Assembly: GCA_017615615.1 (NCBI GenBank)
Contig: JAFZZW010000031.1
Span: forward strand, 1 to 34,691
Source: Bacteroidales bacterium
Lineage (GTDB): Bacteria; Bacteroidota; Bacteroidia; Bacteroidales; UBA932
DNA: 34,691 bases
Direction of reading: 5' to 3'
This document shows positions 1-34,691 of this stretch, piece by piece (positions within the stretch are counted from its first letter, which is position 1; every line of letters starts with the position of its first letter). The notes under the pieces are model-generated. The model worked only from the letters and a program-made list of their open reading frames with translations. It was not told where the DNA came from and did not search any database. Position numbers and translations under genes: made by a program.

Positions 1-1
1 G

Positions 2-484
2 ATAGACAACTATACGCTATTCTATTACCTATGCATCAGGAAAAATGCATTCAGCGACGAGCGTTATTGGTTGAACACTTTCACGTCGGCTTCCCATAAC
101 ACATGGAAAGGACATGCCTTCGAGCGTGTCTGCCTCCAGCATATTCCGCAGATAAAAGCCGCTCTGGGCATATCCGGGGTCCAGACGAATGTGTGTTCCT
201 GGTTCGCCCGTGGCACACAGCAGCGTCGCGGGGCACAGATTGACCTGCTGATTCAGCGAGCCGATGGTTTTACAGACATCTGCGAGATGAAGCATTCCAT
301 AAATACTTTCGCCATAGATTCTGATTATGCGGTGGAGCTGCAAAACAAATTCAGCGCATATCAGGAGTTGTCAAAGGATAAACGAACCCTTCACTTGGTT
401 ATGGTTACAACCAGCGGCGTTGCCCATAACGAATGGTTTAATATGGTACAGAAGGATATTAACATGGATGACTTGTTCGCTTAA
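2..484 (+). CDS. AAA-family ATPase with C-terminal nuclease-like domain, 3' part
   Basis: The reading frame is open from base 2 with no start, so this is the C-terminal about 160 residues of a longer gene cut by the window edge. The part seen matches the C-terminal region of Bacteroidota/archaeal-type ATPases (ATPase plus DUF234). It begins DNYTLFYYL, followed by HNTWKGHAFERVC, and then a PD-(D/E)XK-like core: AQIDLLIQ, a turn, then ICEMKHS, giving Asp, Glu-x-Lys in the usual spacing. The Walker motifs would lie outside the window. Members of this family are common orphan genes of unclear role, often proposed to act in DNA transactions or as toxin- or mobile-element-related ATPases. A TTG at 71 is in frame but the homologous sequence continues upstream of it, so it is not the start. 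The gene ends just before a strong bidirectional terminator. Confidence 0.8.
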   Translation: MDNYTLFYYLCIRKNAFSDERYWLNTFTSASHNTWKGHAFERVCLQHIPQIKAALGISGVQTNVCSWFARGTQQRRGAQIDLLIQRADGFTDICEMKHSINTFAIDSDYAVELQNKFSAYQELSKDKRTLHLVMVTTSGVAHNEWFNMVQKDINMDDLFA

Positions 485-514
485 AGGAGTCCTGGCGAAA
501 TGATGTGTGTTGCG

Positions 515-552
515 AAAAAAACGACCCTGGCACGGGTGCCGGGGCCGTTTTT
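515..552. terminator. Bidirectional rho-independent terminator
   Basis: An A7 run (515-521) leads into a 12-bp GC-rich stem (arms 521-532 and 537-548, loop CGGG, one A/C mismatch and one G/T pair), followed by a T5 run (548-552). It lies between the convergent ATPase and lipoprotein genes. The T-rich flank on each strand suits termination from both sides. Confidence 0.8.
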
Positions 553-575
553 CATTAGCGTTGACTTTTCTGATA

Positions 576-3179
576 TTAGTTCTGGTAGCAGCCGGGCCAG
601 GAAGTGGCGCCGCGGTTGTTGCCGTTGATGTCCTTGCCGAGGGCTTCGATGGAGACCAGCCACTCGTAGAAGCCGCTGTCCGCGCTTTCGATCTGGGCGT
701 TGACATCGGAAGTCGCAGCGAACGAATCCTTGTTGGTACCGGCGCTGAAGGTGCCGTTCCAGACGTGAGTTCCGTCGTAGCCTCCCAGGTAAGCGGAGTA
801 GTAGTTGAATCCCGCTCCTGTATCATTGGTCCAAACGGCCCTGCCGTCTCCTTCCGGACTCATCTTGGTATAATAGGCATTGATGGAAGTGCTCCCTTGG
901 CCGCACCAGATGCCGACACCATCGGAATACTTGGAGCAAATGATATCATTTAACAAGTAGTAATTACCGGTTGTGTTGAGCTTAAGGACGCTCCAATGTT
1001 TCGCAAGCACCGCACCACCAGCCTGAGGAGTACGCTGGGCGTCACCGATTATGGTGCTGTTGCTGAAGATGATAGTATTTGAGGTATTGCTGAGGTGGAA
1101 CCAAGTAATATCAGGATCACCTGTTGGATTGCGCTGGCCGTAGTTGTCGTGGATAGAGCAGTTGTTCATTCCAATGGTGCAAGTACTGTATGCCGCGACT
1201 AACATTCCGTAAAGGCCGCCTATGCGCTCGCTGTCCAGACCGGAGGAATTATGCTTGAACTCACAGGCGTTGAAGTAATATTTGGTTCCTCCCTGACGGT
1301 TCTGGATAATGGCTGCCAGCGAAGCGTTGTTGGTAGTGGAACGGTATGAGTAATTGCCGTCGAAAGTGCAGCCGTTGAATCTTGCCACGCAAGTGTTCTT
1401 CCCCAACCTGATGATTCCACCCGATTGGGTATTGGTGCCCACATTGTTATAATTCTCCTTGAAAAGGACATCCGTAAAGGTAACGGTGCTGCCGCCCCAA
1501 TCGTAGATGACGGCGCCGGCGGAGTCGTCATTGGTGGTGCCGTCAGCATGATTCCCTTCGAACTTGCCGCCGATTACGTTGAGGTTGACGGTACTGGTAC
1601 TCACCGCAATAGTACCTGCTCCTGAATTACAATGGTTACCTACGAAGTTGCAGTCGGTGATAGTTACTGTGGGGCTTCCGCCAAAGCGGACCGCAGGCCC
1701 ACTATAGTTAACGCCGTCGTTACCGGTGAAATTGGTGCGTGTAATCTCGATTGTATTTGCCGCGTCTGCACGTATGGCGCCGTAAGTATTGTTTTTAATC
1801 TCGCTGTCTTCAATTACGGCGGTAGCAGATCCGCTATTTAAGAACAGGGCTCCTCCAATACCTGAATTGTTGGAGAAAGAACAATTCTTTACGGTAAGGG
1901 CACAGCTGTTGTAGACAGCTATTGCCGCTCCGTTGCCATCGGTCTCGTTGTCACGGAAATAGCAATGGTCAAGTGTAAACGTTTCGGCGCCGTTATTGAG
2001 ACGAATGGCGGCAGAATTGCCTTTGCCGTTGGTCCCGGTGAACTTGACGTTCTTGACGGTGATATTCGAGTTGGCCTGCGGCCATAGAACGCCGGCCTTA
2101 TTGCTGTCGCTGGTGTTGGTGCGTCCAACGAAAACTGTCGTGTCGGAGGCCGTCACGGTTCCTTCCAACGTGAAAGCGACTTTGCTGTGATCAGGGTAAT
2201 GCAGCACCAGATAATCATCCCCGAAGGAGAACTCTTCGGCCGAGAAATGGAAGGTGGAACCCTTGAGAAGGAAGTGGTTGTCCTGGTTGGTAACAATAGC
2301 CTTGAATTTGTCGATATCCATAGCCTGGCTCCAGCTCTGGCCGGCCTTGGTGCCGGCGCCGGAAGGAGTGACATAGTAATGGCCGGCATGGGACTCGATG
2401 GCGTCCATCTTGATAATCTTGCCCTTGGCGGTGGTAAAGCTGCCGTTGTAGTAGAACGGCGTTCCCTGGTTTTCTTCATCGGTGAAAAGATTGATGCGGA
2501 AACCATCGCTGAAGGTTACGCCGGGCAGAATGGGAATGTAATAGTAGCCGGGGCCGGAAACGGTCATATTCATAGATGTGCCCGTATTCGTAGCTGCACC
2601 GAAACTGACCATGCCGTTGTCGATGTTGACCGGAAGCAGACCGGAAACGACCTCGTCGTTCAAACCCTTAACCTGAAGCTTGACAATATCATTGGTGGTC
2701 ACGCCTATCTTCAACAGGCAGGCGACGTTCTTGAAGGCGAGGGAGGTCTCCCAGGTGTCGCCGTTCTTGACGGCCTTTGCAACGCAGATGTCGTTTGCCG
2801 CAAAGGAGCCGTCGGAACGGGAGCCGTTGAAATGGACATTCACATTGCCCTCGTCGTAGCTGCCGCCGGCAGAAGCGGGATACACCGCATAAAGCTCAGT
2901 GATACCGTCGGCAATCTCAACGCTGAATGTGGTGCTGGCACCGGAAGTCGATGCCGTCGCCGTGGCGCTGCCACCGGCCCAGACGAACTTAACCTCGTCT
3001 CCGGCCACCCAGGTAACGGTCTGGTCGTTGGCCGTGGCCGTCCTGGTAGCGGGAAGCTCTGCCGTGAATACGATTTTGTTGGAATCTCCGGGAATGGGCT
3101 GATCCTCGAAATTCTCTTTTTCACAGGCGACAAAGAGAGCCGCCAGTGCAACCATTGCAAAAAATATCGGTTTTCTCAT
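576..3179 (-). CDS. Surface lipoprotein: fimbrillin-like N-terminus plus right-handed beta-helix
   Basis: An 867-residue lipoprotein. A signal peptide ends in a lipobox (FVAC, Cys19), followed by an acidic stretch (EKENFED) like the lipoprotein export signals that place Bacteroidota lipoproteins on the cell surface. Residues about 30-260 resemble fimbrillin-like domains: KIVFTAELPATRT, then VTWVAGDEVKFVW, then ELYAVYPAS. From about residue 267 (YYVTPSGAGTKAGQSW) it becomes a parallel beta-helix with many short T/V/I, N and G-rich rungs, as in pectate-lyase-like and polymorphic outer-membrane-protein-like repeats. The C-terminus (DINGNNRG, then PGCY) is the usual closing rung. No catalytic residues are evident, so an adhesin or glycan-binding role is inferred rather than an enzyme. 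Two tiny genes lie directly upstream (12 and 13 nt gaps) on the same strand, apparently in one transcript. Confidence 0.85.
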   Translation of the reverse strand: MRKPIFFAMVALAALFVACEKENFEDQPIPGDSNKIVFTAELPATRTATANDQTVTWVAGDEVKFVWAGGSATATASTSGASTTFSVEIADGITELYAVYPASAGGSYDEGNVNVHFNGSRSDGSFAANDICVAKAVKNGDTWETSLAFKNVACLLKIGVTTNDIVKLQVKGLNDEVVSGLLPVNIDNGMVSFGAATNTGTSMNMTVSGPGYYYIPILPGVTFSDGFRINLFTDEENQGTPFYYNGSFTTAKGKIIKMDAIESHAGHYYVTPSGAGTKAGQSWSQAMDIDKFKAIVTNQDNHFLLKGSTFHFSAEEFSFGDDYLVLHYPDHSKVAFTLEGTVTASDTTVFVGRTNTSDSNKAGVLWPQANSNITVKNVKFTGTNGKGNSAAIRLNNGAETFTLDHCYFRDNETDGNGAAIAVYNSCALTVKNCSFSNNSGIGGALFLNSGSATAVIEDSEIKNNTYGAIRADAANTIEITRTNFTGNDGVNYSGPAVRFGGSPTVTITDCNFVGNHCNSGAGTIAVSTSTVNLNVIGGKFEGNHADGTTNDDSAGAVIYDWGGSTVTFTDVLFKENYNNVGTNTQSGGIIRLGKNTCVARFNGCTFDGNYSYRSTTNNASLAAIIQNRQGGTKYYFNACEFKHNSSGLDSERIGGLYGMLVAAYSTCTIGMNNCSIHDNYGQRNPTGDPDITWFHLSNTSNTIIFSNSTIIGDAQRTPQAGGAVLAKHWSVLKLNTTGNYYLLNDIICSKYSDGVGIWCGQGSTSINAYYTKMSPEGDGRAVWTNDTGAGFNYYSAYLGGYDGTHVWNGTFSAGTNKDSFAATSDVNAQIESADSGFYEWLVSIEALGKDINGNNRGATSWPGCYQN

Positions 3180-3191
3180 AATCGGAATGTT

Positions 3192-3332
3192 TTATTCGAA
3201 CATGTCTGTTGATTCATAGTCCTCGCGGGTACCGGTCTGCGAGACGGTCATAAGCCCGGAAAATGCGCGGATGATTATCTCTTTCGCATCCGGGGTGTAA
3301 TAAACTTTTTTTGAAGAAGATGTGTTACTCAT
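3192..3332 (-). CDS. Small protein of 46 aa, second of a tandem pair
   Basis: This small gene runs from ATG at 3332 to TAA at 3192-3194, in line with the downstream lipoprotein gene (12 nt gap). The product starts MSNTSSSKKVYYTPDAKE, has a short hydrophobic middle (IIIRAFSGLM) and ends REDYESTDMFE. It resembles the small protein encoded just upstream: both have a Y-x-x-P or Y-x-A-P start, a hydrophobic core with L-M/F-x-x-S, and an (R/L)EDYE..D..E tail. It has no signal peptide. Short peptides with a K-x-Y-x-x-P start next to surface lipoproteins are familiar in Bacteroidales, but I know of no assigned function. Spacing, similarity to its neighbour and an intact frame support it being real. 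Confidence 0.7.
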   Translation of the reverse strand: MSNTSSSKKVYYTPDAKEIIIRAFSGLMTVSQTGTREDYESTDMFE

Positions 3333-3345
3333 ACTGGCTGAAATG

Positions 3346-3492
3346 TTATTCGCAAAGGTCAATGACTTCGTAGTCTTCCAGGCTTGCTGTCCCTTCGACT
3401 ATGTCCGATGCCGCAAATAGGCATGCAGAGAGGACAAGGACCTCTTCTGAAACCGGTGCGGAGTACTGTAAGCGTGAAAAGTCGTTGTGCAT
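3346..3492 (-). CDS. Small protein of 48 aa, first of a tandem pair
   Basis: This gene runs from ATG at 3492 to TAA at 3346-3348 and encodes 48 residues. It starts MHNDFSRLQYSAPVSEE, passes through a hydrophobic segment (VLVLSACLFAASD) and ends LEDYEVIDLCE. The tail and overall plan match the 46-residue product encoded 13 nt downstream, which argues for an ancient duplication and against chance open frames. It is the first gene of an apparent three-gene unit with the fimbrillin/beta-helix lipoprotein. The hydrophobic stretch is too short and too central for a standard signal peptide. Function is unknown; a role in lipoprotein assembly or regulation is only a guess from context. Confidence 0.7.
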   Translation of the reverse strand: MHNDFSRLQYSAPVSEEVLVLSACLFAASDIVEGTASLEDYEVIDLCE

Positions 3493-3590
3493 TGTGCGTT
3501 CGTGTTATAATACGACGCAAATGACAATATTAATTAATAGAATAATTACAACGATTCTTCCTTTGTTTGCGTCATTCTCGCCAATATGCG
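3493..3590. other. AT-rich intergenic region upstream of the small-gene/lipoprotein unit
   Basis: About 100 bp that is far more AT-rich than its surroundings, lying upstream of the minus-strand small genes. It very probably holds their promoter. I see a TTTG and an AT-rich stretch on the minus strand but no convincing TTTG-N20-TAnnTTTG pair, so I do not name a box. Confidence 0.5.
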
Positions 3591-3621
3591 ACGGAAGCCG
3601 GCAGCGATTGCCGGCTTCCGT
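3591..3621 (-). terminator. Hairpin terminator of the acidic pRiA4b ORF-3-like gene
   Basis: A perfect 13-bp inverted repeat (arms 3591-3603 and 3609-3621, core GGAAGCCGGCA, loop GCGAT) begins 22 bases beyond the stop of the 3644 gene. No T run follows at once on the minus strand, so termination may be weak or factor-assisted. Confidence 0.6.
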
Positions 3622-3643
3622 GAAATGATGACATTATTACTGG

Positions 3644-4186
3644 CTAGTCTTCGTCTTCTTCGTAGACTATTTCTTCCTTGTCGTCGTCGGAGGCGTCTTC
3701 GTCGTCTTCGTCCTCATCGTCGTCGTCATCTTCTCCGAGGGGGGACTCGCCGGGGAGGACCCTGCGTTGCTGGGGGAGGTCTTCGAAGGCTACGTAGCCG
3801 TTTTCGAACTCCAGGGGAATGGGGCCTTTGGACTCCTCGAGGACGGGGCCGGGGATGCTGCCGGGCTCTTCCGCCTCGAGCGTAATGTTGACGCTCTTGC
3901 GGGCTGCGATGTCGTAGAAATACACGAACTTTACTATTCCGTCCTTGACGGTGCGGGCGACGGAGACGGCGTCCACGGTGCCGTTGCCGAGGTCCGTGAG
4001 TGCGTAGCGGGCGGCTACGTTGCCCGCGGCGTCGAATGCCTTGAACAGGATGGGCTGATCCACGGTGAACTCGAGGTCGGCCCTGAGCTGTTTGTGGAAT
4101 GTGTAGAGGGAATTGTCCCCGCTGACGCGATAAACCCGGAAGAATCCTTTGATGCCTTCAAGAGTAACCCTGTAAGTGTAAACCAT
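3644..4186 (-). CDS. pRiA4b ORF-3-like / IS1096-passenger-like protein with acidic tail
   Basis: The likely product is 180 residues from ATG at 4186 (MVYTYRVTLEG). A frame extension to 4231 adds 15 residues without any family likeness, so I prefer the inner start. The N-terminal half (VYTYRVTLEGIKGFFRVYRV, SLYTFHKQL) has the pattern of the plasmid pRiA4b ORF-3 fold: strand, strand, then a helix with a conserved hydrophobic/His segment. The last about 35 residues are almost all Asp and Glu (GEDDDDDEDEDDEDASDDD), encoded by a near trinucleotide repeat, as in many Bacteroidota members of this family. The function of the family is not known. No transposase is nearby, so despite the family name there is no sign of a mobile element here. 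It diverges from yigZ. Confidence 0.6.
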   Translation of the reverse strand: MVYTYRVTLEGIKGFFRVYRVSGDNSLYTFHKQLRADLEFTVDQPILFKAFDAAGNVAARYALTDLGNGTVDAVSVARTVKDGIVKFVYFYDIAARKSVNITLEAEEPGSIPGPVLEESKGPIPLEFENGYVAFEDLPQQRRVLPGESPLGEDDDDDEDEDDEDASDDDKEEIVYEEDED

Positions 4187-4255
4187 AACGCTGTTCGTGT
4201 TAACTGGCTGCGAATATAGGTATTTTCTCAAAATAATTGACTAAATTTGGCACTA
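4187..4255. promoter_or_regulatory. Divergent promoter region between the acidic protein gene and yigZ
   Basis: An AT-rich 69-bp gap between divergent genes. On the plus strand TAAATTTG (4242-4249) is a perfect Bacteroidota -7 box, only 6 nt before the yigZ ATG. On the minus strand TATATTCG (4218-4211) matches 7 of 8. Neither has a good TTTG at the expected distance. Confidence 0.5.
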
Positions 4256-4852
4256 ATGTCGGATGTCTATAAAAGCATTTCCGCTCCGTCGCAGGGTTTG
4301 TACAAGGAACTCGGCAGCCGTTTCATCGCTTTCGCGTACCCGGTGGAATCGGAAGAAGAGGCCCGCGCCCTGGTCGCCGCCGCCCGCAGCGAGTACCACG
4401 ACGCTCGGCATCACTGCTGCGCCTGGCGCATCGGCCTGGGCGGCTCCGTGTGGCGCGCATCCGACGACGGCGAGCCCTCCGGCACCGCCGGCCGCCCAAT
4501 CCTCGGGCAGATAGATTCCGCCGGCCTGAGCGACATCATAATCATAGTCGTACGCTACTTCGGCGGCATCAAGCTCGGCGTTCCCGGTCTTATCCGCGCC
4601 TACATGGAGGCCGCCTCGGACGCCCTCGCGCATGCGCAGACAATTGAAAAGGTGGCCGGCAGCTGGTACCGCGTCGGCTTCGGCTACGACTCCATGCCCG
4701 CCGTGATGAAGCTCGTCAAGGATATGGACCTGCCCCAGCGCAACCGCGATTTCGGAGTGGACTGCACGGTGGAGCTGAGAGTCCGCCTGAGCCAGGAGCA
4801 GGATTTTTTGGAAAGAATACGGACAATGACTAATTTTGCAACCCTTATTTGA
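4256..4852 (+). CDS. yigZ: YigZ/IMPACT family protein
   Basis: A 198-residue protein of the YigZ/IMPACT (UPF0029) family. Hallmarks are GSRFIAFAYPV near the N-terminus, ARHHCCAWRIG, and the signature SDDGEPSGTAGRPIL followed by DIIIIVVRYFGGIKLGVPGLIRAY. The family has an N-terminal IMPACT domain and a smaller C-terminal domain; the eukaryotic relative regulates the Gcn2 kinase, and the bacterial role is unclear, probably RNA or ribosome related. ATG at 4256 is chosen over an in-frame TTG at 4247 because the TTG lies inside the -7 box TAAATTTG. The 3' end of this gene contains the promoter of serC, and serC begins 7 nt after its stop. Confidence 0.92.
   Translation: MSDVYKSISAPSQGLYKELGSRFIAFAYPVESEEEARALVAAARSEYHDARHHCCAWRIGLGGSVWRASDDGEPSGTAGRPILGQIDSAGLSDIIIIVVRYFGGIKLGVPGLIRAYMEAASDALAHAQTIEKVAGSWYRVGFGYDSMPAVMKLVKDMDLPQRNRDFGVDCTVELRVRLSQEQDFLERIRTMTNFATLI
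4807..4838 (+). promoter_or_regulatory. serC operon promoter inside the 3' end of yigZ
   Basis: TTTG (4807-4810), a 20-nt spacer and TAATTTTG (4831-4838) match the Bacteroidota consensus TTTG-N19-21-TAnnTTTG exactly. The serC start at 4859 lies 20 nt beyond the box. The promoter overlaps the last codons of yigZ, so the serine genes can be expressed independently of it. Confidence 0.75.
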
Positions 4853-4858
4853 TACACT

Positions 4859-5932
4859 ATGGCTAAAGTACATGTTTTCAATGCCGGTCCCTGCCTGCTT
4901 CCCCAGGTGGCAATCGACAATTCAATCGAAGCCCTCAAGGATTTTGCGGGCACCGGGATTTCCCTTATCTCCATCTCCCACCGCACCAAGGAGTGGGATG
5001 CCGTAATGGACGAGTGCCGAGCCCTCTGGAAGGAACTTCTCAATATTCCCGATGATTATGAGGTGGTATTCCTCGGCGGCGGCGCAAGCCTCGGTTTCCT
5101 CTATGTGGCGATGAACTACCTCGAGAAGAAGGCCGCATACCTTGACACCGGCGTGTGGGCCCACAAGGCGCTCAAGGAGGCCCAGGGCATCGGCGACGCA
5201 TACGCCCTCGCATGCTCCAAGGACCGCAACTACTGCTACGTTCCCAAGGACTACGAGATTCCCACCGACATAGACTACTTCCATATCACCACCAACAACA
5301 CCATCTACGGAACGGAAATCAAGCGTGATATCGACAGCCCCGTCCCCCTCATCGCCGACATGTCCTCCGACATCCTCAGCCGCAGGGTAGACGTAAGCAA
5401 ATACGCCATGATCTACGGCGGCGCCCAGAAGAACGCCGGTCCCGCAGGTGTTGCGTTCTACATTATCAAGAAGGATCTTCTCGGCAAGGTGAGCCGTTAC
5501 ATTCCCACGATGCTCGACCTCCGCACCCACATCGACAAGCTCTCCATGTTCAATACCCCTCCCGTGTTCTCCATCTTCGTGATGAAGGAAACCCTCAAGT
5601 GGCTCAAGGGCATCGGAGGAGTCGACGCCATCCACGCCATCGACGAGAAGAAGGCCGCCACCCTGTATGCCGAGATCGACCGCAATTCCCTCTTCCGCGG
5701 CACCGCCGATGTGGAGGACCGTTCCATCATGAACGTCCCCTTCATCCTCGCCGAGGGCCGCGAAGACCTGCAGGACGAGTTCCTCTCCTTCGCCAAGGAC
5801 CGCGGCATGATGGGCCTCAAGGGCCACCGCAGCGTGGGCGGCTTCCGCGCCTCCCTGTACAACGCCTGCACCCAGGAGGACGTCGAGGCTCTCGTACAGT
5901 GCATGCAAGATTTCGAGAAACTTCACATTTAA
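4859..5932 (+). CDS. serC: Phosphoserine aminotransferase
   Basis: A 357-residue PLP enzyme that converts 3-phosphohydroxypyruvate plus glutamate to phosphoserine and 2-oxoglutarate, the second step of serine synthesis; it also serves in pyridoxal phosphate synthesis in some bacteria. The N-terminal [10 protein letters not shown], the substrate-binding SISHRTKEW (about 38-46), [10 protein letters not shown] (71-80), [10 protein letters not shown] and the cofactor lysine in [12 protein letters not shown] (Lys191) are all present. The C-terminal [15 protein letters not shown] closes the active site. Length is normal for the family. It is followed after 8 nt by serA, its pathway partner, and preceded by a consensus promoter at 4807-4838. 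Confidence 0.97.
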
Positions 5933-5940
5933 CAACCGGC

Positions 5941-6861
5941 ATGAAAGTTTTAGTCGCAACCCAGAAGCCCTTCGCCGCAGTTGCGGTAAACGGCATCAGA
6001 GAAATACTTGAGGCGGCCGGCCACGAAGTGGTCCTGCTGGAGAAATATCCCGCCCAGGAAGACCTGGTAGCCGCAGTGGCGGACGCCGAGGCCATGATCA
6101 TCCGTTCCGACAAGGTGACCTCCGAGGTCATCGCCGCGGCCCCGAAGCTCCGGATTGTAGTCCGCGCAGGGGCGGGATTCGACAACGTCGACCTCGCCGC
6201 CGCCAGCGCACGCGGAATAGTGGTGATGAACACCCCCGGCCAGAATTCCAACGCCGTCGCCGAGCTCGCCATAGCCATGATGATTTTCATGGCCCGCACC
6301 CAGTTCACTCCCGCCACCGGCTCCGAGGTCCAGGGCAAGCGCCTCGGCGTGCAGGCCTACGGCAACGTCGGCCGCCTGGTAGGCGCCAAGGCCCGCGCCC
6401 TCGGCATGCATATCTCCGCGCTTGACCCGTTCCTCACCGACGAGCAGATTATCGCCGGCGGAGCGGACCCTGTCCATTCCTTAGAGGAGCTTTATGCAAG
6501 CAGCGATTATCTTTCCATCCATATTCCGGCGCTGCCCGCAACCATCAAGAGCATCGGCTATGACCTCATAACCCGCATGCCCAAGGGCGCCACGCTGGTC
6601 AATACCGCCCGCAAGGAAGTCCTCGACGAAGACGGCCTGATGCGCGCCCTCGAGGAGCGCCCGGACCTCAAGTACGTCACGGACGTCATGCCCGACAATT
6701 ACGCCGCCCTTCAGGAGAAGTTCGGCCTCCGCGTGTTCGCCACCCCCAAGAAAATGGGCGCCCAGACCAGCGAGGCCAACATTAATGCAGGTCTTGCAGC
6801 GGCACGCCAGATAGTCGATTACTTTGCCACCGGCAATACCCGTTTCCAGGCCAACAAGTGA
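5941..6861 (+). CDS. serA: D-3-phosphoglycerate dehydrogenase, Bacteroidota type
   Basis: A 306-residue member of the D-2-hydroxyacid dehydrogenase family, the first step of serine synthesis (3-phosphoglycerate to 3-phosphohydroxypyruvate). ATG at 5941 is the right start (MKVLVATQKPFA); a longer open frame reaches back into serC but reads as its shadow. The substrate loop RAGAGFDNVD (75-84) and NTPGQNSNAVAELA (97-110) are clear. The nucleotide loop is AYGNVG (139-144) rather than GxGxxG. Arg224 (NTARKE) is present, but the usual catalytic Glu and His are replaced (Asn253 in DVMPDN and Lys270 in TPKKMGAQ). As I recall, this is how Bacteroides SerA reads too. There is no C-terminal ACT domain, so no obvious serine feedback site. 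The stop overlaps the next start by 4 nt. Confidence 0.93.
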   Translation: MKVLVATQKPFAAVAVNGIREILEAAGHEVVLLEKYPAQEDLVAAVADAEAMIIRSDKVTSEVIAAAPKLRIVVRAGAGFDNVDLAAASARGIVVMNTPGQNSNAVAELAIAMMIFMARTQFTPATGSEVQGKRLGVQAYGNVGRLVGAKARALGMHISALDPFLTDEQIIAGGADPVHSLEELYASSDYLSIHIPALPATIKSIGYDLITRMPKGATLVNTARKEVLDEDGLMRALEERPDLKYVTDVMPDNYAALQEKFGLRVFATPKKMGAQTSEANINAGLAAARQIVDYFATGNTRFQANK

Positions 6862-8987
6862 GGATTAGCCGCATATCGCTGATGCTTGCAGCCGTCTTCG
6901 TGACGGCTGCAAATGCGTCGGCGCAGGAGCTCGAACGCCGCGATACGCTGGAGACCGCAAGGGTTACGGCGGTCAAGGAAAAGATGCGCAACACCACCCA
7001 GACGGGCCTGATGCGCCTCGACGGCGAGAAGCTCCGCAGCGGCATAGCCGTATTCGGCACCCCCGACGTCATCAAGCAGCTCCAGCTGCTGCCGGGTGTC
7101 GCCGCCGGCAACGAGCTCATGTCGGGCCTGTACGTCCATGGCGGCGACGGCAACGACAACCTCTTCCTGCTGGACGGCGTCCCGCTGTATAACATCACCC
7201 ACTTCGGCGGCCTGTTCTCCAGTTTCAATACGGACGTGGTGGACAACCTCGATTTCTACAAAAGCGGCTTCCCCGCGCGCTACGGCGGCAGGCTTTCGTC
7301 CGTCGTGGATGTGGAGACCTCCGAGGGCGACATGTACGAGTACCACGGGCACGCATCCCTGGGCCTCATCGACGGCCGTCTGCAGGCGGAGGGACCGATA
7401 GTCAAGGGCAAAACTTCGTTCAACGTAGGCGTACGCCGTTCCTGGCTCGACGTCATCACCACCCCCGCCCTCTGGTACGCCAATTCCAAGAACGGCGAAA
7501 GCACCAAGGTGAACGGCGGCTACAACATGACCGACCTCAACGGCCGCATCACCCACAAGTTCTCCGACCGCAGCAAGATTGCGGCCAACGTCTATTGGGG
7601 CCGCGACAAGCTTACCGCCGGCATCGAGAACTCCGACCTGGGTGCTATATCCATCAACGTAGGTTCCACCTGGGGCACCCTCGCCACCAGCGTGGGGTGG
7701 GAGTACGACTTCAGCAAGCAGCTGCGCAGCAAGCTCCTTGGATACTACAGCAGGAGCGACTCCGACGTCGGTTACGGCTTCACCGTAGATTCCTCCGACG
7801 AAAAGGAAGAAGGCATCAAGATGACCATGTCCGACCACAACATCTGCGCGGTCGGCGACGCCGGCCTCAAGTACGACTTCGACTGGCTCCCCAACGACTT
7901 CCACCACGTCCGCTTCGGCCTTGCGGCGGCTTACCACCATTATCAGACGTCGCGCAACTACGAGCAGACGCGACTCATCCCGGGTCTCGACCCGTACGAG
8001 GACGCCAAAAAGACCGGCGAGCCGTACTACGCCTTCGAGCCGGCGCTGTACATCGAGGACGAAATCTTCCTCGCCTACAACTTCACCCTGAACGCCGGCC
8101 TCCGCGGGTCCATGTTCGCCACCGGCGAGAAGGCATGGGCGCACCTTGAGCCCCGCGCCGCCCTCAAGTGGCTCTTTACGCACTGGGGCTGCTTCAAGCT
8201 GTCCTACACCCGCATGAGCCAGTACGCCCATCTGGTGTCCGCCATGTACATCGAGCTGCCTACCAACAGCTGGATGCCTTCCACCACCGGCGCCGGCCCC
8301 ATGATGTCCGACCAGATAGCCGGCGGTCTCTATTTTACCCCCGGGCCCTTCAAGATCAACCTGGAAGGATGGTACAAGACGATGGACAACATGCTCACGT
8401 ACAACGGAGCCAACGCCTTCTATCCTCCCATCACCAACTGGGAGACTTCTTTCACCAGCGGCAAGGGCAAATCCTACGGAATGGAGTTCGAAGGCACCTA
8501 TGAGAGCACCAAGTTCGACTTTTCCGCCTATTATACCCTGAGCTGGACCTGGAGGCAGTTCGACGCCTATTACCCCGTCCCGTTCCCCGACCGCAACGAC
8601 AACCGCCACAAGATCAACCTTGTAGGCACATGGCGTCCTCTCCGTGGGCTCAGCGTTTACTTTAACTGGAACTACCATACCGGCAACCGTATCACCCTGC
8701 CTACCCATGTGGTGGCCATAGATGATAAGGCGTACACGGCGATGCTGTTCCAGTCGCCGTACAATTCCAAGCTGCCCGATTACCACAGGCTCGACATAGG
8801 CGCAGACCTGGTTGCTCCTGTCGGAAAGAACCGCAGCCTGGACTTCAACATCAGCATCTACAACGTCTACAATCACCTCAACGCATCCTTCGCCATGCTT
8901 GACCATGACGAGAACGGTGATTATATAGGCATGGCCTACGGACTTGTACCCATTATCCCCACGCTCAGCGTCGGCTACCGTTTCTGA
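6858..8987 (+). CDS. TonB-dependent receptor
   Basis: A 709-residue outer-membrane receptor. It starts with GTG at 6858 in a GTGA overlap with the serA stop; the first about 23 residues form a signal peptide ending ANASAQ. The plug domain follows (GTPDVIKQLQLLPGV, then GLYVHGGDGNDNLFLLDGVPLYN and FPARYGGRLSSVVDVET), then a C-terminal beta barrel rich in alternating aromatic strands and ending in Phe (LSVGYRF). It lacks the N-terminal carboxypeptidase-regulatory-like domain that many Bacteroidota receptors carry. It is paired with a DUF4249 lipoprotein 1 nt downstream, a recurrent pairing in this phylum. The ligand cannot be told from sequence. Its overlap with serA implies co-transcription with the serine genes. 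Confidence 0.93.
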   Translation: MRISRISLMLAAVFVTAANASAQELERRDTLETARVTAVKEKMRNTTQTGLMRLDGEKLRSGIAVFGTPDVIKQLQLLPGVAAGNELMSGLYVHGGDGNDNLFLLDGVPLYNITHFGGLFSSFNTDVVDNLDFYKSGFPARYGGRLSSVVDVETSEGDMYEYHGHASLGLIDGRLQAEGPIVKGKTSFNVGVRRSWLDVITTPALWYANSKNGESTKVNGGYNMTDLNGRITHKFSDRSKIAANVYWGRDKLTAGIENSDLGAISINVGSTWGTLATSVGWEYDFSKQLRSKLLGYYSRSDSDVGYGFTVDSSDEKEEGIKMTMSDHNICAVGDAGLKYDFDWLPNDFHHVRFGLAAAYHHYQTSRNYEQTRLIPGLDPYEDAKKTGEPYYAFEPALYIEDEIFLAYNFTLNAGLRGSMFATGEKAWAHLEPRAALKWLFTHWGCFKLSYTRMSQYAHLVSAMYIELPTNSWMPSTTGAGPMMSDQIAGGLYFTPGPFKINLEGWYKTMDNMLTYNGANAFYPPITNWETSFTSGKGKSYGMEFEGTYESTKFDFSAYYTLSWTWRQFDAYYPVPFPDRNDNRHKINLVGTWRPLRGLSVYFNWNYHTGNRITLPTHVVAIDDKAYTAMLFQSPYNSKLPDYHRLDIGADLVAPVGKNRSLDFNISIYNVYNHLNASFAMLDHDENGDYIGMAYGLVPIIPTLSVGYRF

Positions 8988-8988
8988 T

Positions 8989-10110
8989 ATGAATAAGTTC
9001 CTGTATATCCTGCTTTTGCTGCTTGTGGCCGCTTCCTGCGAGATTCCGTTCAAGCTGGACGACGTCTCGGAGCCTGCGATCTACATCCAGTATCTGCCCT
9101 GCAGCGGGGCAGAGTATGGGATGAAGCTGGGCTATGCGACTCCTGCCTTCGCCAAGGACGGCCAGGGCAAGCGTCCGTTCGACGTCTCGGACGTCACCGT
9201 GACAGTGGACGGCGTCAAGGCCGAGGTCGAGGAAATCGACCCTGACGAGGCCTGGAACATGCACGTCCTGAGCCTCTCCGGCCTGCCGGAACTCCGTCCC
9301 GGAATGGCCGTCGGGCTGTCCGTCAAGGGACGCGGAGTGCCCGACGTGAGTTCTTCCACGACGATTCCGGAGGCTCCGGTCATCAAATCCGTGGAGATGA
9401 AGCCCGAGGTGGTGGATTCCGTGGCGGTCATAAAGGTCACCGTAAAGCTGGACCGCCCGGTGGAGCAAGGGGAGTACTACGGCATCAAGGCCTATCAGCG
9501 CAGCATGACCGTAACCGCCTCCGGCGAGGACCTGCTGCATCTGCAGATGGATACGCTGATAACCGTCTCCAGCTTCACTCCGGGCCAGATTGCATCCTAT
9601 TCTGACCTCAACTCCCTCGACCTGGACTCCTACACCAGCGTAACTTACCAGAACGGCTTCCTGGATGTCTCGATGTTCTCCGGCAGCGCCATGACCCTGC
9701 TCGGCCAGCGTCAGTTCGACGGCGACAGCTACACCTTCTACACCGATGCCCTTGACTCCTTCTCGAGCTATGAAGGGATTTTTGACGGCATCGGCGGGAT
9801 CGATTTCTCCGGCGATTACGAGTGGCCGGACGAGGATGATCCTGATGGTGAGGAAGAAGAACCGTATTATCCCCCGATTTACATAGTCACCGACTTCACG
9901 CAGGCATACCGCTTCGAGATATACCGCCTTACCGACGAGTTCTACAACTACGCCAAGGCGCAGTACCTCAGCACCTTCAACATGCTCTCCAACTTCGGCG
10001 TCACCCCTCCCAACTTCACCTACAGCAACATCGACGGCGGCCTTGGCATTCTCGCCGGCATCTCCGTCACCTCCACCGCCTGGCTCGACGCCCCCAAGAC
10101 GGAAGAATAG
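8989..10110 (+). CDS. DUF4249 family lipoprotein
   Basis: A 373-residue lipoprotein, start ATG at 8989, 1 nt after the receptor stop. The signal peptide MNKFLYILLLLLVAASC has its lipid-modified Cys at residue 17. The body fits the DUF4249 pattern: an early VxGxPxxV-like immunoglobulin region carrying VTVTVDG, a SSSTTIPEAP segment, then a mixed C-terminal domain. An acidic low-complexity stretch (WPDEDDPDGEEEEPYY) sits near residue 285. The function is not established; members are encoded next to TonB receptors and are thought to work with them at the cell surface, much as SusD works with SusC. It is the last gene of the serC-serA-receptor unit, and two palindromes follow. Confidence 0.85.
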   Translation: MNKFLYILLLLLVAASCEIPFKLDDVSEPAIYIQYLPCSGAEYGMKLGYATPAFAKDGQGKRPFDVSDVTVTVDGVKAEVEEIDPDEAWNMHVLSLSGLPELRPGMAVGLSVKGRGVPDVSSSTTIPEAPVIKSVEMKPEVVDSVAVIKVTVKLDRPVEQGEYYGIKAYQRSMTVTASGEDLLHLQMDTLITVSSFTPGQIASYSDLNSLDLDSYTSVTYQNGFLDVSMFSGSAMTLLGQRQFDGDSYTFYTDALDSFSSYEGIFDGIGGIDFSGDYEWPDEDDPDGEEEEPYYPPIYIVTDFTQAYRFEIYRLTDEFYNYAKAQYLSTFNMLSNFGVTPPNFTYSNIDGGLGILAGISVTSTAWLDAPKTEE

Positions 10111-10115
10111 TGTAG

Positions 10116-10151
10116 TGCCGTGTGCAAAAACGCCTTGATTTGCACACGGCA
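10116..10151. repeat. Palindromic repeat, hairpin 1 of a pair
   Basis: Perfect 13-bp arms TGCCGTGTGCAAA (10116-10128) and TTTGCACACGGCA (10139-10151) around a 10-nt loop. The inner 10 bases of each arm are identical to those of the second hairpin. It begins 5 nt after the DUF4249 stop and may also terminate that transcript. Looks like a REP-type element. Confidence 0.75.
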
Positions 10152-10170
10152 TCACTGTTTTCGGCGGGCT

Positions 10171-10200
10171 CGTGTGCAAAGGGGCCCGGTTTTGCACACG
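10171..10200. repeat. Palindromic repeat, hairpin 2 of a pair
   Basis: Perfect 10-bp arms CGTGTGCAAA (10171-10180) and TTTGCACACG (10191-10200) around a 10-nt GC-rich loop, 19 nt after hairpin 1. Arms and loop length match hairpin 1 but the loop sequence differs, so the arms are what is conserved. Confidence 0.75.
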
Positions 10201-10225
10201 GGGGCGGGCATTCGGATTCTTTTGT

Positions 10226-10233
10226 TATCTTTG
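10226..10233 (+). promoter_or_regulatory. -7 box of the phosphoesterase/lipid gene cluster
   Basis: TATCTTTG is a perfect TAnnTTTG match, 9 nt before the ATG at 10243. A -33 TTTG at the right distance is missing, so the call rests on the -7 box and on position. Confidence 0.45.
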
Positions 10234-10242
10234 TACCCCGGA

Positions 10243-11436
10243 ATGAAATTCAGGCTGTTTGTTCTTTATTCCCTGCTGTGCGGGGTGCTGCCGGACGTCG
10301 TGATATGCTGCGCGGCTGCGGCCGGTGTGCCGCTGCTGCTTCAACTGCTCATCTGTCTTCCGACGGCAATACTTCTCGCGTGCCTTCCTTTTATCGGCAC
10401 CGGCAGGCATTATACCGACAGCGTTCGCCTGTATTCCTACATGATGTTCATCTTCGGCGTGCCCAAGCTGGTATTTACCATCTTCTGGGCCGCGGGGCGC
10501 TTCCTCCTCGGAGTTCCGGAGCATCCGGCTCTGTGGATAGCCCTGGCAGCTGGAGCTGCAGTATCGCTGTTCTTTCTCGCCATGGTATTCTACGTGTCCC
10601 GAAGGATAAAGGTAGTGGACGTAGAACTGGCCTTCGAGGGGCTTCCTGCAGCGTTTGACGGCCTTCGGATCTGCCAGTTGTCCGACATTCATCTGGGCTC
10701 GTTCGGCCGGAGGGCCCCATATGTGCGCCGGGTGATGGAAAAGGCCCTCTCGCAGCAGGCCGACCTTATTCTTTTCACCGGCGACCTTGTAAACTTCGAG
10801 GCCCGCGAGGCCGATTATTACAAGAAAGAGCTTACGCGCCTCCATGCGCCGATGGGAGTCATCGCCATACGCGGCAATCACGACTACCTGATGCACGGCC
10901 CGCTCAAAGGAGAAGCTTTGCAGGCGGATGCCGACCACCTGCTCGACCTGGAACGCTCCCTCGGATGGACGCTGCTGCTGAACGACAGCGTAATCCTTCG
11001 CCGCGGAGAAGACGCAATAGCCGTAGCCGGAGTGGAGAACGTCTCTACCAATCCCTATTTCTCCCACACGGGAGGAGATCTCAAAAAGGCTCTGGAGGGC
11101 ATTCCGGAAGGTCTTTTCACCATCCTGATGTCCCACGACCCGACACACTGGCGCCGCGAAATCCTTCCAACCACCGACATACCTCTTACGCTGTCCGGAC
11201 ACACCCACGGTCTGAAGTACAAACTCATCGGGTTCAAACCGTCCCACTGGCGTTTGCCTGAATCGGCCGGCGTTTACACCGAGGGCGCACAGCGGCTGCA
11301 CGTCTCCGGCGGGCTCGGCAGCGCCTTCGCCTTCCGCATCGGAGGCTTCCCCAAAATCGAAATAATCAAACTCACCAGATATGGAAAATTGGATAATGAT
11401 AGGCAACCCGATGTCCGCATCGGCAACGACGGGTGA
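10243..11436 (+). CDS. Membrane-anchored metallophosphoesterase
   Basis: A 397-residue calcineurin-like phosphoesterase. About 120 N-terminal residues form roughly four membrane helices, followed by the metal-binding domain: SDIHLG (Asp148, His150), TGDLVNF (Asp181), RGNHDYLMH (Asn212, His213), MSHDP (about 295) and GHTHG (about 317). All metal ligands are present, so the enzyme should be active, with its domain next to the membrane. Substrates in this family range from UDP-diacylglucosamine to phosphorylated lipids and cannot be fixed here. ATG at 10243 follows a -7 box; longer in-frame extensions run through the palindromes and are unlikely. Its last 56 nt overlap the next gene in another frame. 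The neighbours suggest phospholipid metabolism. Confidence 0.9.
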   Translation: MKFRLFVLYSLLCGVLPDVVICCAAAAGVPLLLQLLICLPTAILLACLPFIGTGRHYTDSVRLYSYMMFIFGVPKLVFTIFWAAGRFLLGVPEHPALWIALAAGAAVSLFFLAMVFYVSRRIKVVDVELAFEGLPAAFDGLRICQLSDIHLGSFGRRAPYVRRVMEKALSQQADLILFTGDLVNFEAREADYYKKELTRLHAPMGVIAIRGNHDYLMHGPLKGEALQADADHLLDLERSLGWTLLLNDSVILRRGEDAIAVAGVENVSTNPYFSHTGGDLKKALEGIPEGLFTILMSHDPTHWRREILPTTDIPLTLSGHTHGLKYKLIGFKPSHWRLPESAGVYTEGAQRLHVSGGLGSAFAFRIGGFPKIEIIKLTRYGKLDNDRQPDVRIGNDG

Positions 11437-12310
11437 TGCCTGGAAGAATTCGGTAGACCTTCTTCATGAGGCAGGAATAGAAGTAACGGTATCTCCCACC
11501 AAACATGCCGGCCATGCTATAGAACTCTCACAGGAAGCTGCAGCAGCAGGGGCACGCAAGTTCATTGCAGCCGGAGGCGACGGCACCGTACACGAAGTCA
11601 TGACCGGCCTGCTGCGTTACTCAGACGCCGCCGGCGCCGACCTCGGCGACTTCACCCTCGCCGTCCTTCCTTACGGCACCGGCAACGACTGGATCCGCAC
11701 CCCCGGAGTGCCGGCAGATGTAGAGGAAGCCGCCAAATGCATAATCCGCGGCAACACCGGCAAGGAGGACATTGTCCGCCTTACGTTCAGCGACGGCGTT
11801 TACTGTATGGCCAACATCGGCGGCATAGGCCTGGACGCGGCCATCTGCTACAATACCAACAGCCTCAAAAACAAGGGCTACAAGGGTTCATTCCTTTACA
11901 GCCTCGTGGCGCCTTATTCCATCTTCTCCCGCAAACGCAATCCCGTCGAGATAGAGTGTGACGGCGAGATTGTCTATACCGGCAAACTGTTTACCGCGGT
12001 GCTCGGCAACGGCCTGTACCGCGGCGGCGGCCTTCGCCAGACCCTCGACGGCGGCCGTTGGGACGACGGACTGGTGGAAGTGTCGATCCAGGGAGGAGTC
12101 AACCACATAAAGGGATTCTCGCAGATGATGCACATCTTCAAGGGAGACTTCGCGACGCTTCCCGGCATCATCTCCAGGCGCTTCCGCAAGATGACCGTCA
12201 AACCGCTGGGCAAGACTGCCGATTATGTGGAGCTCGACGGCGAGGTCCCCGGCACTCTGCCTGTCACCATCGAGGTTACAGGCCAGCAGATCAACATAAT
12301 CGTTCCATAA
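11381..12310 (+). CDS. Diacylglycerol kinase family lipid kinase
   Basis: A 309-residue protein of the DAGK catalytic family (DgkB/YegS type). It has the nucleotide-binding AAGGDGTVHEV (GGDGT at 65-69), LPYGTGNDWIRTPGVP, and the C-terminal lipid-kinase domain with NIGGIGLDAAICYNT and VELDGE near the end. It would phosphorylate a lipid such as diacylglycerol, or a related ceramide or sphingosine base, at the inner face of the membrane. The start ATG at 11381 lies inside the upstream phosphoesterase gene (56-nt overlap); the family's usual short strand before the glycine loop (here WIMIGNPMSA) fits this start. It ends directly before an acyltransferase ATG with no gap, so translation of the pair is probably coupled. 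Confidence 0.9.
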   Translation: MENWIMIGNPMSASATTGDAWKNSVDLLHEAGIEVTVSPTKHAGHAIELSQEAAAAGARKFIAAGGDGTVHEVMTGLLRYSDAAGADLGDFTLAVLPYGTGNDWIRTPGVPADVEEAAKCIIRGNTGKEDIVRLTFSDGVYCMANIGGIGLDAAICYNTNSLKNKGYKGSFLYSLVAPYSIFSRKRNPVEIECDGEIVYTGKLFTAVLGNGLYRGGGLRQTLDGGRWDDGLVEVSIQGGVNHIKGFSQMMHIFKGDFATLPGIISRRFRKMTVKPLGKTADYVELDGEVPGTLPVTIEVTGQQINIIVP

Positions 12311-12940
12311 ATGGGAGGCGGAACCATAAAGGAAGCGAAGATCGGCCCCGTGCTGGGCCTGTTTCGCGGAATAGGGTGGCTGATGGTGCATACCGTTCAC
12401 CGTCCCAAGTTGTGCGGCAGCAAACCGGCGCTCGACAAGCCGACCATATTCGCCATCAGGCACGTCGGCCTGATGGATCCGGTCATCCTGATGTCGCAGT
12501 ATCCCTATCATCTGCTGCATCCGCTGGTAGCCGTCGACTATTATGAGAAAAACGCCTTCACGCGGTTCTTCTATCCCGCCGTCGGCTGTATCCCCATCGA
12601 CCGCAAGAACTCATCCCGCGAATGGATGGACCACGCCGGAGCGGCCCTCGACAAGGGCGAAAGCATAGTAATCGCCCCGGAAGGCAAGCGCAACAAGACC
12701 GGAGAGGGCCTGTTGCCGTTCAAATGCGGAGCCGCCTATCTGGCCGCCCACACCGGAGCGCAGATTATCCCGGTTTACAACAAGTTCTGGAAATTCCCCC
12801 GTCGCTACCGTCTGGCGATAGGCAATCCTGTTCAGCTTGACCCCGTGCCGGAAGACGGCCCTACGAGCGAATGGGCCCACGCCCAGACCGACCGCATCCG
12901 GCAGGCCGTCGCCGCCCTTGCCCCGCTGGTAGGAGATTAA
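12311..12940 (+). CDS. Lysophospholipid (PlsC-type) acyltransferase
   Basis: A 209-residue acyltransferase. It carries the catalytic HX4D motif as HVGLMD (His51, Asp56), the FYPAVGCIPIDR block, and PEGKR (124-127), a variant of the usual EGTR glycerol-phosphate-binding motif. Such enzymes transfer an acyl chain to lysophosphatidic acid or to a related lipid such as an ornithine or glycine lipid precursor. The start ATG follows the preceding stop at once. One hydrophobic N-terminal stretch could peripherally anchor it. Together with the two upstream genes it forms a phosphatase / lipid kinase / acyltransferase set. It is short compared with full-size PlsC (about 240) but shows no truncation signs. 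Confidence 0.88.
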   Translation: MGGGTIKEAKIGPVLGLFRGIGWLMVHTVHRPKLCGSKPALDKPTIFAIRHVGLMDPVILMSQYPYHLLHPLVAVDYYEKNAFTRFFYPAVGCIPIDRKNSSREWMDHAGAALDKGESIVIAPEGKRNKTGEGLLPFKCGAAYLAAHTGAQIIPVYNKFWKFPRRYRLAIGNPVQLDPVPEDGPTSEWAHAQTDRIRQAVAALAPLVGD

Positions 12941-12954
12941 ACGGAGAACTCCGT
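12941..12954. terminator. Short palindrome between convergent genes
   Basis: ACGGAGAACTCCGT is a perfect 14-nt palindrome-like hairpin in the 15-nt gap between the convergent acyltransferase and secreted-protein genes. It is too short to be a sure terminator. Confidence 0.3.
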
Positions 12955-12955
12955 C

Positions 12956-14422
12956 CTAAATGTCAACGAACCTGTACCACTGGTCGAAGGGAACGATTCT
13001 CAGGGAGTTGCCTTCCTGGTGCAGGGCGAAGCAGGTGACGCTCTCCGGGGCGTTCTTGGCGATATAGATTGTAACTGCGCCGTCTTTGTCCTGGGCGATG
13101 GAGACCACATCCGGGATGCCGTAGCGGCCGTCGTCGTCAACGTTCCAGACGCTGTAGTCTTCGTATTCGGACTCGATTTGCGTGGTGAGCGAGGCTGTGG
13201 CGACGACCTTTCCCTTGGACTGCCACACGAAACTCACCATGGCCTGGCGGTTGACGTGCTCATACTCCACGATGTCCAGTTCGCCGGTGCCGTCACGCAG
13301 CCAGGCGGCCTTGCGGCTGTACTTTACTGCACGGCCGGTCTTGCGGCTCATAGCGTTCTCGATGCCCTTGGATGCTGCAACCTCCTTCTCGGGGAACTTC
13401 CAGCGGCCGAACGCGGGGAAGGTGTGATGCGCGACATACCATTTATCCGCTACCAGTCCCTCTATTTCCATTGCAGTGTAACCGCGGAACATCTTGGAGA
13501 TATCCTCCCTGGCCGACTGAATGGTGTAGAATACGCCTCTGGTGCTGTCGAATGCGACATCGACGCGGCCGTCGCGCTTGCGGTTGTCGCCGGTGGTGTC
13601 GCCGCTCTTCATCGCAGGGGCGAGGTTATGCTTGAAAACAACCCACTGGAAGTCGTCATCGGGGGTGTTCAGCTCGGGGAAATAGGGAATGACGAAGCGG
13701 GTGAGGCTCTTGTCGGGGTATGCGAAGAAAGGCAGGGGCGATACGCTGAAGTCGTACGGGATATCCGTGTACATAAGCGCACCGGGAGAGATTATCTGCT
13801 GGTCGTCGTAGGTCTCCACCTTGGTAACGCCCTGGGAAAACCTGAAGGCGTCGGACTCCAGCCCCTTGACCAGGAACATCCTTCCGAACGGACCCTTGAC
13901 GCTCTGCGGCAGGCTGACAATCTCCGAATAAAGCCCACCGCACGCAAGCATACAGGCGTTTCCGGCCTCATTGATCCTGTACATATAGCCGTCGGGCGTG
14001 ACGAAGCATTTATCATCCCGGCTGTACAGTCCGTTGGGACTGAGGCCGATGTTGTACGGGGGCGTTGCGGAAATGAGGCTCTCGGTTACCAGAATGCAGC
14101 CTTCCACGGGGATGTCTTCGTCGCTCATCGGATTAAGGTCGAACGAAATGGAGTAGTCGATCTCGGGGGACGGATAGCGCCATACGAAAGAATTCCCGTC
14201 GAGCCGGACGGGGGTGCCGTTGCTGTCAAATACTATCTGAGAGCCGTCCGGACGTCCCACGACCAGCAGGAATTCCGCTTCCGCAGGGCCGACTGGGACG
14301 AGATAGAGGTCGCCCCGGGCCTGGTCGGGAATGTCCATCGTATAGTGCCCGCCCCAATCCTGGGCGAGGCCGGAAAAGGCGGCAAGCAGAAGCGCCGCGC
14401 AAACGGAGACAATTCTTTTCAT
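12956..14422 (-). CDS. Secreted protein of unknown function
   Basis: A 488-residue protein with a signal peptide ([21 protein letters not shown]) and no lipobox Cys, so periplasmic or secreted. I do not recognise the family. The body is rich in aromatic and beta-prone segments: an N-terminal domain with YTMDIPDQARGDLYLVPVG, a middle region with PFFAYPDKSLTRFVIPYFPEL, and a C-terminal half with alternating charged and aromatic stretches (VVFKHNLAPAM, WYVAHHTFPAFGRWKFPEKE). Repeated WYxF-like and DDDG segments suggest beta-propeller or beta-sandwich folds, but this is weak. It overlaps metG by 1 nt and is the last gene of the DUF1015-recQ-dnaG-metG unit, an odd partner for housekeeping genes. 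Confidence 0.75.
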   Translation of the reverse strand: MKRIVSVCAALLLAAFSGLAQDWGGHYTMDIPDQARGDLYLVPVGPAEAEFLLVVGRPDGSQIVFDSNGTPVRLDGNSFVWRYPSPEIDYSISFDLNPMSDEDIPVEGCILVTESLISATPPYNIGLSPNGLYSRDDKCFVTPDGYMYRINEAGNACMLACGGLYSEIVSLPQSVKGPFGRMFLVKGLESDAFRFSQGVTKVETYDDQQIISPGALMYTDIPYDFSVSPLPFFAYPDKSLTRFVIPYFPELNTPDDDFQWVVFKHNLAPAMKSGDTTGDNRKRDGRVDVAFDSTRGVFYTIQSAREDISKMFRGYTAMEIEGLVADKWYVAHHTFPAFGRWKFPEKEVAASKGIENAMSRKTGRAVKYSRKAAWLRDGTGELDIVEYEHVNRQAMVSFVWQSKGKVVATASLTTQIESEYEDYSVWNVDDDGRYGIPDVVSIAQDKDGAVTIYIAKNAPESVTCFALHQEGNSLRIVPFDQWYRFVDI

Positions 14423-16590
14423 TATCCTATTTGGGAACCGTTGTTCAATACTTCTGCAGGGGTGACGAAGCGCATGGTGCCGTCCTGCTGTCTGGCCATG
14501 AGGATCATGCCCCGGCTATCTATCCCGCGGATGACGCGGGGCTTGAGGTTGGCCAGGATGCATATCTGCTTGCCGACCATGTCTTCCGGGGAATAGAATT
14601 CCGCGATGCCGGAAACGATGACGCGGCGGTCGACTCCGGTGTCGATGGAGAGCTTGAGCAGTTTGTCCGTCTTGGGAACGCGCTCGGCCTCCAGTACGGT
14701 GGCGGTGCGGATGTCCATCTTCTCGAAGTCCTCGAATGTGCATTCGTCCTTGAGGGGGGCGACGCGTCTGGCCTCCTCGGCCTTGCGGGCGGCCTCGATC
14801 CGCTCCCTGGCGGCGTCCAGCTTGCGGAGCTGGGCATCGATGGCCTCGTCCTCTATCTTGGCGAAGAGGAGCTCGGCCTCGCCGATGGCATGGCCTGCGG
14901 GAAGGATCTGCGGCCTGCCGAGAATCTCCCAGTCGAGGCGTATTTCGCCGGGTGCGGGAGCGGGGACCTCGCCGCTGACGGTATGCAGCGCGCGGCCTTC
15001 CCCTGCCTTATAGGTGTTGACGGTGACGGCCTCGCCGACGCGGTGGTCCGAGCCTGCAAACAGCGTGACGCCGAGCATCTTGCGCAACCTCTCGGCCGCG
15101 AACGGGGTGAAGGGCTCGAAGGCGATCGCCAGGTCTGCACAGAGCTGCAGGCAGATGTTGAGGATGGTGCCGGTGCGGGCCATGTCGGTCTTGGCAACCT
15201 TCCAGGGCTCGGTGTCCGATATGTATTTGTTGCCGGCGCGGGCCATTCCCATGGCGTCGCGAAGGGCCTCGCGGAAGCGGAAGCCTTCCAGGTTTTTCTC
15301 CATGGAATCCCTCAGGGCGGGAATCTCCGCCAGCACTTCCTTGTCTGCTTCTTCCAGGGAACCGCAGACGGGCACTTTGCCGTCGAAATATTTATGCGTG
15401 AGCACTACTGCACGGTTGACGAAATTGCCGAATATGGCCACCAGTTCGCTGTTGTTGCGGGCCTGGAAGTCTTTCCAGCTGAAGTCGTTGTCGGCGGTCT
15501 GGGGGGCGTTGGCAGTGAGGGTATAGCGCATGACGTCCTCCTTGCCGGGGAAGTCCTCCAGATATTCGTGGGCCCATACCGCCCAGCCGCGGGAGGTGGA
15601 TATCTTGTCGCCCTCCAGGTTGAGGAACTCGTTGGCGGGGACGTTGTCGGGGAGGACGTAGCCGTCGCCGTAGGCCTTGAGCATGGAGGGGAACACTATG
15701 CAGTGGAAGACAATGTTGTCCTTGCCGATGAAATGGATCAGGCGGGTGTCGGGGGACTTCCACCATTTCTCCCAGCTTTGCGGAAGGAGCTCGCGGGTGT
15801 TGGAAATGTATCCAATGGGGGCGTCGAACCACACGTAGAGCACCTTGCCCTCGGCACCCTCCACCGGTACGGGTACGCCCCAGTCGAGGTCGCGTGTGAC
15901 GGCCCTGGGCTGAAGGCCTCCGTCCAGCCAGCTCTTGACCTGGCCGTAGACGTTGGTGCGCCATTCCTTGTGGCCCTCGAGAATCCATTCGGAAATCCAC
16001 TTCTCGTAGTCCTGCAGCGGCAGGTACCAGTGGGTGGTCTTTTTCTTGACGGGGGCGGCGCCGCTGAGCTTGGAGCGGGGGTTGATGAGCTCCTCGGGGC
16101 TGAGTGTGCTGCCGCACTTCTCGCACTGGTCGCCATAGGCGTTTTCGTTGCCGCAGCGGGGGCAGGTGCCTACTATGTAGCGGTCCGCCAGGAACGTATG
16201 GGCCTCTGGGTCGTAGTACTGCTCGCTCTCGCGGGTGACGAACTTGCCTTCGTCGTACAGCTTGCGGAAGAACTCGGAGGCGCCCTCGGCATGCACCGGG
16301 GAAGACGTGCGGCCGTAGATGTCGAAGTTTATGCCAAGCCCCGTGAAGGAGTCCTTTATCATCTTGTGGTAGCGGTCCACTATGTCCTGGGGCGTGCAGC
16401 CCTGCTCGCGGGCCTTGATGGTTATGGGGACTCCGTGCTCGTCGGAGCCGCAGACGTACAGGACGTCACGGCCCCTCATGCGGAGGTAGCGGACGTAGAT
16501 GTCGGCGGGAACATAGACTCCCGCAAGATGGCCGATGTGCACGGGGCCGTTGGCGTACGGCAGGGCACAGGTTACAAGTGTTCTATTCAT
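14422..16590 (-). CDS. metG: Methionyl-tRNA synthetase
   Basis: A 722-residue enzyme that charges tRNA-Met. The class I signature is [11 protein letters not shown] (11-21) and the KMSKS-like loop is KISTSRG near residue 332. A zinc knuckle is formed by CPRCG and CEKCG (Cys143, 146, 156, 159). Residues about 615-722 form the EMAP/Trbp111 tRNA-binding domain ([18 protein letters not shown] through [15 protein letters not shown]), which in this type also makes the dimer contact. An Ala/Glu/Arg-rich coiled stretch (about 580-605) links it to the anticodon-binding domain. Length is normal. It overlaps dnaG by 4 nt upstream and a secreted-protein gene by 1 nt downstream. Confidence 0.97.
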
Positions 16591-18629
16591 TTCTTGTCGG
16601 TTTTTTCTCTTCCTATCATTTGGTTTATACGGCGCTGGGCGGCCTGGAGGCGGAGAAGTTCCTGCATCAGGGGGAGCTGCTCTTGGGGTGAAGCCGAGGC
16701 GAGCGAGCGGCGGACGGCGTCAATGCGGTCCTGGACGCGGCGCTCGGCATACACCATTATTGCCTTGGGCACGCCGGTGGCGAGGAAAGTGGTGCGGCTT
16801 GTGAGCGCGGCCTCGAACGCCCCCACCGTGAGCTGGTACTTCTCGGTGGAGAAGCGGGAGGTGAGGTCCGCGAGAATGCGGTCCTCTCCGTCGAGGAGAC
16901 TCTTCACTATGGCCTGCTGGTCGATCCCGGTGTCGTACAGGGACATATATGCGTCGTACAGTTTGCGGTATGCCGAATTGGCAAAGACGGTGCCGTCGTC
17001 CTCAAGCGCCTCTCGGATGAACTGCGCTACGGTGGGCTTTTCGTCTTCGCTGCCGGAGTAATACGGGGAGTCGGTCTCGAAGTCCAGAGGCTCGCGGCCG
17101 TAGGTGAGGAGGAAGTACAGCAGGTCCCTTTCCGATGGCGCCAGGGTGCGGTTCTCTAACATGAACTGCTCGGAATCAGCTCCCGAAGCGTCTCCTGCGG
17201 CTCCCCAAGATGAGGCTGAAGGGGATCCGTAGGAGACGCTTCTCCCGCTGATTCCCTGATCTTCAGAAGCCACATCATTTCCGGAAATTTCCCTGGCGCT
17301 GCGCTGGCGGTCGCGGAGCTGCTCCTCCTGCATCTTCTTGCGGACGCGTCCGATGCGCTCGAACAGTATGCCCTGCTCGATGTTGAACCGCATGGAGACG
17401 GTCTCTATATATACCGAGCGCTTGACGGGGTCCGGTATCTGGGCGATGGTGTCGGCTATGTCGTTGATGAGTTCCGCCTTCTTGAGGGGGTCGTTGCCGG
17501 CCTCGGAAAGCAGAAGGTCGGTCTTGAACTCGATGAAGTCGCGTTCGCCGGAGGCGATGTAGTCCTGAACCTCCTGCAGAGTGTGCTTGCGGCCGAAGGA
17601 GTCGGGGTCTTCGCCCTCCGGGAGGAGAACTATCTTGACGTTGAGGCCCTCGCGGAGCACAAGCCCGAGACCGCGGATGGCGGCGTGGATGCCGGCGCTG
17701 TCGCCGTCGTACATTATGGTGACGTTCTCGGTGAACTTGTGGATGAGGCGGATCTGTTCCACCGTGAGGGAAGTGCCGAGCGATGCCACCACGTTGGTGA
17801 TGCCGAGCTGATGGAGGGTTACCATGTCGACGTTGCCCTCCACGAGTATGCATTTGCCGCTGCGGGATATCTCCGCCTTGGCGAACCATATGCCCAGCAG
17901 CTGGCGGCTCTTGACGTAGATTTCGGTCTCCGGGGAGTTGACGTATTTGGCCGGGTTGTCGGCGTGGAGGGTACGGCCGCTGAAAGCCAGTACGCGCCCG
18001 CTGACGGAGTGGATGGGGAACATTACCCTCTCGCGGAACTTGTCGGCCACGGAGCCGTCTTCCCGCTGTACGGCGAGGCCGGCGGCGAGGAGGTATTCCA
18101 GCTTGTAGCCGGCCTTTTGGGCGGCGTCGATGAGGGAGGTGCGGCCGGAAGGGGCCCAGCCAAGGCCGAAGCGGCGTATGGTTTCGTCCTCGAGGCCGCG
18201 GGAGCGGAGGTAGGCGTATCCTACGGCCCTGCCCTCAGGGGTTTCGAGCTGGGAGGCGAAGAATTTCTGGGCGAATTCGCTCACCAGAAGGAGGCTTTCC
18301 CGCCTCTGGCGGCGCTCGGTTTCCTCCGCCGATTCTTCCTCTTCCACTATGTCGATGCGGTATTTGGCCGCAAGGTAGCGGAGCGCCTCCACGTACGAGC
18401 TGTGCTCATGCTCCATGACGAAGCCCACGGCGGAGCCGGACTTGCCGCAGCCGAAGCATTTGAATATGCCCTTGGCGGGGGAGACGTAGAAGGAAGGCGT
18501 TTTCTCATTATGGAAGGGACAGCATGCCACATAGTTGGCGCCGCGGCGCTTGAGCGTCACGAAGTCTCCTACGACTTCTTCGATGCGGGCGGTGTCGAGG
18601 ATGAGGGATACTGTTTCCTGTGGAATCAC
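16587..18629 (-). CDS. dnaG: DNA primase with palindromic insert in its linker
   Basis: A 680-residue primase that makes RNA primers at the replication fork. The CHC2 zinc finger is CCPFH (36-40) with CFGCG (58-62), and the toprim core holds [15 protein letters not shown] (about 260) and YDGDSAG. The C-terminal about 170 residues should be the helicase-binding domain. Between the catalytic core and that domain, residues 459-486 are a Gly/Ser/Ala-rich stretch ([10 protein letters not shown] through DASGADS) encoded precisely by an 84-bp inverted repeat at 17172-17255. It overlaps recQ by 4 nt upstream and metG by 4 nt downstream. The start ATG at 18629 gives [19 protein letters not shown], the normal N-terminus. 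Confidence 0.97.
17172..17255. repeat. 84-bp imperfect palindrome inside dnaG
   Basis: The outer arms GGAATCAGC (17172-17180) and GCTGATTCC (17247-17255) pair, followed by a 5x5 internal loop. Next come 11-bp arms AAGCGTCTCCT (17186-17196) and AGGAGACGCTT (17231-17241), then GCGG against CCGT, one mismatch, and TCCCC (17202-17206) against GGGGA (17221-17225), closing on a 14-nt loop. That gives 28 base pairs about a centre at 17213.5. The 84 bp equal exactly 28 codons and start on a codon boundary of dnaG, so the frame is kept. It looks like a mobile palindromic element in a tolerated linker. Confidence 0.75.
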
Positions 18630-20845
18630 GACGCTATCTCACAGAGGAATTTGATGCGGACGAGGCGGATTTCCATTTCGTCGTAGTCGGATCCGAGGGC
18701 TTCCATGGCCTCGGAGACGGAGTCGGAGGAGGCTTCATCACGGAAGTACTCATAGATTTCCTGGACGATGTCTTCGTCGAAATTGGCGTCGATGTAATAG
18801 TCCAGGTTGAGCTTGGTGCCGGTGGCGACGATGGCCTCTATCTCGGTCATGAGTTCGTCCATGTCGAGGCCCTTGGCGGAGGCGATGTCTTCCAGGGACA
18901 TGCCCTTGTCTATGCTCTGGATGATGAAAATCTTGTTGGCGCCCTTGCTGGGGACGGATTTCACCACGAAGTCGTCGGGGCGGATTATTTCGTTCTCTTC
19001 TACATACTTGCGAATGAGGTCGACGAACTCGGCGCCGAACTTTTTGGCCTTGCCCTCGCCTACGCCCTGGCAGCCGCGGAGCTCCTCGAGGGTGATGGGA
19101 TAGAGTATGGCCATGTCTTCCAGCGCGGGGTCTCCGAAGAGGATCCATGGCTGGAGGCCGAGCTTGCGGGCGCGGTCGCGGCGGAGGTCCTTGAGCATGG
19201 CGAGGAGGACGGGGTCGCCGGAACTGCCGCCCTTCATCATTGCAGTCGCCGCAGCTGCGGCTTCTTCATCCTCTTCCTCGTCGCCTCCGCCGGTGCCGGT
19301 GAAGACGCGGTCCTCTACCATCATGAGTTCATGGGGGTGCTTGAGGAACTCGCGTCCGGCGTCGGTCACGTCGATGTGGCCGTAGCTCTCGATTTCCTTT
19401 TCCAGCAGGTGGAGTATCAGGCCCTGATGGATTACCGTGCACCAGAACTTGTCGCTGTGGGCCTTTCCGGCGCCGAACAGCGGCAGGGCGTCGTGCTTGT
19501 AGGACTTTATCATGGCGTTTGACTCTCCGGCAAGTATGGCGGCCAGATGCTCGATCTTGAAGTGCTCGGGGAGCATCTCGATGAGCTCGATGACCATGCG
19601 CATTTCCCTCCAGCCGTCGAAGGTGGGCTTGGGGTGGATGCAATTGTCGCAGGAGCAGCAATTGTCGCCGGGGTAGTCCTCGCCGAAGTAGTTGAGCAGG
19701 AGCTTGCGGCGGCACTGGTTGGACTCGGCGTAGGCCACGACCTCGCCGAGGAGCTGGCGGTTGATTTCCTGCTCCGATATGGGCTTGCCCTGCATGAATT
19801 TCTCCAGCTTCTGGATGTCCTTGTAGCTGTAGTAGGCGATGCAGTTGCCCTCCTTGCCGTCGCGTCCGCTGCGGCCGGTTTCCTGGTAGTAGCTCTCTAT
19901 GCTCTTGGGAATGTCGTAGTGCAGCACGAAGCGGACGTCGGGCTTGTCGATGCCCATTCCGAATGCTATGGTGGCAACTATGACGTTGATGTCTTCCCGA
20001 AGGAAGGCGTCCTGGTTCTCGGCGCGGGTTTTGGCGTCGAGCCCTGCGTGGTAGGGGCGGGCCTTGATGCCGTTGATGCACAGCAGCTGGGCTATCTCCT
20101 CGACCTTCTTGCGCGACAGGCAGTAGACTATTCCGGACTTGCCGGGATTCTGCTTGATGTACTTGATCATGTCCTTCTCCACGTCCTGCTTGTCGCGTAC
20201 CTCGTAGTAGAGGTTGGGACGGTTGAAGGAGGACTTGAATATGGCGGCGTGCTGGATGCCGAGGTTCTTGAGGATGTCGCTCTGGACCTTGGGGGTGGCA
20301 GTGGCTGTGAGGGCGATGATGGGCAGGCGGCCTATTTCATCGACCAGGAAGCGGATCCTGCGGTATTCCGGGCGGAAGTCGTGCCCCCATTCCGATATAC
20401 AGTGGGCCTCGTCGACGGCGTAGAAGGAGATCTTGACGCCCCGCAGCAGCTGCACGTTCTCCTCCTTGGTGAGGGACTCAGGGGCTACATACAGGATTTT
20501 TGTCCGTCCGCTTATGAGGTCCGCTCGCACCGCCTCTATCTGGATCTTGCTGAGGGAAGAGTTGAGGAAGTGGGCGATGCTGCCCTCGCCGGCCTCGAAT
20601 CCGCGGAGAAGATCCACCTGGTTCTTCATGAGTGCGATAAGGGGCGAGATGACTATTGCCGTTCCTTCCATGAGAAGGGCCGGGAGCTGGTAGCAAAGGG
20701 ATTTGCCGCCGCCCGTGGGCATCAGGACGAATGCGTCGCCGCCTTCTATGAGATGGCGGATGATGCGTTCCTGGTCTCCCTTGAAGGTGTCGTATCCGAA
20801 GAAATCCTTTAGGGTCTTGTGTATGGTCGCGGAATCGATGGGCAT
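18626..20845 (-). CDS. recQ: ATP-dependent DNA helicase RecQ
   Basis: A 739-residue superfamily 2 helicase for recombination and repair. Motif I is MPTGGGKSLCYQLPA (42-56), motif II is AVDEAHCISEWGHDFRPEY (about 146), motif V/VI is VATIAFGMGIDKPDVRFV and YYQETGRSGRDG. The zinc site of the RQC region uses CRRKLLLNYFGEDYP with the cluster NCCSCDNC. A low-complexity acidic then Ala/Gly-rich linker (DEEEDEEAAAAATA, about 515-530) separates this from an HRDC domain (LRRDRARKLGLQPWILFGD) and a further helical C-terminal part. Longer than E. coli RecQ (about 610) but usual for Bacteroidota. It is 6 nt downstream of the DUF1015 gene and overlaps dnaG by 4 nt. Confidence 0.96.
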   Translation of the reverse strand: MPIDSATIHKTLKDFFGYDTFKGDQERIIRHLIEGGDAFVLMPTGGGKSLCYQLPALLMEGTAIVISPLIALMKNQVDLLRGFEAGEGSIAHFLNSSLSKIQIEAVRADLISGRTKILYVAPESLTKEENVQLLRGVKISFYAVDEAHCISEWGHDFRPEYRRIRFLVDEIGRLPIIALTATATPKVQSDILKNLGIQHAAIFKSSFNRPNLYYEVRDKQDVEKDMIKYIKQNPGKSGIVYCLSRKKVEEIAQLLCINGIKARPYHAGLDAKTRAENQDAFLREDINVIVATIAFGMGIDKPDVRFVLHYDIPKSIESYYQETGRSGRDGKEGNCIAYYSYKDIQKLEKFMQGKPISEQEINRQLLGEVVAYAESNQCRRKLLLNYFGEDYPGDNCCSCDNCIHPKPTFDGWREMRMVIELIEMLPEHFKIEHLAAILAGESNAMIKSYKHDALPLFGAGKAHSDKFWCTVIHQGLILHLLEKEIESYGHIDVTDAGREFLKHPHELMMVEDRVFTGTGGGDEEEDEEAAAAATAMMKGGSSGDPVLLAMLKDLRRDRARKLGLQPWILFGDPALEDMAILYPITLEELRGCQGVGEGKAKKFGAEFVDLIRKYVEENEIIRPDDFVVKSVPSKGANKIFIIQSIDKGMSLEDIASAKGLDMDELMTEIEAIVATGTKLNLDYYIDANFDEDIVQEIYEYFRDEASSDSVSEAMEALGSDYDEMEIRLVRIKFLCEIAS

Positions 20846-20851
20846 CGGGAC

Positions 20852-22093
20852 TCAGTCTAAGGTGTGAATTGCAAGTCCGGAACGTAATTTGGGCTCGAAC
20901 CAGGTGGTCTTGGGCGGCATTATGTTGCCGCTGTCGGCTATGTCGAGCAGCTGTTTCATCGAAACGGGGTACAGTGCGAAGGCGACCTTCATGCCGGTCT
21001 GGTCCACGCGGCGGACGAGCTCTCCGAGGCCGCGGATGCCGCCGACGAAGTCGATGCGCTTGTCCGTGCGGAGGTCTTTGATGCCGAGGAGCTTGTCGAG
21101 CACGAGGCGGGACAGTATGTCGACGTCCAGGACTCCTATTGGGTCTTTGTCGTCGTACCTGCCCTCGCGGGCGGTGAGGGAGTACCAGCGGCCGCCGAGG
21201 TACATGCTAAAGTTGTGCAGGCCCTTGGGCTTGAGGATTTCCTTGCCTGCGGGCTCCACGATGAAATCTTCCTCCAGGGCCTTGAGGAACTGTTCGTCGC
21301 TCATGCCGTTAAGGTCCTTTACTACGCGGTTGTAGTCGAGTATCTTTAGCTGGCTCTCGGGGAAGCAGACGGCCATGAAGTAGTTGTATTCCTCGTTGCC
21401 GGTGTGGCCCGGGTTCTGGGCGCGCTTCTCCGCGCCGACGCGTGCGGCCGCCGCTGTGCGGTGGTGGCCGTCGGCCACATAGAAGGCGTCTATGCGGGTG
21501 GTGAAGATGGCGGTGATGCGGGCAATGGTGGCGGGATCGCTTATGATCCAGAACTCGTGGCCGAAGCCGTTCTCGCAGGTGAATGAGTATTCGGGCTGGC
21601 CCTTGACGGTCTCGGAGACTATTTCGTTGAGCTCGGGGTCGTCACGGTACGAGAAGAAGACGGGCTCGATGTTGGCGTTCTGGATGCGGACGTGGATCAT
21701 GCGGTCGTCTTCCTTGTCCTTGCGGGTGAGCTCGTGCTTCTTGATGACCCCGGCGGCGTAATCATCCGTGTGCGCGCAAAGGACGAGGCCGTATTGCGTG
21801 CGGCCCGCCATAGTCTGGGCGTAGACGTAATAGCACGGCGCGCTGTCGCGTTTGAGCCAGCCGCGCTCCTGCCACAGGCGGAAGTTCTCGACCGCTTTGT
21901 CGTAGACTTTCTGCTCGTGTTCGTCTGCGATGGGGGTGAAATCGATCTCCGGCTTGGTGATGTGGAGGAGGGATTTCTCTCCCGCCATCTTGCGGGCTTC
22001 CTGGGAGTTGAGGACGTCGTAGGGCGGCGCTGCAACTTCCGTAACTATGCTGCGCGGTGGCCTGAGGGCTGCAAAAGGTTTTACTCGTACCAT
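20852..22093 (-). CDS. DUF1015 family protein, possible serine-kinase relative
   Basis: A 413-residue protein of the DUF1015 family (PF06245): MVRVKPFAALRPPRS at the start, VAAPPYDVLNS at about 20-30, HELTRKDKEDDR (120-131) and YVADGHHRTAAAARV with DGHHR at 208-212. The DGHHR motif is shared with ParB-like free serine kinases (SerK/SbnI), so a small-molecule kinase role is plausible but not shown. I recall DUF1015 genes next to serC-serA in many anaerobes; here the serine genes lie about 15 kb away on the other strand. It leads a minus-strand unit with recQ (6 nt gap), dnaG and metG, behind a good promoter at 22116-22147. It is soluble, with no signal peptide. Confidence 0.88.
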   Translation of the reverse strand: MVRVKPFAALRPPRSIVTEVAAPPYDVLNSQEARKMAGEKSLLHITKPEIDFTPIADEHEQKVYDKAVENFRLWQERGWLKRDSAPCYYVYAQTMAGRTQYGLVLCAHTDDYAAGVIKKHELTRKDKEDDRMIHVRIQNANIEPVFFSYRDDPELNEIVSETVKGQPEYSFTCENGFGHEFWIISDPATIARITAIFTTRIDAFYVADGHHRTAAAARVGAEKRAQNPGHTGNEEYNYFMAVCFPESQLKILDYNRVVKDLNGMSDEQFLKALEEDFIVEPAGKEILKPKGLHNFSMYLGGRWYSLTAREGRYDDKDPIGVLDVDILSRLVLDKLLGIKDLRTDKRIDFVGGIRGLGELVRRVDQTGMKVAFALYPVSMKQLLDIADSGNIMPPKTTWFEPKLRSGLAIHTLD

Positions 22094-22115
22094 AAGGAAA
22101 CAGTTTTAATGTTTT

Positions 22116-22147
22116 CGAAGGTACGATTATTTTTTTGTATTTGCAAA
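22116..22147 (-). promoter_or_regulatory. Promoter of the DUF1015-recQ-dnaG-metG operon
   Basis: Read on the minus strand, TTTG (22147-22144), a 20-nt spacer and TACCTTCG (22123-22116) match TTTG-N20-TAnnTTTG with one mismatch. The box ends 22 nt before the DUF1015 ATG. It sits just past the stop of the outer-membrane factor gene, so the two operons are separable. Confidence 0.65.
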
Positions 22148-22150
22148 CAA

Positions 22151-23470
22151 TTAGAAATCTATCTCGCCGCTGCGGTAGAAATCGAGGAGCCGCGTCTGGT
22201 AGAGGCACTGGAAGCGGGCCTGGATGTGCTCGGATTCGGCTTTGAGCCAGTTGTTGCGGGCGTCGTTGTAGTCGGCGATGCCGGCTTTGCCCACCTTGTA
22301 TTTCTCCTCCGTGAGCTCGTAATGCTCGCGGGCGCTGGCGGCCGACTCGCGGCTGCCGTTGTAGCGGGCCTGGGAGTTGACGGCGTTGTAGTATGCCTGC
22401 TGAATCTCCTTGTAAAGGGCCTTCTTGACGCTCTCCAGCTGGATTTCCTGCCCGCGGTAGCTGATCTGAGCGGTACGCACCTGGTTGCGTGTGGAAAAGC
22501 GCTGGAAGATGGGAACCTGCAGCGACAGGCCTACATATTGGCTGAAGTTGTTCTTGAGCTGGGTGAAGAACGGGTCGGACGCCATCTTGGAGTTGGTGTA
22601 ATAGTTGGTGCCGAGTCCTCCGCTGAGCGACAGCGAGGGCAGGAAGGCTCCCTTGGCGCGGTCGACCGCCACCTTTGCGTATTCAAGGTTGAGCTTGGCC
22701 GATTCCACCGAGGGACGGGTCTCCACGGCCTCCTGATATATGGCCTCGGGGCGCATCAGCAATATGGCGGAGACGTCTTCAACTTCCGGCGTAACGATTG
22801 AAAAACCCTCCGGCGACTGGAGCTCCAGCAGCTGGGTGAGTTCCAGCAGGGAGATGTCCAGGTTGCCCTGGGCTTGAATTTCGCTCTGCTTGCTCTGGGC
22901 GAGCGTGGCCTGCTGGGCCGATACCTCCGCGGCGCTGACCTTGCCTGCGGCGTACCTCTCCCGGACCTGCTCCAGCAGCTCGGCGTCATGCGAGGACTGC
23001 TCCTTTGCCACCCGCAGGATTTCCTGGTTGTAGAGGATCTGGACGTAGGCCTGTGCCACATTGACCCGGATGTCGTCCCGCGCCTTTTCCAGGTCCGCGG
23101 TGGCGGCTGCGAGATTGAGCTTGCTGAGCTTGATGCCGTTGGTTATGTCGAATCCCTGGAAGATGGGGATGTCTGTTCCAATATTGAAAGATGTGCTGGA
23201 GGTGTTGGAGTTGGAGTAGGTGTTGTCTGCCGTGAGGCCACGGCCGAACGACAGGTTCTCGCTGGCTCCTGCGCTCAGGGACGGCAGCCTGCGGCCCTCG
23301 GCGGTGTTGAGGTCCACCTCCCGCTGCTCCACGGTGAGGCTGCTCTGCTTGACGGTAAGGTTGTTCTGGAGCGCATACTCTATGCAGTCCTTGAGGCTCC
23401 AGGGCCCGTGCTGGGCCGATGCGCCGGCGCAGACTAGCGCCGCCGCGATACTGATCAGCGCGCGCCTCAT
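22151..23470 (-). CDS. TolC-family outer-membrane efflux protein
   Basis: A 439-residue outer-membrane factor of the TolC/OEP family. The signal peptide ends ALVCAGASAQ, followed by the typical start WSLKDCIEYALQNNLTVKQ. Two internally similar halves of long alternating helices (rich in A, L, E, Q) with short beta segments (GASENLSFGRGL, SLSLSGGLGTNYY) match the trimeric barrel-and-tunnel design. The C-terminal DARNNWLKAESEHIQARF fits the family. It forms the exit duct for the adaptor and ABC permeases encoded just upstream. It overlaps the adaptor gene by 4 nt and is the last gene of that operon. No substrate can be inferred. Confidence 0.93.
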   Translation of the reverse strand: MRRALISIAAALVCAGASAQHGPWSLKDCIEYALQNNLTVKQSSLTVEQREVDLNTAEGRRLPSLSAGASENLSFGRGLTADNTYSNSNTSSTSFNIGTDIPIFQGFDITNGIKLSKLNLAAATADLEKARDDIRVNVAQAYVQILYNQEILRVAKEQSSHDAELLEQVRERYAAGKVSAAEVSAQQATLAQSKQSEIQAQGNLDISLLELTQLLELQSPEGFSIVTPEVEDVSAILLMRPEAIYQEAVETRPSVESAKLNLEYAKVAVDRAKGAFLPSLSLSGGLGTNYYTNSKMASDPFFTQLKNNFSQYVGLSLQVPIFQRFSTRNQVRTAQISYRGQEIQLESVKKALYKEIQQAYYNAVNSQARYNGSRESAASAREHYELTEEKYKVGKAGIADYNDARNNWLKAESEHIQARFQCLYQTRLLDFYRSGEIDF

Positions 23471-24588
23471 GCCTTGGGCCCTCCCTTGGCGCCCTTCTTC
23501 TCCTTGATTATCTTGGCTCCGCGGACTATGTCGCCCTCGGCAAGGCCGCTGCGGATCTCGATGTTGAGACCGTCGGACAGGCCGGTGGTGACCTGCGTCT
23601 TGCTGTATTCGCCATCCTCTCCCTTGAGATAGACGAAGGTATCGTCGCCGTCGAACTCGAGCGCGCTCTCGGGGATGACGAGCACGCTGTCGGCATGCTC
23701 GAGCACTATTTCCGCATTGGCGCTGTAGCCGGAACGGATCATCTTTTCGCTGTCGGCCTTCACGGCGGCCTTGATTTCGAACTGGTTGGCTCCGTTGTTC
23801 TCCACGGCCTTGGGCGAAATGTACTCCAGGGCGGCCTGGGTGCTGTAGTCGGAGATGGCGCCTATGCTGATCTGCATCGGCATGCCCTCCACCAGGGAAC
23901 CTACTTCGGTCTCGTCGATGTTGCCGTCGAAGATGAGGTCCGCCATGTTGGCCACCGTGGCCACGGTGGTGCCGTCGTTCATCGTATTGGCCTGGATGAC
24001 GGAGTTGCCCACCTTGACGGGGATGTCGAGTATCAAACCGGTGATCGTGGAGCGCACGAGCGTGGAGCTTCCGGTGGCGTTGCTCTTGGAGACGCCGTCG
24101 CGGATGACCTCCAGCGACTCCTGCGCCGCCGCCTGTTCCTCCTTGGCCTGCTCGTACTGCTGCAGCACCTGGTCGTACTCCTCGTGGCTTACGAGGTTCT
24201 TGTCGAACAGGGCCTTCTCGCGGTCGTAGTTGGTCTTGGCCTGCTTGAGGTTGATTTCCGCAAGTCTCACGCGGCTCTGGGCGGAGCTGAGGGAGTTCAT
24301 GTCGGGGATGACGCGCAGCTTGGCGATTACTTCGCCCTCCTTGACCTGCTGGCCGGCCTCCTTGAGGAGCTCGGAGATGATTCCGTTGATCTGGGGCTTG
24401 ATGTTGACCTCGTTGCGCGGGGTGATCTTGCCGGTGATGACCGTGGTGCGGCTGATGTCTCCGTACGAAGCGGTAAGCTCCTGGTATTCTGTCTTCTCCG
24501 GGCGGGAGTTCTTGAACAGGAATACGAAGGTTCCCACGAACAGGACCGCGATCAGCGCGAAAATGATGTACTTGAATACTCGTTTCAT
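23467..24588 (-). CDS. HlyD/MacA-like periplasmic adaptor
   Basis: A 373-residue membrane-fusion protein. One N-terminal membrane helix (YIIFALIAVLFVGTFVFLF) anchors it to the inner membrane. Then comes a biotinyl-lipoyl-like half-motif (GKITPRNEVNIKPQINGIISELL, GQQVKEGEVIAKL), a long coiled coil (about 105-165, with repeated Q/E/A/L), the second lipoyl half (STITGLILDIPVKVGNSV), a beta barrel and a C-terminal membrane-proximal domain. A basic tail (KEKKGAKGGPKA) ends it. It should link the ABC permeases to the TolC-like protein. It lies 16 nt after the second permease gene and overlaps the outer-membrane gene by 4 nt. Confidence 0.93.
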   Translation of the reverse strand: MKRVFKYIIFALIAVLFVGTFVFLFKNSRPEKTEYQELTASYGDISRTTVITGKITPRNEVNIKPQINGIISELLKEAGQQVKEGEVIAKLRVIPDMNSLSSAQSRVRLAEINLKQAKTNYDREKALFDKNLVSHEEYDQVLQQYEQAKEEQAAAQESLEVIRDGVSKSNATGSSTLVRSTITGLILDIPVKVGNSVIQANTMNDGTTVATVANMADLIFDGNIDETEVGSLVEGMPMQISIGAISDYSTQAALEYISPKAVENNGANQFEIKAAVKADSEKMIRSGYSANAEIVLEHADSVLVIPESALEFDGDDTFVYLKGEDGEYSKTQVTTGLSDGLNIEIRSGLAEGDIVRGAKIIKEKKGAKGGPKA

Positions 24589-24604
24589 ATGTTTTGTCTT
24601 ATTA

Positions 24605-25852
24605 TTATTCGTCTCTCATTGCATCTACGGGTTTGATGGCCATGGCGCGGGATGCGGGTGCCAAACCGGCTACTACTCCAAGTGCCGTAAGCAGCAGCGC
24701 GGCCAGGACTGCCGTCCAGAACCCTATCTGGAAGCTGGCTCCGGCGCTGTCCGGCATGGAATTCACGATGGTTTCCAGCAGCCGCAGCAGCTGCACGGCG
24801 AACACTATTCCGAACGATCCGGCAACCAGGGTGAGCGATATGCTTTCCAGGATGATCTGGCTGAGGATGTCGCGCGGCGTGGCGCCTATGGCGCGGCGTA
24901 TGCCGATCTCGGTGGTGCGTTCCTTGACGGTGACCATCATGATGTTGCTGACCCCGATTACGCCAGCCAGGATGGTGCCGAGGCCCACCAGCCAGATGAG
25001 GAAGTTGACGCCGGTGAATAGGTTGTCTATCAGCGTGAACAGCTGTTCGGTGTTGATGATGAACAGGGCCTGCTTGTCCGACGGGTCGAACAGATGCTGC
25101 CTGGCTATGACCTGCCGGATACGAGGCTCCTGGTCGGTCATCCTGACTCCCGAGCGTCCGGTGACGCAGAGCAGGTCCACCGTCGCGCCCCTGTTGAGTA
25201 TTTTCTGGGCGACGGGCAGAGGCACCGTCACGGATTCCGAGGTACGCCCGCTGATGCTGATGTTGCCGTCGCTGAAGTCAACCCCAATTACCTGGTAATA
25301 CGCCGGGCCCACACGGATGAAACTGCCGCACGGATCGCCGCCTTCGGGGAACAGGTTGTTGTAAACGCGTTTTCCTATCACGCAGACCTTGCGTTCCTGC
25401 AGGACGTCCGTTTCGTTTATATAGCGCCCGTATTTCAGCTGGGGCTCTTCGATTTTGACGTAGTCGGCGTAAACGCCTTTGTACGAGCCGCTGTAACTGT
25501 CTTTGCCGCGTATGATGGACGTGCCCCAGGAGGATATGACGGGGGTTACGGTTTCCAGCTCCGGCATCATGAGCTTGAGGCGGTCGACGTCGGTGTACGT
25601 CAGGCTCCAGTAGCGGCCCTCCTTGAATCCCTTCCATGGCTTGGTGGTCTGGCTGGAGATCATGATGGCGGTGTTGGTGGCGAATCCCTCGAAGTTGGAT
25701 CCGATGACCTGCTTGAGGCCCGCTCCGCCGCCCACCATGAACAGCAGCATGAATATGCCCCAGAATACGCCGAAGCCGGTCAGAAGGCTCCTGCTCTTGT
25801 TGCGCACCAGCGCGTCCGCAATCTCGCGGAAACTGTCGATGTCGAATTTCAT
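24605..25852 (-). CDS. MacB-like ABC transporter permease (second of two)
   Basis: A 415-residue permease. An N-terminal membrane helix (LLTGFGVFWGIFMLLFMVGGGAG) is followed by a MacB-type periplasmic core domain of about 220 residues, then three C-terminal helices of the FtsX family, with the hallmark loop GVSNIMMVTVKERTTEIGIRRAIGA. It lacks an ATPase domain, unlike E. coli MacB, and depends on the separate ATPase encoded first in the operon. It overlaps the other permease gene by 4 nt. Two dissimilar permeases side by side suggest a heterodimer, the usual plan in Bacteroidota exporters of this kind. Confidence 0.93.
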   Translation of the reverse strand: MKFDIDSFREIADALVRNKSRSLLTGFGVFWGIFMLLFMVGGGAGLKQVIGSNFEGFATNTAIMISSQTTKPWKGFKEGRYWSLTYTDVDRLKLMMPELETVTPVISSWGTSIIRGKDSYSGSYKGVYADYVKIEEPQLKYGRYINETDVLQERKVCVIGKRVYNNLFPEGGDPCGSFIRVGPAYYQVIGVDFSDGNISISGRTSESVTVPLPVAQKILNRGATVDLLCVTGRSGVRMTDQEPRIRQVIARQHLFDPSDKQALFIINTEQLFTLIDNLFTGVNFLIWLVGLGTILAGVIGVSNIMMVTVKERTTEIGIRRAIGATPRDILSQIILESISLTLVAGSFGIVFAVQLLRLLETIVNSMPDSAGASFQIGFWTAVLAALLLTALGVVAGLAPASRAMAIKPVDAMRDE

Positions 25853-27180
25853 TCTGCGCGCAGTGCTTCTATAGGTCTGACCATGGCGGCCTTGCGGGCC
25901 GGGAAGAATCCGGCAATGGTGCCGGCGATGATGAGGACCAGGGTAGCCTCAAGGGCAACGTCCAGTCCGACGGAAGGATTGACGAGCATCGCTATCTGGT
26001 CGTCCATCAGGGATACGGACGACTGACCGACGGTCTTGTCCAGCAGCTGGCAGGCCAGCATGCCGAGGAACATGCCTATGTATCCGAATACCGCCGTTAT
26101 GCTGACGCTTTCCGCCAGAATGAGTTTGGTGATGTTCCAGGGGCTTGCGCCGATGGCTTTCCGTATGCCGAACTCGTGGGTGCGCTCCTTGACTGTGATG
26201 AGCATGATGTTGCTCACGCCTACGATGCCGCCGAGAAGGGTGAAAAGGCCGATGACCCAGAGGGCTATGGTAAGGATGCGCGTACCCTTGGTCATCTGGA
26301 GATTCTGGGTGAACCGGTTCCATATCCAGAGGGCGCGTTCGTCGTCCGGAGCTGCACGGTGGCGCAGGTTGATGGCCGCGCGGTACTCTTTTTCGAATTC
26401 CTCGTTGGCTTCTTTGGTGTCCAGACCATGGAAGGTGAAAGAGAAGTCGTCCACGGCCTTGCCCTTGGCGTAAACCGTCTTGACTGTGGTGAAGGGGGCG
26501 TAGAAGAGGTTGTCGTTGCGGGTCCTGTCCGATTTGGTGATGCCGACGACCTGCCAGGCGAGGCCTCCTATCTTCACGTACTTGCCGATCAGGGAGGCAG
26601 GATTGACTTTGCTGTTGTCTCCTTCCACCCCGAGCAACTTGTGGCCGAGCTGGGCGCCGGACGCCTTACCGCCCTCGCCTCCGAGGAGGCTCTCTGCCAT
26701 ATTGAGCGGAAGGACGACCACCTTGCGCCTGAGCTGTATGTCCTTGTTGTTGATGAAGCGGCCGTACGGAACCTCCATGCGCTCCATGTTCTTGCGTGAC
26801 GGATAATTGCCCTCGATGTAGCCGGAGACGTATTTGCTGCCGTAGCTGACCTGGGCGTTGGCGCCGACCGTGGCGACCACGGCGTCCACATACTTGCTGA
26901 ACAGCTTGCCGGAAGTGAGCTCGATATCCTTGTCGTCAAGCTCGATGCGCCGGCCTTCCTTGAGGCCGTCGTAAGGCTTGGACGTGCGCCCCGGGTAGAC
27001 CTGCATGGTGTTGGTGGCTATCTCCCCGCTGCCCCGCATGAATGAGTTCATGAGGCCGTTGCCGGCGCCCAGCAGCACTATGAGCATGAAAATGCCCCAC
27101 GACACCGCGAAACCGGTGAGGCATGTGCGCAGCTTGTTGCGGCGCACGCTCTCCCATATTTCTGTGAAGAGGTCTTTCAT
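25849..27180 (-). CDS. MacB-like ABC transporter permease (first of two)
   Basis: A 443-residue permease of the same plan as its neighbour: N-terminal helix ([23 protein letters not shown]), a periplasmic MacB core that is longer by about 30 residues and contains a Gly-rich stretch ([15 protein letters not shown]), and three C-terminal FtsX helices with [25 protein letters not shown]. The two permeases share the loop and terminal motif (IEALRAE here, VDAMRDE there) but differ widely between, so they are old paralogues. It overlaps the ATPase gene by 4 nt upstream and the second permease by 4 nt downstream. Confidence 0.93.
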
Positions 27181-27899
27181 TTCATTATGGTGGCTGTGCC
27201 GAATGCGGAGGCGTTGTGGGCGCGGTTGTCTTCTATGCGGCCGATTATGCCGTCCTTGATGTGGACTATCTTGTCGGTGCAGTTGGCGACGCCGCTTTCG
27301 TGTGTGACGACGATAATGGTGACGCCATCCTCGCGGTTGAGCTTGCTCAGCAGCTGCATGACTTCCTCGCTGGTCTTGGAGTCGAGGGCGCCGGTAGGCT
27401 CGTCCGCAAGGAGTATCTTGGGCCCGGTGATGAGGGCGCGGGCGATGGCGACGCGCTGCTTCTGGCCGCCGGACATCTCGTTGGGATAGTGGCCGGCCCA
27501 GTCGGCGAGACCGAGGCGGTCGAGGTATTCCATGGCCATCTGGTGGCGCCTGGCGCGGCTTACGCCCTGATAGAAGAGGGGAAGCTCAACGTTCTCCACC
27601 GCGGTCTTGAAACTTATGAGGTTGAAAGACTGGAATATGAAGCCGATGAGGCGGTTGCGGTAGTCTGCGGCCTGCTTTTCCGTGAGGCCCTTTATGAGGC
27701 GGCCGTCGATGTAGTATTCGCCCGTATCGTAGTTGTCGAGTATGCCGAGTATGTTGAGGAGGGTCGATTTGCCCGAGCCGGACGCCCCCATGATGGAGAC
27801 GAACTCGCCCTTGTCGATGGACAGGTTGATGCCCTTGAGAACGTGGAGGGGCTGACCGTTGTTGTACGTCTTGTTGACGTCCTTTAATTCTATTAGCAT
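27177..27899 (-). CDS. ABC transporter ATP-binding protein (MacB/LolD-like)
   Basis: A 240-residue ABC ATPase that powers the exporter. Start ATG at 27899 gives [15 protein letters not shown], the usual beginning; a longer open frame extends into the divergent kinase gene and is a shadow. Walker A is GASGSGKST, the Q-loop is [10 protein letters not shown], the signature is [15 protein letters not shown], Walker B is [13 protein letters not shown], and the H-loop is VVTHES. This ALD(S) form with the ADEPTG box is that of the LolD/MacB/FtsE group, which works with FtsX-fold permeases. It is the first gene of the five-gene export unit and diverges from the kinase gene. Confidence 0.95.
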
Positions 27900-27946
27900 A
27901 GCGCAGCAATGCCGCAAAAACTGTTCCAATATTGCCTCGGATTTAC

Positions 27947-27954
27947 TATATTTG
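27947..27954 (+). promoter_or_regulatory. -7 box of the sugar kinase gene
   Basis: TATATTTG matches TAnnTTTG exactly and lies 18 nt before ATG 27973. An in-frame ATG at 27958 is too close to the box to be transcribed with a leader, which favours 27973 as the start. No clear -33 element at the right distance. Confidence 0.5.
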
Positions 27955-27972
27955 CAGATGTCAAACCGGAAC

Positions 27973-28989
27973 ATGAAAAGAATAGTCACTTTCGGGGAAA
28001 TTCTCCAGCGCTGGTCGCCCCAGGGGGCCTGGCGGATAGGCCAGCGGGACCTCTGGGAAGGCCAGTTCGGCGGCTCGGAGGCCAACGTGGCGGTCTCCCT
28101 CGCCATTCTGGGCAACGACGTAGGCTATGTGTCCCGCATTCCGCAGAACGTGGTCGGCGACGCCTGCCTCCGTACGCTGAAATACTACGGCATAGACGTA
28201 TCCGACGTGGTGCGCGGCGGCGAGCGCCTCGGCACCTATTACTTCGAAAAGGCTGCAGACCTGCGCCGTTCTCTGGTGGTATACGACAGGCAGGGCTCCT
28301 CGTTCTGGTCGTGCGCGCCGGGCATGTTCCCCTGGGCTGAAATCTTTTCCCGTTCTGCGCTTTTCCATTGTTCCGGCATCACCTGCGCCGTCTCGCGTTC
28401 TGCGGCCGACGCCACTTTCGAGGCGGTCCGCACGGCCCGCGCCGCCGGCCTGCGCATCACCTGCGACATCAACTACCGCCGCAACCTCTGGAAGTACGAG
28501 GGTGCCGACGCCCACGCCACGCTTAACTCCCTGATGCAGTACAGCGACTACATTTTCGGCGACCAGGACGAATGGGCGGTGGCCACGGGAGTTCCCAAGA
28601 TTCCCGAAGACGGCATGATGGCCGGCTCCCGGCTGGACATGGAGGCATACGGGCGCTATTTCGACGAGATGCACCGCCAGTTCCCCCGCTGCGGCGAGAT
28701 GATGCTCGGCCTGCGCAATCAGATTACCACCAACCACCATACGCTTACGGCCCTGCTGTGGTCCCGGGGCACGATCTACACCACCCGCATATTCGACATA
28801 ACGGGAATCGTCGATTCCGTCGGCGTGGGGGACGCATTCGTGGCCGCCTACATCCACGCATCGCAGAAGTGGCCAGGCGACAGCCAGAGGTGCCTCGATT
28901 TCTGCGTCACCGCCGCCATGCTCAAGAATTCCGTCGTGGGCGATTTCAACCTGGTAACCGAAGAGGAAATCCTTGCTAATATGGAATAG
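27973..28989 (+). CDS. PfkB-family sugar kinase, KDG-kinase-like
   Basis: A 338-residue ribokinase-fold kinase. It starts MKRIVTFGEILQRWSPQG; the substrate lid and base are seen in FGGSEANVAVSLAILGNDVGYVSRI and GDACLRTLKYYGIDVSDV, and the catalytic GxGD motif is SVGVGDAF (Asp near 287). The early LQRWSP and EANVAVSLA patterns resemble 2-dehydro-3-deoxygluconate kinases, which phosphorylate KDG in uronate breakdown. No KDG aldolase or uronate gene is nearby, so the substrate is inferred from likeness only; ribo- or fructokinase activity is possible. It has its own -7 box and is separated from iorA by a second promoter, so the two need not be co-regulated. Confidence 0.85.
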   Translation: MKRIVTFGEILQRWSPQGAWRIGQRDLWEGQFGGSEANVAVSLAILGNDVGYVSRIPQNVVGDACLRTLKYYGIDVSDVVRGGERLGTYYFEKAADLRRSLVVYDRQGSSFWSCAPGMFPWAEIFSRSALFHCSGITCAVSRSAADATFEAVRTARAAGLRITCDINYRRNLWKYEGADAHATLNSLMQYSDYIFGDQDEWAVATGVPKIPEDGMMAGSRLDMEAYGRYFDEMHRQFPRCGEMMLGLRNQITTNHHTLTALLWSRGTIYTTRIFDITGIVDSVGVGDAFVAAYIHASQKWPGDSQRCLDFCVTAAMLKNSVVGDFNLVTEEEILANME

Positions 28990-29003
28990 TTTCCGTATCT
29001 TTA
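28972..29003 (+). promoter_or_regulatory. Promoter of the iorA-iorB-aminotransferase-CoA transferase operon
   Basis: CTTG (28972-28975), a 20-nt spacer and TATCTTTA (28996-29003) match the Bacteroidota promoter with one change in each box. It overlaps the last codons of the kinase gene, and the iorA ATG follows 25 nt later. Confidence 0.6.
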
Positions 29004-29028
29004 CGTCAGACACTGAAACTAACCGATT

Positions 29029-30624
29029 ATGGCTCAAAAACAACTCCTCCTGGGAGATGAAGCCTTGGCGCTGGGTGCCCTGCACGCCGGCCTGAGCGGA
29101 GTCTATGCATATCCCGGGACACCATCTACAGAAATTACAGAGTACATCCAGGCCCACCCTCTGGCGGCGGAGCGCAATGTCCACAGGGTCTGGTCCGCAA
29201 ACGAGAAAACCGCAATGGAGGGCGCCCTGGGCATGTCCTATGCCGGCAAGCGCTCGCTCGTGTGCATGAAGCACGTGGGCATGAACGTCTGCGCCGACCC
29301 TCTCATGGGAAGCGCCATGACGGGCGCCAACGGAGGTCTGGTCGTGGCCGCATGCGACGACCCGTCGATGCACAGCTCCCAGAACGAGCAGGATTCCCGC
29401 TTCTGGGGGACGTTCGGCATGATGCCCGTCTTCGAACCGTCGTCCCAGCAGGAAACCTACTGCATGGCCCGCGCTGCTTTCGACTATTCGGAGAAAAGGG
29501 GCATTCCCGTCATCATGCGCCTCACTACCCGCATGGCACACTCCCGCGCCGTCGTGGAGCCTGATATGGATATACGGCAGCAGAACGAACTCCACTACCC
29601 GGAGCATCCAAGACGCTGGGTCACCCTTCCCGTGAACGCCCGCGTCCGCAACCGGGAACTCATCAAGGATTACGCGCAGTTCGAGTCCGACGCCGCCGGA
29701 TCCCCGTTCAACTTCCTCAAGGACGGGAAGGACCGTTCGATGGGCATAATCGCCTGCGGCATAGCGTACAACTACCTGATGGAAAACTTCCCAGACGGTT
29801 GCCCTTACCCCGTGCTCAAGGTATCCCAGTATCCTTTCCCGCGCTCCATGGCGCAGGAACTGGCGGCGATGGTGCCCGTCATCATGGTTCTGGAAGAGGG
29901 GCAGCCGCTTGTTGAGGAGCGCCTTCGCGGGGTTTTCCCCACGGGGGTAAAGATAATCGGAAGGATGGACGACACCGTCCCCCGCGACGGAGAACTCTGC
30001 CCGGACGACGTCCGCAAAGCCCTCGGCCTTCCGGCCCTTCCGGCGCTTCCGGCCTCGCAGGTCGTGGCTCCACGCCCCCCGGCACTCTGCCAGGGCTGCG
30101 GCCACAGGGATTTCTACACGGCGCTCAACAACGTGCTCAAGAAGGATTATCCCACTGCCAGGGTGTTCAGCGACATCGGCTGCTATACCCTTGGCTATAT
30201 GGCTCCGTTCAACGCAATACATACCTGCGTGGAGATGGGCGCCTCCTTTACCATGGCTCAGGGTGCGGCATACAGCGGCACCTGGCCTGCGGTGGGAGTG
30301 CTTGGGGACTCCACATTCACCCACAGCGGCATGACAGGGCTTCTTGACGCCGTCAACGGCAATGCCGACGTCGTCCTCTGCATTTCCGACAATCTCACCA
30401 CCGCGATGACAGGCGGGCAGGATTCCGCAGGAACCGGACGCATCGAGGCCATCTGCGCCGGCCTCGGAGTGGACCCCGCCCACATCCGCACCATCGTACC
30501 GCTCCCCAAAAACTATCCGGAGATGGAAAAGGTTATCAGGGAAGAAATCGAATATCATGGCGTATCGGTCATAGTCTGCCGCCGCGAATGCATCCAGACC
30601 GCCAGAAGGCACGCAAAGAAATAA
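29029..30624 (+). CDS. iorA: Indolepyruvate:ferredoxin oxidoreductase alpha subunit, no ferredoxin domain
   Basis: A 531-residue thiamine diphosphate enzyme that, with IorB, oxidises aryl pyruvates (indolepyruvate, phenylpyruvate, 4-hydroxyphenylpyruvate) to aryl-acetyl-CoA and CO2, passing electrons to ferredoxin. The N-terminal domain has YAYPGTPSTEITEYI and WSANEKTAMEGALGMSYAGKR, followed by DPSMHSSQNEQDSRFWG. A linker made of LPALPALPA (codons from 30028) leads to the TPP domain with CQGCGHRDFYTAL, SDIGCYTLG and GDSTFTHSGMTGLLDAVN. Archaeal IorA ends in two 4Fe-4S motifs; here the chain stops after CRRECIQTARRHAKK with no such cysteines. The shorter form is what I recall from Bacteroides. 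It starts after its own promoter and lies 4 nt before iorB. Confidence 0.95.
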   Translation: MAQKQLLLGDEALALGALHAGLSGVYAYPGTPSTEITEYIQAHPLAAERNVHRVWSANEKTAMEGALGMSYAGKRSLVCMKHVGMNVCADPLMGSAMTGANGGLVVAACDDPSMHSSQNEQDSRFWGTFGMMPVFEPSSQQETYCMARAAFDYSEKRGIPVIMRLTTRMAHSRAVVEPDMDIRQQNELHYPEHPRRWVTLPVNARVRNRELIKDYAQFESDAAGSPFNFLKDGKDRSMGIIACGIAYNYLMENFPDGCPYPVLKVSQYPFPRSMAQELAAMVPVIMVLEEGQPLVEERLRGVFPTGVKIIGRMDDTVPRDGELCPDDVRKALGLPALPALPASQVVAPRPPALCQGCGHRDFYTALNNVLKKDYPTARVFSDIGCYTLGYMAPFNAIHTCVEMGASFTMAQGAAYSGTWPAVGVLGDSTFTHSGMTGLLDAVNGNADVVLCISDNLTTAMTGGQDSAGTGRIEAICAGLGVDPAHIRTIVPLPKNYPEMEKVIREEIEYHGVSVIVCRRECIQTARRHAKK

Positions 30625-30628
30625 AGCC

Positions 30629-31213
30629 ATGAAACAGGATATCATATTAGCAGGCGTGGGAGGACAAGGCATTCTTTCCATCGCCACCATCATAGGTTCC
30701 GCAGCCCTCGAGCAGGGACTTCACCTCAAGCAGGCGGAGGTGCACGGAATGAGCCAGAGGGGAGGGGACGTCCAGTCCAACCTCCGCCTCTCGTCGGACC
30801 CTATCCACAGCGACCTCATTCCCCGCGGAGCCGCCGACGTGGTCGTTTCCCTCGAACCGATGGAAGCCCTGCGTTATCTTCCCTGGCTTTCCCCCGACGG
30901 CTGGATCATCACCAATACCACACCCTTCGTGAATATCCCGGACTACCCGGACATGGAAAAGGTAAAGGCTGAATTCGACAGGCTGCCGCGCGTAATCGCG
31001 CTGGATGTGGATTCGATCGCAAAGGACCTCGGCTCTCCCAGAAGCGCCAACATGGTGCTTCTGGGCGCCACCGCCGCGGTCATGAGCATTCTCGACGCGG
31101 ACAAGCTCCGCGACGGTATCCGCCGGGTATTCGCCCGCAAGGGAGATGCCGTGGTTGAGGCCAACGTCAAGGCGTTCGACGCCGGCCTGGAACTGTCCAA
31201 ACAAGGCAGATAG
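30629..31213 (+). CDS. iorB: Indolepyruvate:ferredoxin oxidoreductase beta subunit
   Basis: A 194-residue gamma/beta-type subunit of the 2-oxoacid oxidoreductase family. The CoA/oxoacid-binding GVGGQG motif is at 9-14, with QAEVHGMSQRGGDVQSNLRLS (36-56) as the second hallmark. It pairs with IorA, 4 nt upstream, to form the active enzyme. A separate electron-carrying subunit is not encoded nearby. The gene ends 2 nt before the aminotransferase gene, so all four genes of the unit are probably on one message. Confidence 0.95.
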   Translation: MKQDIILAGVGGQGILSIATIIGSAALEQGLHLKQAEVHGMSQRGGDVQSNLRLSSDPIHSDLIPRGAADVVVSLEPMEALRYLPWLSPDGWIITNTTPFVNIPDYPDMEKVKAEFDRLPRVIALDVDSIAKDLGSPRSANMVLLGATAAVMSILDADKLRDGIRRVFARKGDAVVEANVKAFDAGLELSKQGR

Positions 31214-31215
31214 CC

Positions 31216-32535
31216 ATGAAGGAAATCATTTCGGAAGAAAAACTTAGGAGCAAACTGCAGGAAATGGGGATCGACGACATCTCCAGGACCACCATCCGCC
31301 AGTGCTCCATGGTAGGCAGCGCGCTGGAAGCCGAATCCGGCGAACCCTTCTCCCACCTGGAATTCGGCGTTCCCGGAATCCCGGCCTGCCCCATAGGCAT
31401 CGAGGCCCAGAAGAAGGCCCTCGACGCAGGAGTGCCGTCCAGCTACCCCTCGGTTCAGGGCATCCCGGAGCTCAAGCGCAACGCCGCCCGCTTCGTCAAG
31501 GCATTCATCGACATAGATATAGACCCCAAAGGCATCGTGCCCACGGTGGGCTCCATGCAGGGGAGCATGACCTGCATCCTGGAGTGCTCCCAGCTGCAGC
31601 CCGGCAAGGATACCATCCTTTATATCTGTCCCGGATTCTCCGCACACGGCCGCCAGCCCGACCTGCTGGGCATCAAGAATATCTTCTTCGACATTTACGA
31701 GTACCGCGCGGAAAAGCTCCGCGACAAGCTGGAGTCTTATTTCTCGCAGGGCAACATCGCCGCCATCCTGTATTCCAATCCCAACAACCCGGCATGGATC
31801 TGCCTTACCGAGGAGGAACTCCAGACCATCGGCGAACTGGCCACCAAGTACGACGTCATCGTCCTGGAAGACATGGCCTACCTGTGCATGGACTTCCGCA
31901 AGGACATGTCGGTGCCTTTCGAACCCCCGTTCCAGAGCACCGTAGCCCGTTACACGGACAATTACATAATCTTCCTGTCCGCATCCAAGATTTTCAGTTA
32001 TGCCGGCGAGCGCATTGCCGTGGTATGCATATCGGACAAGCTGTACCACCGCGAGTACCCTCAGCTCAAGGAACGCTGGCGTATAGCCAAGTTCGGCGAC
32101 AACTTCATCCTCAATTACCTCTACGTCAACACTTCGGGCGTGTCCCATTCGGCTCAGTACGCGCTGTCTGCTATGTTCGAGGCCTCCGCTGACGGCAGGT
32201 ACAACTTCGTCAAGGAACTCCGCAACTACGGCCTCCGCGCCCACAAGTCGCGCCATATCTTCGACCGCAACGGCTTCCATCTGGTTTACGACAAGGACAT
32301 GGAACAGACCATCAGCGACGGCTTCTTTTATACGGTAACATACAAGGACCTGAACAACCGCGAGCTGCTTGAGGCCCTGCTGCGCTGCGGGGTCATAGCC
32401 ATTCCCCTCAACACCACCGGAAGCGGACAGTGCGGCATACGCGTATGCGTGTCGCGCCTGCTTACCGACGAGGATTTCCGTCTTCTCAACAGCCATCTCA
32501 AGATGTTCGTCAGATTAGTGGAGGGCAAAGCATGA
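31216..32535 (+). CDS. PLP-dependent aminotransferase class I/II, probably aromatic
   Basis: A 439-residue fold-type I aminotransferase. It has the substrate-side GVPSSYPSVQGIPELKRNAA, the cofactor-ring Asn in YSNPNNPAWICLTEEEL, the phosphate-binding Asp/Tyr segment IVLEDMAYLCMD and the Schiff-base lysine Lys258 in FLSASKIFSYAGERI. The C-terminal GQCGIRVCVSRL carries the carboxylate-binding arginine. It starts 2 nt after iorB and overlaps the CoA transferase gene by 4 nt, so an aromatic amino acid as substrate (making the IorAB substrate) is a strong context inference, not proven by motifs. It is slightly longer than usual owing to an N-terminal about 35-residue extension before the EFGVPG segment. 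Confidence 0.88.
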   Translation: MKEIISEEKLRSKLQEMGIDDISRTTIRQCSMVGSALEAESGEPFSHLEFGVPGIPACPIGIEAQKKALDAGVPSSYPSVQGIPELKRNAARFVKAFIDIDIDPKGIVPTVGSMQGSMTCILECSQLQPGKDTILYICPGFSAHGRQPDLLGIKNIFFDIYEYRAEKLRDKLESYFSQGNIAAILYSNPNNPAWICLTEEELQTIGELATKYDVIVLEDMAYLCMDFRKDMSVPFEPPFQSTVARYTDNYIIFLSASKIFSYAGERIAVVCISDKLYHREYPQLKERWRIAKFGDNFILNYLYVNTSGVSHSAQYALSAMFEASADGRYNFVKELRNYGLRAHKSRHIFDRNGFHLVYDKDMEQTISDGFFYTVTYKDLNNRELLEALLRCGVIAIPLNTTGSGQCGIRVCVSRLLTDEDFRLLNSHLKMFVRLVEGKA

Positions 32536-33827
32536 AATACGTAACCGCCGACGAAGCCGTTTCGCTCGTTAGAAGCGGCGATACCATCTGCTGCCAGGGC
32601 GGGGCATCCGTACCTGTGCTCCTTCAGGAGGCCCTCGCAAGGCGCCACGCCGAGCTGCGGGACGTCACCATAACCTCCGGATTCAACGTCCACAAGGAAC
32701 CGGCGCCGTTCTGCAAGCCCGAATACAAAGACTCTTTTCTCGTCGACAGCATATTCCTGAGCGCAGACCAGCGCTCCCACGTGGCCGCCGGTTACGGTTC
32801 CATGACGCCCCTGTTCCTCGGCGAGGTCCCGGGCATGTTCCGCCGCGGGGAGTTCCCGGTGGACGTGGCATTCATCACCTGTTCCATGCCCGACGAAAAC
32901 GGCTATTGCAGTTTCGGCATTTCCGCCGACATTGCCGTGGCTGCCGCGGAAGTGGCAAGGGTGGTCATCGCGGAAGTCAGTCCCAACATCCCCTACCTGT
33001 ACGGTGACTGCCTGATCCACGAGAGCAAGATAAGCGCCGCAGTGCTGTGCGACGTCGCTCCGGTAGCCATGCAGTTCGGGGAGCCTACGCCTGTGGAGGC
33101 CGCAATAGGAGCCAACGTCGCGTCTGAGATTCCCGACGGCGCCTGCCTGCAGATAGGCGTGGGCGGCATTCCCAACGCCGTGCTCAACGGCATCAAGCAC
33201 CACAAGCATCTCGGCCTGCATACTGAGGCCATGACGGACGGGGTGATACGCCTGATGAAGGAGGGCGTCATAGACAATTCCCTCAAGAAGGTGCATCCGG
33301 GAGTAAGCGTGGCGGCGCTTGCCATCGGCTCCAGGGAGATGTACGCATACATCGACCACAACCGCAGCATGGAATTCTACGACGTGGCCTATACCAACAA
33401 TCCGTTCCTGATTGCCCGGAACCCCCGGGCCTGCGCCATCAATTCGGCCATAGAGATAGACCTGACCGGCCAGATATGCGCGGATTCGATCGGCCCCGTC
33501 ATATTCTCCAGCGTGGGCGGACAGCACGATTTCATGTACGGCTGCTCTTTGTCCGAGGGCGGCAGGACCTTTATCGCCATGCCGTCACGTACGGCAAAGG
33601 GAAAGGCCAAGATTGTGCCGACACTCACTCCCGGGGCGGGGGTCGTGACCACCCGTTTCCAGACTCAGTACGTAGCGACCGAGTACGGGATTGTGTATCT
33701 GCACAATCTCAATCTTGCCAAGAGGGCCAAAGCGCTCATCTCCATCGCCCATCCCGACGACCGTGAGGCCCTGGAGAAAGCGGCGTGCGAGCGCTTCGGC
33801 TACAGTTTTCTCAGGCTTTCCTTATAA
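32532..33827 (+). CDS. Acyl-CoA:carboxylate CoA-transferase (acetyl-CoA hydrolase/transferase family)
   Basis: A 431-residue protein of the family of acetyl-CoA hydrolase, 4-hydroxybutyrate CoA-transferase and succinyl-CoA:acetate CoA-transferase. It has the early GDTICCQGGASVPVLL, the CoA loop QIGVGGIPNAVLNGI and the catalytic glutamate Glu232 in LHTEAMTDGVI, followed by SVGGQHDFMYG and TEYGIVYLHN. It would move CoA from aryl-acetyl-CoA (the IorAB product) to acetate or another acid, keeping the thioester energy; Bacteroidota iorAB genes are more often followed by a phenylacetate-CoA ligase. It starts in a 4-nt overlap with the aminotransferase gene. Its tail overlaps the convergent korC by 17 nt. 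Confidence 0.92.
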   Translation: MKYVTADEAVSLVRSGDTICCQGGASVPVLLQEALARRHAELRDVTITSGFNVHKEPAPFCKPEYKDSFLVDSIFLSADQRSHVAAGYGSMTPLFLGEVPGMFRRGEFPVDVAFITCSMPDENGYCSFGISADIAVAAAEVARVVIAEVSPNIPYLYGDCLIHESKISAAVLCDVAPVAMQFGEPTPVEAAIGANVASEIPDGACLQIGVGGIPNAVLNGIKHHKHLGLHTEAMTDGVIRLMKEGVIDNSLKKVHPGVSVAALAIGSREMYAYIDHNRSMEFYDVAYTNNPFLIARNPRACAINSAIEIDLTGQICADSIGPVIFSSVGGQHDFMYGCSLSEGGRTFIAMPSRTAKGKAKIVPTLTPGAGVVTTRFQTQYVATEYGIVYLHNLNLAKRAKALISIAHPDDREALEKAACERFGYSFLRLSL

Positions 33828-34353
33828 TATCCATCCCCAGGCGGATGGCGTCCTCGTTCATGGGGATGAGGTGGTGGTGCCTTTCCGGCAGCGTCTTGCG
33901 CAGGGCCTTGAGCACGCCGTCTATCGACACGATGGGGTGGATCTTGAGGAATCCGCCGAGTATGATCATGTTGAACACTTTGATCATATTCATCTCCGCC
34001 GCCTTGTCCATGGCGTCTATCCTGTAGACGTTGATGTCCTTGCGTGTGGGAGGGGTGTTGATGCCGTATCCGTCGTAAATCAGGGTGCCGCCCGGTTTGA
34101 CCTTGCTCTCGAACTTCTCCAGCGAAGGCTGGTTGAGGACTATGGCGGTATCGTATGAGCTCAGTATGGGGGAGGATACGGGCTCGTCGCTGACGATGAC
34201 GGTCACATTGGCGGTGCCGCCGCGCTGCTCCGGTCCGTACGCCGGCATCCAGGTGACCTCCTTGTCTTCCATGAGGCCGGAGTATGCGAGGATCTTGCCC
34301 ATGGAAAGGACTCCCTGGCCTCCGAATCCGGATATGATTATTTCGTGTGTCAT
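33811..34353 (-). CDS. korC: 2-oxoacid:ferredoxin oxidoreductase gamma subunit
   Basis: A 180-residue gamma subunit of a 2-oxoglutarate- or 2-ketoisovalerate-type oxidoreductase. ATG at 34353 gives MTHEIIISGFGGQGVLSMGKIL, with the GFGGQG motif at 9-14, and a second hallmark VTWMPAYGPEQRGGTANVTV. A frame extension to 34485 runs through korB codons and is not real. It catalyses, with KorA and KorB, the ferredoxin-linked oxidative decarboxylation of a 2-oxoacid to acyl-CoA. Which oxoacid is used (2-oxoglutarate in a reverse or split TCA cycle, or branched-chain) cannot be told here. It follows korB after 7 nt and overlaps the CoA transferase tail to tail. Confidence 0.93.
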   Translation of the reverse strand: MTHEIIISGFGGQGVLSMGKILAYSGLMEDKEVTWMPAYGPEQRGGTANVTVIVSDEPVSSPILSSYDTAIVLNQPSLEKFESKVKPGGTLIYDGYGINTPPTRKDINVYRIDAMDKAAEMNMIKVFNMIILGGFLKIHPIVSIDGVLKALRKTLPERHHHLIPMNEDAIRLGMDIIRKA

Positions 34354-34360
34354 AATGCCT

Positions 34361-34691
34361 TTATTTACCGTTGTCTTTGAGGTCTCCGAGAGGGTAGTAG
34401 GGGACCATGTTCTCTTCCATCCACTGGTTGGCCTTGGCGGGGGACATCCTCCAGTTGGTGTTGCAGGTGGAAACAATCTCCACAAGGTTGGAGCCCTTGC
34501 CCTGCATCGAGTATTCGAACGCCTTGCGGATGGCTCGCTTCGCCTTCAGGATGGAAGCGACGCTTTCCACGCTCTGGCGCGTGACATAGCAGGTTCCCTC
34601 CAGGCCGGCGGCGATGTCCGCCATCTTCAGGGGGTAGCCGTGCAGCTTGGGATCGCGGCCGTAGGGGCAGGTCACCGTCTTCATGCCGATC
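34361..34691 (-). CDS. korB: 2-oxoacid:ferredoxin oxidoreductase beta subunit, 3' part
   Basis: Only the last about 109 residues of the beta (TPP-binding) subunit are in the window; the frame stays open to base 34691. The visible part, TCPYGRDPKLHGYPLKMADIA, VTRQSVES and VEIVSTCNTNWRMSPAKANQWMEEN, is the standard C-terminal region of KorB/VorB, with NWRM and the PLG ending (YPLGDLKD). The TPP and iron-sulfur motifs lie beyond the edge. It is co-directional with korC, 7 nt apart. Confidence 0.9.
   Translation of the reverse strand, partial: IGMKTVTCPYGRDPKLHGYPLKMADIAAGLEGTCYVTRQSVESVASILKAKRAIRKAFEYSMQGKGSNLVEIVSTCNTNWRMSPAKANQWMEENMVPYYPLGDLKDNGK

Follow-up and report, generated by a model that had tools for sequence, protein, structure and literature searches.

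In-frame palindromic inserts have been described mainly from intracellular Rickettsia, and intragenic REPs, ERIC and other repeats are reported from some other bacteria (excerpts of PMC10969869, PMC3733652 and PMC2229807). The Rickettsia palindromic elements (RPEs) are stretches of palindromic DNA that are translated in frame within conserved protein genes, where they are tolerated, and they also occur between genes (passages in PMC10969869 and PMC2229807). Wolbachia elements related to the RPEs figure as a title in the reference list of PMC2229807. A 2013 study concerned intragenic GTAG/CGTC REPs, which are short palindromes, often arranged as inverted dimers, many of them in genes for DNA synthesis or repair. 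As dimers or groups, these REPs encode 20–30 amino acids, and it was suggested that within flexible linkers or loops they may be neutral (sections of PMC3733652). Neither dnaG nor primase is named in the main text of that paper. Small repeats of other bacterial families, among them ERIC and YPAL, also have open frames and have been fused in frame to protein genes (part of PMC2229807). Among open-licence PMC papers, we found no report of in-frame palindromic inserts in Cryptobacteroides or Bacteroidales.

The window analyzed here is a stretch of 34,691 nucleotides from a Bacteroidales bacterium whose lineage is probably Cryptobacteroides, judging by its named DnaG relatives, which include Candidatus Cryptobacteroides avistercoris. 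Its dnaG gene harbors an 84-bp palindrome. The palindrome keeps an open frame, is absent from the relatives seen, encodes a segment that is predicted to be disordered, and differs in codon usage from the rest of the gene. Other, repeated elements behave in the same way, some elsewhere in this genome and some at the corresponding linker in other species. Our preferred reading, to which we assign a probability of roughly 0.55, is that the dnaG palindrome is an in-frame insertion that the gene tolerates, resembling the RPEs in behavior but an orphan in sequence.

Structure and significance of the palindrome

The dnaG gene (16587..18629, minus strand), recognized from its ORF and Pfam matches, encodes a DNA primase of 680 amino acids, with a GTG start as listed. 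Inverted-repeat scanning, folding, shuffling and third-position GC content (GC3) characterize an imperfect palindrome at 17172..17255. Codon 459 of the minus-strand gene starts at position 17255, so that the 84 bp are codons 459–486, a run of 28 residues; the initial annotation had placed the element on exactly these codons. That the length is divisible by three is not independent evidence, as this would be demanded of anything tolerated within a gene.

The two arms (17172–17206 and 17221–17255) are 35 nt each and 83% complementary, with 29 of the 35 columns pairing; scan and fold agree on a 14-nt loop between them (17207..17220). According to the fold and a column count, the outer part of the structure consists of 9-bp arms (17172..17180 paired with 17247..17255), and the inner arm (17185..17206, partner 17221..17242) contributes 12 + 3 + 5 pairs separated by two single mismatches. 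Column count and sequence place an unpaired TCCC (17181..17184, plus strand) opposite a second TCCC (17243..17246), and this internal loop reads GGGA/GGGA on the coding strand. The long imperfect inverted repeat announced by the initial annotation is thus present, with a corrected tally: the Watson-Crick pairs number 29, not 28, in blocks of 9, 12, 3 and 5, and the consensus structure also has 29. Of the marks of a MITE, namely terminal inverted repeats and a flanking target-site duplication, inverted repeats are present, and inspection of the sequence revealed no direct repeat immediately abutting either end of the palindrome. We considered a nested insertion, in which an inner palindrome entered a small hairpin with duplication of GGGA, as the source of the TCCC/TCCC loop. 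It was set aside because it requires steps of 22 and 62 nt, each of which would break the frame of an essential gene.

Folded as RNA with 10 nt of flanking sequence on each side, the palindrome reached −57.4 kcal/mol on the coding strand (z −6.3) and −58.8 kcal/mol on the other strand (z −7.4), values that none of 200 shuffles matched on either strand. Its inverted-repeat score, counted as +1/−1 per column, is 23. The maximum was 17 in 2000 shuffles of dnaG (1000 synonymous, 1000 of codon order), and scores did not exceed 16 in 1.02 Mb of codon-shuffled sequence generated in 50-kb blocks. These figures bear out the earlier statement that such symmetry is rare by chance in coding DNA.

The linker of DnaG

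Where in the protein does the insert fall? Four Pfam domains (Zn_ribbon_DnaG, DNAG_N, Toprim and DnaB_bind) were matched within residues 3–419 of DnaG, and nothing was matched beyond. The initial annotation located the palindrome between the catalytic core and the helicase-binding domain. A conserved C-terminal part does follow it, since the search of relatives found residues 487–680 to be 86% identical to the DnaG of genome G010; the DnaB_bind match itself, however, covers residues 367–419 and lies ahead of the insert. An AlphaFold2 model built from 28 aligned DnaGs has a mean pLDDT of 83, and only residues 450–489 and 596–607 form segments with a pLDDT below 50, i.e., predicted disorder. As regards the translation and function of the 28 inserted residues, this prediction is consistent with their being tolerated.

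The codons of this segment are atypical as well: GC3 is 0.50 in codons 459–486 and 0.52 in codons 443–490, compared with 0.82 in the other dnaG codons, and the twelve 28-codon windows of lowest GC3 in the gene start at residues 444–455. The atypical region thus extends a little beyond the palindrome. From alignment and GC3, we delimit it as residues 443–490 (17160..17303, minus strand), whose third positions are atypical and whose sequence does not clearly resemble the nearest relative's linker. Codon choice deviates in other DnaG linkers too: across 95 DnaGs, the GC3 of the linker minus that of the remaining gene has a median of −0.04, and only one DnaG lies below the −0.29 of this gene.

Positions 17256–17303 of the window (residues 443–458), upstream of the palindrome, also belong to the low-GC3 region. 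Those residues were examined as a decayed repeat of the type found in pheT (see below). They show a gapped resemblance (GGGAAATTTC..CGGAAATGA), but it was equaled by 73 of 2000 shuffles, and we rejected the idea.

DnaG was found in 30 of the 31 genomes searched, own genome included, and further loci were the 80 best among 588 named ones, partly from the same genomes (L069, for example, is L009). Among the resulting 110 DnaG rows, of which 109 have a linker (counting our own and one duplicate), the window stands alone with a linker inverted-repeat score of 23; the next scores are 16 (L020) and 14 (L100). The highest score in the N-terminal parts of the DnaGs was 17 (L133). The initial annotation had proposed aligning DnaG from close relatives, and the insert is indeed missing from the nearest of them (L007/G010, core identity 0.95). 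There, the linker region has 59 residues vs. 80, lacks the palindrome, and does not clearly resemble its counterpart in the window. On its own, this absence from the DnaG orthologues of near relatives is weak evidence of an insertion, since linker sequence and length differ within the group in any case: in the 56 DnaGs with a complete linker and a core identity of 0.60 or more, the region is 39–100 residues long, with a median of 67.

Search for further copies

The assembly to which the window belongs comprises 92 contigs and 1.93 Mb and is 72% complete. A blastn search of it with a 111-bp query returned the element in direct and in reverse-complement orientation, plus a 17-nt match at an E value of 1.2. 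Covariance model R1, applied with stricter filters to 41 genomes, recovered the dnaG element only. Across 101 genomes of the genus, own included, the best foreign blastn match had an E value of 0.005. When 400 genus genomes (again with our own) were searched and at most two candidates per genome were scored, at least 21 had a match at E ≤ 0.02, the foreign matches being weak and at most 36 nt long. Some of these, of 33–36 nt, clustered at query positions 14–51; the five loci that we read all proved to be the same conserved gene from different species, and this cluster was discarded. We take the product of that gene to be KduI-like. Phage records yielded no match to the palindrome and plasmid records a single one, of 32 nt at an E value of 0.2.

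Short-word blastn in 568 kb of the genome likewise matched the dnaG palindrome to itself alone. Six of the seven other palindromes queried had a relative at E < 0.05 in the same search. For the seventh, a dimer at L183 5654–5747, blastn found nothing better than 0.15, yet the model accepted it, so blastn evidently misses diverged members. Short-word blastn detected no kinship between the dnaG element and the GTGTGCAAA family described below, and neither this method nor model R2 linked it to the REP dimers of similar length.

The related copies that the initial annotation envisaged elsewhere in the genome were therefore found neither by blastn nor by covariance model, and the 399 other genus genomes gave weak, short matches. 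It had also named two findings that would speak against it. One, the lack of any other copy, is what we observed; the other, conservation of the 28 residues in relatives, is not, as these residues are not conserved. The lack of a second copy is the strongest evidence against membership of the dnaG element in a family. Because its own assembly yielded no second copy and the foreign matches are short and weak, we do not assign the element to a mobile family.

Repeated palindromes in the same genome

Scanning the 568 kb for inverted repeats identified 55 places with a score of at least 13. The dnaG palindrome tied for second, a rank that refers to all scanned places and not to coding sequences. 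The highest scores belong for the most part to repeat families or to ORFs with no assigned product; inverted repeats of comparable score lie mostly outside recognized genes.

One repeated palindrome of this genome does sit within a gene. The pheT gene (L197:1115–3634, G000:C29) carries a palindromic segment that keeps the frame and has TGTCATTTCGAGCGAAGTCGAGAAATCTC as its arm, a member of the TGTCATTTCGAGCGAAG family; the insert extends from about 1715 to 1830 and is situated between the Pfam matches to tRNA_bind and B3_4. The 29-nt arm occurs at seven places in the genome when up to three mismatches are allowed, pheT included, and a reversed-pattern control occurs at none. The six other places are at the edges of ORFs or have no ORF of 150 amino acids, and none is inside a recognized gene. 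At the insertion spot, the PheT of this genome has 66 residues, compared with 39–47 in 19 other aligned PheTs, all of which lack the insert (loci from 20 of 21 genomes, the fragmented gene of G004 being left out).

The genome also has two RAYT-like Y1_Tnp ORFs, whose Pfam scores of 25.5 and 19.9 bits lie above and below the cut-off, respectively. Both are flanked by palindromes (L257, G000:C29:33051; L256, G000:C62:17340). Those around the L257 gene are 92-bp inverted dimers of the form TGTCGTC..GACGACA, with the sequence TGTCGTCCGGGGTGCC..GGCACCCC-loop-..GACGACA, and model R2 places such dimers at no fewer than 10 sites in the genome and in at least 8 of 18 relatives. Against this model, built from six members that themselves score 86–100 bits, the dnaG element attains 9.4 bits at 17139–17239, out of register. 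The best R2 match within dnaG, 11.1 bits, lies elsewhere than the palindrome.

Two further arrangements were observed. An intergenic part of the window (10118–10201) carries a pair of GTGTGCAAA-N10-TTTGCACAC palindromes with a 52-bp spacing; the scanned 568 kb contain 17 such units, or 34 matches when each strand is counted. At L181 1051–1228 and 2265–2442, CGAACAAA..TTTGTTCG palindromes have a spacing of 51 bp, close to the 52 bp of the GTGTGCAAA units, with different sequences.

Repeated elements in the DnaG linkers of other species

In L063, G016 and G004, the DnaG linker carries an in-frame repeated element, a different one in each. The linker of L063 (core identity 0.90; genome G113, UBA1197) carries TCATCCTGAGCGAAGCGAAGGATC, which is present at 19 places in that genome with at most two mismatches, dnaG included; the control gave 0. 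It also has a tandem duplication (DPYVTQGDPSFNPN). Loci with repeats of the TCATCCTGAGCGAAGCGAAGGATC type include L143, L144, L146, L149, L150, L152 and L159, and in some genes they form inverted pairs. At 7 of the 19 places, the repeat is in frame inside a nameable gene or at the edge of one of its domains. By Pfam, the in-frame cases are DnaG, RmlD (311 residues for 285 profile positions), Phos_pyr_kin (ThiD, with two stretches), Mur_ligase and BacA (280 residues for 256 profile positions); another repeat comes just after a GH92 match. The Mur_ligase gene is presumably MurE, the BacA gene UppP, and the repeat-bearing ORF of L144 RimO-like. The remaining 12 places have no ORF of 150 amino acids, are near the ends of ORFs, or fall in ORFs with no assigned product.

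The linker of G016 (L020/L162) contains a 73-nt element with further copies in its genome at 96% and 93% identity. The former is in a Peripla_BP_2 ORF, upstream of the domain match, and the latter in a PmbA/TldD ORF, between domains 1 and 2. As GAGCGAAGCGA is common to both, the elements of L063 and G016 may be related. A second hairpin stands directly after the 73-nt element in this linker (18-nt arms, 4-nt gap, score 16); searched in its own genome, it returned itself and one weak 20-nt match.

Finally, the linker of G004 has GCCGGGCATGACGG repeats, and a 90-nt query from it found 17 matches in that genome at E ≤ 0.1, itself included, the weakest at 0.096. Similar motifs are present in the linkers of L071, L074 and L075, and the query had 3 matches in the L071 genome and 28 in that of L075. 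The linker of L099 holds a TCATTCCCGG..CCGGGAAT palindrome. Taken over 109 distinct DnaGs, repeat motifs were detected in the linkers of L063, L009, L071, L074, L075, L099 and L020. Outside the linker, dnaG gave two matches (L006, with a mismatch, and L099), both in ordinary conserved coding sequence.

Origin of the dnaG palindrome

How might the palindrome have arisen? We propose that REP- or RPE-like palindromic DNA entered dnaG after the split from the nearest sampled relative, at a linker site between the catalytic and C-terminal parts of the primase. It would have been kept because its length is a multiple of three, because no stop codon interrupts the frame used, and because it fell in a disordered linker whose length and sequence are nearly free. 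For the protein, the insert would be an extra Gly/Ser/Ala spacer and nothing else, and the hairpin would be a relic of the way in which palindromic DNA arose or moved. The orphan sequence may itself once have been mobile, and a Y1 (RAYT-like) transposase of the kind encoded in this genome could have placed it. We treat that enzyme as a possible maker of the insertion only, given that the likeness to the Y1 dimers is one of size and loop, not sequence. In favor of the RPE-like reading of the initial annotation, the insert is lineage-specific among the DnaGs seen, lies in a segment predicted to be disordered, and has the company of repeated in-frame palindromes in pheT and in the DnaG linkers of other species; the further copies that it envisaged were not found.

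The main rival is a local origin, in which a template switch or inverted duplication at replication copied a stretch of the linker backwards beside itself and the copies then diverged to 83% pairing, with no mobile element involved. The palindrome is single-copy in the searches made, the linker is variable and predicted to be disordered, and the same linker in L063 has undergone tandem duplication, all of which would suit such an event. A fresh inverted duplication would be perfect, however, and the TCCC/TCCC block is hard to obtain by single-base drift. Moreover, repeated elements occupy this linker in other species, so an insertion needs no new process. We consider a local origin rather unlikely.

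Could the palindrome instead be kept for a function in the dnaG message, such as slowing the ribosome between domains or protecting the transcript? The very stable fold of the transcript would be expected of such a structure. On the other hand, the untranscribed strand is equally stable, and the other linkers scanned, that of the nearest relative included, have no comparable hairpin; this absence from relatives makes a message-level function unlikely. The palindrome is no intrinsic terminator, as no U run follows the stem and the coding strand goes on GAGCAGTTCATGTTAGAG. Rfam returned only two matches, both to microRNA models (E values of 0.26 and 0.62), at about 20 bits vs. gathering scores of 90 and 100. 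Taken together, an RNA function is improbable. Chance symmetry in a low-constraint stretch coding for Gly, Ser and Ala is more improbable still: a score of 17 is within reach, both in shuffles of dnaG and in the N-terminal part of the L133 DnaG, but 23 was attained neither in the 2000 shuffles nor in the 1.02 Mb of codon-shuffled sequence. Least credible of all is a fold-back join in the metagenome assembly, fragmentary and incomplete though that assembly is, for such a join would give perfectly complementary arms and the frame runs unbroken through the element into the C-terminal part shared with G010.

A broader version of the insertion reading, which we advance tentatively, is that, in this Bacteroidales lineage, different repeated palindromes have landed in the DnaG linker again and again, the 84-bp element being the founder or the last copy of a further family. 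If true, there would be a wider and apparently undescribed counterpart of the RPEs in Bacteroidota, present also in PheT, RmlD, ThiD, Mur-ligase and BacA-family proteins. The in-frame repeated palindromes in primase, PheRS beta and Mur ligase belong to Bacteroidales from animal guts, an origin taken from the titles of related contigs, and they would indicate that the process extends beyond the reduced genomes of endosymbionts. With several natural insertions at one site and relatives that lack them, the DnaG linker makes neutrality directly testable. In-frame palindromic stretches can also mislead annotation.

Comparison with known systems

The dnaG element is likened to ERIC and YPAL by description, not by sequence, and those are repeated families of other taxa. 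With the GTAG/CGTC REPs it has in common that it is a short palindrome inside a gene for DNA synthesis. Those REPs, however, are repeated units of high copy number, 20–40 bp long, with a GTAG/CGTC tag at one end; no copies of the dnaG element were found, and although GTAG and CGTC occur inside its arms, no tagged REP unit could be established.

Closer at hand, the REP dimers of the same genome, exemplified by the 92-bp imperfect palindrome with a 14-nt loop at L257 1811–1902, are similar to the dnaG element in size and shape, but no sequence relationship was detected. The pheT insert resembles it in being in frame, between domains (there, of a tRNA synthetase subunit), and absent from the 19 other PheTs; it differs in that its arms belong to a repeated family, whereas the dnaG arms have no relative in the 568 kb.

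The RPEs form repeated families of about 105–150 bp, according to the excerpts cited above, whereas the dnaG element measures 84 bp, with no further copy detected in its 72% complete genome; its host also appears to belong to a different phylum. What it shares with the RPEs is a palindrome above chance expectation, absent in near relatives and read in phase within a conserved protein gene.
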